From: an uncultured Clostridia bacterium
GTDB lineage: Bacteria; Bacillota; Clostridia; Oscillospirales; JAAYOS01
DNA: 41,632 bases
Assembly: GCA_944387575.1 (NCBI GenBank)
Contig: CALXFK010000054.1
Coordinates: forward strand, 1 to 41,632
Direction: 5' to 3'
In this document: one piece after another, positions 1 through 41,632 of the stretch
Position numbering within the stretch: position 1 is the first letter of the stretch
How the letters are laid out: each line of letters opens with the position of its first letter
Position numbers and translations under genes: made by a program
Notes under the pieces: generated by a model
Database searches by the model: none
What the model saw: the letters and a program-made list of their open reading frames with translations, nothing else
What the model was told of the DNA's origin: nothing

Positions 1-1
1 C

Positions 2-667
2 ATCGCTGATACCTGGGTGCAGTACACGTTGCTCTCTATGGCGCTTTTCACTGTCTTCCTCGGCTCCATGATGGCGTACCGCGAAAAGATCCTCAAAAAG
101 CGTCTCGCATTCTCCACCGTGAGCCAGGTCTCGTACATCCTCTGCGGTCTGTTCTCTCTCAGCACCGCCGCAGTGGCTGGCGGTCTTATGCACGTCGTGT
201 TCCATGCGTTCACCAAGATGTGTCTCTTCCTCTGCGCCGGTTCAATAATATTCGTGACTGGAAACACCCGCGTGGACGAACTGAACGGTATCGGCAAGAA
301 GATGCCGGTGACCATGTGGGCGTTTACGCTTGCGTCGCTTGCTCTCGTGGGTATCCCACCCGCAAGCGGCTTTGTAAGCAAATGGTTCCTTGCCACCGGC
401 GCCATTGGCGCTTCCACCACCGTCTTCAGCTGGCTTACTCCGACGGTGCTGCTCATAAGTGCCCTGCTCACCGCGGGCTATTTGCTGCCGGTCTCGATAA
501 ACGGCTTCTTTCCCGGCAAGAACTACGACTACTCCAGCCCTAAGACTGAGTCACCCGCGCTCATGTATATACCGGTGCTCATACTTGGTATCGCGTCGGT
601 TCTTCTCGGTGTGTTCTCCAATGAAATTGTCGAGCTTGCGACCTCGCTTGCCTCGGCACTAATGTAG
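2..667 (+). CDS. Antiporter-like proton-conducting membrane subunit (NuoN/NuoM/MrpD family), 5'-truncated
   Basis: The reading frame is open to the window edge, so the true start lies upstream and about 221 C-terminal residues of a roughly 490-residue protein are seen. The segment is almost entirely hydrophobic helices. It carries the family pattern KKRLAFSTVSQVSYI followed by HVVFHAFTKMCLFLCAGSI, which in complex I and Mrp subunits supplies the histidine and lysine of the proton channel, then a GIGKKMP loop and a PPASGFVSKW segment. The protein would sit in the cytoplasmic membrane and translocate H+ or Na+. It is immediately followed by two further antiporter-like genes in the same direction, so it belongs to a multi-subunit complex whose other genes lie outside the window. 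Whether that is Mrp, complex I-like or hydrogenase-linked cannot be decided here. Confidence 0.85.
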   Translation: MADTWVQYTLLSMALFTVFLGSMMAYREKILKKRLAFSTVSQVSYILCGLFSLSTAAVAGGLMHVVFHAFTKMCLFLCAGSIIFVTGNTRVDELNGIGKKMPVTMWAFTLASLALVGIPPASGFVSKWFLATGAIGASTTVFSWLTPTVLLISALLTAGYLLPVSINGFFPGKNYDYSSPKTESPALMYIPVLILGIASVLLGVFSNEIVELATSLASALM

Positions 668-693
668 TGTGGATTGGCGGTGTGATATTGGTA

Positions 694-2196
694 ATGTCTT
701 ATTTATTGCTTATACCGATTCTTCTGCCGATACTCGGCGGTCTCGCAATGTACTTCCTGCGCCCCGGTCCGAATTCTGAGGCTTACGTATCCGGTTCTCC
801 GCTCGAGCGCCGTCTGCGCGCGCTCGTCATGACCATCGTTGTCCTTACGTCAGCTGCGGTCTGGGCGTGTATACTTCTTGTCGGCGATGAGGACGCAAAT
901 CTTTTCAACTTCACAAACGAGCTTCAGGTCGTACTTCGCCTGGACAACCTCGGTCGGATATTCGCCGGGCTCGTTTCGGTGCTCTGGCCGATAACCACCC
1001 TCTACGCCCTCGACTACATGGCGCACGATGGGCACAGGTGGCACTTCTACCCCTTCTTCATCGCGAGTTTCGGCGTGACCTTTGGCATCGCGGCATCCGG
1101 CAACCTCGTCACGATGTACTGCTTCTACGAGCTGCTCACCCTCGTCACCCTTCCGCTCGTACTCCATCCGAACACCCATGCGTCCAATCGCGCCGGTCGT
1201 TCCTACCTCGCATTCTCCATCGGCGGCGCGGCATTCGCGTTCATGGGCATGGTATTCCTGCTCCCGCATGGAGCACAGAGCGAGTTCGCTCTCGGCGGTA
1301 TACTCGACGCAAGCGACGCAAGCTGGACCCGCTTCGTGCCGGTGATATTCATCTTCATGTTCTTCGGGTTCGGCGTCAAAGCCGCGCTCTTCCCGCTCCA
1401 TGTGTGGCTGCCCAAAGCGGCGGTCGCACCCACCCCGGTCACCGCACTGCTGCATGCCGTCGCGGTAGTCAAGGCGGGCGCATTCGCGATAATCCGTCTC
1501 ATATACTACGTCTGCGGCACAGATCTCCTCGCCGGAAGCTGGGCACAGACGGTCGCAATATGCGTCGCTGCGTTCACGATGCTCTACGGCTCCACCATGG
1601 CGCTCAAGCAGGGACACTGGAAACGCCGTCTCGCATATTCCACCGTTTCCAACCTCTCGTATATCGTGTTTGCAGCCTCGCTCATGACCCCCGCCGGAAT
1701 GGCGGCGTCACTGCTGCACCTGCTTGCTCACGCGTTTATAAAAATCCTCGCGTTCTTCTGCGCAGGCGCAGTGCTCCACTACACCGGTCGTGAATACATC
1801 GACGAGCTCGAAGGCATCGGGCGCAAGATGCCAGTCACGTTCGCGTGCTTTGCGGTCTCCGCACTCGCACTCACCGGTATTCCGCTCTTTAACGGATTTG
1901 TCAGCAAGTGGAACATACTCCTTGCCGTTCCGGACGCAGCGCTCACCAATCCCGCCGCGTTCATCGGCGGCGGCGCGCTACTCATAAGCGCGATACTCAC
2001 CGCACTCTATATGATAACCACTGCAGTCCGCGCGTTCTTCCCGTCTGCGGACTTTGACGCCGCGTCGCTTTCCGGCGTGCGTGAAGCCGGCTGGAGGATG
2101 CTCGTGCCGATGGTCATACTTGCGGCGGTTATCATCATAACCGGACTCTATGCGACGCCGTTTGTAAATATCGCGCAAACGGTCGCCGGAATATGA
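694..2196 (+). CDS. Antiporter-like proton-conducting membrane subunit (MrpD/NuoN-like)
   Basis: This is a 500-residue multi-spanning membrane protein of the proton-conducting transporter family. Numbered from the ATG at 694, it has the conserved TM5 glutamate (YCFYELLTL, E146), the TM7 lysine (GVKAALFPLHVWLPKA, K229) and the TM8 lysine (AVVKAGAF, K260), plus a TM12-type HLLAHAFIKILAFF motif. These are the residues that relay protons in complex I and Mrp subunits, so the protein should be transport-competent. A GTG at 667 overlaps the upstream stop but has no Shine-Dalgarno sequence. The ATG at 694 follows a GGCGG-like stretch and begins a clean hydrophobic helix, so I prefer it. The gene is tightly coupled to the upstream subunit and 12 bases before the next. 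Confidence 0.88.
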   Translation: MSYLLLIPILLPILGGLAMYFLRPGPNSEAYVSGSPLERRLRALVMTIVVLTSAAVWACILLVGDEDANLFNFTNELQVVLRLDNLGRIFAGLVSVLWPITTLYALDYMAHDGHRWHFYPFFIASFGVTFGIAASGNLVTMYCFYELLTLVTLPLVLHPNTHASNRAGRSYLAFSIGGAAFAFMGMVFLLPHGAQSEFALGGILDASDASWTRFVPVIFIFMFFGFGVKAALFPLHVWLPKAAVAPTPVTALLHAVAVVKAGAFAIIRLIYYVCGTDLLAGSWAQTVAICVAAFTMLYGSTMALKQGHWKRRLAYSTVSNLSYIVFAASLMTPAGMAASLLHLLAHAFIKILAFFCAGAVLHYTGREYIDELEGIGRKMPVTFACFAVSALALTGIPLFNGFVSKWNILLAVPDAALTNPAAFIGGGALLISAILTALYMITTAVRAFFPSADFDAASLSGVREAGWRMLVPMVILAAVIIITGLYATPFVNIAQTVAGI

Positions 2197-2208
2197 CGGA
2201 GGTGCAAA

Positions 2209-4377
2209 ATGAACCCTGTTCTTATATTTATTGCCGTCATGCTCCCCTTCGCCGCAGCAGTCGTGTGCTACTGCGCAGGACGTTACTCTAAAGGTTTGCG
2301 CGACTGGCTCTGCATACTTGCGGCGGCAATCGAGCTTGTGGTGTCGCTTGTAATGGCGTTCAGCGGCTCGGAAACCGTCTCTTTCGACCTTCCTAACTAC
2401 TTCGGTCTCGGTCTCAGCCTTGAGCTCACCGGGTTTGCGCGAGTATACTGCGTCGTTACGGCGTTCGCATGGCTCGCCGCGCTGGTTTTCTCCCGTGAGT
2501 ACATGCGCTCCTCGCGCAACCGCAACCGTTACTACTTCTTTACTCTGCTCACGCTCGGCGCTTCGCAGGGAATATTCCTCGCCGCCGACCTCACCGGTGC
2601 GCTCCTGTTCCTCGAGATCATGAGCTTCACCAGCTATGTCTGGGTCGCACACGATGAGACCGAGAGCGCAATGCGCGCAGCGGGTACCTACCTCGGTATT
2701 GCGATAATCGGCGGTCTGGCATCACTGATGGGTCTCTTTATCCTGTCGGTCGAGCTCGGCACAACTCGTATCGATGAGCTCGGCAGCGCATTTACCGCGC
2801 TGCGTGACAGCGGCGTCGGGCTCGGTCGTGTATACACCGGCGCAGCGTTCGCGCTTGTGGGATTTGCCGCAAAAGCCGGTCTTGTCCCGCTGCATGTCTG
2901 GATGCCCCGAGCATACACCGCCGCTCCCGCCCCCGCAAGTGCGCTGCTCAGCAGTATACTCTCGAAAGCCGGCGCGTTCGGTGTCGCGGCTATCACCTGC
3001 CGCCTCATGACCGGCGACGTCGACTGGGCTACCGCAATACTCATTCTTGGTGCAGCAACAATGCTGCTCGGCTCCATCCTTGCGCTGCTGAGCACCGACC
3101 TCAAGCGTACTCTCGCCTGCTCCTCGATGGCGCAGATAGGATTCATCGTCATCGGCATCGGCTGCTGCGGAATACTCGGCAGCGAGGGCGCTCTCGCCGC
3201 ACGCGGCACGGCGCTCCATATGCTCAATCACACGCTGATAAAGCTCGTCCTGTTCCTTGTTGCCGGAGCAATATTTATGAATACCGGCAGCCTCGACCTC
3301 AACCAGATACGCGGTTACGGCAGAAAGAAACCGATGCTCGCGATAGTGTTCCTGTTTGCGGCACTCGGCGTCTCCGGCATCCCGCTCTTCAACGGTTACC
3401 TCAGCAAGAGTCTGCTGCACGAGGGCATACTCGAAAGCGTATCCCACCTGTCGGCACTCGGCTATTCAACCACCGCCATGACCGCACTTGAGTGGCTCTT
3501 CCTGTTCGGCGGTGGTCTAACTCTCGCGTACATGGCAAAACTGTTCTTCGCAGTCTTTGTAGAGAAGAATAATGACGCGGAGCTCCAGGCAGACTACGAC
3601 TCAAAGAAGCTCTCCTGCTCCTCCCCGCTCTCTATGGTCGCACTCGCGGTGTGCGCTGTCATGATTCCGGTGCTCGGTATACTGCCCGGTGTCACCGCAG
3701 CCCCGCTCTCCGCAGTCTCATCCGACCTCTTCGGGGTTACGGCTGAGGGTTCTGTCGCCTGGTTCTCGCTTGAGAATCTCCAGGGCGCGGGCATCTCGAT
3801 AGTTATCGGCGTCGTGGTATACTTCGCCGTGGTGCGCACCCTGCTCGTTCGCGAGGTAAAGGCAGCAAAGAAAGGCAAGAAAAAGGTCGAAACTACCGGC
3901 GTCAAGCAGTATGTTAACATCCTTCCCGCATGGCTCGACCTCGAGAACCTGATCTATCGTCCGATAGTCCTGCGCGTGCTCCCCGCGATATTCGGCGGAT
4001 TTTTCGCACTCACCGACAGCCTGCCCAACCGCATCTTTACCCCCAAGCTGCTCTCACGGCTCGGCATGAGCACTCACGGTTCAAGCGACCTTGTTGACCT
4101 GATAATCGTCCTGCTCCGCCGCAGCCTGTTCCACGAGAGTCCGCGCACCGAGGAATCGAAGTACGAGCGCACCTTCGCATACCGCTTCGGCGCATACATT
4201 GACCGCCGTCGTGCAAAGCACCATCGTCGCAATGCGCACTACGCCGAGGAGCTCGTAAGCATTGAGAAGACTATCGGCGAAACTACGCATCGCATCACCG
4301 GCAGCCTCTCGTTTGCACTGCTGATGCTCTGCGTCGGTCTAACCTTCGCATTCATCTACCTGATGTTCCTGAAATAA
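2209..4377 (+). CDS. Large antiporter-like subunit (NuoL/MrpA/HyfB-like) with C-terminal extension
   Basis: This 722-residue membrane protein is preceded by GGAGG seven bases before the ATG. The core of about 500 residues has the antiporter signature: E136 (LLFLEIMSF), K222 (AKAGLVPLHVWMPRA), K253 (LSKAGAFG) and an HMLNHTLIKLVLFLVAG segment. Beyond residue 510 come additional helices separated by a Lys-rich loop (KAAKKGKKK) and an Arg/His-rich soluble stretch around residues 640-690, ending in one last helix. This resembles the extended C-termini of NuoL and hydrogenase-4-type subunits. It is the third consecutive antiporter-like gene, probably the distal pump subunit of the same complex. No quinone-binding, hydrogenase or NADH module is visible in the window, so the electron donor, if any, is unknown. 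Confidence 0.87.
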   Translation: MNPVLIFIAVMLPFAAAVVCYCAGRYSKGLRDWLCILAAAIELVVSLVMAFSGSETVSFDLPNYFGLGLSLELTGFARVYCVVTAFAWLAALVFSREYMRSSRNRNRYYFFTLLTLGASQGIFLAADLTGALLFLEIMSFTSYVWVAHDETESAMRAAGTYLGIAIIGGLASLMGLFILSVELGTTRIDELGSAFTALRDSGVGLGRVYTGAAFALVGFAAKAGLVPLHVWMPRAYTAAPAPASALLSSILSKAGAFGVAAITCRLMTGDVDWATAILILGAATMLLGSILALLSTDLKRTLACSSMAQIGFIVIGIGCCGILGSEGALAARGTALHMLNHTLIKLVLFLVAGAIFMNTGSLDLNQIRGYGRKKPMLAIVFLFAALGVSGIPLFNGYLSKSLLHEGILESVSHLSALGYSTTAMTALEWLFLFGGGLTLAYMAKLFFAVFVEKNNDAELQADYDSKKLSCSSPLSMVALAVCAVMIPVLGILPGVTAAPLSAVSSDLFGVTAEGSVAWFSLENLQGAGISIVIGVVVYFAVVRTLLVREVKAAKKGKKKVETTGVKQYVNILPAWLDLENLIYRPIVLRVLPAIFGGFFALTDSLPNRIFTPKLLSRLGMSTHGSSDLVDLIIVLLRRSLFHESPRTEESKYERTFAYRFGAYIDRRRAKHHRRNAHYAEELVSIEKTIGETTHRITGSLSFALLMLCVGLTFAFIYLMFLK

Positions 4378-4404
4378 CTTCCTATAACAAAAGGAGGGCA
4401 CCTA

Positions 4405-4689
4405 ATGTACAGGCACGTCGTCGTTTGGAAATTCGCTGAAAACACTGAAAAAGAAGCTCAGGAGTTTATCTCCGCGCTTTGTGGGCTGTTCGGGGTTATA
4501 CCCGAGCTGAAGAGCGTGGAAGCCCGGCTAAACACCAACCCAGAAAACGGGCTCTGCGGCGTGCTCATAAGCGACTTCGACTCGAAAGAGGACATGGAGC
4601 AGTACAAGGCAGACCCCAGGCATGTCGCGGTGAGCGGTATGTGCAAGAAAATCCGTCTCTCGCGTGAGGCGGTGGATTACGAGCTGTGA
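4405..4689 (+). CDS. Dabb (stress-responsive alpha/beta barrel) domain protein
   Basis: This 94-residue protein is preceded by a perfect AAAGGAGG seven bases before the ATG. It starts with the Dabb hallmark MYRHVVVWKF, followed by a central helix and an ISDFDSKEDMEQYKADPRHVAV segment typical of dimeric ferredoxin-like alpha/beta barrels. Family members are small homodimers and the biochemical role of most is unknown; some plant and fungal homologues bind or cyclise small hydrophobic molecules. The stop codon overlaps the GTG start of the TatD gene by four bases (GTGA), so the two are translationally coupled, and the pair may share a function. The assignment of the fold is firm; the function is open. 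Confidence 0.8.
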   Translation: MYRHVVVWKFAENTEKEAQEFISALCGLFGVIPELKSVEARLNTNPENGLCGVLISDFDSKEDMEQYKADPRHVAVSGMCKKIRLSREAVDYEL

Positions 4690-5870
4690 GCGCCGCGCCG
4701 AGCACAAACGAGGCTCTCTCGAGCCTCGTGGACAGGACCGCTGCCATCTGCGCACGTTTTTTCCCCGATGGGCTGCCCTCCAACGGCAGCACCTCACCCT
4801 ATCTCGGTGATCCATCCCGGCTTGTTATCTCCGCGCTTGAATACCTCGAGAAGAAAGAGCCGTGGACGATGGCAAAGCATCCCGAACAGCGCGGAGAGCT
4901 TGCGGCTACTCTAGACCTGCTCTGTACTCGCTGTCTCGAGGCTGCCCGCGCGCGAGAACCGGACGACCCGGAAACTGCACGGCGGATCCGCGAACGCATT
5001 GGCGAAGTGGAAGCGGGCAGCGGCATGCGGCGTGTACGCACCGGCGAACCTCTATTCTACACACCGCCGGTCGAGAGTCCGCTCGCCCCGCCAGACCTGC
5101 CATCCCTACCCCGATATTTTGACACCCACGCGCACTATGACGACATCCAGTTCGACGGTGACCGTGAGGAGACACTCAAGCACATACGTGATGCAGGTGT
5201 CGAGCTCGTACTCGTGCCCGGCTGTGACGTCAAGTCCAGCCTCGCCGCCTCCCAGCTCGCGCACACTCATTCATTTATCTATGCGGCGGCAGGCATACAT
5301 CCGCACGAAGCCTCAGGAGCCGGTGAATCGGAACTGCGTGAGATCGCCGGTATGCTCGGCGATCTCCGGGTAAAGGCAATAGGAGAAATAGGACTAGATT
5401 ACTTCTACGACCTCGCCCCCCGCGACGTGCAACAGCAAATATTCCGCCGTCAGCTCGCGCTCGCGCAGGAGACCGGGCTCCCGGTCATAGTGCACGACCG
5501 CGAGGCGCATGGCGACTGTCTAAAGATAATCGACGAATTTCCCGATGTCTGCGGCGTGTTTCACTGCTTTTCGGGCAGCGCCGAGTACGCAGAGGAGCTT
5601 GTCCGGCGCGGCTGGTTCATCTCGTTTACCGGTTCGGTTACATTCAAAAAAGCGTCAAAGCTGCTGCTTGCCGCAAAAGCCGTCCCGGATGAACGGATAA
5701 TGATAGAGACCGACTCGCCTTACCTGGCGCCTGAACCGTACCGCGGTCGCCGCAATGATTCGTCAATGCTGCGCCGCACCTGCGCATTTCTCGCGGAGCT
5801 TCGCGGTACCGACCCGGTGAGCTTCGCTGAACTCACTCTTGAAAACGGAAAGCGGTTTTTCGGAATATAA
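4686..5870 (+). CDS. TatD family metal-dependent hydrolase with N-terminal extension
   Basis: This 394-residue protein starts at a GTG that overlaps the previous stop. Residues 144-394 form a complete TatD TIM-barrel hydrolase with all metal ligands: DTHAH (D146, H148, H150), EIGLDY (E234), VHDR (H270), FHCFSG (H293) and ETDSPYLAP (D343). TatD enzymes are Mg2+-dependent 3'-5' exonucleases or deoxyribonucleases acting in DNA repair and turnover. Ordinary TatD proteins are about 255-265 residues. The first 143 residues here are an extra, mostly helical, charged region with no motif I recognise (SPYLGDPSRLVISALEY, ELAATLDLLCTRCLEAARA). A strong terminator follows the stop. The hydrolase call is secure; the substrate and the role of the extension are unknown. 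Confidence 0.9.
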   Translation: MSAAPSTNEALSSLVDRTAAICARFFPDGLPSNGSTSPYLGDPSRLVISALEYLEKKEPWTMAKHPEQRGELAATLDLLCTRCLEAARAREPDDPETARRIRERIGEVEAGSGMRRVRTGEPLFYTPPVESPLAPPDLPSLPRYFDTHAHYDDIQFDGDREETLKHIRDAGVELVLVPGCDVKSSLAASQLAHTHSFIYAAAGIHPHEASGAGESELREIAGMLGDLRVKAIGEIGLDYFYDLAPRDVQQQIFRRQLALAQETGLPVIVHDREAHGDCLKIIDEFPDVCGVFHCFSGSAEYAEELVRRGWFISFTGSVTFKKASKLLLAAKAVPDERIMIETDSPYLAPEPYRGRRNDSSMLRRTCAFLAELRGTDPVSFAELTLENGKRFFGI

Positions 5871-5876
5871 AATTCG

Positions 5877-5906
5877 AACCGGAGCGGATGCCCGCTCCGG
5901 TTTTTT
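5877..5906 (+). terminator. Rho-independent terminator after the TatD gene
   Basis: An 11-bp perfect stem (5877-5887 with 5892-5902, core CCGGAGCGG/CCGCTCCGG) closes a 4-base loop and runs into six T residues. It ends the + strand transcript. With TTCGAATTTT on the opposite side it can also stop the convergent - strand gene. Confidence 0.9.
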
Positions 5907-5953
5907 ATGCCCTTTTACACATGCACGCAATGTTTGAACCTGCAGATTCCGGG

Positions 5954-6700
5954 TCAGCACTTTGTCTCACTTACGCCCTGAATGTCCAAAATAATTTCAC
6001 GGCAAAATCCGTTTTTGCTCCATTTTTGCACCATTATACCGCAAATCTTCCGAAATACCGCGACGTACTCTGCGTGCATAAAGATAAAATAAAACCTATT
6101 GGTATATTTGGGAAACTCCAAGAGCATTACACGGTCTGCTTTAAGATATTCCCTCTGAAACGCCATGACACCCTCTATACAGCGTTCCTTGCTTGTCCGC
6201 TGAGGGCGATGGTGATATAAAATAACGTTCTGCCCTCTGACATAGTAGTCATTCAACTCCGACCACTTGACATGCTTCCCGGTCGCGCCGCCCATCCTGT
6301 TCATATTGAGCGTCTCAAGCCCATTGTCCGGATCAAGAAAAACAACCTCTGCATCTTTTGTCTGTGCCAACGCCTTACTATGCCAGTATCTTCTGTTCCG
6401 GTCAATTTCATCCGAAAAGAATGATGCGGGAAACAATCCCGCCGTATCTACTCTTTCGATGCGACGGTCATTTTCGACGCATACGATCTCACGCAACGTA
6501 TCGAACAACTCGGCATCGTATTCCCGGTATATGTCAGGCAAGGACAGGTAACTTATATATTTGCCGTCATCCTGCTTTACAGAGCCCGCCTCATCGACTT
6601 TATACCAATTTACCGACAACGACAGCCCTGCTGCGGTCACTTCACGAAGCAATCCGTGTTTTCCGTAATCACCTATATCGCCAACATATCTGTCCTGCAC
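5954..6700 (-). CDS. Conserved protein of unknown function (GDIGDYGKHGLLRE family)
   Basis: I do not recognise a characterised family. The N-terminus RYVGDIGDYGKHGLLRE, the WYK segment and the motif VFLDPDNGLE followed by a YYVRGQNVILYHH stretch are what I recall of a widespread uncharacterised bacterial family; the VFLDPDNGL strand could suggest a Rossmann-like fold, but that is weak inference. An in-frame ATG at 6715 has no upstream ribosome binding site. A GGGAGG lies on codons 1-3 of that frame, seven bases before the GTG at 6700, so I take 6700 as the start (248 residues). The gene stands alone between terminators, has its own promoter, and is visibly more AT-rich than its neighbours, which suggests acquisition from elsewhere. 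Confidence 0.75.
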   Translation of the reverse strand: MQDRYVGDIGDYGKHGLLREVTAAGLSLSVNWYKVDEAGSVKQDDGKYISYLSLPDIYREYDAELFDTLREIVCVENDRRIERVDTAGLFPASFFSDEIDRNRRYWHSKALAQTKDAEVVFLDPDNGLETLNMNRMGGATGKHVKWSELNDYYVRGQNVILYHHRPQRTSKERCIEGVMAFQREYLKADRVMLLEFPKYTNRFYFIFMHAEYVAVFRKICGIMVQKWSKNGFCREIILDIQGVSETKC

Positions 6701-6733
6701 ACCGTTGCCTCCCATTGCTTGCGTGTCTTTATA

Positions 6734-6762
6734 ATTATAGGTTGTTTACTAATATTTTTCAA
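6734..6762 (-). promoter_or_regulatory. Sigma-A type promoter of the AT-rich singleton gene
   Basis: Read on the - strand, TTGAAA (6757-6762) and a perfect TATAAT (6734-6739) are separated by 17 bases. Transcription would begin near 6727, giving a leader of about 27 bases before the preferred GTG start at 6700. Confidence 0.75.
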
Positions 6763-6802
6763 TATTTCAGGCGCAAAATGGCACATGAATTTTTATTTAA
6801 GT

Positions 6803-6840
6803 AAAAGGAACGGCACCCTGCGGGATACCGTTCCTTTTTT
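6803..6840 (-). terminator. Terminator of the esterase operon (bidirectional hairpin)
   Basis: The arms AAAAGGAACGG (6803-6813) and CCGTTCCTTTT (6828-6838) close a loop that itself contains CCC/GGG. A T-rich tail is present on both strands. It lies downstream of the carboxylesterase stop at 6901 and upstream of the promoter of the next - strand gene, so it insulates the two. Confidence 0.8.
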
Positions 6841-6900
6841 ACTCTCGATAAATAGGAACAACGTTAAATCACAGCACTGCTTTATGACGCCAATATCCTA

Positions 6901-8469
6901 TTATATCTTCGCGAGCCTGCCGAGCCGCATCGGCGCGACGCTCTCGCTGTTCTTAAGCTTATTGTAGTAGTACGCGTACTTCTTTATCTGCTCGGGGTCG
7001 TTTATCATGTGAGTGTCGTTGCCGAGCTCGTTTATATCGAAGTCGTCGGTATACACCTTCCAGACCGGGAGCCCCTCACCGTTCGGGTCGCCGTTCTTGC
7101 AGAAGTTGTACCAGTACCCCTGTATCAGCTCCATGAAGTCGTAGTCCTTGCCGACCCAGTGGTAATCAAAGAACGGGTTGCGCTCGCCCTTGTCCACTCG
7201 CCCGAACACATACGGCATCTCGGCGCAGTGCGGCGAACCAGCGGCGTGACCGCGCTCGGTCTCGTTCTCCTTGACCATGAGCCATATGTACGCCTTGCGA
7301 CCGTACTGGCGGCAGAGTTCACCTATGCGCACCGAGCCCATCAGCATTATGTCGGACGAGATGGTGGACGCCTGCTTCGCAGCCTCAATCGGGTTGGAAG
7401 CGGGGTACCACTTCTTCATGTTCTCGACATTGTCCGGGAACGCCTCCTCGAGATATTTGTGGAACTCCTCGACCGGCAGTCCCTCCGGTCCCGCGACCGG
7501 GAACTCCTGCGCACAGCTTCCCATCAGGACGTCGAAGTCGTTGAACTTGCCGTTATCCATTATGTTGGTGTAAGTGTCCGGCAGGAACTCACCGTCGATG
7601 CAGAAGCTGAAGCTCATCGGACCGCGACCAAGCTTCTCATACTCGTCGAAGAGATCCCATGCGTCGCGGCTGCGCAGCTCCTCTATGCTGCTGCACCCGA
7701 CCTGCTTCATGAACTCTACGCCGCGTTTCTCCAGCTCCTCGCGTGCCGGAGGCTGCATGAAGCCCCAGTATATCGGACCGCTCTCTATCGAGACGTGCTG
7801 AATTAGCCCCTTCATAAGCGGGGATGCGTGTAGCGCGCCGGTACCTGCGGCACCGCCAGACTGACCGGCGACCGTTATATTCTCCGGGTCTCCGCCGAAC
7901 GCCGCTATGTTCTCCTTGACCCACTGGCACGCCTTGCGCATGTCGTAGAGCGCATAGTTGCCGGAGGTGCCCGCCTCTGCGGTGAGGTCTGGATGCGCAA
8001 AGAAGCCGAAGAAGCCGAGGCGGTAGTTTATCGTCACGACTATGACATCCCTGCGCTTTGCGAAACCATCGCCGTCACAGACGCACTCAACGCCGGAGCC
8101 AGCGACCATTCCGCCGCCATGAATCCAAATGAACACCGGAAGCTTATCCTGGTCAGTCTGCGCCGGGGTCCAGACATTGAGGTAGAGGCAGTCCTCCTCA
8201 TACTGCGAGCGCGCAAGCATCTGCGGAACTCCGTGCACGTTCGCGGGGAGATCCTCCTGCTCCATTACGTGCTGGATCGCAGCCGCACTGTACTCGACCG
8301 CTTTACGCACTCCGCGCCAGCGGCCCGGATCCTGCGGATGGCGGAAACGCAGTGCGCCAACCGGCGGCGCAGCATACGGTATTCCCTTGAATATTTTGAG
8401 CTTGCCGTCGGTGTACCCCTGGAGCCAGCCCTGCTTTACCCGAACCTTAGCATTGTCAAAATTCGACAT
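6901..8469 (-). CDS. Type B carboxylesterase / lipase family protein
   Basis: This 522-residue alpha/beta hydrolase has the type-B signatures EEDCLYLNVWTP (residues 91-102), oxyanion-hole HGGG (117-120) and a nucleophile elbow GQSGG with Ser204. His414 (GSPHCAEMPYVFG) and Glu322 (QEF) fit the rest of the triad. The elbow differs from the usual GESAG by E to Q and A to G. It hydrolyses carboxylic esters; the closest described relatives are para-nitrobenzyl esterases. No signal peptide is present, so it is cytoplasmic. It follows another esterase gene by 34 bases and is preceded by a GGAGAGAGGAG-type ribosome binding site. The natural substrate is unknown; a dietary or plant-derived ester is a guess. 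Confidence 0.9.
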   Translation of the reverse strand: MSNFDNAKVRVKQGWLQGYTDGKLKIFKGIPYAAPPVGALRFRHPQDPGRWRGVRKAVEYSAAAIQHVMEQEDLPANVHGVPQMLARSQYEEDCLYLNVWTPAQTDQDKLPVFIWIHGGGMVAGSGVECVCDGDGFAKRRDVIVVTINYRLGFFGFFAHPDLTAEAGTSGNYALYDMRKACQWVKENIAAFGGDPENITVAGQSGGAAGTGALHASPLMKGLIQHVSIESGPIYWGFMQPPAREELEKRGVEFMKQVGCSSIEELRSRDAWDLFDEYEKLGRGPMSFSFCIDGEFLPDTYTNIMDNGKFNDFDVLMGSCAQEFPVAGPEGLPVEEFHKYLEEAFPDNVENMKKWYPASNPIEAAKQASTISSDIMLMGSVRIGELCRQYGRKAYIWLMVKENETERGHAAGSPHCAEMPYVFGRVDKGERNPFFDYHWVGKDYDFMELIQGYWYNFCKNGDPNGEGLPVWKVYTDDFDINELGNDTHMINDPEQIKKYAYYYNKLKNSESVAPMRLGRLAKI

Positions 8470-8503
8470 ATTGTTTCTCCTCTCTCCTCTATTTAGCTTT
8501 TAC

Positions 8504-9286
8504 CTATATTTTGTGTGGAATCTTGTCCGCATAGTAGTCGGTCCTGGGCAGCCAGTCCATGAACTTCTCAAGCTCGAGATCCCAGATGGCGAACTCATGC
8601 TCGTAACCGGGCAGGTCGTCGTACCTGTGCTCTATTCCGAGCTTTTCAAGGTGGTTGTGATATTTGGTGACCGCCTCATACAGGAAGTCGTTCTGACCGA
8701 TGCACATGAATATCTTCGGCAGCTTTGCCTTCCGCTCGACCGCCTTCTCCGCAAGTTCGAACGTGTCGAAATTCAGGTGGCTCCTGATGTTCCTGGAGCG
8801 CTCGCTCGTCTCGTCCCTCAGGAACACGCCGGGCGAGAAATAACCGACAGCCGCATACTTCTCAGGCTCGAGAAGCGAATGTATTATAGTACCGTATCCG
8901 CCCATCGAGTATCCGCACATATAGGTGTCCTCGGGACGGTCGGATATCGGGAAGTAACTGCACACAAACTCGGGAAGTTCCTTCGACAGAAGCTGGTAGA
9001 ACTTGCCCCAGTCCCTGTCCTCATACGAGCTGCCACCCACCGAGCAGGTGACGAGCGCAAGACGATGCTCCTCGGCATACCGCTCTGCCGACGTATACCG
9101 CAGCCAGCAGCGATAATCGTTGCCGCCGCCATGCAGCAGGTAGAGCACCGGGAACTTCGCCGGAAGCGCATGTGTCGGCGGATTGCCGTCCCTGCCGTCC
9201 ATCGAGCTTATCGAGGGCAGAGTGACCTCAATCTGAATCGGGCAGCGAATAGAATAGGAGTGGAAATTACAATTTATCTGTGCCAT
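8504..9286 (-). CDS. Putative esterase (esterase D / tributyrin esterase-like alpha/beta hydrolase)
   Basis: This is a 260-residue cytoplasmic hydrolase. FPVLYLLHGGGNDYRCW (residues 45-61) gives the oxyanion loop, GYSMGG the nucleophile Ser127, IGQND the acid Asp200, and GYEHEFAIWD the catalytic His230. Spacing and sequence match the esterase D superfamily (S-formylglutathione hydrolase, tributyrin and feruloyl esterases), not the type B family of the downstream gene. It is the first gene of a two-gene operon. The start is set by an AGGGGG box ten bases upstream of the ATG, directly after an 11-A tract on the coding strand. Substrate unknown. Confidence 0.88.
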   Translation of the reverse strand: MAQINCNFHSYSIRCPIQIEVTLPSISSMDGRDGNPPTHALPAKFPVLYLLHGGGNDYRCWLRYTSAERYAEEHRLALVTCSVGGSSYEDRDWGKFYQLLSKELPEFVCSYFPISDRPEDTYMCGYSMGGYGTIIHSLLEPEKYAAVGYFSPGVFLRDETSERSRNIRSHLNFDTFELAEKAVERKAKLPKIFMCIGQNDFLYEAVTKYHNHLEKLGIEHRYDDLPGYEHEFAIWDLELEKFMDWLPRTDYYADKIPHKI

Positions 9287-9386
9287 GGTCGTAAATACCC
9301 CCTTTTTTTTTTTATTTTACCAGATTTTAACCGCAACCGCAATTAAAATAGTATCATGTTGCCCACATTGCTCTCGCGCACACCAG

Positions 9387-9416
9387 AAGACCGGAGGCAT
9401 TCCTGCCTCCGGTCTT
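9387..9416 (-). terminator. Terminator downstream of the Ca2+-ATPase gene
   Basis: A perfect 13-bp stem (9387-9399 with 9404-9416, core GACCGGAGGCA) closes a TTCC loop. The T-tract is short (TCTT on the - strand), so strength is moderate. It lies between the ATPase stop and the esterase operon. Confidence 0.75.
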
Positions 9417-9472
9417 TGATTATTTACCACCTAGAAACGGTCTCATTCCCGCCCGAGGTTGCACCGTGCCAC

Positions 9473-12091
9473 TCAATGCTGGTGCTTTATGAGTCCGAAC
9501 GCCTTGGAAAACTCCATTACGACGAGCGGTGTGAGAATGAGCGCTATTCCGAGCAGATAGAGCTCCACCGGGAGCAGCACCATTCCGAACGCGACCCGCG
9601 CCGGAGTGAACATCACTAGCGCGACGAGCACGAGCGACAACAGCGCCGCCCAGTTGAGCTTGTGGTTGCTGAACGGACCTATCTTGAAAAGCGACCGCTC
9701 GCTTCGCATGTTGTACGACTGGACTATCTGCGAAAGTGCGAGTACCATGAACGCGAGCGTCTGACCACCCTCGAGCGTCCCGGTGACCGTCTCTCCGACC
9801 TTAAACCCTATCAGAGTCAAAAGACCGAACATGAAGCCTTGAAGCACGACACGCAGACCTAGACCATGAGCGAAAATTCCCTCGGTACGCGGCTTGGGCT
9901 TTGCGTCCATGACGTTCTTCTCGACCGCCTCCATGCCGAGCGTTATCGCGGGAAGGCTGTCGGTGACGAGGTTTATCCACAGGAGCTGCATAGACAGGAG
10001 CGGCGTTTTGTGCCAGAGTATCATTGCTACGAAAACGGTAATGACCTCGCCTATATTCGTACCTAGCAGGAACCCGACCACCTTGCGGATGTTGGCGTAT
10101 ATACCTCTGCCCTCGCGCACTGCGTCGACGATGGTGGCGAAGTTGTCGTCGGTGAGCGTCATGTCGGCGGCGCCCTTTGCAACATCGGTACCGGTTATGC
10201 CCATCGCGCATCCGATGTCCGCCGCCTTGAGCGCGGGAGCATCATTTACGCCGTCGCCGGTCATCGATACAACCTGACCCTTACGCTGCCACGCCTGGAC
10301 TATGCGTATCTTATTTTCCGGAGACACACGAGCGTAGACCGAAATGTATTCCACCGCCGCGTCGAGCTGCTCATCGGTCATTGCATCCAGCTCCGCGCCG
10401 GTTATTGCGCGGTCGCCGTCGGACAGTATACCAAGCTCGCGCGCAATCGCGGAGGCGGTGACGACATGGTCGCCAGTTATCATGACCGGTTTGATACCCG
10501 CCCTGCGGCAGACCGCGACCGCATCCTTTGCCTCGGGGCGAGGCGGGTCGATCATACCTACAAGTCCCATGAATGTGAGTCCGTTTTCGAGCTCGTCGGA
10601 TGTCGGTTCCATCGGGACCGCGTCGATCGTCTTATATGCGACCGCAAGAACACGCAGCGCATTCCCACTCATCCGGTCACACACCGTGCGTGCGGTCTCG
10701 AGGTCACCCGCTTCGCACCGCTCTGCCATTATGTCGAACGCACCCTTCACAATAACGACGAGCTTCTCATCGATACGGTTGACGGTTGTCATCAGCTTGC
10801 GGTCGGAGTCAAACGGTAGCTCCGCAAGGCGCGGATTTTCCCGGTTTAGGTCATCCTTCGTCATGCCATTCTTATAGGCAGCGTATACGATAGCAGTCTC
10901 GGTCGGGTCACCGATGTGCTTGACGTTATCCCCCTCTACGACCACCGAGCTGTCGCAGCAGAGAGTACCATACTTTAAAAGCTCACGGATCGCGGGGGAG
11001 CAGTTGCCGTCAACTCGCTCCTCCGCACCGATGCCGCCCTCCGCATACGCATAGGTGAGCGTCATGCGATTCTGGGTGAGTGTACCAGTCTTGTCCGAGC
11101 AGATGACCGACGCGCTTCCGAGCGTCTCCACCGCAGGCAGTCGACGTATAAGCGCATTTTTACGTACCATTCGCTGCACGCCTATAGACAGGACTATCGT
11201 GACTATCGCTGGGAGACCCTCCGGAATTGCCGAAACCGCGAGCGAAACCGATGTCATGAATATTTCAAGCACCGGTATGTCGTTTAGCACTCCGACAACA
11301 AATATAACTCCGCAGGCAATAAGCGCGATTATGCCCAGATACTTGCCAAGCTGCGCAAGCTTTGCCTGGAGTGGTGTCTGCGTGTCCTCCGCACCCTCGA
11401 GCAAGTTTGCTATCTTCCCCATCTCGGTATCCATTCCGGTGGCGGTGACCACTGCGGTCGCGGTGCCATACGTGACACTGCACCCCGAGAACACCATATT
11501 CGTACGGTCGCCGAGCGGTGCGTTCTCATCCACGACCGCGTCCGCGTCCTTCTCGCTCGGCACCGACTCTCCGGTGAGTGCCGACTCCTCGCTCTTCAGG
11601 CTTACGCTGTGTATAAGCCGCGCATCGGCGGGAACGAAATCTCCTGCCTCCAGACGGATAATGTCTCCGGGTACGAGTCCCGCCGCATCTATTACCGACT
11701 CGACACCGTCGCGCAGCACCCGAGCATGAGGCGCAGACATGTTCTTCAATGCGTCGAGCGCCCTCTCTGCGCGGCTCTCCTGAACCATGCCCATGATAGC
11801 GTTCAGAATCACTATCGCGAGAATCAGAGCCGGTTCAAAGAACTCGCTAGGTTCTCCATTGACGCACGCTATAACAAACGAAACTGCAGCCGCAGCTATC
11901 AGAATAAGGATCATAACATCCTTGAACTGTTCAAAGAACCGCTGCAAATTGCTCTTCTTCTTGCGCTCCTTGAGTTTGTTTTCTCCATACTGCTCCGTGC
12001 GGCGGGCTACCTCCGACGCGCCTAGACCGGCATCCTGATCTGTTCCAAGCCGGTCGAGCACCGCATTTATCGGTTCACTGTAATATGCCAC
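9473..12091 (-). CDS. Calcium-translocating P-type ATPase (SERCA/PMCA-like, type II)
   Basis: This is an 872-residue P-type pump with a cation-transporter N domain (1-75), actuator TGES (173-176), phosphorylation motif DKTGTLTQ (D333), hinge GDGVNDAPA (612-621) and C-terminal helices. The Ca2+ ligands line up with SERCA: PEGLP in M4 (E291), N679 and E682 in M5, and N707, T710 and D711 in M6, with the same spacing as SERCA N768/E771 and N796/T799/D800. It should export Ca2+ from the cytoplasm at the cost of ATP. The start is a GTG with GGGAGGGAG upstream. It is monocistronic, bounded by a terminator on one side and a 321-base gap on the other. Confidence 0.93.
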
Positions 12092-12236
12092 TTATATCTC
12101 CCTCCCTGTCGCTCATCTGCGCCAATACGCAGTATTACAGTTTATTTATACTTACATTTTAACAGAAACGTCCGGTAAAATCACTGTGCAAAGCATTAGG
12201 TGGCTCTCTTTTTTCAAATGTCAGTTTTGCATATTG

Positions 12237-12283
12237 CTTTTTCGCGAATACTCAGCATTGCTGAGCATAATTTCCCGAAAAAG
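12237..12283. repeat. Long imperfect inverted repeat in the ATPase-dnaJ gap
   Basis: The outer arms CTTTTTCG (12237-12244) and CGAAAAAG (12276-12283) and the inner arms CTCAGC (12251-12256) and GCTGAG (12260-12265) can form one long stem with an internal loop. No T-tract follows on either strand, so it is not a standard terminator. Apart from this, a small AATAC-GCA-GTATT palindrome near 12124-12136 and the dnaJ terminator, I see no gene or RNA in 12092-12412. Confidence 0.6.
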
Positions 12284-12375
12284 TGAGCTTCTCAAGCATT
12301 TTGCGCAGTTTGTATAATTTAAGGTTTTCGTATAATATGCCCAGTTAAACCCGTCAAAAACCGAATACATAAAAC

Positions 12376-12402
12376 GTGACCGGAGCTTATCCCTCCGGTC
12401 AC
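12376..12402 (-). terminator. Terminator of the hrcA-grpE-dnaK-dnaJ operon
   Basis: A perfect 10-bp stem (12376-12385 with 12393-12402, GTGACCGGAG/CTCCGGTCAC) has a 7-base loop and is followed on the - strand by GTTTTATG. It sits 10 bases after the dnaJ stop. Confidence 0.8.
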
Positions 12403-12412
12403 AAAAGTCACT

Positions 12413-13537
12413 CTATTTCTTCTTTTTATCAAAAAATCCGCGTTTCTTTTCACCGCCGCCCGCCTTTTCACCGCGCAGCTCTGCAAACTGTTTGAGCAAC
12501 TCCTTCTGCTGCGAGGTAAGGTTCTTAGGGGTCTGAACTGTGACGTGGACATACTGGTCGCCGCGTCCCTGACTGTTGAGGTACGGAATGCCCTTACCTC
12601 GCAGGCGGAAGGTCGAACCGGTCTGCGTACCCTCAGGCAGCGTATAAGTGACCTTACCATCGAGCGTCGGTACCTCGAGTTCCGCGCCGAGCGCCGCCTG
12701 TGCAAAGGTAACGCTCATGTTGTAGTGGACCGCAAAGCCCTCCCGTGTGAACAGCTCGTGTTTGCGTACACGTACGGTCACGAGCAGGTCGCCTGCACCG
12801 CCGCCATTGCGTCCCATATTGCCCTCACCGCCGAGCTGTATTGTCTGACCATCGTCAATACCGGCGGGGATATTCAGCTCGATGGAGCGGCTGCGGCGTA
12901 TACGTCCCTCGCCACCGCAGGACTTACAGGGGTTCGCGACCGTCTTGCCCCGTCCGTGACATACCGGGCAGGTGTCGGTCGTGGTGACTATGCCAAGCGG
13001 AGTACGCCGCTGATTGCGTACCTGACCAGTGCCGTGGCAATTTGCGCAGGTCTCCGCCTGTGTCCCCGGCGCGGCACCGCTGCCTCCACAATCCTGACAG
13101 TTCTCGATACGGCTTACGTTCACCGTCTTTTTGCAGCCGAACGCCGCCTCCTCAAAAGTGATCGTGACCGACGTCCGGACACTCTCGCCGCGCATCGGAC
13201 CACTCCGCTGACTTGTACGCCCACCTCCGAAGAAGCTTTCGAATATAGAACCGAGGTCCCCAAAGCCATCAAATCCACCAAACCCGGCGTCCGCGCCGAA
13301 GTTCGGGTCGACACCTGCATGCCCGTACTGGTCGTACCGTGCGCGCTTCTGGTCGTCGGACAACACCTCGTACGCCTCGTTTATCTCCTTAAATTTCGCC
13401 TCCGCACTTGGGTCGTCCGGGTGGAGGTCTGGGTGGCACTCCTTTGCAAGCTTGCGGTAGGCGCGCTTCACCTCGTCTGCCGAGGCGCCACGCTGCACGC
13501 CCAGTACCTCGTAATAGTCGCGTTTATTGTCCGCCAT
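12413..13537 (-). CDS. dnaJ: Chaperone protein DnaJ (Hsp40)
   Basis: This is a full-length 374-residue type I DnaJ. It has a J domain with HPD at residues 35-37, a Gly/Phe linker (about 77-106), four zinc-binding CxxCxGxG repeats (CQDCGGSG, CANCHGTG, CPVCHGRG, CKSCGGEG; residues 147-212), a substrate-binding beta domain and a Lys-rich tail. It delivers unfolded clients to DnaK and stimulates its ATPase. It is the last gene of the CIRCE-controlled operon, separated from dnaK by 128 bases that hold a stable hairpin. Its ribosome binding site is AGAGGA. Confidence 0.97.
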   Translation of the reverse strand: MADNKRDYYEVLGVQRGASADEVKRAYRKLAKECHPDLHPDDPSAEAKFKEINEAYEVLSDDQKRARYDQYGHAGVDPNFGADAGFGGFDGFGDLGSIFESFFGGGRTSQRSGPMRGESVRTSVTITFEEAAFGCKKTVNVSRIENCQDCGGSGAAPGTQAETCANCHGTGQVRNQRRTPLGIVTTTDTCPVCHGRGKTVANPCKSCGGEGRIRRSRSIELNIPAGIDDGQTIQLGGEGNMGRNGGGAGDLLVTVRVRKHELFTREGFAVHYNMSVTFAQAALGAELEVPTLDGKVTYTLPEGTQTGSTFRLRGKGIPYLNSQGRGDQYVHVTVQTPKNLTSQQKELLKQFAELRGEKAGGGEKKRGFFDKKKK

Positions 13538-13613
13538 AAGTAATCAATCCTCTTTGTATCCGACGCTCCCGCTCCCTCTCACGCAGGTAACGCCGGGATT
13601 CGATAGCACACAG

Positions 13614-13642
13614 ATTCGGGTCGGCAGTCAGCCGACCCGAAT
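13614..13642 (-). other. Intercistronic hairpin between dnaK and dnaJ
   Basis: A perfect 12-bp stem ATTCGGGTCGGC/GCCGACCCGAAT (13614-13625 with 13631-13642) has a 5-base loop and no T-tract. In an operon mRNA this is better read as an mRNA-stabilising or processing element that could set the dnaK:dnaJ ratio than as a full terminator. Confidence 0.7.
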
Positions 13643-13665
13643 AATGGATCTGTTCCGCGTGCGAA

Positions 13666-15537
13666 TTACTTCTTATCGTCGTCGTCGACGACCTTGTAAT
13701 CCGCGTCATAGTAGTCGGCTCCGCCGTTCTGCGCGCCGCCGTTATTTGCACCACCCTGGGCATCATATCCGGTCTGACCCTGGGCTCCCTGTGCTCCCTG
13801 CGCGCCGGACTGCTGGTAGAGCTTCTCACTTGCAGCGTAGAACACCTTCGTGAGATCCTCGGTCTTCGCCTTGATGAGCTCGATGTCGGTGCCCTTCAAT
13901 GCCTCCTTGAGCGAGTCGCAGGCGGACTGGATGGAGGATTTATCCTCGGCGGAGAGCTTGTCGCCCAGCTCACCGAGTGTCTTTTCGGTCTGGTACACGA
14001 GCTGATCGGCGTGGTTGCGCGCGTCGACCTCCTCGCGGCGCTTCTTGTCCTCCGCAGCGTACTTCTCGCTCTCGGCAACCGCGCGGTCGATGTCCTCCTT
14101 GGACATGTTGGACGAAGAAGTGATTGTGATGTTCTGCTCGCGCCCGGTACCGAGGTCCTTTGCCGAGACATTGACTATGCCGTTCGCGTCGATATCGAAG
14201 GTGACCTCTATCTGCGGCACGCCACGCGGAGCGGGTGCGATACCATCGAGGTGGAACCTGCCTAGCGTCTTATTGTACTGAGCCATCTCGCGCTCGCCCT
14301 GGAGCACGTGCACCTCGACCGAGGTCTGACCGTCGGCAGCGGTGGAGAAAACCTGGCTCTTTTTGGTCGGAATAGTGGTGTTGCGGTCGATAAGACGGGT
14401 GAAAACACCGCCCATAGTCTCGATACCGAGGCTCAGCGGGGTGACGTCGAGCAGCACAAGACCCTTGACATCTCCGCCGAGGACGCCGCCCTGGATAGCC
14501 GCGCCCATTGCGACGCACTCGTCCGGATTGATGCCCTTGAACGGCTCGCGCCCGGTGAACTTCTGCACGCACTCCTGAACTGCCGGGATACGGGTCGAAC
14601 CGCCAACGAGAAGCACCTTCGAGATGTCGGAGGGCTTCAGTCCACTGTCGCTCATCGCCTGACGCATCGGCTGAAGGGTCGCCTCGACGAGGTCCGCGGT
14701 GAGCTCGTTGAACTTGGCGCGGGTGAGTGTGACGTCGAGATGCTTCGGACCGGTAGCGTCTGCGGTGATGTAGGGCAGGTTGACGTTCGAGCTCGTCACA
14801 CCGGAAAGCTCTATCTTCGCCTTCTCAGCTGCCTCCTTGAGACGCTGCATGGCAATATTGTCGTTTGTGAGGTCGATTCCGTTCGTGCGCTTGAACTCTG
14901 CGGCAAGCCAGTTCATTATACGTGCGTCGAAGTCATCGCCGCCGAGGCGGTTGTTACCGGCGGTCGCGAGAACCTCCAGGACACCGTCACCGATCTCAAG
15001 TATTGAAACATCGAAGGTACCACCGCCGAGGTCGTAGACCATTATCTTCTGGTCGCGCTCCTTGTCAAGCCCGTAGGAGAGCGCGGCTGCGGTCGGCTCA
15101 TTTATTATACGCTTGACGTCAAGACCTGCTATGCGACCTGCATCCTTGGTCGCCTGACGCTGCGAGTCGGTGAAGTACGCGGGCACAGTGATTATCGCCT
15201 CAGTGACCTTCTCTCCGAGATAGCTCTCCGCGTCGGTCTTGAGCTTGCTCAGTATCATGGCGGATATCTCCTGCGGAGTATACGCCTTGTCGTCTATCTT
15301 GACCTTGTAGTCCGAGCCCATCTCACGCTTGATGGACGAAATGGTCCTGTCGGGGTTGGTAATCGCCTGGCGCTTTGCGACCTGACCCACCATCCGCTCG
15401 CCGTCCTTCGAGAACGCCACGACCGAAGGCGTGGTGCGCGCACCCTCAGCATTGGTGATGACTACCGGCTCGCCGCCCTCAATGACCGCGACGCACGAGT
15501 TTGTAGTACCGAGGTCGATGCCTATGATCTTTGCCAT
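13666..15537 (-). CDS. dnaK: Chaperone protein DnaK (Hsp70)
   Basis: The product has 623 residues. The start [18 protein letters not shown] is the Hsp70 signature 1, with further signatures [14 protein letters not shown] and [15 protein letters not shown]. The ATPase domain covers about residues 1-360, the substrate-binding domain 370-510 and a helical lid follows, ending in a Gly/Gln/Ala-rich repeat ([10 protein letters not shown]) and the acidic tail VVDDDDKK. The shorter ATPase domain ([16 protein letters not shown] region) is of the Gram-positive type. It folds and refolds proteins with DnaJ and GrpE. GGAGAGG precedes the ATG. Third gene of the hrcA operon. Confidence 0.98.
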
Positions 15538-15597
15538 AAAAAATCCTCTCCTTGTGGAAAATACAATTATTTAAAAGTCCGTCCGCCGCTCAGTCTC

Positions 15598-16155
15598 TCA
15601 GTTCGCAACCTGAACAACGGCGTGCCGAATTACCTTGCCCTCTATTGAGAAGCCCTTCTGGAACACTCCCGCGATGCGGTTTGCATCAAGTGTCTCATCC
15701 TCGGTGTGCATGACCGCATTGTGCAACTCCGGATCGAACTCGTCACCGCGCGCCGCCGGGATCTCGGTTACACCGAGCTTTGCAAATACATCGTCGAGCT
15801 GACGCGCTATCATCGCCACACCCTGCTTGTATTGCTCATCCTTTGTTTCCTGCTTTACCGCAAGCTCAACATTGTCGTATACCGGAAGCAGTGCCTCCAC
15901 CGTCGACGCCTTGGCAAGCGAATAGAGCTGCTCGCGTTCCTTTGCGGTGCGCTTGCGGTAGTTGTCGTACTCGGCGGCAAGGCGCAGATACTGATCTTTC
16001 AACTCGTCGAACTCGCCTTTAAGTTTATCCAGCGCTTCCTGTGCCGATTCTACCGCCGCCTCCGCAGCATTCTCCGCCTCGGTATCCTGCTGAGCAGCAC
16101 CGGTAGCAGCGGAATTTTCGAGTGCGGCGTCATCCGCCGGCTTTTTCTTGGTCAT
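15598..16155 (-). CDS. grpE: Nucleotide exchange factor GrpE
   Basis: This 185-residue protein has an acidic, low-complexity N-terminus (about 1-35), a long coiled coil (AVESAQEALDKLKGEFDELKDQYLRLAAEYDNYRKRT) and the C-terminal beta domain with the GrpE pattern ending in GKVIRHAVVQVAN. GrpE dimers release ADP from DnaK. The ATG overlaps the hrcA stop by one base, so translation is coupled, and an AAAGGAA box precedes it. Length is typical for the family. Confidence 0.96.
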   Translation of the reverse strand: MTKKKPADDAALENSAATGAAQQDTEAENAAEAAVESAQEALDKLKGEFDELKDQYLRLAAEYDNYRKRTAKEREQLYSLAKASTVEALLPVYDNVELAVKQETKDEQYKQGVAMIARQLDDVFAKLGVTEIPAARGDEFDPELHNAVMHTEDETLDANRIAGVFQKGFSIEGKVIRHAVVQVAN

Positions 16156-17210
16156 TATTTCTGTTCCTTTCTCTCGTCACCGCTGTCCTTAGCAAACAGC
16201 GAATTGAGCCGCCTTGTGAAAAATCCGAGCCGCGACGCAACGTCAGAATACTTCATTCTGGTCGGTCCCACAACGCCTATAAGTCCTCGCATACCATCTC
16301 CGAGCTCGTAGGTCGCCGCAACGACGCTCGAGTCGCGAAGCTCTTCGCTTACGTTCTCTGTACCTATAATTATCTTGACCCGTCCTCGTTCTTCTGGTGC
16401 GGGCAGCCTCGCGTTGTCGCTCATCAGATACTCGACAAGCTTTCGCGCCTTAAATATGTCGTGAAACTCGGGGTGGTCAAATATATGCGTCGCACCATCT
16501 ACGTACACCGCGCTCCGGTCGTGCGCCGCCGCAGCATCGTGTATGAACCCGACGACCGCAGTCACAAACTCTGGCGACACACCGGTGTCCCTCGCGATCT
16601 CAAGCGCGACAGCGACCACTATTTTGTCCGCCCCGTACTCACGCAACCTCGCGTTCAGCGCCGCGGTGAGCCTCGCAAGCTCCTCCACACCCACCTCGGG
16701 CGGGTGGACAAGCACCGTGTTCTTGACCACATTCGCCGAGAACACCGCCACCACAACACAGCTCCCGCCTTCCATCGGGATTATATCCGCCTTCTTGAAG
16801 CGTATCCCCTCCGGACGCACGGTCCCTGCATACACCGCGTAGCTCGTGAGGTTGACAAGCAGCCTCGCAACATCCGCTATCATTCTGTCAATTTCGCGCA
16901 GCCGCCCGTGCAACGCGCGCTCGATACTCTCTGCCTCCTCAGCGGTTATCCTATGCGGCTCCATCAGCTCGTCGACATATAGCCGGTACCCCTTGTTCGA
17001 CGGAATCCGCCCCGCCGAGGTGTGCGGCTGCTCAAGATATCCCATGCTCTCAAGCTCGCTCATCTCGTTACGCAACGTCGCGCTGGAAAGTCCAAGATCA
17101 AGCTTCTCCGCCAGGGTGCGCGAGCCGACAGGCTCCGCATGTTCAATATAGTCGTCCACAACCGCTCTCAATATTATTTTCTTACGTTCGCCTAAAGACA
17201 TTTGAATCAC
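16155..17210 (-). CDS. hrcA: Heat-inducible transcription repressor HrcA
   Basis: The product has 351 residues: a winged-helix N-terminus with LGERKKIILRAVVDDYIEHAEPVGS and LSSATLRNEMSELESMGYLEQPHTSAGRIPS (a very conserved HrcA stretch), then a GAF-like domain and the C-terminal GLIGVVGPTRMKY segment. HrcA binds CIRCE operators and represses the heat-shock operon, with GroE as its usual folding modulator. It heads its own operon, and a perfect CIRCE lies between its promoter and start, so autoregulation is directly supported by sequence. Confidence 0.97.
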   Translation of the reverse strand: MIQMSLGERKKIILRAVVDDYIEHAEPVGSRTLAEKLDLGLSSATLRNEMSELESMGYLEQPHTSAGRIPSNKGYRLYVDELMEPHRITAEEAESIERALHGRLREIDRMIADVARLLVNLTSYAVYAGTVRPEGIRFKKADIIPMEGGSCVVVAVFSANVVKNTVLVHPPEVGVEELARLTAALNARLREYGADKIVVAVALEIARDTGVSPEFVTAVVGFIHDAAAAHDRSAVYVDGATHIFDHPEFHDIFKARKLVEYLMSDNARLPAPEERGRVKIIIGTENVSEELRDSSVVAATYELGDGMRGLIGVVGPTRMKYSDVASRLGFFTRRLNSLFAKDSGDERKEQK

Positions 17211-17251
17211 CTTTGGATATAAGCGCAGTTTCTTGCGGACAGTTTATACTG

Positions 17252-17278
17252 TTAGCACTCTTTTCTTCTGAGTGCTAA
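17252..17278 (-). promoter_or_regulatory. CIRCE operator of the hrcA-grpE-dnaK-dnaJ operon
   Basis: The sequence is TTAGCACTC (17252-17260), nine bases, GAGTGCTAA (17270-17278): an exact match to the CIRCE consensus with its 9-bp arms and 9-bp spacer. It begins four bases downstream of the -10 box, so it covers the transcription start and the early leader, as expected for HrcA repression. Confidence 0.97.
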
Positions 17279-17281
17279 TAC

Positions 17282-17310
17282 ACTTTAGCACTGTACCGCC
17301 GGATTGTCAA
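17282..17310 (-). promoter_or_regulatory. Sigma-A promoter of the hrcA operon
   Basis: Read on the - strand, a perfect TTGACA (17305-17310), 17 bases, then TAAAGT (17282-17287). The spacing is ideal and CIRCE follows at once. The spacer also holds one arm of an 11-bp inverted repeat (17293-17303 with 17324-17334, GTACCGCCGGA/TCCGGCGGTAC), so the -35 box lies in the loop of that repeat. Confidence 0.9.
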
Positions 17311-17365
17311 TAGCATTTTGACCTCCGGCGGTACGAAAAAGGTAAACATTTTATTAACTTGACTT

Positions 17366-17890
17366 TTAAAACTCGATGGCCTCGCGTGCGGGCACTCCGC
17401 GCGAGAACGGATGACGTTCGGCGGTCATATGCGTTATATAGTCCGCCTCCTCCATCACCCAATCGACCGGCTTGTGACCGGTGATGACGAGCTCTACCCC
17501 ATCCGGGCGTTTTCGGACAAGCTTCCGAAACAACTCCTCGTCCACAAGCCCGTGCCGCAGTGCGTCCACGCCCTCGTCGAGCACCAGCAGGTCGCACTCA
17601 CCGGCAAACACTCGCTCTGCGGCAGAGGAGAGATTCGCATCGTGGATTGCACGGGTCGCGGCGTCCTGCACCGGGTCGGTGCCGGCACGCTTATCACCCG
17701 CGCGACCACGGAGCACTTCTACGCCGAGCTCCGCCATCGACCTGAGCTCTCCGGTCTCCACCCCTTTCAGAAACTGCACCACTATCACACGCGCACCGCG
17801 TCCTCGCGCCCGAGCCGCAAGCCCGAACGCCGCAGTAGTCTTTCCCTTTCCGTTTCCGTAATAGACGTGCATAAGACCCAGATCGCGCAC
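17366..17890 (-). CDS. cobA: Corrinoid (cob(I)yrinic acid a,c-diamide) adenosyltransferase, CobA/BtuR family
   Basis: This is a P-loop enzyme that transfers the 5'-deoxyadenosyl group of ATP to Co(I) corrinoids. MHVYYGNGKGKTTAAFGLAARA holds the Walker A-like loop near the N-terminus; CDLLVLDEGVDALRHGLV and the ending ELVITGHKPVDWVMEEADYITHM are family hallmarks. The frame is open back to 17929, but a GGAGG sits seven bases before the GTG at 17890, which begins just after the stop of the upstream gene. This gives 174 residues, typical for the family. It is the last gene of the corrinoid operon. Adenosylation precedes the steps done by CobU and CobS, so the context fits. Confidence 0.92.
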   Translation of the reverse strand: MRDLGLMHVYYGNGKGKTTAAFGLAARARGRGARVIVVQFLKGVETGELRSMAELGVEVLRGRAGDKRAGTDPVQDAATRAIHDANLSSAAERVFAGECDLLVLDEGVDALRHGLVDEELFRKLVRKRPDGVELVITGHKPVDWVMEEADYITHMTAERHPFSRGVPAREAIEF

Positions 17891-17892
17891 GT

Positions 17893-18486
17893 TCACACCT
17901 CCGTTTCTCTCTTCGCACATTTGACGCATCCGACCAGCACCGGTACCCCATCCCGCATCGACAGTTCTGTCGTCCAGCTCTCAAGGTTTCCAAGACCCCA
18001 CTCATAATATCCGCGCGGCGGTTCGGCGTACCGGCTGAGGATTGACATCGCAGTCCCGCCGTGAGCCACCACAACGAGCCGTTCCGCACCGGACGCAAGC
18101 GCTTCGGCAGCAATCCGCCCGAATGCGGCGCAGCTCCTGTAGACAAACTCGTCCTTGCTCTCCCCGCCTGGACAGCACCCCTCGCACATCCCGTCTACCC
18201 ACTCGCGGTAGAGCGGGTCATCCGACATCTCGTCCGCACTGCGGTTCTCGAATACTCCGAAGTCCATCTCCCGGAAGTCCGCAATCTCCACAAGCTCCGC
18301 ACCCGGGAACAGCCGCTCCGCCGTCTGCCGTGCACGCAGCATTGGACTTATGTAAACTCGCGTGACCCCGCCTACCGGGGTAATCCGTTCAAGTTCTCCG
18401 GTGCAGACCGGTTCGTCGGTACTGCCGATATATCGGCGAAGGCGGTTCCCCGGAGTCGCACCGTGGCGAAAAATCTCAAAGGTCAT
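17893..18486 (-). CDS. cobC: Histidine phosphatase, probable alpha-ribazole phosphatase (CobC-like)
   Basis: This 197-residue phosphoglycerate mutase-superfamily protein has the phosphohistidine motif RHGATPGN (H8), the YISPMLRARQTAE segment with its conserved Arg, and the second catalytic His in VVVAHGGT. In corrinoid operons this family removes the phosphate from alpha-ribazole-5'-phosphate or adenosylcobalamin-5'-phosphate, the final step of nucleotide-loop assembly. The family call is firm. The specific role rests on context: it lies between cobU/cobS genes and the adenosyltransferase and overlaps the upstream gene by ATGA. The C-terminus has two Cys (CVKCAK) with no assigned role. Confidence 0.85.
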   Translation of the reverse strand: MTFEIFRHGATPGNRLRRYIGSTDEPVCTGELERITPVGGVTRVYISPMLRARQTAERLFPGAELVEIADFREMDFGVFENRSADEMSDDPLYREWVDGMCEGCCPGGESKDEFVYRSCAAFGRIAAEALASGAERLVVVAHGGTAMSILSRYAEPPRGYYEWGLGNLESWTTELSMRDGVPVLVGCVKCAKRETEV

Positions 18487-18839
18487 CTGCCGTTATTCTC
18501 CTTGATAACGGTAGGTATCCCGCTCACCAGCCGCACGACCCTGTCAGCGCGCTGGGCGAGTCGTACCGCGAGACGTCCGGCAGCCTCTCTGCCATCCCGC
18601 TCACGCCGTTCGAGGGGGATAACTCCGCTGCCCACCTCGCAGGTTATCACGACCTCTTTCTCACAGAGACGTTCGAGAAGCGCCGCACTGCCCTCCGGGT
18701 CGCGCATCGCCATATCCTGAACATTGAATATCACCGGGCGCGCGTCGATGACCGCATCCGCCATGTCCGTCTCCGAATATCCGAGGCTCATGACATACTC
18801 GCGCTTTCCTGACGCACGTCCGCCTGTAACCAGAATCAT
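18483..18839 (-). CDS. Short CobU-like P-loop protein (118 residues), second CobU paralogue
   Basis: The N-terminus MILVTGGRASGKREYV is a CobU Walker A, and the C-terminal half (CEVGSGVIPLERRERDGREAAGRLAVRLAQRADRVVRLVSGIPTVIK) aligns by eye with the end of CobU (NEVGMGIVP...AGRVNQRLAAAADEV...VSGI...IK). CobU is normally about 170-190 residues. The middle region with the guanylylated histidine (the RHRxxR segment) is missing here. The operon also contains a full-length CobU at 19649-20215. The shortened protein may keep a nucleotide-binding or kinase-only function, may partner the long one, or may act on another corrinoid intermediate. It overlaps cobS and the phosphatase gene by four bases each, so it is clearly translated as part of the operon. 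Confidence 0.75.
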   Translation of the reverse strand: MILVTGGRASGKREYVMSLGYSETDMADAVIDARPVIFNVQDMAMRDPEGSAALLERLCEKEVVITCEVGSGVIPLERRERDGREAAGRLAVRLAQRADRVVRLVSGIPTVIKENNGR

Positions 18840-19621
18840 ACAATTACCAGCCTTTCTGCAACTATGAACGCGGCGAGCGCCGCAAGTTCAGCCACCTGTA
18901 AGAACCACCCTGAGAGGTCGCCACTCATCCCTCCGAAGCAGATCTTCGAGACCGGATAGAGCACGACCGCCGCCGCAAACACCGCAGCCGCGCAGAGTGC
19001 GCCCGCCACTGGACTCAGTGCCACCGCCACAGCCGCTGCCGTGATAAACACCACCGCATCTATCCCGGCGGCTCGACGCCGGTCCGCTACCCCGCGGAAG
19101 TATCCGAGCAGACCCTTGGAACCGCTCGCCGGGTAGGTTATCGAGCAAAACCCACTCGCCGCCCGACTCATGACCTGGCAGAGTACAAGAGGTAGCACCG
19201 CCCCAACCGCCGGGATCCCGTCCGCCCCGAGTTCGCATCCGAGTGCGTAGTACGCGAGCATATACCCACCGGTTCCGATTATCGCAAACGCACCAGAGTG
19301 CGAATCCTTCATTATCTCACGCCTCCGCTCGGGCGCTGCGTGGCTCGCAAGCGCGTCGCAGACGTCACAGAACCCGTCGAGGTGTATGCCGCCCGTCACC
19401 ACAACCGGGCAGAGCAGAAGCCCCGCCGCGAACAGCTCACGCCCGAATCCGGCAGCCCCGCAGAGCCACACCCAGCCGCATATGAGCGCGCCGGTCGCAA
19501 CCCCTACGAGTGGGAACGCCGCAAGCATATACCGCATGTTCCGCTCGTTCCACTCGAACTGAGGCATCGGTATGCGCGAAAACATCGAGAACGCCACCAC
19601 GCAGGTCTGGAAAAATATCAC
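18836..19621 (-). CDS. cobS: Adenosylcobinamide-GDP ribazoletransferase (cobalamin synthase)
   Basis: This 261-residue polytopic membrane protein joins adenosylcobinamide-GDP and alpha-ribazole (or its phosphate). Family motifs are present: the N-terminal FSRIPMP, the cytoplasmic signature GGIHLDGFCDVCDALASHAAPERRREIMKDSHSGAFAIIG, and about six hydrophobic helices. The start is a GTG with GGGGGAGAAG upstream. It lies 27 bases after cobU and overlaps the short cobU-like gene by four bases. The membrane location and motif order match characterised CobS proteins. Confidence 0.95.
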   Translation of the reverse strand: MIFFQTCVVAFSMFSRIPMPQFEWNERNMRYMLAAFPLVGVATGALICGWVWLCGAAGFGRELFAAGLLLCPVVVTGGIHLDGFCDVCDALASHAAPERRREIMKDSHSGAFAIIGTGGYMLAYYALGCELGADGIPAVGAVLPLVLCQVMSRAASGFCSITYPASGSKGLLGYFRGVADRRRAAGIDAVVFITAAAVAVALSPVAGALCAAAVFAAAVVLYPVSKICFGGMSGDLSGWFLQVAELAALAAFIVAERLVIV

Positions 19622-19648
19622 GACCTTCTCCCCCTGTCTCTCTTTTCG

Positions 19649-20215
19649 CTATCTCTTGATAGGAAGCGGGATGCCGCACACGAGCTCATACACCTCGTCC
19701 GCGAGCGCCGCCATCTCCGAGTTTATCCTACCGAGCGCGTCCACGTACCGCATCGTGAGCTCGTCGTAACCGCCACCGTCGCTTCCAACGTCGTTTGTCA
19801 CCACCACAAGCGTTGAGGTCTGTGCCGCGAGGTTCTTCACCCCCGCGACGACTGCCGCAACCGCGCGTTCCGCGTCCGCCTCACCGACCGAGCCGTCTCC
19901 GCTGTTCTCGTCCATATTCTCCCCGGAGAACATCTCGTTTGCGGTGAGATTGCACAGGCACTCGAGAAGCGCCGTTCCTCCGTGCACCGGCAGCTCCAGT
20001 CCTGCGGTATCGGTGTACCTCTCGACCGTCTCAAAACCCTTCTCACAGCGCATTTCACGGTGCCGCTCAATGCGTTTCAGACTCTCTTCGCCGAACGGCT
20101 GCATCGCCGCGACATAGAAGAGCGGTCCGCCCGCCGCAGCCTCCACCGCGAGCTTTTCGGCATAGGTGCTCTTCCCGCATGCCGAGCCTCCGGTGAGCAA
20201 TATCATTCTTCCCAT
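19649..20215 (-). CDS. cobU: Adenosylcobinamide kinase / adenosylcobinamide-phosphate guanylyltransferase
   Basis: This 188-residue P-loop enzyme phosphorylates adenosylcobinamide and then attaches GMP. LLTGGSACGKSTYAEKLA is the Walker A; RIERHREMRCEKGFETVE contains the guanylylated His region; the ending VTNDVGSDGGGYDELTMRYVDALGRINSEMAALADEVYELVCGIPLPIK is the CobU C-terminus. An acidic insert (GENMDENSGDGSVGEADAE) in the middle is atypical. GGGGGAGAG precedes the ATG. It lies between cobT and cobS, the canonical arrangement for nucleotide-loop assembly. Confidence 0.94.
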   Translation of the reverse strand: MGRMILLTGGSACGKSTYAEKLAVEAAAGGPLFYVAAMQPFGEESLKRIERHREMRCEKGFETVERYTDTAGLELPVHGGTALLECLCNLTANEMFSGENMDENSGDGSVGEADAERAVAAVVAGVKNLAAQTSTLVVVTNDVGSDGGGYDELTMRYVDALGRINSEMAALADEVYELVCGIPLPIKR

Positions 20216-20232
20216 TTTGCTCTCCCCCGCGT

Positions 20233-21297
20233 TCAGTTCCCTGTCTCAGGCTCAAAGTGCTCGTATGCCGCGATGCCTATGTCACCGAATGTAGTCATTC
20301 CGCCGTACACCGCGAGCGCCATGTCCAGAAGGGGCAGCAGCGCGACCGCACCCGTCCCCTCGCCGAGGCGCATCCCGGCACATATGAGCGGCTTCAATCC
20401 TGCTGCACTCAACGCAAGTGACGCCGCAGGTTCTGCAGAGACGTGGCTCGCTATAGCGCTTATGGCGCACTCGCGGCGTATCCTCTGCGCGAGCAGCGCC
20501 GCCACCGCGCTTATAAACCCGTCTACAAGCACCGGCACGCGGTATATCGCGCCGCCGATGAACATCCCCGCCATCCCCGCGATGTCGAACCCGCCGAGCT
20601 TCGAGAGCACGTCGAACGGGTCGCTCCGGTCGGGTCGATTGACCTCAAAAGCGCGCTCGATAGCTGCAATCTTCCGGCGGAGACCGGCGTCGGAAAGCCC
20701 CGCGCCACGCCCGGTCATCTCCACTACCGGACGGTCAAGCAGCGCCGAGGCTATGGCGCTTGAAGTAGTCGTATTACCTATTCCCATCTCCCCGGTCGCA
20801 AGGATGCGATATCCCTGCGCCGCGAGATCGCGCACCATCGCGACCCCCACATCCACCGCCCGCTCCGCCTGTTCACGGGTCATTGCGGGACCTGCCGCTA
20901 TGTTCGCAGTACCACGCGCGACGCTGTGGTCCGCGACACCCTCCACCGGCTCGACCATTCCGATGTCTACCGGTATCACGTCCGCGTGTGCCACCTCAGC
21001 CATCCGGCAAACCGACGACTCGCTGCGCAGTATCTCGCGCGCGACCGCCGCTGTAACCTCCTGCCCGGTCTGGGTGACTCCCTCGCAGACAACTCCGTTA
21101 TCCGCGCACATCACCACTACCGCGCGGCGGTCGAGCGATACATCCGCGTTTCCGGTGAGTGCCGCTATCTTGACCACCGTGTCCTCAAGCAGTCCTAGGC
21201 TGCCGAGTGGCTTTGCGATACTGTCCCAGCGCCTGCGCGCCTCCGCCTCCGCGTCCGCAGACGCTCCGGCTATACATCCAAGGTAGAGTCGTTCCAC
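20233..21297 (-). CDS. cobT: Nicotinate-nucleotide-dimethylbenzimidazole phosphoribosyltransferase
   Basis: The product has 354 residues, the typical CobT length. It has the N-terminal RWDSIAKPLGSLG, the core GEMGIGNTTTSSAIASALL, and the C-terminal MRLGEGTGAVALLPLLDMALAVYGGMTTFGDIGI, where the catalytic glutamate of the family lies (LGEGTGA). It makes alpha-ribazole phosphate from a base and nicotinate mononucleotide, activating the lower ligand of cobalamin. The GTG start lies 28 bases inside the end of the upstream ABC ATPase gene, with GAGGGA about ten bases before it. This ties uptake and assembly genes into one transcript. Confidence 0.95.
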   Translation of the reverse strand: MERLYLGCIAGASADAEAEARRRWDSIAKPLGSLGLLEDTVVKIAALTGNADVSLDRRAVVVMCADNGVVCEGVTQTGQEVTAAVAREILRSESSVCRMAEVAHADVIPVDIGMVEPVEGVADHSVARGTANIAAGPAMTREQAERAVDVGVAMVRDLAAQGYRILATGEMGIGNTTTSSAIASALLDRPVVEMTGRGAGLSDAGLRRKIAAIERAFEVNRPDRSDPFDVLSKLGGFDIAGMAGMFIGGAIYRVPVLVDGFISAVAALLAQRIRRECAISAIASHVSAEPAASLALSAAGLKPLICAGMRLGEGTGAVALLPLLDMALAVYGGMTTFGDIGIAAYEHFEPETGN

Positions 21298-22046
21298 TGT
21301 TCAAACATCCCTCTCATATATTCAACTACGTCAAGCGAGTATACGCGCCTGAGATTTTCGCGTGAAAGCACCTTCTTTGTCTCTCCATACTCGACGGCGT
21401 GACCATGCTCTAGCAATAGCGTCCGCGTACCGAACGCGCGCGCAAGACTCAGGTCGTGCACCACTGATACGACCGAGCGCCCGGTCTGGGCTATCCAATC
21501 GCGCACAAGCGAGAATGTCTGTTTTTGATAGACTAGGTCAAGATGGTTTGTCGGCTCGTCGAGCAACATAAGCTCCGGATCCTGCGCAATGAGCTGCGCA
21601 AGAAACGCGCGCTGGAGCTCCCCGCCGGACAGCGTGAGCACAGATTGTGAGCGAAGCGCGGTCATCCCTGTGAGTTCGAGAGCCCGCTCGACCGCGTCGT
21701 TATCCCCGTTTCCCGCACCGCCGAAGAGACCGCGTGAATGCGAATACCTGCCGAGCCGAACCACCTCCTCGACCGAAAATGAGTAGCTCACCCAGTGGTT
21801 CTGCGTGAGAACACCGAGCTTTCTCGCGAGCTTCGCCGGCTTCATGCGTGCCGCGTCCTCCCCGTCGAGGCGGACCGAACCGGTGTACTTCACGTTCTGC
21901 GAGATTGCCCCGATTATCGTGGACTTTCCCGCCCCGTTCGGTCCCGCTATCATCAGCCACTCCCCGTCGGGCAGCGTGAAACTTATCCCATCCACTATAG
22001 TGAGCGCACCGTATGCGACGGTGAGATTTTCAAGTTCGAGCATCAT
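21270..22046 (-). CDS. ABC transporter ATP-binding protein, corrinoid/siderophore (BtuD/FecE) type
   Basis: This 258-residue ABC ATPase has Walker A GPNGAGKS, Q-loop QNHWVSY, signature LSGGELQRAF, Walker B LMLLDEPTNHLD and the H-loop VSVVHDLSLA. It is of the FecE/BtuD/FhuC subfamily that powers uptake of iron-siderophores or cobalamin. It overlaps the FecC/BtuC-type permease by ATGA and is followed by cobT, so corrinoid import is the most economical reading. No substrate-binding protein gene (BtuF-like) is present in the window and must lie elsewhere. Confidence 0.9.
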   Translation of the reverse strand: MMLELENLTVAYGALTIVDGISFTLPDGEWLMIAGPNGAGKSTIIGAISQNVKYTGSVRLDGEDAARMKPAKLARKLGVLTQNHWVSYSFSVEEVVRLGRYSHSRGLFGGAGNGDNDAVERALELTGMTALRSQSVLTLSGGELQRAFLAQLIAQDPELMLLDEPTNHLDLVYQKQTFSLVRDWIAQTGRSVVSVVHDLSLARAFGTRTLLLEHGHAVEYGETKKVLSRENLRRVYSLDVVEYMRGMFEQWNDSTLDV

Positions 22047-23083
22047 CCACCTCTCCTTGTGCGCCAGAATATCAACACGAACACTATCGAGCCTATAAAC
22101 GATGTCACTACTCCGGCGGGCAACTCGAGCGGGCTCAACACCGTGCGTGACACAAGGTCAGCAAGCAGCAGGAACACCGCCCCCGCAAACATTGACGCCG
22201 GAAGCAGCTTGCGGTGGTTTGGTCCGGTGAACATCCGCGTCATGTGCGGCGTGACCAATCCAACGAACCCGATGGTCCCGCTCACCGAGACGCATATGCC
22301 TATCATTGCGGACACCGACACCATTATAATAAGCTTTACGCGACGCACGTTAACCCCAACACCGCGCGCATTCTCCTCACCCACCGCAAAAGCATTCAGC
22401 TCACGCGCGTGCAGCAATATCACCGCGCCGAGCGCTACAAATGCTCCCGCAAGCACTAGAACCTCTGTGTAACCCTTTCCACTGAGCGAACCCATCGTCC
22501 AGAACATAATCTGACGCACCCGGTCACCCGCGAAGGTCACCACAAGGCTGATGATACTGCTCACAAACATTGAGAATATCACGCCTATCAGGATTATAGT
22601 GTTTGTCGCAAGCGAATAATCGAGCTTGTATGCGAGAGCAAGTATTACTATTAGTGACAGGAACGCAGATATCATCGAAAGCGCAGTCACCCCGGCAAAC
22701 GACACCCCCGGAACAACTATCCCAAACGCAAGCGCCGCCACCGCACCGAGACTCGCTCCAGAGGACACCCCGAGCGTCGACCCGTCTGCAAGAGGGTTTT
22801 TCAGGAGACCCTGCATCGCCGCACCGCTCACCGATAGCATCGCACCTATCAGTGCCGTGCATATCACCCGCGGGATCCTGACCCGCAAAATTATCGCGCT
22901 GTATGTATTCGACTGCTCCTCACCGCATATCGCGCGCCATACTATTTGAACTGTGTCCCCGATAGGAACCCTGACGCTCCCGAGGCACACACATATCAGC
23001 GCTGCCGACAGCGTTACCGCAGCAAATATCGCGTACCACCCCGCGCCGAATCCCTCTCGTTGCCTTACCGCAGCCATCTTCAC
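22043..23083 (-). CDS. ABC transporter permease, FecCD/BtuC family (probable corrinoid importer)
   Basis: This 346-residue protein has about ten membrane helices. Family motifs seen: LRVRIPRVICTALIGAMLSVSGAAMQGLLKNPLADGSTLGVSSGASLGA (the FecCD core), GSLSGKGYTEVL, and GFVGLVTPHMTRMFTGPNHRKLLPASMFAGAVFLLLADLVSR near the end, which contacts the ATPase. The start is a GTG with GGAGG ten bases upstream; an in-frame ATG two codons later is the alternative. It is the first gene of the corrinoid operon, behind a 157-base structured leader. The family also moves siderophores and heme; context favours corrinoids. Confidence 0.9.
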   Translation of the reverse strand: MKMAAVRQREGFGAGWYAIFAAVTLSAALICVCLGSVRVPIGDTVQIVWRAICGEEQSNTYSAIILRVRIPRVICTALIGAMLSVSGAAMQGLLKNPLADGSTLGVSSGASLGAVAALAFGIVVPGVSFAGVTALSMISAFLSLIVILALAYKLDYSLATNTIILIGVIFSMFVSSIISLVVTFAGDRVRQIMFWTMGSLSGKGYTEVLVLAGAFVALGAVILLHARELNAFAVGEENARGVGVNVRRVKLIIMVSVSAMIGICVSVSGTIGFVGLVTPHMTRMFTGPNHRKLLPASMFAGAVFLLLADLVSRTVLSPLELPAGVVTSFIGSIVFVLIFWRTRRGG

Positions 23084-23135
23084 CAGGTCACGTCCTCCGT
23101 TTTTTGTGCGTTTTTAATGTTTTTAAGTTTGGTCT

Positions 23136-23252
23136 ATTATAACATTACGGCAAAGCCGGAATGGTATAATGTGCCATGTTTTTCGGTTGTCCCGTAAGGG
23201 ACGATAAAAACGGCTTGAAACGAAGTATAATAACCGCCTTGCGGTTATTATA
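23136..23252 (-). promoter_or_regulatory. Structured 5' leader of the corrinoid operon (three hairpins)
   Basis: Three stem-loops lie between recJ and the permease gene. H1 is at 23226-23252: a perfect 12-bp stem TATAATAACCGC/GCGGTTATTATA with loop CTT. H2 is at 23178-23211: an outer GTTTTT/AAAAAC stem and an inner GTCCC/GGGAC stem with loop GTAA. H3 is at 23136-23170: about 14 bp with two A-G mismatches, core CGGC-AAA-GCCG and ends ATTATA/TATAAT. None is followed by a T-tract on the transcribed strand. The conserved B12-box of cobalamin riboswitches is absent. Confidence 0.7.
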
Positions 23253-23275
23253 ACATGCCGGCCGGACTAGGTCAA
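23247..23275 (-). promoter_or_regulatory. Sigma-A promoter of the corrinoid operon
   Basis: On the - strand TTGACC (23270-23275) and a perfect TATAAT (23247-23252) are separated by 17 bases. The -35 box overlaps the recJ stop codon and the -10 box is one arm of hairpin H1, so transcription would start near 23240 within the hairpin. This allows the operon to be expressed independently of recJ. Confidence 0.82.
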
Positions 23276-25239
23276 CGCGCCTGCGGCGGACTGCACAGCA
23301 GAGTGTCCCCCACCGCCGCGAGCGGACGCCGGTACCTCTTTCCGCGGTACTCGACCGAGATCCAGTCCTCCCCGCAGTCGAGCGCGCGCACCGTCTCCCC
23401 GTTTTTGCAGTACATGACAGGAGCATCATCTGACTCTCTCTCACAGTCAACGACGAACTCCGCCTTGGCATTTCCACCCCACTCGTCTACGGTCACATGT
23501 CCATGGAGCGGGCGGCGAGTGCAGATTATATCGAGAAGCTCGCGTTCCGCTCCGTTCCAGACCACCGCGCCAAGCCCGCTCTCGGTGTCCCATATACGCA
23601 CATGTTCGCGCTTCTTTCCGAATATTCGCACTCTGCCCGTCCGGTAACCGCACACCTCTATTAAAAACGGCGGAAACCCCTCGCCGAATGGCTCAAATCC
23701 CGCAAGTTCGCGCGCGAGTCGCAAGGTTATCCTGTCCGGACTGAGCCGTGCGTCGCATACCTTCTGCGCCGGCGGGACCTCGGTCTGCTCCGCAAGCTCG
23801 CAGAACCGCCTCCGCAACTCCCCGAGGCACTTCTCCAGGGTACTGAACCCCGCAGCCCGCATGTGCCCGCCGTAGGATGTGACAAGTCCCTCCTGCGCAA
23901 GCACCGAGAGTATATTTACAAGCGAAAATCCCTCAGGTGCGCGGCAGGACGCTTTGAGCACACCGCCATCGTGCCGCGCGAGTACCGCGGATGGACACCC
24001 GGTCTGCTCAGTTATCCGACCCGCGACTATTCCAGCTATCCCCTCGGTAAAACTCTCATCGAACAACACCTGTGCCGCGCTCCCTTTCTCGACCGCGCTG
24101 AGTGCCGCCGCAGTCTGGTCCGCCGTGAGCTGCTTGCGCTGTTCATTGAGCACCTCGAGCTTCATCACCGCGCGTCGCGCCGCCTCTGCATCCCCCGCAA
24201 GCAGCAGCTCAAGCGCTGCCGCAGGGCTACCAGTCACCCGCGCGGGCGCGTTGAGCATAGGTGCGTAACCGTACGCAATGGTCTTCGCATCCACGTTTCC
24301 CCCCGAAGCGGACGCCTCCCCGAGTACACGGAAAGCGGGTCGTGTCCGGGCGTTTACCCTTTTCAGCCCCTCTATAACTATCGCGCGGTTGTACCCTACT
24401 AGCGGCATCGCGTCCGCCACAGTAGCTACCGCCGCAAGGTCGAGCCCCGCAAGCGCTTTTTCAGTACCGATGCCTGCGAGCTCCGCAAATTTCAACATCA
24501 CTCCGAGCGCCACAGCCGCGCCGCAAAAATCACGCGCACCGGCGTCCATAGCCGAGACAGTGCCGCCACTTCTGCATTTGGGGTCAACTATCGCATCTGC
24601 ATCCGGTAGCCTGTCCGCCGGCTCGTGGTGATCGGTCACCACCACCGAAAGCCCGAGCTTGCGAGCGTGCGCAACACCTTCAAAAGCGCTTATCCCATTG
24701 TCCACAGTGAGTACAAGACTCACCTCGGGATGCCTTCGCACTATCTCGTCCACCCCGCCGGGACTCATTCCGTACCCATCCCCGCCGCGCAGATTCGAGT
24801 ACATCACCACGCGCACCCCCGCAGCACGGAGCGTCTCGACCGCTATCGCTGCCGCACATACACCATCCGCATCATAGTCGTGGTACACGGCGCACACACC
24901 GTCTGAACACCTGCACTCCAGTATCAGCTCCGCGGCGCGATGCGCGCCCTCAAGCGACATGAGTGCCTCAACCGCCGCTCCGATATCTACCGCAAGTAGC
25001 TGCCGTACCTTCTGCGCGCTGTCAAATCCGCGCCGCCACAACATGTCCGCCGTTTCCGCAGAATACCCTATTTCCTTTGCAAATCCCTCCGGCGCGCCGC
25101 CCTCTCTGCATACATACTTCCCTGACAAAACCTCTGCCTCCGCAAAAAACTTTTCTTCATCGGCTGCACCGCCGAAATAAGTCAAAATACCAATTTTAAT
25201 AATACTCCATATCCACTCGACCAGGCAAGTCAATTTCAT
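23272..25239 (-). CDS. recJ: Single-stranded-DNA-specific exonuclease RecJ
   Basis: This is a DHH-family 5'-3' ssDNA exonuclease for recombination and mismatch repair. Numbered from the ATG at 25239, motif I is AVYHDYDADG (117-126), motif II LVLTVDNGIS (176-185) and motif III VVTDHHEPAD (200-209), followed by a long DHHA1 region and an OB-like C-terminal part. The frame stays open to a GTG at 25275, but neither start has a good ribosome binding site: a GAGGG lies 14 bases before the ATG. At about 655 residues it is longer than many RecJ proteins (around 570); the surplus is C-terminal, including an SH3-like tail. The Asp and His catalytic residues are all present. Confidence 0.92.
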   Translation of the reverse strand: MKLTCLVEWIWSIIKIGILTYFGGAADEEKFFAEAEVLSGKYVCREGGAPEGFAKEIGYSAETADMLWRRGFDSAQKVRQLLAVDIGAAVEALMSLEGAHRAAELILECRCSDGVCAVYHDYDADGVCAAAIAVETLRAAGVRVVMYSNLRGGDGYGMSPGGVDEIVRRHPEVSLVLTVDNGISAFEGVAHARKLGLSVVVTDHHEPADRLPDADAIVDPKCRSGGTVSAMDAGARDFCGAAVALGVMLKFAELAGIGTEKALAGLDLAAVATVADAMPLVGYNRAIVIEGLKRVNARTRPAFRVLGEASASGGNVDAKTIAYGYAPMLNAPARVTGSPAAALELLLAGDAEAARRAVMKLEVLNEQRKQLTADQTAAALSAVEKGSAAQVLFDESFTEGIAGIVAGRITEQTGCPSAVLARHDGGVLKASCRAPEGFSLVNILSVLAQEGLVTSYGGHMRAAGFSTLEKCLGELRRRFCELAEQTEVPPAQKVCDARLSPDRITLRLARELAGFEPFGEGFPPFLIEVCGYRTGRVRIFGKKREHVRIWDTESGLGAVVWNGAERELLDIICTRRPLHGHVTVDEWGGNAKAEFVVDCERESDDAPVMYCKNGETVRALDCGEDWISVEYRGKRYRRPLAAVGDTLLCSPPQAR

Positions 25240-25299
25240 ACTTTTTTCGCATTCCCTCTCCCGCTCCTCCGGCACACAGTATTTTTTAACATTTTTATA

Positions 25300-25327
25300 T
25301 TGACATCTTAAATAAATTTATTATACT
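25300..25327 (+). promoter_or_regulatory. Sigma-A promoter of the ABC exporter operon
   Basis: A perfect TTGACA (25300-25305) and TATACT (25322-25327) are separated by 16 bases in an AT-rich stretch. Transcription is expected to start near 25334, inside the adjacent palindrome. Confidence 0.85.
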
Positions 25328-25330
25328 AAA

Positions 25331-25350
25331 ATTGTTGTATTGACAACAAT
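25331..25350. promoter_or_regulatory. MarR-like palindromic operator at the exporter transcription start
   Basis: ATTGTTGT (25331-25338) and ACAACAAT (25343-25350) form a palindrome with a 4-base centre, immediately downstream of the -10 box. TTGT/ACAA half-sites of this kind are bound by MarR-family repressors that control multidrug exporters. No MarR gene lies in the window, so the regulator is inferred. Confidence 0.7.
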
Positions 25351-25358
25351 ATGGGGGT

Positions 25359-27104
25359 GTGTTGGATTTGGTTAGAAAATTCATGCGCAAGTATGGCTGG
25401 ATGTACATACCGGGCATTCTTTTTCTTGCGCTAAACTCGCGCATAGCAACCCTTGCGCCGACGGCACTCGGCGACGCAATAGGGCTTCTCGAGCAAGAGT
25501 CTCCGGTGGCGGCACTCGTCTACCGTTCGGCGCTAAACATAGTCCTGATAGCGCTCGGAGTGTTTGTCACCCGCTTCATCTGGCGTATGTTTATAATTAT
25601 GAATGCACGGCGGATGGAGGTGTTCATGCGGGAGGAGCTGTTTGTAAAATTGCAGAGCCTTCCGGTGAGTTTCTTTGCAAAGCAGCGTTCGGGCGACATG
25701 ATGGCATATGCGATAAACGATGTCGGCGCGGTTCGTCAAACTTTCGGACCAACGCTCGCGCAGGGGATAAATGGTATCATCACCGGCACGCTCTCGATAA
25801 TGGAGATGGTACGTGCAACCGATGCGCGCATGACGCTCATAGCGCTCGCCCCGGTGCCGATAGCTGTGGCGGCAATCATAATACTCGGTGGCAGGATACG
25901 CGAACACAGCCGCAGGGTGCAGGGCATGTTCGCAGGTCTTTCCGGTTTTGTTACCGAAACGATAATGGGAGTCCGTGTTGTAAAGACTTTTGCGAGGGAG
26001 GACGAGTGGCAGGAGATCTTCAAAAAGTCCTCCGATGAGATGCGGGATGCGAACGTTGCGCTCACCGATGTATCGTCACTTCTCAACCCGGTCACGCTGA
26101 TAACCTTCGGCGTTAGTTACGCATTGAGCCTTATAATCGGCGGCGAGATGGTCATGGCAGGCACGCTCGGGCTCAGCGAGCTTGTCGCGTTCCAGGGATA
26201 CCTGCTTCTTATACAGCAGCCGGTCGTTGCGCTGAGCCGTATAGTCAACGCCATGCAGCGCGGTCTTGCAAGCTACAAGCGGCTCGACGCGGTGTTCCGC
26301 GAGCCGTCGATACCCGACTTTGAGCAGGAGGAGCACACGCCGGTAGAGGGCGAGATAGAGGCGCGCGGGCTCACATTTACATACCCCGGCATGAGCGAGC
26401 CTTCGCTGAAAGACGTGAGCTTCAAACTGCCCAAGGGCGGCACCCTCGGTATCGCAGGAGAGACGGGATGCGGCAAGACGACCCTTGCGTCTCTGCTTCT
26501 CAAGTTCTATACCGCTCCGTACGGACAGCTCTTCATCGATGGCGAGGACATCCGAAATATCCCCGCAAAGGCGATACGCGACGCGAGCGGTTATGTGCCG
26601 CAGGATGGATTCCTGTTCAATGCTACAATAGAGGACAACATATCGTTCTATACACCCGGATGCACGCACGACGACGTGCTTCACGCGGCCGAAGCAGCAA
26701 ACATCCGCACCGAGATAGAGGCGTTCCCCGAAGGGTTCAACACCGAAGTCGGCGAGCGCGGAACACACCTCTCCGGCGGTCAGAAACAGCGCATAAGCCT
26801 TGCACGCGCACTCGTGCGCGACCCGAAAATCCTGATACTCGACGACACCCTCTCCGCTGTCGACAACCTCACCGAGCAGCGCATAGTAGCAAACCTCGAC
26901 GGTGAGCTTAAGGATCGCACCGCAATAATAATCAGCCACCGCCTCAGTGCCCTCCGCTCCGCCGACCTCATCCTGTACATGGACGGGGGCAGGGTAGTGG
27001 AGAGTGGCACGCACGAGGAACTTATGGCACTCGGTGGGCGATACGCCACCACCTGTCTCATGCAGGAGCAGGAAGAAAACGAGAAGGAGGGGGAGCATGA
27101 GTAA
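25359..27104 (+). CDS. ABC exporter half-transporter, degenerate-site subunit (ABCB/LmrC-like)
   Basis: The product has about 581 residues: a six-helix transmembrane domain (about 1-310) fused to a nucleotide-binding domain. Walker A is GETGCGKT (367-374), signature LSGGQ (471-475), Walker B ILILDD (491-496). Asp496 occupies the position of the catalytic glutamate, the mark of the degenerate ATP site in heterodimeric exporters such as BmrCD, LmrCD or TM287/288. Its canonical LSGGQ completes the active site of the partner. The start is uncertain: the GTG at 25359 is very close to the GGGGG box, and the TTGs at 25362 and 25368 are alternatives. It overlaps the partner gene, and a promoter with a MarR-like operator precedes it. 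Likely drug or peptide efflux. Confidence 0.9.
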   Translation: MLDLVRKFMRKYGWMYIPGILFLALNSRIATLAPTALGDAIGLLEQESPVAALVYRSALNIVLIALGVFVTRFIWRMFIIMNARRMEVFMREELFVKLQSLPVSFFAKQRSGDMMAYAINDVGAVRQTFGPTLAQGINGIITGTLSIMEMVRATDARMTLIALAPVPIAVAAIIILGGRIREHSRRVQGMFAGLSGFVTETIMGVRVVKTFAREDEWQEIFKKSSDEMRDANVALTDVSSLLNPVTLITFGVSYALSLIIGGEMVMAGTLGLSELVAFQGYLLLIQQPVVALSRIVNAMQRGLASYKRLDAVFREPSIPDFEQEEHTPVEGEIEARGLTFTYPGMSEPSLKDVSFKLPKGGTLGIAGETGCGKTTLASLLLKFYTAPYGQLFIDGEDIRNIPAKAIRDASGYVPQDGFLFNATIEDNISFYTPGCTHDDVLHAAEAANIRTEIEAFPEGFNTEVGERGTHLSGGQKQRISLARALVRDPKILILDDTLSAVDNLTEQRIVANLDGELKDRTAIIISHRLSALRSADLILYMDGGRVVESGTHEELMALGGRYATTCLMQEQEENEKEGEHE

Positions 27105-28854
27105 GAAACCACGTGGCGAAATGAAGCAACACAAGCCATCCGGATTGCTGCGGCTCGGCGATCTTATGCGTCCGTACGCCTTCAAGATGTTCATCTGCGT
27201 CATCTGCGTCATAGTGGTGAACGCAGCCGAACTTGTAAAGCCGCTTATCGCCGAGGTCGTCATAGACAAATTCCTCATCGGCGGCGAGGAACAACGCGGC
27301 ATCTGGTCGATACCCGGAATGGGTCTCGTATATCTCGTAGTCGTCCTGCTCGGAGCGCTGCTTTCGATGACACAGGTGAGGCTGATAGCGCGCGTAAGCC
27401 AGGCAATACTCAACAAACTGCGCCTCGGCGTGTTCGACAAGATACTGCACATGCCGATGAGTTCACTTGACCGCAACGGAACCGGAAGGCTCATCACCCG
27501 CGCGACAAACGATGTCGAGGCGATAAATGAATTTTACTCCGACGTCTTTTTGAACCTGTTCCGCGACATATTTCTGCTCATAGGCATAATAATCGTCATG
27601 CTGCTGCTCGACCCGGTGCTCGCCGGAGCGGCTATGCTAGGTATCCCGATTATAGCCGCGCTCACCTTCTCGCTGAAGCGGATAATCAAACGCAATTTCA
27701 AGCGCATGAAACAGATAATCGGTCAGATAAATGGATTCTTTGCCGAAAACGTCGCCGGGATGCGGATAGTCCAAGTATTCGGGCGGCAGCTCGACAAGTT
27801 GCGCGAGTTTCGCGAGCTGAATGCGGCATACTTCGTGACTACTAAGACACAGGTGCTCCTCAATAGCTTCCTGCGTCCCGCAATGGAGGTCATAAACAAT
27901 CTAGTCATAGCCTTCCTTATATGCATAGGGTTCGGGCGGATAACCGGTGGTGTGCTCGAGGTCGGGGTGCTGTACGCGTTTACTACATACGTCAAGCAAT
28001 TCTTCGAGCCAATAAACGACCTCGCCGAGAAGTACACCACCGTCCAGTCGGCGCTTGTGTCCACCGAGCGCGTCTACGAGATCCTCGATGACCAGGATGT
28101 TGAGGATCCGGACGCGGGCGAGGTCGGAGGAGAGGTGCGCGGAGAGGTGGAGTTCCGCGACGTGTGGTTCGCGTACAACCCGGGCGAGTGGGTGCTCAAG
28201 GGGGTCAGCTTCAAGGTCTCCCCCGGCGAGCACGTCGCGTTCGTCGGCGCGACCGGCGTCGGAAAATCCACGATAATCAGCCTCATCGCGAGGTACTACG
28301 AAATCCAGAAGGGCGAGATACTTATAGACGGCATTCCGATCGGAGAGTGGAAGCTGCGCGACCTGCGCCGTGCGGTCGTCACGGTGCTCCAGGATGTGTT
28401 CCTGTTTACCGGGACGGTCGCAGAGAACATCGACATGCACGCAGGTCTGGACGCCTCCGCGCTCACTCTTGCGGTGGAGACCGCGCAGGCAAGTGACGCC
28501 ATTGCACCGCTCGGCGGGCTGGACGCGCCGGTCATCGAGCAGGGTCTCAACTTCTCCACCGGCGAACGGCAGCTTCTGAGCTTTGCGCGGGCGATAGCGC
28601 AGAGCCCGTCGATACTGGTACTCGACGAGGCCACTGCGCACATCGACTCGGTCACAGAGGAGCGGGTGCGCCGCGCGATAGACGGTATCTCCGCCGGTCG
28701 CACGTCAATATTTATTGCACACCGCCTCTCCACCATCCGTTCCTGCGACACCATCTTCGTGATGGTGGACGGGAACATCGCCGAGCGGGGCACGCATGAG
28801 GAACTTCTCGCCGCAGGCGGAGAATATGCTCGGCTCGTCGCCGCTGCCGACTGA
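27097..28854 (+). CDS. ABC exporter half-transporter, catalytic-site subunit (ABCB/LmrD-like)
   Basis: The product has 585 residues from an ATG preceded by GGAGGGGGAG and overlapping the upstream stop. The transmembrane domain covers about 30-325; Walker A is GATGVGKS (384-391) and Walker B ILVLDE with the catalytic Glu511. The signature is FSTGE (486-490) instead of LSGGQ. Degenerate signature plus intact glutamate is the exact complement of the upstream subunit. The two should therefore form one consensus and one degenerate ATP site, as in characterised heterodimeric multidrug exporters. Substrates cannot be read from sequence. Confidence 0.92.
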   Translation: MSKKPRGEMKQHKPSGLLRLGDLMRPYAFKMFICVICVIVVNAAELVKPLIAEVVIDKFLIGGEEQRGIWSIPGMGLVYLVVVLLGALLSMTQVRLIARVSQAILNKLRLGVFDKILHMPMSSLDRNGTGRLITRATNDVEAINEFYSDVFLNLFRDIFLLIGIIIVMLLLDPVLAGAAMLGIPIIAALTFSLKRIIKRNFKRMKQIIGQINGFFAENVAGMRIVQVFGRQLDKLREFRELNAAYFVTTKTQVLLNSFLRPAMEVINNLVIAFLICIGFGRITGGVLEVGVLYAFTTYVKQFFEPINDLAEKYTTVQSALVSTERVYEILDDQDVEDPDAGEVGGEVRGEVEFRDVWFAYNPGEWVLKGVSFKVSPGEHVAFVGATGVGKSTIISLIARYYEIQKGEILIDGIPIGEWKLRDLRRAVVTVLQDVFLFTGTVAENIDMHAGLDASALTLAVETAQASDAIAPLGGLDAPVIEQGLNFSTGERQLLSFARAIAQSPSILVLDEATAHIDSVTEERVRRAIDGISAGRTSIFIAHRLSTIRSCDTIFVMVDGNIAERGTHEELLAAGGEYARLVAAAD

Positions 28855-28878
28855 GAGCCGGATAATATATAAAAACGC

Positions 28879-28910
28879 AACGCGGTGGGACCTCACGGTC
28901 CCACCGCGTT
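28879..28910 (-). terminator. Terminator of rnpB
   Basis: A perfect 14-bp stem (28879-28892 with 28897-28910, AACGCGGTGGGACC) has a 4-base loop and is followed on the - strand by GCGTTTTT. It lies a few bases after the 3' end of the RNase P RNA and also separates it from the convergent ABC exporter gene. Confidence 0.9.
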
Positions 28911-28912
28911 CT

Positions 28913-29244
28913 GCGAGCGGGTCTATAAGCCGAGTTCTGTATTCGTCAGCCATCTATCTTGGGCGCACGTTGCCGCACACCTCCTGCCACCCGTCCGGGG
29001 ATGCCGGGCAGGCTTGACCCCCGTGTCGGTGTTGCTCCGGGTAGAGTTTACAGACCTCCCGCGTTACCGCGGGACGTGGTGAGCTCTTACCTCGCCTTTC
29101 CACCCTTACCGGCGAGAACGCCGGCGGTATATCTCTGTTGCACTCGTCCTGAAGTCGCCTTCGGCGGATGTTATCCGCTACCCTTGCCCTGTGGAGCTCG
29201 GACTTTCCTCACGGTCTCCCGCGCGGCTGACCAACCGGCTCGCC
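28913..29244 (-). ncRNA. rnpB: RNase P RNA (catalytic subunit of ribonuclease P)
   Basis: On the - strand the conserved core elements appear in order: GAGGAAAGTCCGAGCTCC, an ACAGAGA segment, GGTAAGAGCTCACC, GTAAACTC, GATAGATGGCTGAC and near the 3' end ACAGAACTCGGCTTA. The P4 strands read CCGAG and CTCGG instead of the common CCGGG and CCCGG, a compensated pair. The ends form P1 (GCGAGC with GCTCGC), which fixes the gene at about 332 bases. It matures the 5' ends of tRNAs. Promoter and terminator are both visible, so it is an independent transcription unit, divergent from murD. Confidence 0.96.
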
Positions 29245-29249
29245 TTTTG

Positions 29250-29278
29250 AATATATCACTCTTTCGTCATTTCGTCAA
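29250..29278 (-). promoter_or_regulatory. Promoter of rnpB
   Basis: On the - strand TTGACG (29273-29278), a 17-base spacer and TATATT (29250-29255). The predicted start about six bases downstream coincides with the first base of helix P1 at 29244. Confidence 0.88.
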
Positions 29279-29286
29279 GAAACGTC

Positions 29287-29315
29287 TTGAATAAAGCGGC
29301 GTTATGATGTAAAAT
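29287..29315 (+). promoter_or_regulatory. Promoter of murD
   Basis: TTGAAT (29287-29292), 17 bases, TAAAAT (29310-29315). It is divergent from and adjacent to the rnpB promoter. The transcript would start about 35 bases before the murD ATG. Confidence 0.65.
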
Positions 29316-29356
29316 ACCATAGGACTTCATTTCAAGTTTTTTACGGAGGCATGCAA

Positions 29357-30724
29357 ATGACCTTTCAGGAGTTCCTCGACGGTCACGCCGGCAAAAAGAC
29401 TGCGGTGTGCGGCGTCGGGGTAAGTAACCTTCCGCTTATCCGGTTGCTGCGCGGAGCCGGGTGCGAGCTCGAAGCCCGCGACCGAAAACCCGCCTCTGAG
29501 CTTAGCTGCCGTGCGGAGCTTGAGGCGCTCGGCGTGCCGCTCATATGCGGCGAGGACTATCTCGACGGTATCAATGCAGACATCGTGTATCGCTCGCCCG
29601 GTATACATCCGGACACTCCCGGACTTCGTGAGGCTGTTAAAAATGGCGCGCGGCTCACAAGCGAGATGGAGGCGTTTTTCGAAGTCTGCCCGTGTCATAT
29701 TATTGCGGTGACCGGGTCGGACGGAAAGACCACCACCTCCACCCTCATAGCAAAGATACTCGAAGCGGACGGCAAAACGGTTCGGCTAGGCGGCAATATC
29801 GGCACGCCGCTTCTCGACCGCGTTCCCGAGATGAATCCGGATGACTTCGCTGTCGTCGAGCTTTCGTCCTTTCAGCTTATGACCATGCGGCGCAGCGCCC
29901 CGGTCGCGGTCGTGACCAACGTCGCGCCAAACCATCTCGACATTCACGCCTCGATGGATGAATACGTCGACGCAAAGCGAAACGTGTTTCGCTGGCAGGA
30001 GACGAATGGGCGGGTGGTACTAAACCTTGACAATGACATCACCCGTACATACTCCGGCGAAGCGCGCGGAGAGGTCCTTTTCTTCTCGCGGCGCGAGCAG
30101 CCGGAAAACGGTGCTTACTTTGACGGAGAAACCGTATTCGCGGTGCGGCAGGGTCGGTCTGAACCGGTCATGCGCGCCTCTGATATACGGATTCCCGGGC
30201 TCCACAACGTCGAAAACTACATGGCGGCGCTCTGCGCCCTTGACGGAACGGTGAGCTACGACGCTGTGCGTCGGGTCGCCACAGAGTTTGGTGGTGTGGA
30301 ACACCGTATCGAGTTCGTGCGCGAGCTCGACGGCGTGAAATATTATAACGATTCCATCGCATCCTCACCCACCCGCACCATTGCCGGACTCCGCTCCTTT
30401 TCCGAAAAGGTCGTGTTAATAGCCGGCGGATACGACAAACATATCCCGTTTGAACCACTTGCGCTCGAGCTTGGCGCACACGTAAAGGCGCTTGTTCTAT
30501 TCGGCGCGACCGCAGGTCTTATCCGCGCGGCGGCTGAATCCCAGCCCGACTGCCCACCCCTCTGCGAGGCACATACACTCGATGAGGCGGTCTCGCTTGC
30601 ACGCACAGCCGCTGGAGAGCATGGCGTCGTCCTGTTCTCCCCCGCATGCGCGAGCTTCGACATGTTCAAGAATTTTGCCGAGCGGGGCAACGCATTCAAG
30701 CAGGTCGTTCTTGCGCTCAGGTAG
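29357..30724 (+). CDS. murD: UDP-N-acetylmuramoylalanine-D-glutamate ligase
   Basis: This cytoplasmic Mur ligase adds D-glutamate to UDP-MurNAc-L-Ala in peptidoglycan synthesis. From the ATG at 29357 (seven bases after GGAGG; the ATG at 29351 is too close) it has 455 residues. The N-terminal Rossmann-like domain (VCGVGVSNLPLI) is followed by the ATP-binding GSDGKTTTS (120-128), the central EMNPDDFAVVELSSFQL and TNVAPNHLDIH, then the C-terminal FGGVEHRIEFVRELDGVKYYNDSIASSPTRT and LIAGGYDKHIPFEPL, typical for MurD. It sits apart from a dcw cluster and is followed after 46 bases by M42 peptidase genes on the same strand. Confidence 0.95.
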   Translation: MTFQEFLDGHAGKKTAVCGVGVSNLPLIRLLRGAGCELEARDRKPASELSCRAELEALGVPLICGEDYLDGINADIVYRSPGIHPDTPGLREAVKNGARLTSEMEAFFEVCPCHIIAVTGSDGKTTTSTLIAKILEADGKTVRLGGNIGTPLLDRVPEMNPDDFAVVELSSFQLMTMRRSAPVAVVTNVAPNHLDIHASMDEYVDAKRNVFRWQETNGRVVLNLDNDITRTYSGEARGEVLFFSRREQPENGAYFDGETVFAVRQGRSEPVMRASDIRIPGLHNVENYMAALCALDGTVSYDAVRRVATEFGGVEHRIEFVRELDGVKYYNDSIASSPTRTIAGLRSFSEKVVLIAGGYDKHIPFEPLALELGAHVKALVLFGATAGLIRAAAESQPDCPPLCEAHTLDEAVSLARTAAGEHGVVLFSPACASFDMFKNFAERGNAFKQVVLALR

Positions 30725-30770
30725 CGCAAAAAGGATAAAAAAGACATTAAAAACAGAAAGGAATGATACA

Positions 30771-31820
30771 ATGGATTTGGCAAAGACCCTCACAGCGCTG
30801 TCCGAGGCGATGGGTCCGAGCGGATTCGAGGCGTCGGTCGCAGAAATGGTGGCTGAAATAATGCGACCCATGTGCGACGAGGTCACTACCGACGCGCTCG
30901 GAAACGTTCACGGCATCCGTCACGCGGCAAAGCCCGGCGCACCAAAGCTGCTCTATTCGGCACATATGGACGAAATAGGTTTCATGGTGACCGACATAAA
31001 GGACGGTTTCCTGCGCTTCCGCACGATAGGCGGCATCGACCCTCGCGTCATGCCGGCGCGGGAAGTCACGGTGATGACCGACCCGCCGATTCACGGGGTC
31101 ATCTCTTCCGTCCCTCCGCACCTGCAGGCTGCCGGGGACAATACGAAGCCGTTTGCGGTTGAGGAACTTGTCATTGACATCGGCATGAGCGACGAAAAGG
31201 CGAGAAAGCTCGTCCGTCCCGGCACCCCCGCAGTGTTCAGCGAACACGCGCAGCTCCTCGGAGACAAGCTGTTCTCCGGAAAGACGCTCGACGACCGCGG
31301 CTGCGTCGTCATGCTTCTGCGTACGCTCGAGCTGCTCCAGGGCAAAGATCTTCCGGTCGAACTCGTTATCCAGGCGAGCACTCAGGAAGAGGTCGGTCTG
31401 CGCGGCGCACAGGTCGGCGCTTACGCGAATGCTCCCGACTGGGCGGTCGCGGTGGATGTCACTCACGCCGAGACCCCCGATGCCCCGAAGCGTCCGGACA
31501 TCGTCAAATTTGCGGGCGGTGTTCCTATCTCAATGGGTCCGAATACAAACCGCGCTCTCGGTCGCCGTCTGTGCGAGCTGTCCGAGAAGCTCGGTATGGG
31601 ATACCAGCCGCAGGTCATGGAGGGTGGTACCGGTACCGACGCCTGGGCTATGCAGGTCGCGGGAGACGGCACGGCTTCCTGCGTCATCTCACTACCGCTC
31701 CGCTACATGCATACCGCGGTCGAGACGATACACCTCGATGACCTCGAGAACGCAGCGAAGCTCCTCGCTGAGTTCGCTCTCGATCCGGGCGAGGCTCCGC
31801 CGCGCGGTCCGCTGGTTTAA
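30771..31820 (+). CDS. M42 family metallopeptidase (aminopeptidase), copy 1
   Basis: This 349-residue di-zinc aminopeptidase starts at an ATG with GAAAGGA nine bases upstream. Metal and catalytic residues are visible: SAHMDEIG (H65, D67), LDDRG (bridging D174/D175), TQEEVG (E206, E207), AVDVTHAET (D229) and RYMHTAVE (H314). M42 enzymes assemble into dodecameric tetrahedral particles that trim peptides in the cytoplasm. GGTGTDAWA marks the substrate pocket. It is the first of three tandem M42 genes, the three clearly diverged from one another. Confidence 0.93.
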   Translation: MDLAKTLTALSEAMGPSGFEASVAEMVAEIMRPMCDEVTTDALGNVHGIRHAAKPGAPKLLYSAHMDEIGFMVTDIKDGFLRFRTIGGIDPRVMPAREVTVMTDPPIHGVISSVPPHLQAAGDNTKPFAVEELVIDIGMSDEKARKLVRPGTPAVFSEHAQLLGDKLFSGKTLDDRGCVVMLLRTLELLQGKDLPVELVIQASTQEEVGLRGAQVGAYANAPDWAVAVDVTHAETPDAPKRPDIVKFAGGVPISMGPNTNRALGRRLCELSEKLGMGYQPQVMEGGTGTDAWAMQVAGDGTASCVISLPLRYMHTAVETIHLDDLENAAKLLAEFALDPGEAPPRGPLV

Positions 31821-31861
31821 GACGCACCCGTAAGCTGTGAAATTGAGAAAGGGCTGAACGC

Positions 31862-32878
31862 ATGAAAGAACTTGTTAAAACTTTATGCGCTATAGACGCA
31901 CCCTCCAGCTTCGAGGATGCGATGCGCGATTTTATCCGCCCCCGTGCAGAGGCGGCTGGCTGCGAGGTCTATGAGGACGTCCTCGGCAACCTGATAGTTC
32001 ATAAACCGGGCGCTCCCGCCGACAAACGCATAATGTTCGCCGCTCATATGGACGAGGTCGGCATCATTATCAAGGCGCTGGGTGACGACGGATACCTCAA
32101 ATTCGCCTGCGTCGGCGGAGTCGACGTGCGCGTGCTCATCGGTAAGCGGGTGCTCGTCGGAGCAAACCATGTACCAGGCATAATCGGCATCAAAGCCGTC
32201 CACCTCACCACCCAGGACGAGCGCAAGATTGTCCCGAAGATAAACGACATGTACATAGATATCGGAGCATCGAGCCGCGAAGAGGCTGAAAAGCTCACCT
32301 GCTGCGGAGACTACGCCGTGTTTGACAGCTTCCCGGTCGATTTCGGCGAGGGTATGCTCAAAGCGCGCGCCATCGACGACCGCGTAGGCTGCGCTACAAT
32401 GCTCAAGCTCATTGAGAACGGTCCTGCGGTTGACTCGTGGTACGTGTTCACCGTGCAGGAGGAGGTCGGCACCCGCGGCGCCGCCCCCGCGTCCCACCGC
32501 ATAAAGCCGGACGCCGCCATTATCCTCGAGGGTACCACCGCCGGCGACCTGCCCGACGCAAAGCCGCACCTCAAGGTGTGTGCCCCCGGCGCGGGTGCAG
32601 TTCTCCCGTTCATGGACAACTCCGCGATCTATGACCGCGAAATGTTCAACGAGCTTCGCTCGCTTGCGGAAAAGAACGGCATCCGTTACCAGATAAAGCA
32701 GTACGTCAGCGGCGGCACCGACGCCGGCAACATCCAGCGCGCCCGCGCGGGAATCCCGGTCGCCGCGATCTCCGCAGCCGTCCGCTATATCCACTCCCCC
32801 TCCTGCGTCGCCTCAATAGACGACTTCGAGCAGATATACGCCCTTGCCGCGGCGTTCCTTGCCGCGCATGCGAAATAA
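31862..32878 (+). CDS. M42 family metallopeptidase, copy 2
   Basis: This 338-residue paralogue has AAHMDEVG (H62, D64), AIDDRVG (D172), VQEEVGTRG (E200, E201) and RYIHSPSC (metal His). Where its neighbours have VDVT with an aspartate ligand, this copy has ILEGTTAGD with Glu223, so the second metal site is built with glutamate. That variant is known in part of the family and may change metal preference or substrate range. It is 41 bases downstream of copy 1 and has AAAGGG before the ATG. A predicted peptidase of the cytoplasm; specificity unknown. Confidence 0.92.
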   Translation: MKELVKTLCAIDAPSSFEDAMRDFIRPRAEAAGCEVYEDVLGNLIVHKPGAPADKRIMFAAHMDEVGIIIKALGDDGYLKFACVGGVDVRVLIGKRVLVGANHVPGIIGIKAVHLTTQDERKIVPKINDMYIDIGASSREEAEKLTCCGDYAVFDSFPVDFGEGMLKARAIDDRVGCATMLKLIENGPAVDSWYVFTVQEEVGTRGAAPASHRIKPDAAIILEGTTAGDLPDAKPHLKVCAPGAGAVLPFMDNSAIYDREMFNELRSLAEKNGIRYQIKQYVSGGTDAGNIQRARAGIPVAAISAAVRYIHSPSCVASIDDFEQIYALAAAFLAAHAK

Positions 32879-32915
32879 ATCAACACACATATATATTTAG
32901 AAAGGATGTCCGAGA

Positions 32916-33929
32916 ATGCTTGATATATTTGATACTCTGTGCGAGATTAACGCCTGCGTCTCCCCATCCGGCAGCGAAGAGGCAGTCTCAGTCGCGATAG
33001 CGAAAGTCGCCGCTCCCTTTGCCGACTCGATAACCACCGACGCACTTGGCAACCTCATCGTCAAAAAGAACGGCAAGCCCGGCGGCAAGAAGATCATGCT
33101 CTCCGCCCACATGGACAGCATCGGTCTCGTCGTCACCTACATCGACGACAAGGGCTACATCCGTTTCTCCAACCTCGGCGGCATCAATGCCCCCGGTCTC
33201 CCCGGCACCCCCGTCCGCTTCGGCAACGGCACCCGCGGTGTTGTCGCCATGGAAGGCAAGGTCAAACTCGCCGACTGCAAGATCCAGAACCTCTACATCG
33301 ATATCGGCGTTTCCTCCCGTGAGGAAGCTGAGAAATACGTCAAGATTGCAGACGTCGCGGCGTTCGACACCCCCGCCTTCCGCACCGGAAACTGCATTGT
33401 CTCTCCCTACCTTGACAACCGCATCAGCTGCGTGACCCTGCTGCGTGCCCTTGAGCTCGTCAGCGCCTCCACCCCCGAAAACGAACTCTACTTCGTCTTT
33501 TCGGTCCAGGAGGAGGTCGGCACCCGCGGCGCGCAGGTCGCGGCGTTCGGTCTTGAGCCCGACCTCGGTCTCGCGGTTGACGTAACCCGCACCGGCGACA
33601 CCCCCGAGATAGCGGTCCCGATGGCATGTGACGCGGGCGGCGGCGCCGCCGTCAAGATCATGGACGGCTCACTCATCTGCTCGCCCAAGCTGGTTGCCGC
33701 ACTCGAGAAGTGCGCTGAGACTAACAATATAAAGTATCAGCGTGAGATCCTGCTCAACGGCGGCACCGACGCCGGTGTCATGCAGCGCTCCAAGGGCGGC
33801 ATGCATGCAGGCTGCATCAGCATCCCCACCCGCTACATCCACTCCCCGCAGGAGATGTGCTGCGAGAGCGACGTCGCGGACTCCGCGGCTCTGATAGCGG
33901 CATTCGTCTCCGCGAAGATAGAGCTGTAA
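32916..33929 (+). CDS. M42 family metallopeptidase, copy 3
   Basis: This 337-residue protein has SAHMDSIG (H65, D67), YLDNRIS (D167; the neighbouring residue is Asn instead of the Asp seen in copies 1 and 2), VQEEVGTRG (E199, E200), AVDVTRTGDTPE (D222) and RYIHSPQEM. AGAAAGGATG precedes the ATG. It ends the operon at a strong terminator. With copies 1 and 2 it gives the cell three related but distinct cytoplasmic aminopeptidases, which could form separate or mixed particles for peptide degradation. Confidence 0.92.
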   Translation: MLDIFDTLCEINACVSPSGSEEAVSVAIAKVAAPFADSITTDALGNLIVKKNGKPGGKKIMLSAHMDSIGLVVTYIDDKGYIRFSNLGGINAPGLPGTPVRFGNGTRGVVAMEGKVKLADCKIQNLYIDIGVSSREEAEKYVKIADVAAFDTPAFRTGNCIVSPYLDNRISCVTLLRALELVSASTPENELYFVFSVQEEVGTRGAQVAAFGLEPDLGLAVDVTRTGDTPEIAVPMACDAGGGAAVKIMDGSLICSPKLVAALEKCAETNNIKYQREILLNGGTDAGVMQRSKGGMHAGCISIPTRYIHSPQEMCCESDVADSAALIAAFVSAKIEL

Positions 33930-33954
33930 GTATTGTCCATTGTTAAACCAAATG

Positions 33955-33985
33955 AAAAGCTGATGGGTTTTACCCATCAGCTTTT
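33955..33985 (+). terminator. Terminator after the M42 peptidase operon (bidirectional)
   Basis: A 13-bp perfect stem (33955-33967 with 33973-33985, AAAAGCTGATGGG/CCCATCAGCTTTT) has a 5-base loop. The A and T runs at its feet make it work in both directions, ending also the convergent lipoprotein gene. Confidence 0.9.
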
Positions 33986-34003
33986 CTGCTTTTCAAGAAA
34001 TGC

Positions 34004-34408
34004 TCACTCGAAATCTCCATTATCAAACACATATACACGCTGCCCATCCTTGCCACACACAATGACGTCTAGCTCAACGTCCAACCTTGAAAAACACTTT
34101 GCAACCTCATTGTAAACCGGTTCAGCCGAGCTCCTGCAAATGAACTCTGTCGGCACGCCCCCGCGCGCGCATCCACTACTGTCATCGGGAACCATAACTA
34201 TCGAGAAGTAGTCCTCTCTGTCCTCGGGATAGACATATGTATAGCTGTATCCGTTATACTTACTGCTCCGGTAATCGGACAGTACCTTCCTCGCCTGCGC
34301 CACCGCATCCCCGAAGTTGTCCGGCAATACACCGGCGCAGCCCACAAGCAGACCTCCAAAAACAATTATCAGCAACACAGCGAGCACAGCGCCCTTTCTC
34401 ATTCTCAT
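34004..34408 (-). CDS. Small predicted lipoprotein of unknown function
   Basis: This 134-residue protein has a lipoprotein signal peptide: a basic start (MRMRK), a hydrophobic core, and the lipobox LVGC with Cys24 as the lipidation site. The mature part has a YSYTYVYPEDREDYFSIVMVPDD stretch, three further cysteines and a C-terminal beta-like region; I do not recognise a domain. It should be anchored to the outer face of the cytoplasmic membrane. GGAGGG lies nine bases before the ATG. It is divergent from an XRE-type regulator and shares a palindromic control region with it, so the regulator may control it. Confidence 0.75.
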   Translation of the reverse strand: MRMRKGAVLAVLLIIVFGGLLVGCAGVLPDNFGDAVAQARKVLSDYRSSKYNGYSYTYVYPEDREDYFSIVMVPDDSSGCARGGVPTEFICRSSAEPVYNEVAKCFSRLDVELDVIVCGKDGQRVYVFDNGDFE

Positions 34409-34505
34409 TTTGCATATCCCTCCAGCTTTTACACATTTTTGTTCGGCGGCACACGATATTCATAAGCCGCCCAGTGAAAGGGTAACACAGAAAATGTCCT
34501 GTATC

Positions 34506-34522
34506 AATGTCGTAACGACATT
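34506..34522. promoter_or_regulatory. Palindromic operator between the lipoprotein and the XRE regulator
   Basis: AATGTCGT-A-ACGACATT is a perfect 17-bp palindrome. An extra AAAATGTC half-site lies at 34491-34498, in inverted orientation to GACATTTT at 34517-34524. A TATAAT (34534-34539) for the regulator lies 11 bases downstream, so the palindrome covers its -35 region. Autoregulation by the XRE protein is the simplest reading. Confidence 0.72.
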
Positions 34523-34578
34523 TTCAACACGTTTATAATTTGTATAAACACCTCTAAACTATTACTGAGGTGATCAAC

Positions 34579-34806
34579 ATGCGGGAGGAATACCGGGAGC
34601 AGTACCGTAAGTTTGGACTAAATGTGGTGTACTACCGAAAGAAGCTGCGTGTCACGCAGCTTGAGCTTGCTGAGATGCTGGACATTCAGCGCAGTCACAT
34701 AAGCGCGATTGAACTTGGAAATGTCGGGGTCTCGTTCGATCTGCTGTTCAAGATGTGCGAGGTATTCAGCATAAAGCCCCGCGAGCTTTTTGACTTTCGG
34801 GATTAG
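34579..34806 (+). CDS. XRE-family helix-turn-helix regulator
   Basis: The 75-residue product is essentially a single HTH domain: FGLNVVYYRKKLRVTQLELAEMLDIQRSHISAIELGNVGVSFDLLFKMCEVFSIKPRELF is a textbook Cro/C1-type fold with the recognition helix at about RSHISAIE. The frame is open to a GTG at 34570, but GAGG lies eight bases before the ATG at 34579, which I take as the start. It has no ligand domain, so it probably acts as a simple DNA-binding dimer. Its promoter region contains a 17-bp palindrome, the likely target. Targets beyond itself and the divergent lipoprotein are unknown. Confidence 0.88.
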   Translation: MREEYREQYRKFGLNVVYYRKKLRVTQLELAEMLDIQRSHISAIELGNVGVSFDLLFKMCEVFSIKPRELFDFRD

Positions 34807-34833
34807 CGGCAGAGGCAGAAAAAGACCAGAAAT

Positions 34834-34862
34834 CGAGCGGGGCGGCTTTGCCGCCCCGCTCG
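34834..34862. terminator. GC-rich hairpin between the convergent XRE regulator and ogg
   Basis: A perfect 13-bp stem CGAGCGGGGCGGC/GCCGCCCCGCTCG (34834-34846 with 34850-34862) has loop TTT. There is no true T-tract on either side, but its place between two converging stops and its stability make terminator function likely. Confidence 0.7.
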
Positions 34863-34875
34863 CGATACTCAATGT

Positions 34876-35712
34876 CTACACCTTGCCGCCAAGGTGGCGG
34901 ATATAGTGAAATATGTACTGCTGCGCAACACCGGCGTCACCTCCGAACGCACTGCCATCAAATCCAGGAGGGTAATGCTCGGCGAGCGCCTTCTTCATCC
35001 AGACGTCTATCGGGAACGCATCCGGCTTTCCGGCGCCGAACAGCAGTGTGCAGCTCGCGACCTTCACCCCGACCCCCTCGACCGAGCAAAGCCGCTTTAT
35101 CGCGTCGCGGGTGGACAGCGGTCTGAGCTCCTCCGCGCTTATCCTGCCCTCCGCTACCGCGCGCGCCGCCGCGACAATGTATGCCGCACGATACCCGCTG
35201 CGCAGAGGAGCAAGGTCATCCGGCTCTAGCAAGGCTATACGTTCCGCCGTCGGAAACGAATATACCCCAGGCTCTATCTCCTCACCAAACAGCGCGCAGA
35301 GCCGTGAAACTATCGACTTTATCCTAGTGATGTTGTTGCACTGCGAGATAATAAATGAGCAGAAGGTCTCCCAGAACTCCTGATTGAGCACCCGTATCCC
35401 TGCACCATATTCGGCGGCGGCAGTGGTGAATGGGTCGGTCGATATCCGCGCACGGAGCGCCGCGTAGTCCCTCCCCATATCGAAGTAGTCGCGCCAGTAC
35501 CACTCAAACTCCTCGCGCGGACAACCTATCTCGACCTCATCCCCGCGTCGTACCACCTCGAGCGTCCGCCCCTTTGCGACCCCGCGCCACACGCCATCTG
35601 TACCAATATCCCAGCGGAAACACTGCCCGCAGTCAAATATCAACGCCGGGTCGAAATCCACCGCCGGTGCAACCGTCCTTCCCCCGCGCTCCAGAATGTC
35701 TAAACCACTCAT
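34876..35712 (-). CDS. ogg: 8-oxoguanine DNA glycosylase/AP lyase (OGG1-like)
   Basis: This 278-residue base-excision repair enzyme has an N-terminal FDCGQCFRW strand region (26-34), SQCNNITRIKSI (123-134) that opens the helical core, and the helix-hairpin-helix LCSVEGVGVKVASCTLLFGAGKPDAFPIDVWMKKAL. Lys217 is the Schiff-base nucleophile and Asp236 the catalytic aspartate. The protein resembles the clostridial OGG1-type enzymes that remove 8-oxoG opposite C, not MutM/Fpg. It appears monocistronic. AlkA-type alkyl-base glycosylases share the fold but lack this lysine. Confidence 0.92.
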   Translation of the reverse strand: MSGLDILERGGRTVAPAVDFDPALIFDCGQCFRWDIGTDGVWRGVAKGRTLEVVRRGDEVEIGCPREEFEWYWRDYFDMGRDYAALRARISTDPFTTAAAEYGAGIRVLNQEFWETFCSFIISQCNNITRIKSIVSRLCALFGEEIEPGVYSFPTAERIALLEPDDLAPLRSGYRAAYIVAAARAVAEGRISAEELRPLSTRDAIKRLCSVEGVGVKVASCTLLFGAGKPDAFPIDVWMKKALAEHYPPGFDGSAFGGDAGVAQQYIFHYIRHLGGKV

Positions 35713-35850
35713 CGTTCACTCTTCCTCACATCACATCTACACATCTTACAGTTCTGAATATTTTTATGTATTTATCCGGAAATGGTCCGGCTTTGTACCC
35801 CCGATTTTACACCAAATGTGTCTCGGACGCAACCCGTTCAAAGCATACGC

Positions 35851-35879
35851 TTGCCATTTTGGCAATCTGCTGATATAAT
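35851..35879 (+). promoter_or_regulatory. Sigma-A promoter of the DUF6062-exonuclease-GtrA cluster
   Basis: TTGCCA (35851-35856), exactly 17 bases, then a perfect TATAAT (35874-35879). The -35 box is the left arm of a perfect TTGCCA-TTT-TGGCAA palindrome (35851-35865), a possible operator. Confidence 0.85.
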
Positions 35880-35958
35880 AGCCGTGTCACGTTCATTTTT
35901 TGAATTTAAACCGCGTTGAATGTATAAACGCAATACCGACCGGGTGGAGGTCACTCAA

Positions 35959-36642
35959 ATGGTTGAAAAGAATTATACAATACCGATAAACGAGGAGTTC
36001 GACAAGTACGACGGCTGCCCGGTGTGCAGGCTGCACGCTGCTCTTGAACGGCAAAATCTTGAATACATCATGGGCGCCGCGATGATGGAGCCGGACGTGC
36101 GCATAGAATCGAACGCCGCTGGGTTCTGCCGTAAACACTACTCGGACATGCTGCTCATGAAGAACCGGCTTAGCCTCGCACTGATGCTCGAGAGCTACCT
36201 TGACGAGCTCGACCGGAAGTTTACCGCACCTAAAAAAGTCTCCCGCCGCGATAAGGGCACCGTCTCTTCCGAGGTGGTGCGTGCGTCGGACGGGTGCTTT
36301 GTCTGCGAGCGGATGAGCGGCACTCTGCGCAAATACTATTCGAATATCGTCCACCTCTGGCGCACCGAGCCAGAGTTCCGCGAAAAATTTGCAAAACAGC
36401 CGTTTTTTTGCCTCGAGCACACGGCGGGTCTTTACGCCTCCGCCGAAAATAACCTGCCCCCGAAGCTTCTGCCTGAGTTCGCAGAGAGCCTGTTTACAGT
36501 CTCTCGCAAGCGGCTCGACGTTCTGCGGGACGAAGTGGGCAGGTTTTGTAAAAGTTTTGACTACCGCTTCGCCGGTGAACCGCTCGGCGATGCCGCACAG
36601 GGGGTCGAACATGCCATTGAGTGGATACTCGGCGAGGTATAG
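35959..36642 (+). CDS. DUF6062 family protein with duplicated Cys/His module
   Basis: From the ATG at 35959 (GTGGAGG eight bases upstream; an upstream ATG at 35920 lacks a site) the protein has 227 residues. It carries two similar Cys/His sets: C20-x2-C23 with C57-x2-H60, and C113-x2-C116 with C151-x2-H154. Each is followed by a helical stretch, as if one metal-binding module had been duplicated. The segment EYIMGAAMMEPDVRIESN is characteristic of the DUF6062 family as I know it from Clostridia. No function is established. It is cytoplasmic, first in a co-directional run with a DEDDh exonuclease 16 bases downstream. Confidence 0.82.
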   Translation: MVEKNYTIPINEEFDKYDGCPVCRLHAALERQNLEYIMGAAMMEPDVRIESNAAGFCRKHYSDMLLMKNRLSLALMLESYLDELDRKFTAPKKVSRRDKGTVSSEVVRASDGCFVCERMSGTLRKYYSNIVHLWRTEPEFREKFAKQPFFCLEHTAGLYASAENNLPPKLLPEFAESLFTVSRKRLDVLRDEVGRFCKSFDYRFAGEPLGDAAQGVEHAIEWILGEV

Positions 36643-36658
36643 AGGAGTATCTGGATAG

Positions 36659-37249
36659 ATGGTCAATTACCGCGACCTGCAGCGTCTGGACATACGAAAC
36701 ATCGATGACTACCGTAGTCGCCGCTTCTGCGTCATCGACTTTGAGACCAATGGCAGGATGGGCGAGCAACTCGAGGTCATAGAGTTCGCGGCGGTCAAAG
36801 TCGTTGACGGGCGGCTGGACACACACGTCTCCTCACTCTGCGCGGCGTCCGGACCTCTCGATCCGTTTATAACGCGGCTTACCGGAATACGCGACAGGCA
36901 GCTCATCGGCAAACCGCGCTTCGAGCAGTTTATTGAGCCACTGATAAGCTACATCGGACAGGACATCATCGTCGCACACAACGCTCCGTTCGACGTGCCC
37001 ATTCTCCTGCAATACTGCCGCACTGCCGGCATCGACTACCGCCCTGACGTACTATGCACACTCACCTCCTCCCGGCGTCTTTTCCCCGACCTGCCAAGCC
37101 ACAAGCTGGCATATCTCGGAGAGGCATTCTCGCTATACGACGGGCGCGCACATCGGGCGCTCGCGGACACATTAGCCACTGCGCGGCTACTGCTCGTGAT
37201 GTTTGAATATCTCGCCTCGGAAGGCGCAATCTCAGGGGGCAGACAATAA
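36659..37249 (+). CDS. DEDDh 3'-5' exonuclease (DnaQ/PolC-epsilon-like)
   Basis: This 196-residue exonuclease domain has all four acidic residues and the histidine: VIDFETN (D27, E29), AHNAPFD (D112) and AHRALADT (H165, D170). It is a free-standing domain of the type fused to PolC in Firmicutes, or found alone as DnaQ-like proofreading or RNA/DNA trimming enzymes. GAGGAG lies about ten bases before the ATG. It lies between the DUF6062 gene and a GtrA gene, with short gaps, suggesting co-transcription. The substrate (DNA proofreading, RNA turnover) cannot be told apart by sequence alone. Confidence 0.9.
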   Translation: MVNYRDLQRLDIRNIDDYRSRRFCVIDFETNGRMGEQLEVIEFAAVKVVDGRLDTHVSSLCAASGPLDPFITRLTGIRDRQLIGKPRFEQFIEPLISYIGQDIIVAHNAPFDVPILLQYCRTAGIDYRPDVLCTLTSSRRLFPDLPSHKLAYLGEAFSLYDGRAHRALADTLATARLLLVMFEYLASEGAISGGRQ

Positions 37250-37275
37250 ATACCTTTACGGAAGAAGTGTTCTCG

Positions 37276-37725
37276 ATGAATATCAAGGCGCTGTACGAGC
37301 GTCTCTCCGCCCACCCGAAGTTCGGAGTACTCATACAGTTTATCAAGTTTGGGATCGTCGGTGTGTCAAATACTCTAGTTGACCTCGGCGTATACTATAT
37401 ATTCGTACTGATAGACCCGTCACTTTACCTCCCTGGAAAGACCGCGGGATTCCTCATAAGCGTTCTCAACGCGTTCTACTGGAATAACCGCTACGTGTTC
37501 AAGACCCGCGGCAAAAAGGACGGCAATTCTGTCCTGCTGCCGACGCTGAAGCGGCTCGGCAGGACATACCTGACCTACGGTAGCACATTCCTGCTCACTA
37601 TGCTGCTGCTCTGGCTCGAAGTTGAACACTGGGGCATAAGTGAGCTTGTCGCCCCGCTCATAAACATGTTTATCACAATACCCCTAAACTTTTTGATGAA
37701 TAAATTTTGGGCTTTCAGAAAATAG
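37276..37725 (+). CDS. GtrA family membrane protein
   Basis: This is a small protein of 149 residues with four predicted membrane helices. FIKFGIVGVSNTLVDLGVYYIF and NRYVFKTR are GtrA/DPMS-family hallmarks, and the ending LNFLMNKFWAFRK is typical. GtrA proteins take part in moving polyprenyl-phosphate-linked sugars across the membrane or in anchoring the partner glycosyltransferase. A GTG at 37267 is an alternative start with a closer GGAAGAA. It lies nine bases before the probable start of a GtrB-type glycosyltransferase, the usual partner. Confidence 0.88.
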   Translation: MNIKALYERLSAHPKFGVLIQFIKFGIVGVSNTLVDLGVYYIFVLIDPSLYLPGKTAGFLISVLNAFYWNNRYVFKTRGKKDGNSVLLPTLKRLGRTYLTYGSTFLLTMLLLWLEVEHWGISELVAPLINMFITIPLNFLMNKFWAFRK

Positions 37726-37733
37726 GTGAAGTT

Positions 37734-38690
37734 GTGAAGAAGATTTCTGTCGTGATCCCCTGCTTCAATGAGGAGGATAACGTCCGCCCCATCTGCGAAG
37801 CCGTATGCGGGGTGATGGAGCGCGAACTTGCACACTACGACTACGAGATTGTCTTTATCGACAACAAGTCGCTTGACCACACGCGCGACATCATTGCCGC
37901 ACTCTGCGCCGAAAACCCTCGGGTCAAAGCGATTTTCAATGCACGGAACTTCGGTCAGTTCAACTCGCCCTACCACGCTCTCTGCCAGGTGGACGGGGAC
38001 TGCGCAGTGCTACTCTGCTGCGACTTCCAGGACCCGGTCGAGATGATCGCACAGTTTGTGCGCGAGTGGGAGAACGGATACAAAATAGTCTGCGGCATAA
38101 AGACGTCGAGCCGTGAGAACCGGTTCATGCGCCTGCTTCGCACCTGTTACTACAAGCTGATACGCAGAATGAGCTCTGTCGAACAGATCGAGCACTTTAC
38201 CGGCTTTGGGCTGTACGACGCGAGCTTTCTCGCGGTGCTGCGCTCGCTTGACGACCCCACCCCATTTCTGCGCGGGATAGTCGCTGAGCTCGGATTTGCG
38301 CGAAAGGACATCGCTTACGAGCAGCAGCGCCGACGCGCGGGCAAGACCTCCAACAATTTTTTCCGTCTGTTCGACGCCGCGATGCTCTCTTTCACGTCGT
38401 ACACCAAGACTGGGCTGCGCATTGCAACCCTCGTCGGATTCGTGATGTCTTTTCTGAGCATTGCCTCCGCTCTTGTCTATCTCTGTCTCAAGCTCATATA
38501 CTGGGACCGCTTCCCCGCGGGGACTACCCCTATACTGCTCGCGGTGCTCGTGCTCGGGTCGGTACAGCTCTTCTTCATAGGGCTTGTCGGCGAGTACATC
38601 ATGAGCATGAACGCACGCATAATGCACCGTCCCCTCGTCATCGAGGAAACACGGTTGAATTTTGAAAAAAAGGAAAACAACGATGCTTAA
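37734..38690 (+). CDS. Polyprenyl-phosphate glycosyltransferase, GT2 family (GtrB/DPM1-like)
   Basis: From the GTG at 37734 (AGGTGA upstream) the protein has 318 residues. The GT2 domain begins with SVVIPCFNEEDNV, contains LLCCDFQDPVEM with the metal-binding aspartates, and continues to YEQQRRRAGKTSNNFFRL in the QxxRW position. Two C-terminal membrane helices (about 220-290) anchor it. It should load a sugar from a nucleotide donor onto undecaprenyl phosphate for decoration of a cell-surface glycan. It pairs with the upstream GtrA protein and overlaps the next gene by eight bases. Confidence 0.92.
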   Translation: MKKISVVIPCFNEEDNVRPICEAVCGVMERELAHYDYEIVFIDNKSLDHTRDIIAALCAENPRVKAIFNARNFGQFNSPYHALCQVDGDCAVLLCCDFQDPVEMIAQFVREWENGYKIVCGIKTSSRENRFMRLLRTCYYKLIRRMSSVEQIEHFTGFGLYDASFLAVLRSLDDPTPFLRGIVAELGFARKDIAYEQQRRRAGKTSNNFFRLFDAAMLSFTSYTKTGLRIATLVGFVMSFLSIASALVYLCLKLIYWDRFPAGTTPILLAVLVLGSVQLFFIGLVGEYIMSMNARIMHRPLVIEETRLNFEKKENNDA

Positions 38691-39138
38691 AGGGATCCTG
38701 TTCACACTCGGCGTATCGATGCTCCCGGTGGTCGAACTGCGCGGCGGTATTCCGTTCGGGCTCGCCTACGACCTCCCATTTGGCGTGGCGGTCGCAACCG
38801 CGATAATTGGTAACCTCCTGCCGATACCATTCATAATCGTGTTCATTCGTAAGATATTCAAGTTTCTCAAGGAGCATGTCTCATGGATGCGTAAAATAGT
38901 CGAAAAACTTGAGACACGCGCAATGAACAAATCCTCCATTATTCAGAAGTACGAACTTATCGGGCTATGTATATTTGTCGCTATCCCGCTTCCCGGCACC
39001 GGCGCATGGACCGGCGCACTTATAGCGGCGCTGCTCGACATGCGTCTGAAACGCGCTCTGCCCGCGATAATAATCGGCGTACTCATAGCAGCGCTTATCA
39101 TAAGCATTGTGAGCTACGGCGTAATAAAGGTATTTTGA
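38683..39138 (+). CDS. Small multidrug-export family membrane protein (PF06695-like)
   Basis: The protein has 151 residues from the ATG at 38683, with AAAGGA nine bases upstream. GVSMLPVVELRGGIPFGLAYDLPF and FVAIPLPGTGAWTGALIAALLDMRLKRALPAI are the two halves of a family named for a putative small multidrug exporter, with internal similarity around the Pro/Gly-rich motifs. About four membrane segments are present. Transport activity for this family is not well proven. A role with the upstream glycan-lipid genes is possible through coupling. Half of its isoleucine codons are ATA. Confidence 0.85.
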   Translation: MLKGILFTLGVSMLPVVELRGGIPFGLAYDLPFGVAVATAIIGNLLPIPFIIVFIRKIFKFLKEHVSWMRKIVEKLETRAMNKSSIIQKYELIGLCIFVAIPLPGTGAWTGALIAALLDMRLKRALPAIIIGVLIAALIISIVSYGVIKVF

Positions 39139-39229
39139 TGACGTAAAACTAAATACCATGCAACCAGGGCAGAAGATGCAGTGTTTTCCGCACCTCTGCC
39201 TCTTTATTCTTTGCTAAACCCCAAAGCTA

Positions 39230-39253
39230 AAAGGGCGCCTCCCGGCGCCCTTT
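39230..39253. terminator. Hairpin terminator between converging genes
   Basis: A perfect 10-bp stem AAAGGGCGCC/GGCGCCCTTT (39230-39239 with 39244-39253) has a 4-base loop, followed on the + strand by CGGTTTTCCCTTTT. It serves the GT2 cluster and, in the other direction, the sugar isomerase gene. The rest of 39139-39353 shows no gene. Confidence 0.8.
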
Positions 39254-39353
39254 CGGTTTTCCCTTTTCCATATCTGTGTATTTATATAATAATATGTATT
39301 TCAATTATGTCTGCAATATGACAAGCGGAGCTCAATTCCTCGCTTATCAATTA

Positions 39354-40175
39354 TCACTCAAGAAGCCCCGATTCTTTCATTACGAGGTAATCGACCTGCA
39401 ACGCCTCCATCGGAGTAAGTGCGTGCATGAAGTCCTGCTCGACGATCGCGTATTCTATACCAATCTCGGCACACGCCTTCAGGCATCCGTGCACGTTGAG
39501 CGCACCGCTGCCAAGCGAGCAGAAGTTCGGCATATTGTACTTCTCGACGCTTCCCCAAAGCGGAACCTGAACATCCGGACCGGGCAGGTAGTCCTTAAAG
39601 TGGACAGCCGAAAGTCTCGGAGCGATGCGATGGAGCACCTCGACCGGGTCGTAACCGGCATATGTAGTCCAACCGACGTCCAGCTCTATCCAGAGGTCTG
39701 GCGCATATGCGAGGAGCATATCGAAAACAGTGAGCCCGTTAAAACTCATACGGAACTCCGGGTCATGGTTGTGATATGCGAGCTTGATACCCTCGCGCTT
39801 GCACTGTTCGGCGGAGGTCTGGAGCAGCTCGATCTCGCGCATGACATCATCGTAAGAGGCGGGCTTGTTCATCTTGGTGAAATAGACCTTGCCGTGGAAC
39901 ATGACCGCACGCTCCACTCCGATATCGTGCGCACGCTTTATAAGCGACGCCGCGCCATCCTTGGCAAGCGTCTCTCCGGACATTGTGCTCACGGTGAGGC
40001 ACTCCATGCCCAGGTCGCGCATACGCGCGCGATTTTCTTCAAAATTCCCGTTACGCAGCAGCATTTCGCCGGTCTCGGTGCCACGGTATCCGATTTTCGC
40101 CGCGGCTTCGAGCTGTTCCCACGGGTCGCCGTTGCGGTCCATAAAGCCGATATAGCCAGCTTTCATTTTCGCCAT
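39354..40175 (-). CDS. Sugar phosphate isomerase/epimerase (xylose isomerase-like TIM barrel)
   Basis: This 273-residue AP endonuclease-2/xylose isomerase-like barrel has YHNHDPEF (metal His region), WIELDVGWTTYAG (metal Asp), VHFKDY (His) and the C-terminal IVEQD (metal Glu). Enzymes of this fold isomerise, epimerise or dehydrate sugars and inositol derivatives, and some act in C-glycoside cleavage. AAAGGAAAAGG lies before the ATG. It is 84 bases downstream of a Gfo/Idh/MocA oxidoreductase, and the protein ending YLVMKESGLLE resembles the C-terminus of the gene cut by the window edge. The exact substrate is not visible. Confidence 0.9.
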   Translation of the reverse strand: MAKMKAGYIGFMDRNGDPWEQLEAAAKIGYRGTETGEMLLRNGNFEENRARMRDLGMECLTVSTMSGETLAKDGAASLIKRAHDIGVERAVMFHGKVYFTKMNKPASYDDVMREIELLQTSAEQCKREGIKLAYHNHDPEFRMSFNGLTVFDMLLAYAPDLWIELDVGWTTYAGYDPVEVLHRIAPRLSAVHFKDYLPGPDVQVPLWGSVEKYNMPNFCSLGSGALNVHGCLKACAEIGIEYAIVEQDFMHALTPMEALQVDYLVMKESGLLE

Positions 40176-40259
40176 ATTGTTTACCTTTTCCTTTACAAAA
40201 CTCGGTCAATCCAACCGTCTCCCCCGCCTTCCGGCAGGGGAGACTCGGACAACCTGCGA

Positions 40260-41516
40260 TTAGTCATCAAAAACGCGCTGCTGCTCGTAGCCGCGATACA
40301 CTCCGGGGGCTACTGCCTTCGGACGGTCGGCATGGGAAACCATCTTGTGGTTTACGCCGTTCTTGCAGCTGTCAATGATTCCGTGGACGGTCTCGAACGC
40401 CTGCATACCCATCGAATAGTGGCAGCGCGGCTTACGACCGTTACGCAGCGCGAACGCGAGGTCGAGCAGACCAACGCCGCGACCCTCCTGGAGGATGCCG
40501 TGCGTGGGCGGGACCTGATAATTCGGCAGCGGTACCAGTCCGCCGGGGGTGTAGCTCGGGGGCTTACCCACGTTGGTCTGGATATAGAGGTTGCCGCCAA
40601 AGAAGTTCGGGTCGGGGCAGATAAGGGTTGCCTGCGAGCCGTAAACCACGAACGCCTGGTCGGAATCGGAAATATTCGAGGCGAAGATTATCGAACCATA
40701 CACACCGTTGGAGAATTCAAGCGAGCCAACCAAGGTGTCCGGTTCGTTATTGACCTTGTCGCTCTTATAGAACGTGTTGAGCGGGTCACCGGAGGCGTAG
40801 CTTGCATTCGTCTTTATGTAACCGGAGACACGGTTGATGTTACCAAAGAAGTTGGTAAGCGAATGCAGGTAGTATCCGCCCATATCGAACGGTAGTCCGC
40901 TACCGTCCGGGGTACGCGGGTTGGAGCCGGGCAGCATCCTGAACATTCTCATCATGTTGTCCTGCTCGCCATCCTGCTTGGGATACTCACGACGGGTGGA
41001 AACGCCGCGCTCGCCGCCGAGTATCATATTGCCGCGGGTGACGAGGCAGTATGCCGCGATCGGGTCGCCGATGAATCCGCTGTCAATGAGCTGGCGGGCG
41101 GTCTGCCATGCGCCGCCGAGGAAGGTATCCGGCGCGTTGGTATACCACTGTCCCTTCTTCTCGCACTTCTCGGCGAGGTTGTACAGCTCAATTGCGTCCT
41201 CCCAGCTCACGCCCATCATCTTCTCGGTATGGACGCTCTTGCCGGCTTCAAGCGCCATCTTGGTTATTTCAAGATGCGAGGTCGGGAAAGTGAGGTTGAG
41301 AACGACTTCGATTTCCGGGTCGCCCATTATATCCTCAACGGTGGTCGCCTTGCAGCCAAACTTTTCCTCAAAGAGCTTTGCACGCTCCGGAACAGTGTCG
41401 GCACACTTCACGACGTCAATCATGTTGTACTGCTTGAGTATGGTCGGCATATACGAGCCAACGGCTATCATGCCGCAGCCGACGAGACCGACTTTTACTG
41501 GTTTCAAAGCTGCCAT
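40260..41516 (-). CDS. Gfo/Idh/MocA family oxidoreductase
   Basis: This 418-residue NAD(P)-dependent sugar dehydrogenase-like protein begins with a Rossmann fold, KVGLVGCGMIAVGSY, with DVVKCADTVPERAK following. The usual EKP motif reads HTEKMM, so the proline that positions the catalytic lysine is replaced by Met. The C-terminal beta-sheet domain has GLPFDMGGYYLHSLTNFFG, matching the conserved G.DMG..H pattern. AAAGGAGAAAACGAA precedes the ATG. Flanked by two TIM-barrel isomerase genes, it probably oxidises or reduces a sugar, inositol or glycoside as part of their pathway. Confidence 0.9.
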   Translation of the reverse strand: MAALKPVKVGLVGCGMIAVGSYMPTILKQYNMIDVVKCADTVPERAKLFEEKFGCKATTVEDIMGDPEIEVVLNLTFPTSHLEITKMALEAGKSVHTEKMMGVSWEDAIELYNLAEKCEKKGQWYTNAPDTFLGGAWQTARQLIDSGFIGDPIAAYCLVTRGNMILGGERGVSTRREYPKQDGEQDNMMRMFRMLPGSNPRTPDGSGLPFDMGGYYLHSLTNFFGNINRVSGYIKTNASYASGDPLNTFYKSDKVNNEPDTLVGSLEFSNGVYGSIIFASNISDSDQAFVVYGSQATLICPDPNFFGGNLYIQTNVGKPPSYTPGGLVPLPNYQVPPTHGILQEGRGVGLLDLAFALRNGRKPRCHYSMGMQAFETVHGIIDSCKNGVNHKMVSHADRPKAVAPGVYRGYEQQRVFDD

Positions 41517-41554
41517 TTCGTTTTCTCCTTTTAATCAGGTTGATCGGGATATTT

Positions 41555-41632
41555 TTATTCGATATAGCCCATTTCCTTCATGTTGAGGTAAGCGGCAGTG
41601 AGGGTTTCCTTCTGGGTGAGGTTGTACTGGAA
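41555..41632 (-). CDS. 3' end of a second sugar isomerase-like gene (partial)
   Basis: Only the last 25 codons are inside the window, ending in TAA at 41555. The residues FQYNLTQKETLTAAYLNMKEMGYIE resemble the C-terminus of the isomerase at 39354-40175 (TPMEALQVDYLVMKESGLLE), so a paralogous TIM-barrel protein is likely. It lies 38 bases upstream of the oxidoreductase on the same strand, probably in the same operon. The rest of the gene is outside the window. Confidence 0.6.
   Translation of the reverse strand, partial: FQYNLTQKETLTAAYLNMKEMGYIE

Follow-up and report, generated by a model that had tools for sequence, protein, structure and literature searches.

The operon for corrinoid uptake and assembly in the window (the whole 41,632-nucleotide stretch analyzed here, a contig of an uncultured Clostridia bacterium) is preceded by a leader with three hairpins, and the question is what this leader is. 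An earlier note, made from the letters alone, had considered a divergent corrinoid sensor, a protein-binding RNA or a family of small palindromic repeats. We conclude, with a probability of roughly 0.86, that the leader carries a single copy of a palindromic, non-autonomous mobile DNA element, which entered immediately downstream of the -10 in the native promoter of the btuC operon.

The features that the note had listed were largely borne out. The promoter TTGACC-17-TATAAT is present on the minus strand (23275-23247), a TG precedes its -10, and it is the sole promoter-like match in 22700-23600 (shuffle mean, 0.4). All three stem-loops were found (Table 1); by sequence, H1 overlaps the -10 box, and H1 and H3 have common TATAAT/ATTATA ends. 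Only the statement that no hairpin carries a T-tract needs qualification, for H1, which a simple terminator scan flagged with a weak T-tail (one found, 0.6 expected). Behind the btuC-like gene, the operon continues with genes for an ABC ATPase, CobT-, CobU- and CobS-type proteins, a second short CobU-like protein, a histidine phosphatase and a CobA-type adenosyltransferase; the short CobU-like protein (18483-18839, minus strand) matches the C-terminal part of its family only, and the full CobU is encoded at 19649-20215. Elsewhere in the window lie a bacterial class A RNase P RNA (28910-29242, minus strand, 260.7 bits) and, just upstream of hrcA (16155-17210, minus strand), a perfect palindromic operator, TTAGCACTC-N9-GAGTGCTAA (17252-17278), which we take to be of the CIRCE type.

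Table 1. The btuC-operon leader in the window, cobalamin riboswitches of the same genome, and eight promoters compared with element-free orthologs
Feature	Position, or distance from left to right -10 (nt)	Strand	Description
Native -35 box TTGACC	23275-23270	minus	By sequence; outside the element; other copies also enriched for 17-nt spacing
Native extended -10 box TGTTATAAT, presumed insertion target	23247-23255	minus	By sequence; target position shown at eight other promoters
TATAAT of native -10	23252-23247	minus	Begins H1 5' arm; TG before it
Inserted element, 111 nt (proposed)	23136-23246	minus	Limits by analogy with filled and empty promoters elsewhere
Hairpin H1	23226-23252	minus	Perfect 12-bp stem; native TATAAT plus element A-n-CCGC, loop, GCGG-n-TATTATA
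Hairpin H2	23173-23214	minus	Stem with internal loop and AT bulge
Hairpin H3	23136-23170	minus	Right-end -10 forms its 3' arm
Right-end extended -10 box TGTTATAAT	23136-23144	minus	By sequence; promoter-like distance to gene
Remaining short leader	23084-23135	minus	By sequence; GGAGG ribosome-binding site at 23098-23094
First operon gene, FecCD permease (btuC-like)	22043-23083	minus	Pfam FecCD, E 5.9e-87
Cobalamin riboswitches	L081 1501-1712; L087 1501-1719		Contigs 28 and 37; before CbiK gene and Peripla_BP_2 (BtuF-like) gene
Aminotransferase promoter	111		Downstream resumes; no length change
lexA promoter	111		No length change; next ten bases identical
Metallophosphoesterase promoter	217		Two units; no length change downstream
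Methyltransferase promoter	109		No length change downstream
Radical SAM promoter	109		2-5 nt difference downstream; right box CGTAAT
Sigma factor promoter	220		Two units; 2-5 nt difference downstream; empty ortholog -10 TTGTATAAT
DFP promoter	111		2-5 nt difference downstream; empty ortholog -10 TGGTATACT
Unnamed gene (L052) promoter	111		Downstream diverged

The note had also stated that the conserved cobalamin-riboswitch box is missing, and the Rfam search agreed. No family reached its gathering score on the leader, and at E≤10 the interval 22900-23400 gave only a 14.6-bit microRNA match (cutoff 68) and none to RF00174. The RF00174 model did find two cobalamin riboswitches elsewhere in the same genome, and a corrinoid riboswitch at the leader was rejected. 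The btuC-cobTUS operon is without a cobalamin riboswitch, and since those found elsewhere stand before the CbiK and Peripla_BP_2 genes, B12 control seems to be split between operons.

When the leader was used as a query against its own genome (1.85 Mb, 109 contigs), 13 matches were obtained, including itself; the six longest other copies showed 89-94% identity over 119-128 nt. A covariance model built from 35 units (R1) gave 11 matches, among them a tandem pair on contig 18 with a spacing of 111 nt. The hairpins are therefore repeated across the genome, so that the refuting condition set in the earlier note, many genomic copies, came out positive. The palindromic-repeat option of the note was right in kind, but the family is not a simple REP: it is a 111-nt, three-hairpin element inserted immediately behind sigma-A -10 boxes. 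Within the same family, 6 of 10 genomes, own genome counted, matched by DNA. The copies in genus g3 (G003-G006) were mostly 73-83% identical, several of them in tandem at 110-111 nt, and most matches in G009 covered H1 only. Copies in the genome of the window are more alike than copies of different genera, which suggests that the element has been amplified within lineages.

At a wider scale, 34 of the 197 genomes from the order, presumably Oscillospirales, had R1 matches (22 of 110 genera), as did 14 of the 291 from the class (five from the same order and nine from other orders); calibration of the model was short, so that E-values are rough, and the weakest of these hits have one match each. 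The exact H1 pattern occurred in at least 118 stretches of a named genome collection (an H1 match by itself is no proof of a complete unit). Among the 80 matches listed, the organisms include Anaerotruncus colihominis, Provencibacterium, Papillibacter, Butyricicoccus, Intestinimonas, Oscillibacter, Pygmaiobacter and Marasmitruncus, and several of these stretches (e.g., L121, L126 and L162) have no full unit. In A. colihominis DSM 17241, the H1 pattern matched 43 times and the H3 pattern 38 times per strand, compared to 0 for a reversed control pattern. At 12 H1 sites without an exact H3 nearby, picked by eye, an H2-like sequence followed H1 in every case, with H3 degraded or missing. An array of nine near-identical units in this strain (L328, at about 396 kb) looks like a recent tandem amplification. 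Searches of viral contigs with two exact element patterns and of the named genome collection with one exact pattern other than that of H1 gave no match. No description of the element was found in Rfam or the open-licence literature.

The insertion site was read from filled and empty promoters. For 14 genes downstream of g3 copies, orthologs were sought in G002-G006 and their upstream regions aligned, which yielded eight usable comparisons (Table 1); four G002 upstream stretches (L274, L278, L286 and L289) were left out of the alignments. At all eight promoters, one or two units of 109-111 nt each lie directly after the native -10, in one orientation, and every unit has a -10-like box at its far end, which is not always a perfect -10 (e.g., in front of the radical SAM gene). 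The empty orthologs carry a -10 themselves, TGnTATAAT in six of the eight. The uracil-DNA glycosylase and QueH loci were consistent with this arrangement and are rearranged or diverged; for the HD, M24 and kinase loci, no usable empty ortholog was found. Since the sole btuC relative in the family at E≤1e-40 (G007) has 34% identity, an empty site at btuC itself is not visible. At some empty sites, a unit could have been lost by precise deletion between the direct repeats, so that these need not be sites that were never filled. In G004, a lone H3 palindrome stands upstream of an EF-G-like gene (L282) where relatives carry whole units; it may be what an excision or a deletion left behind. The lexA promoter is filled in the genome of the window and in G005 and empty in G004 and G006; because H2 in each copy is typical of its genus, the two copies suggest independent insertions at one promoter. 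A copy is also found at mreB in two genera, that in G009 being an H1-type variant.

The targets are real promoters. The sequence ahead of the left -10 was scored for -35 boxes at 88 sites that have no adjacent H3; orthologous loci of related genomes were kept, and the sites are not fully independent. At spacings of 16-18 nt, at least four of six -35 positions matched at 42 of the 88 sites (9.5 expected from shifted positions) and at least five of six at 16 (1.6 expected). Matches of at least five of six positions at exactly 17 nt numbered 12, and the next highest count over spacings of 6-33 nt was 5, at 7 nt. The window, with TTGACC-17-TGTTATAAT, is among the matching sites, and on this reading the promoter described in the earlier note is the native promoter whose -10 the unit inserted behind.

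Orientation relative to genes was scored on 116 units in 110 clusters, which left 106 loci once equal flanks were removed; orthologous loci were kept here too, so that the loci are not fully independent. One source contributed 59 of 111 matches (45 bits or more; two cut by a locus end were dropped) and the other 57 of 77 (second hits to a single place, shadows on the reverse strand and the majority of the weaker matches were dropped). According to codon-trained open reading frame calls, the unit lay outside predicted genes at 103 of the 106 loci. Eight loci without a downstream gene call and the three with units inside predicted open reading frames were set aside, and the downstream gene was in sense at 91 of the 95 scored, at a median distance of 51 nt. 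In co-directional gaps, sense copies outnumbered antisense copies by 35 to 1, the sole exception lying between grpE and dnaK (L030), and three units lay in convergent gaps; at three further loci the predicted downstream gene was not in sense. The genes themselves have no evident common function: 87 of the 98 called downstream proteins were taken (the 11 left out include the four not in sense), and these matched 106 Pfam families, none of which occurred in more than three proteins. A common regulon was rejected because the top 25 of the 106 families gave no sign of a shared downstream function.

A TG stands at the 5' end of 95 of 102 units, and the right-end TATAAT is exact in 62 of 102, truncated units counted. 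In 75 of 94 units, the N of TGnTATAAT is the same at the left and the right end, an agreement that also fits plain target-site duplication. The two differ in the other 19; in 18 of these, the right N pairs with the H3 arm and thus looks element-borne. In 4 of 94 units, one of them that of the window, the right N is identical to the left N and is not the complement of the H3 arm. The right end may thus be either element-borne or copied from the target. This pattern at N speaks against the mobile-element reading, as do the four loci not in sense and the possible precise deletions at empty sites. Inspection of the ends revealed no terminal inverted repeats. We consider the family and its insertion site well supported. 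Most likely, the family is shared by many Clostridia, and its units land immediately downstream of the -10 and in most cases carry a further -10 at the far end. Insertion after the -10, with the unit's own box at its end, accounts for the sense orientation, for the native -35 found 17 nt upstream and for the head-to-tail arrays, which are expected because each unit end is again a target. It also leaves the native promoter intact upstream, while the box of the unit replaces the native -10 near the gene.

The same arrangement could be explained by a portable promoter or cis-regulatory module, whose sense copies are kept since their extended -10 boxes raise or regulate expression. The 91 sense copies among 95 loci, close to the predicted gene, the TG in 95 of 102 units and the lexA and mreB copies in two genera each (with the H1-type variant in G009) are in line with such a role, which is compatible with mobility. 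However, the downstream genes are unrelated, and element-free orthologs have their own -10 at the same place, so that the element adds no missing promoter. Moreover, the right-end TATAAT is exact in only the 62 units, and for some altered boxes the hairpin shows a compensating change (L062, L064 and L014), which argues that the fold outranks the box. We therefore regard this explanation as unlikely.

A sub-case of the mobile-element reading is a REP-like element mobilized by a Y1 (HUH) transposase of the RAYT or IS200 type. The element resembles the IS200/IS605 and REP elements described in PMC6006769 in that its hairpins keep conserved bulges, its target is oriented and flanks one end, and its arms are guide-like; the genome of the window also holds a broken Y1_Tnp fragment with internal stops (contig 38:14195-14335), while G009 has two Y1 matches, one of them under the cutoff. 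Nevertheless, Y1_Tnp was found in none of the five g3 genomes (drafts, in which a single absence is no proof), four of which hold 8-15 R1 matches and polymorphic sites. Across the order, it occurred in 12 of 34 element-bearing genomes versus 60 of 163 without the element, the two sets of 197 genomes behind these counts being taken as identical. GTAG, the REP tag according to PMC3733652, appears anywhere in just 5 of 102 units, and CGTC in 29 of 102, within the H2 stem rather than at a hairpin foot where it was read by eye. A REP/RAYT partner is not supported, as Y1_Tnp was not found in the five g3 genomes and does not co-occur with the element across the order, and mobilization by a Y1 enzyme is accordingly unlikely. 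A search for an autonomous copy, with H1 and H3 paired further apart in L093-L196, gave 14 candidates, and the five inspected had no transposase between the matched ends. By eye, one locus (L171, minus strand, about 60-2485) has a long serine-recombinase-like frame beside an H1-type palindrome, with no proper H3 at its right edge. Neither these candidates nor the A. colihominis sites yielded an autonomous copy or an enzyme, which counts against the mobile-element reading.

All three hairpins are kept by compensatory change. In the window, the RNA fold of 23084-23247 was far better than those of dinucleotide shuffles (z, -4.5), as was the DNA fold of 23135-23255 (z, -4.76). In a chosen subset of the loci, with 102 units taken from 94 sources, compensatory changes were seen at each of the 35 modelled pairs, with 487 doubly changed cells compared to a shuffle mean of 110 and to 65-84 with partners slid, and 96.7% of cells paired, in an alignment fitted to the model, which favors structure. 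A MAFFT alignment of 35 units already showed double changes at 18 of the 35 pairs. The internal loop and AT bulge of H2 are kept in most units despite changing stems; the loop is asymmetric, TC versus AACC in most relatives and ATC in the window copy, and the signature C[TC]C...[AG]ACCG occurs in 79 of 102 units. The middle hairpin is of another type in some lineages. G009 (L065-L073) has a variant unit with H1 and H3 and without H2, and three loci of family f18 (L104, L105 and L108) have an enlarged H1, with units of 145-148 nt as matched.

RNA-level selection on the transcribed strand should leave clearly more G-U than A-C mismatches. Over all stems, we counted 55 G-T and 39 A-C mismatches; without the closing pair of H2 (18 G-T and 2 A-C), which we decided to leave out after the counts were seen, there were 37 of each. 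A control of 18 tRNAs gave 24 G-T and 0 A-C, a control biased by ARAGORN, which selects for pairing. As G-T does not clearly outnumber A-C in either count, selection seems to have acted on the fold at the level of DNA and not of RNA. In addition, the 5' arm of H1 contains the -10 and is therefore absent from the transcript of its own promoter.

Near-equal G-T and A-C counts together with compensatory changes would also arise by template switching, if the palindromes were kept by mutation alone, through hairpin-templated correction of quasi-palindromes and in the absence of mobility. We consider this very unlikely, since the asymmetric H2 loop and the AT bulge survive in most units while the flanking stems change, and the presence or absence of whole units at orthologous promoters would be left unexplained. 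Even less probable is a riboregulator of the B12 operon, whether the divergent corrinoid sensor or the protein-binding leader RNA of the earlier note: the position before btuC-btuD-cobT-cobU-cobS-like genes, the strong fold and the conserved H2 internal loop would suit it, but the same unit precedes numerous unrelated genes (among them lexA, mreB and a DNA_gyraseB-domain gene), H1 has the -10 in its 5' arm, which cannot be in the transcript started there, there is little or no wobble preference and no Rfam match, and the genome has its cobalamin riboswitches before the Peripla_BP_2 and CbiK genes.

For the preferred reading, a mobile DNA element, we infer single-strand transposition. The element would move as folded single-stranded DNA, and a putative transposase or recombinase would bind H2 via its conserved internal loop and bulge. 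The 3' arm of H1 and the 5' arm of H3, which face TATAAT, might guide pairing with the target and the right end, as in IS200/IS605, and the target may be reached while RNA polymerase melts the -10. Much btuC transcription would now start from the right-end -10 and give a transcript without the hairpins. Taken together, these steps would define a class of mobile DNA that enters polymerase-melted -10 boxes as folded single strands, is guided to TATAAT by its arms, is moved by a non-Y1 enzyme and is tolerated because it restores the -10; we put this forward as a tentative proposal that is possible rather than probable. If true, a class-wide family homing to the -10 and restoring the box would show very cleanly how a mobile element can choose its targets without harm. 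The family points to a putative enzyme with TATAAT specificity, the element alters how the promoters of lexA, mreB and many further genes are laid out in these Clostridia, and such copies can pass for conserved regulatory RNA in motif searches.

Compared to known systems, the element resembles a cobalamin riboswitch (RF00174) in being a structured sequence upstream of a B12 operon and differs in having no Rfam match or wobble preference and in preceding unrelated genes. Like the MITEs of DDE insertion sequences, it is non-autonomous, short, present or absent between relatives and flanked by direct repeats (the two -10 boxes), but it is without terminal inverted repeats, and its right box lies within an internal hairpin and, in 19 of 94 units, has another N than the left box. 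With TnGBS, ISLre2 and ISKra4 it shares an insertion specificity relative to sigma-A promoters, which is oriented in TnGBS and ISLre2. According to PMC3942029, however, the insertion point of TnGBS and its relatives is 15-17 bp upstream of the -35, and these transposons possess inverted repeats and a DDE transposase, whereas our element lies directly after the -10, with no inverted terminal repeats and no gene. A fixed target at the left end, subterminal hairpins and the lack of terminal inverted repeats are features that it shares with IS200/IS605-derived elements. REP/BIME sequences with their RAYT (TnpA_REP) and IS200/IS605 ends are likewise small, intergenic, present in many copies and built of irregular hairpins without terminal inverted repeats, with a sequence target flanking one end and arms that could be guides. 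In contrast to these systems, the element is a unit of about 111 nt with three hairpins that targets the sigma-A -10 and lies in sense before genes, has GTAG in only 5 of 102 units and does not co-occur with Y1 transposases.
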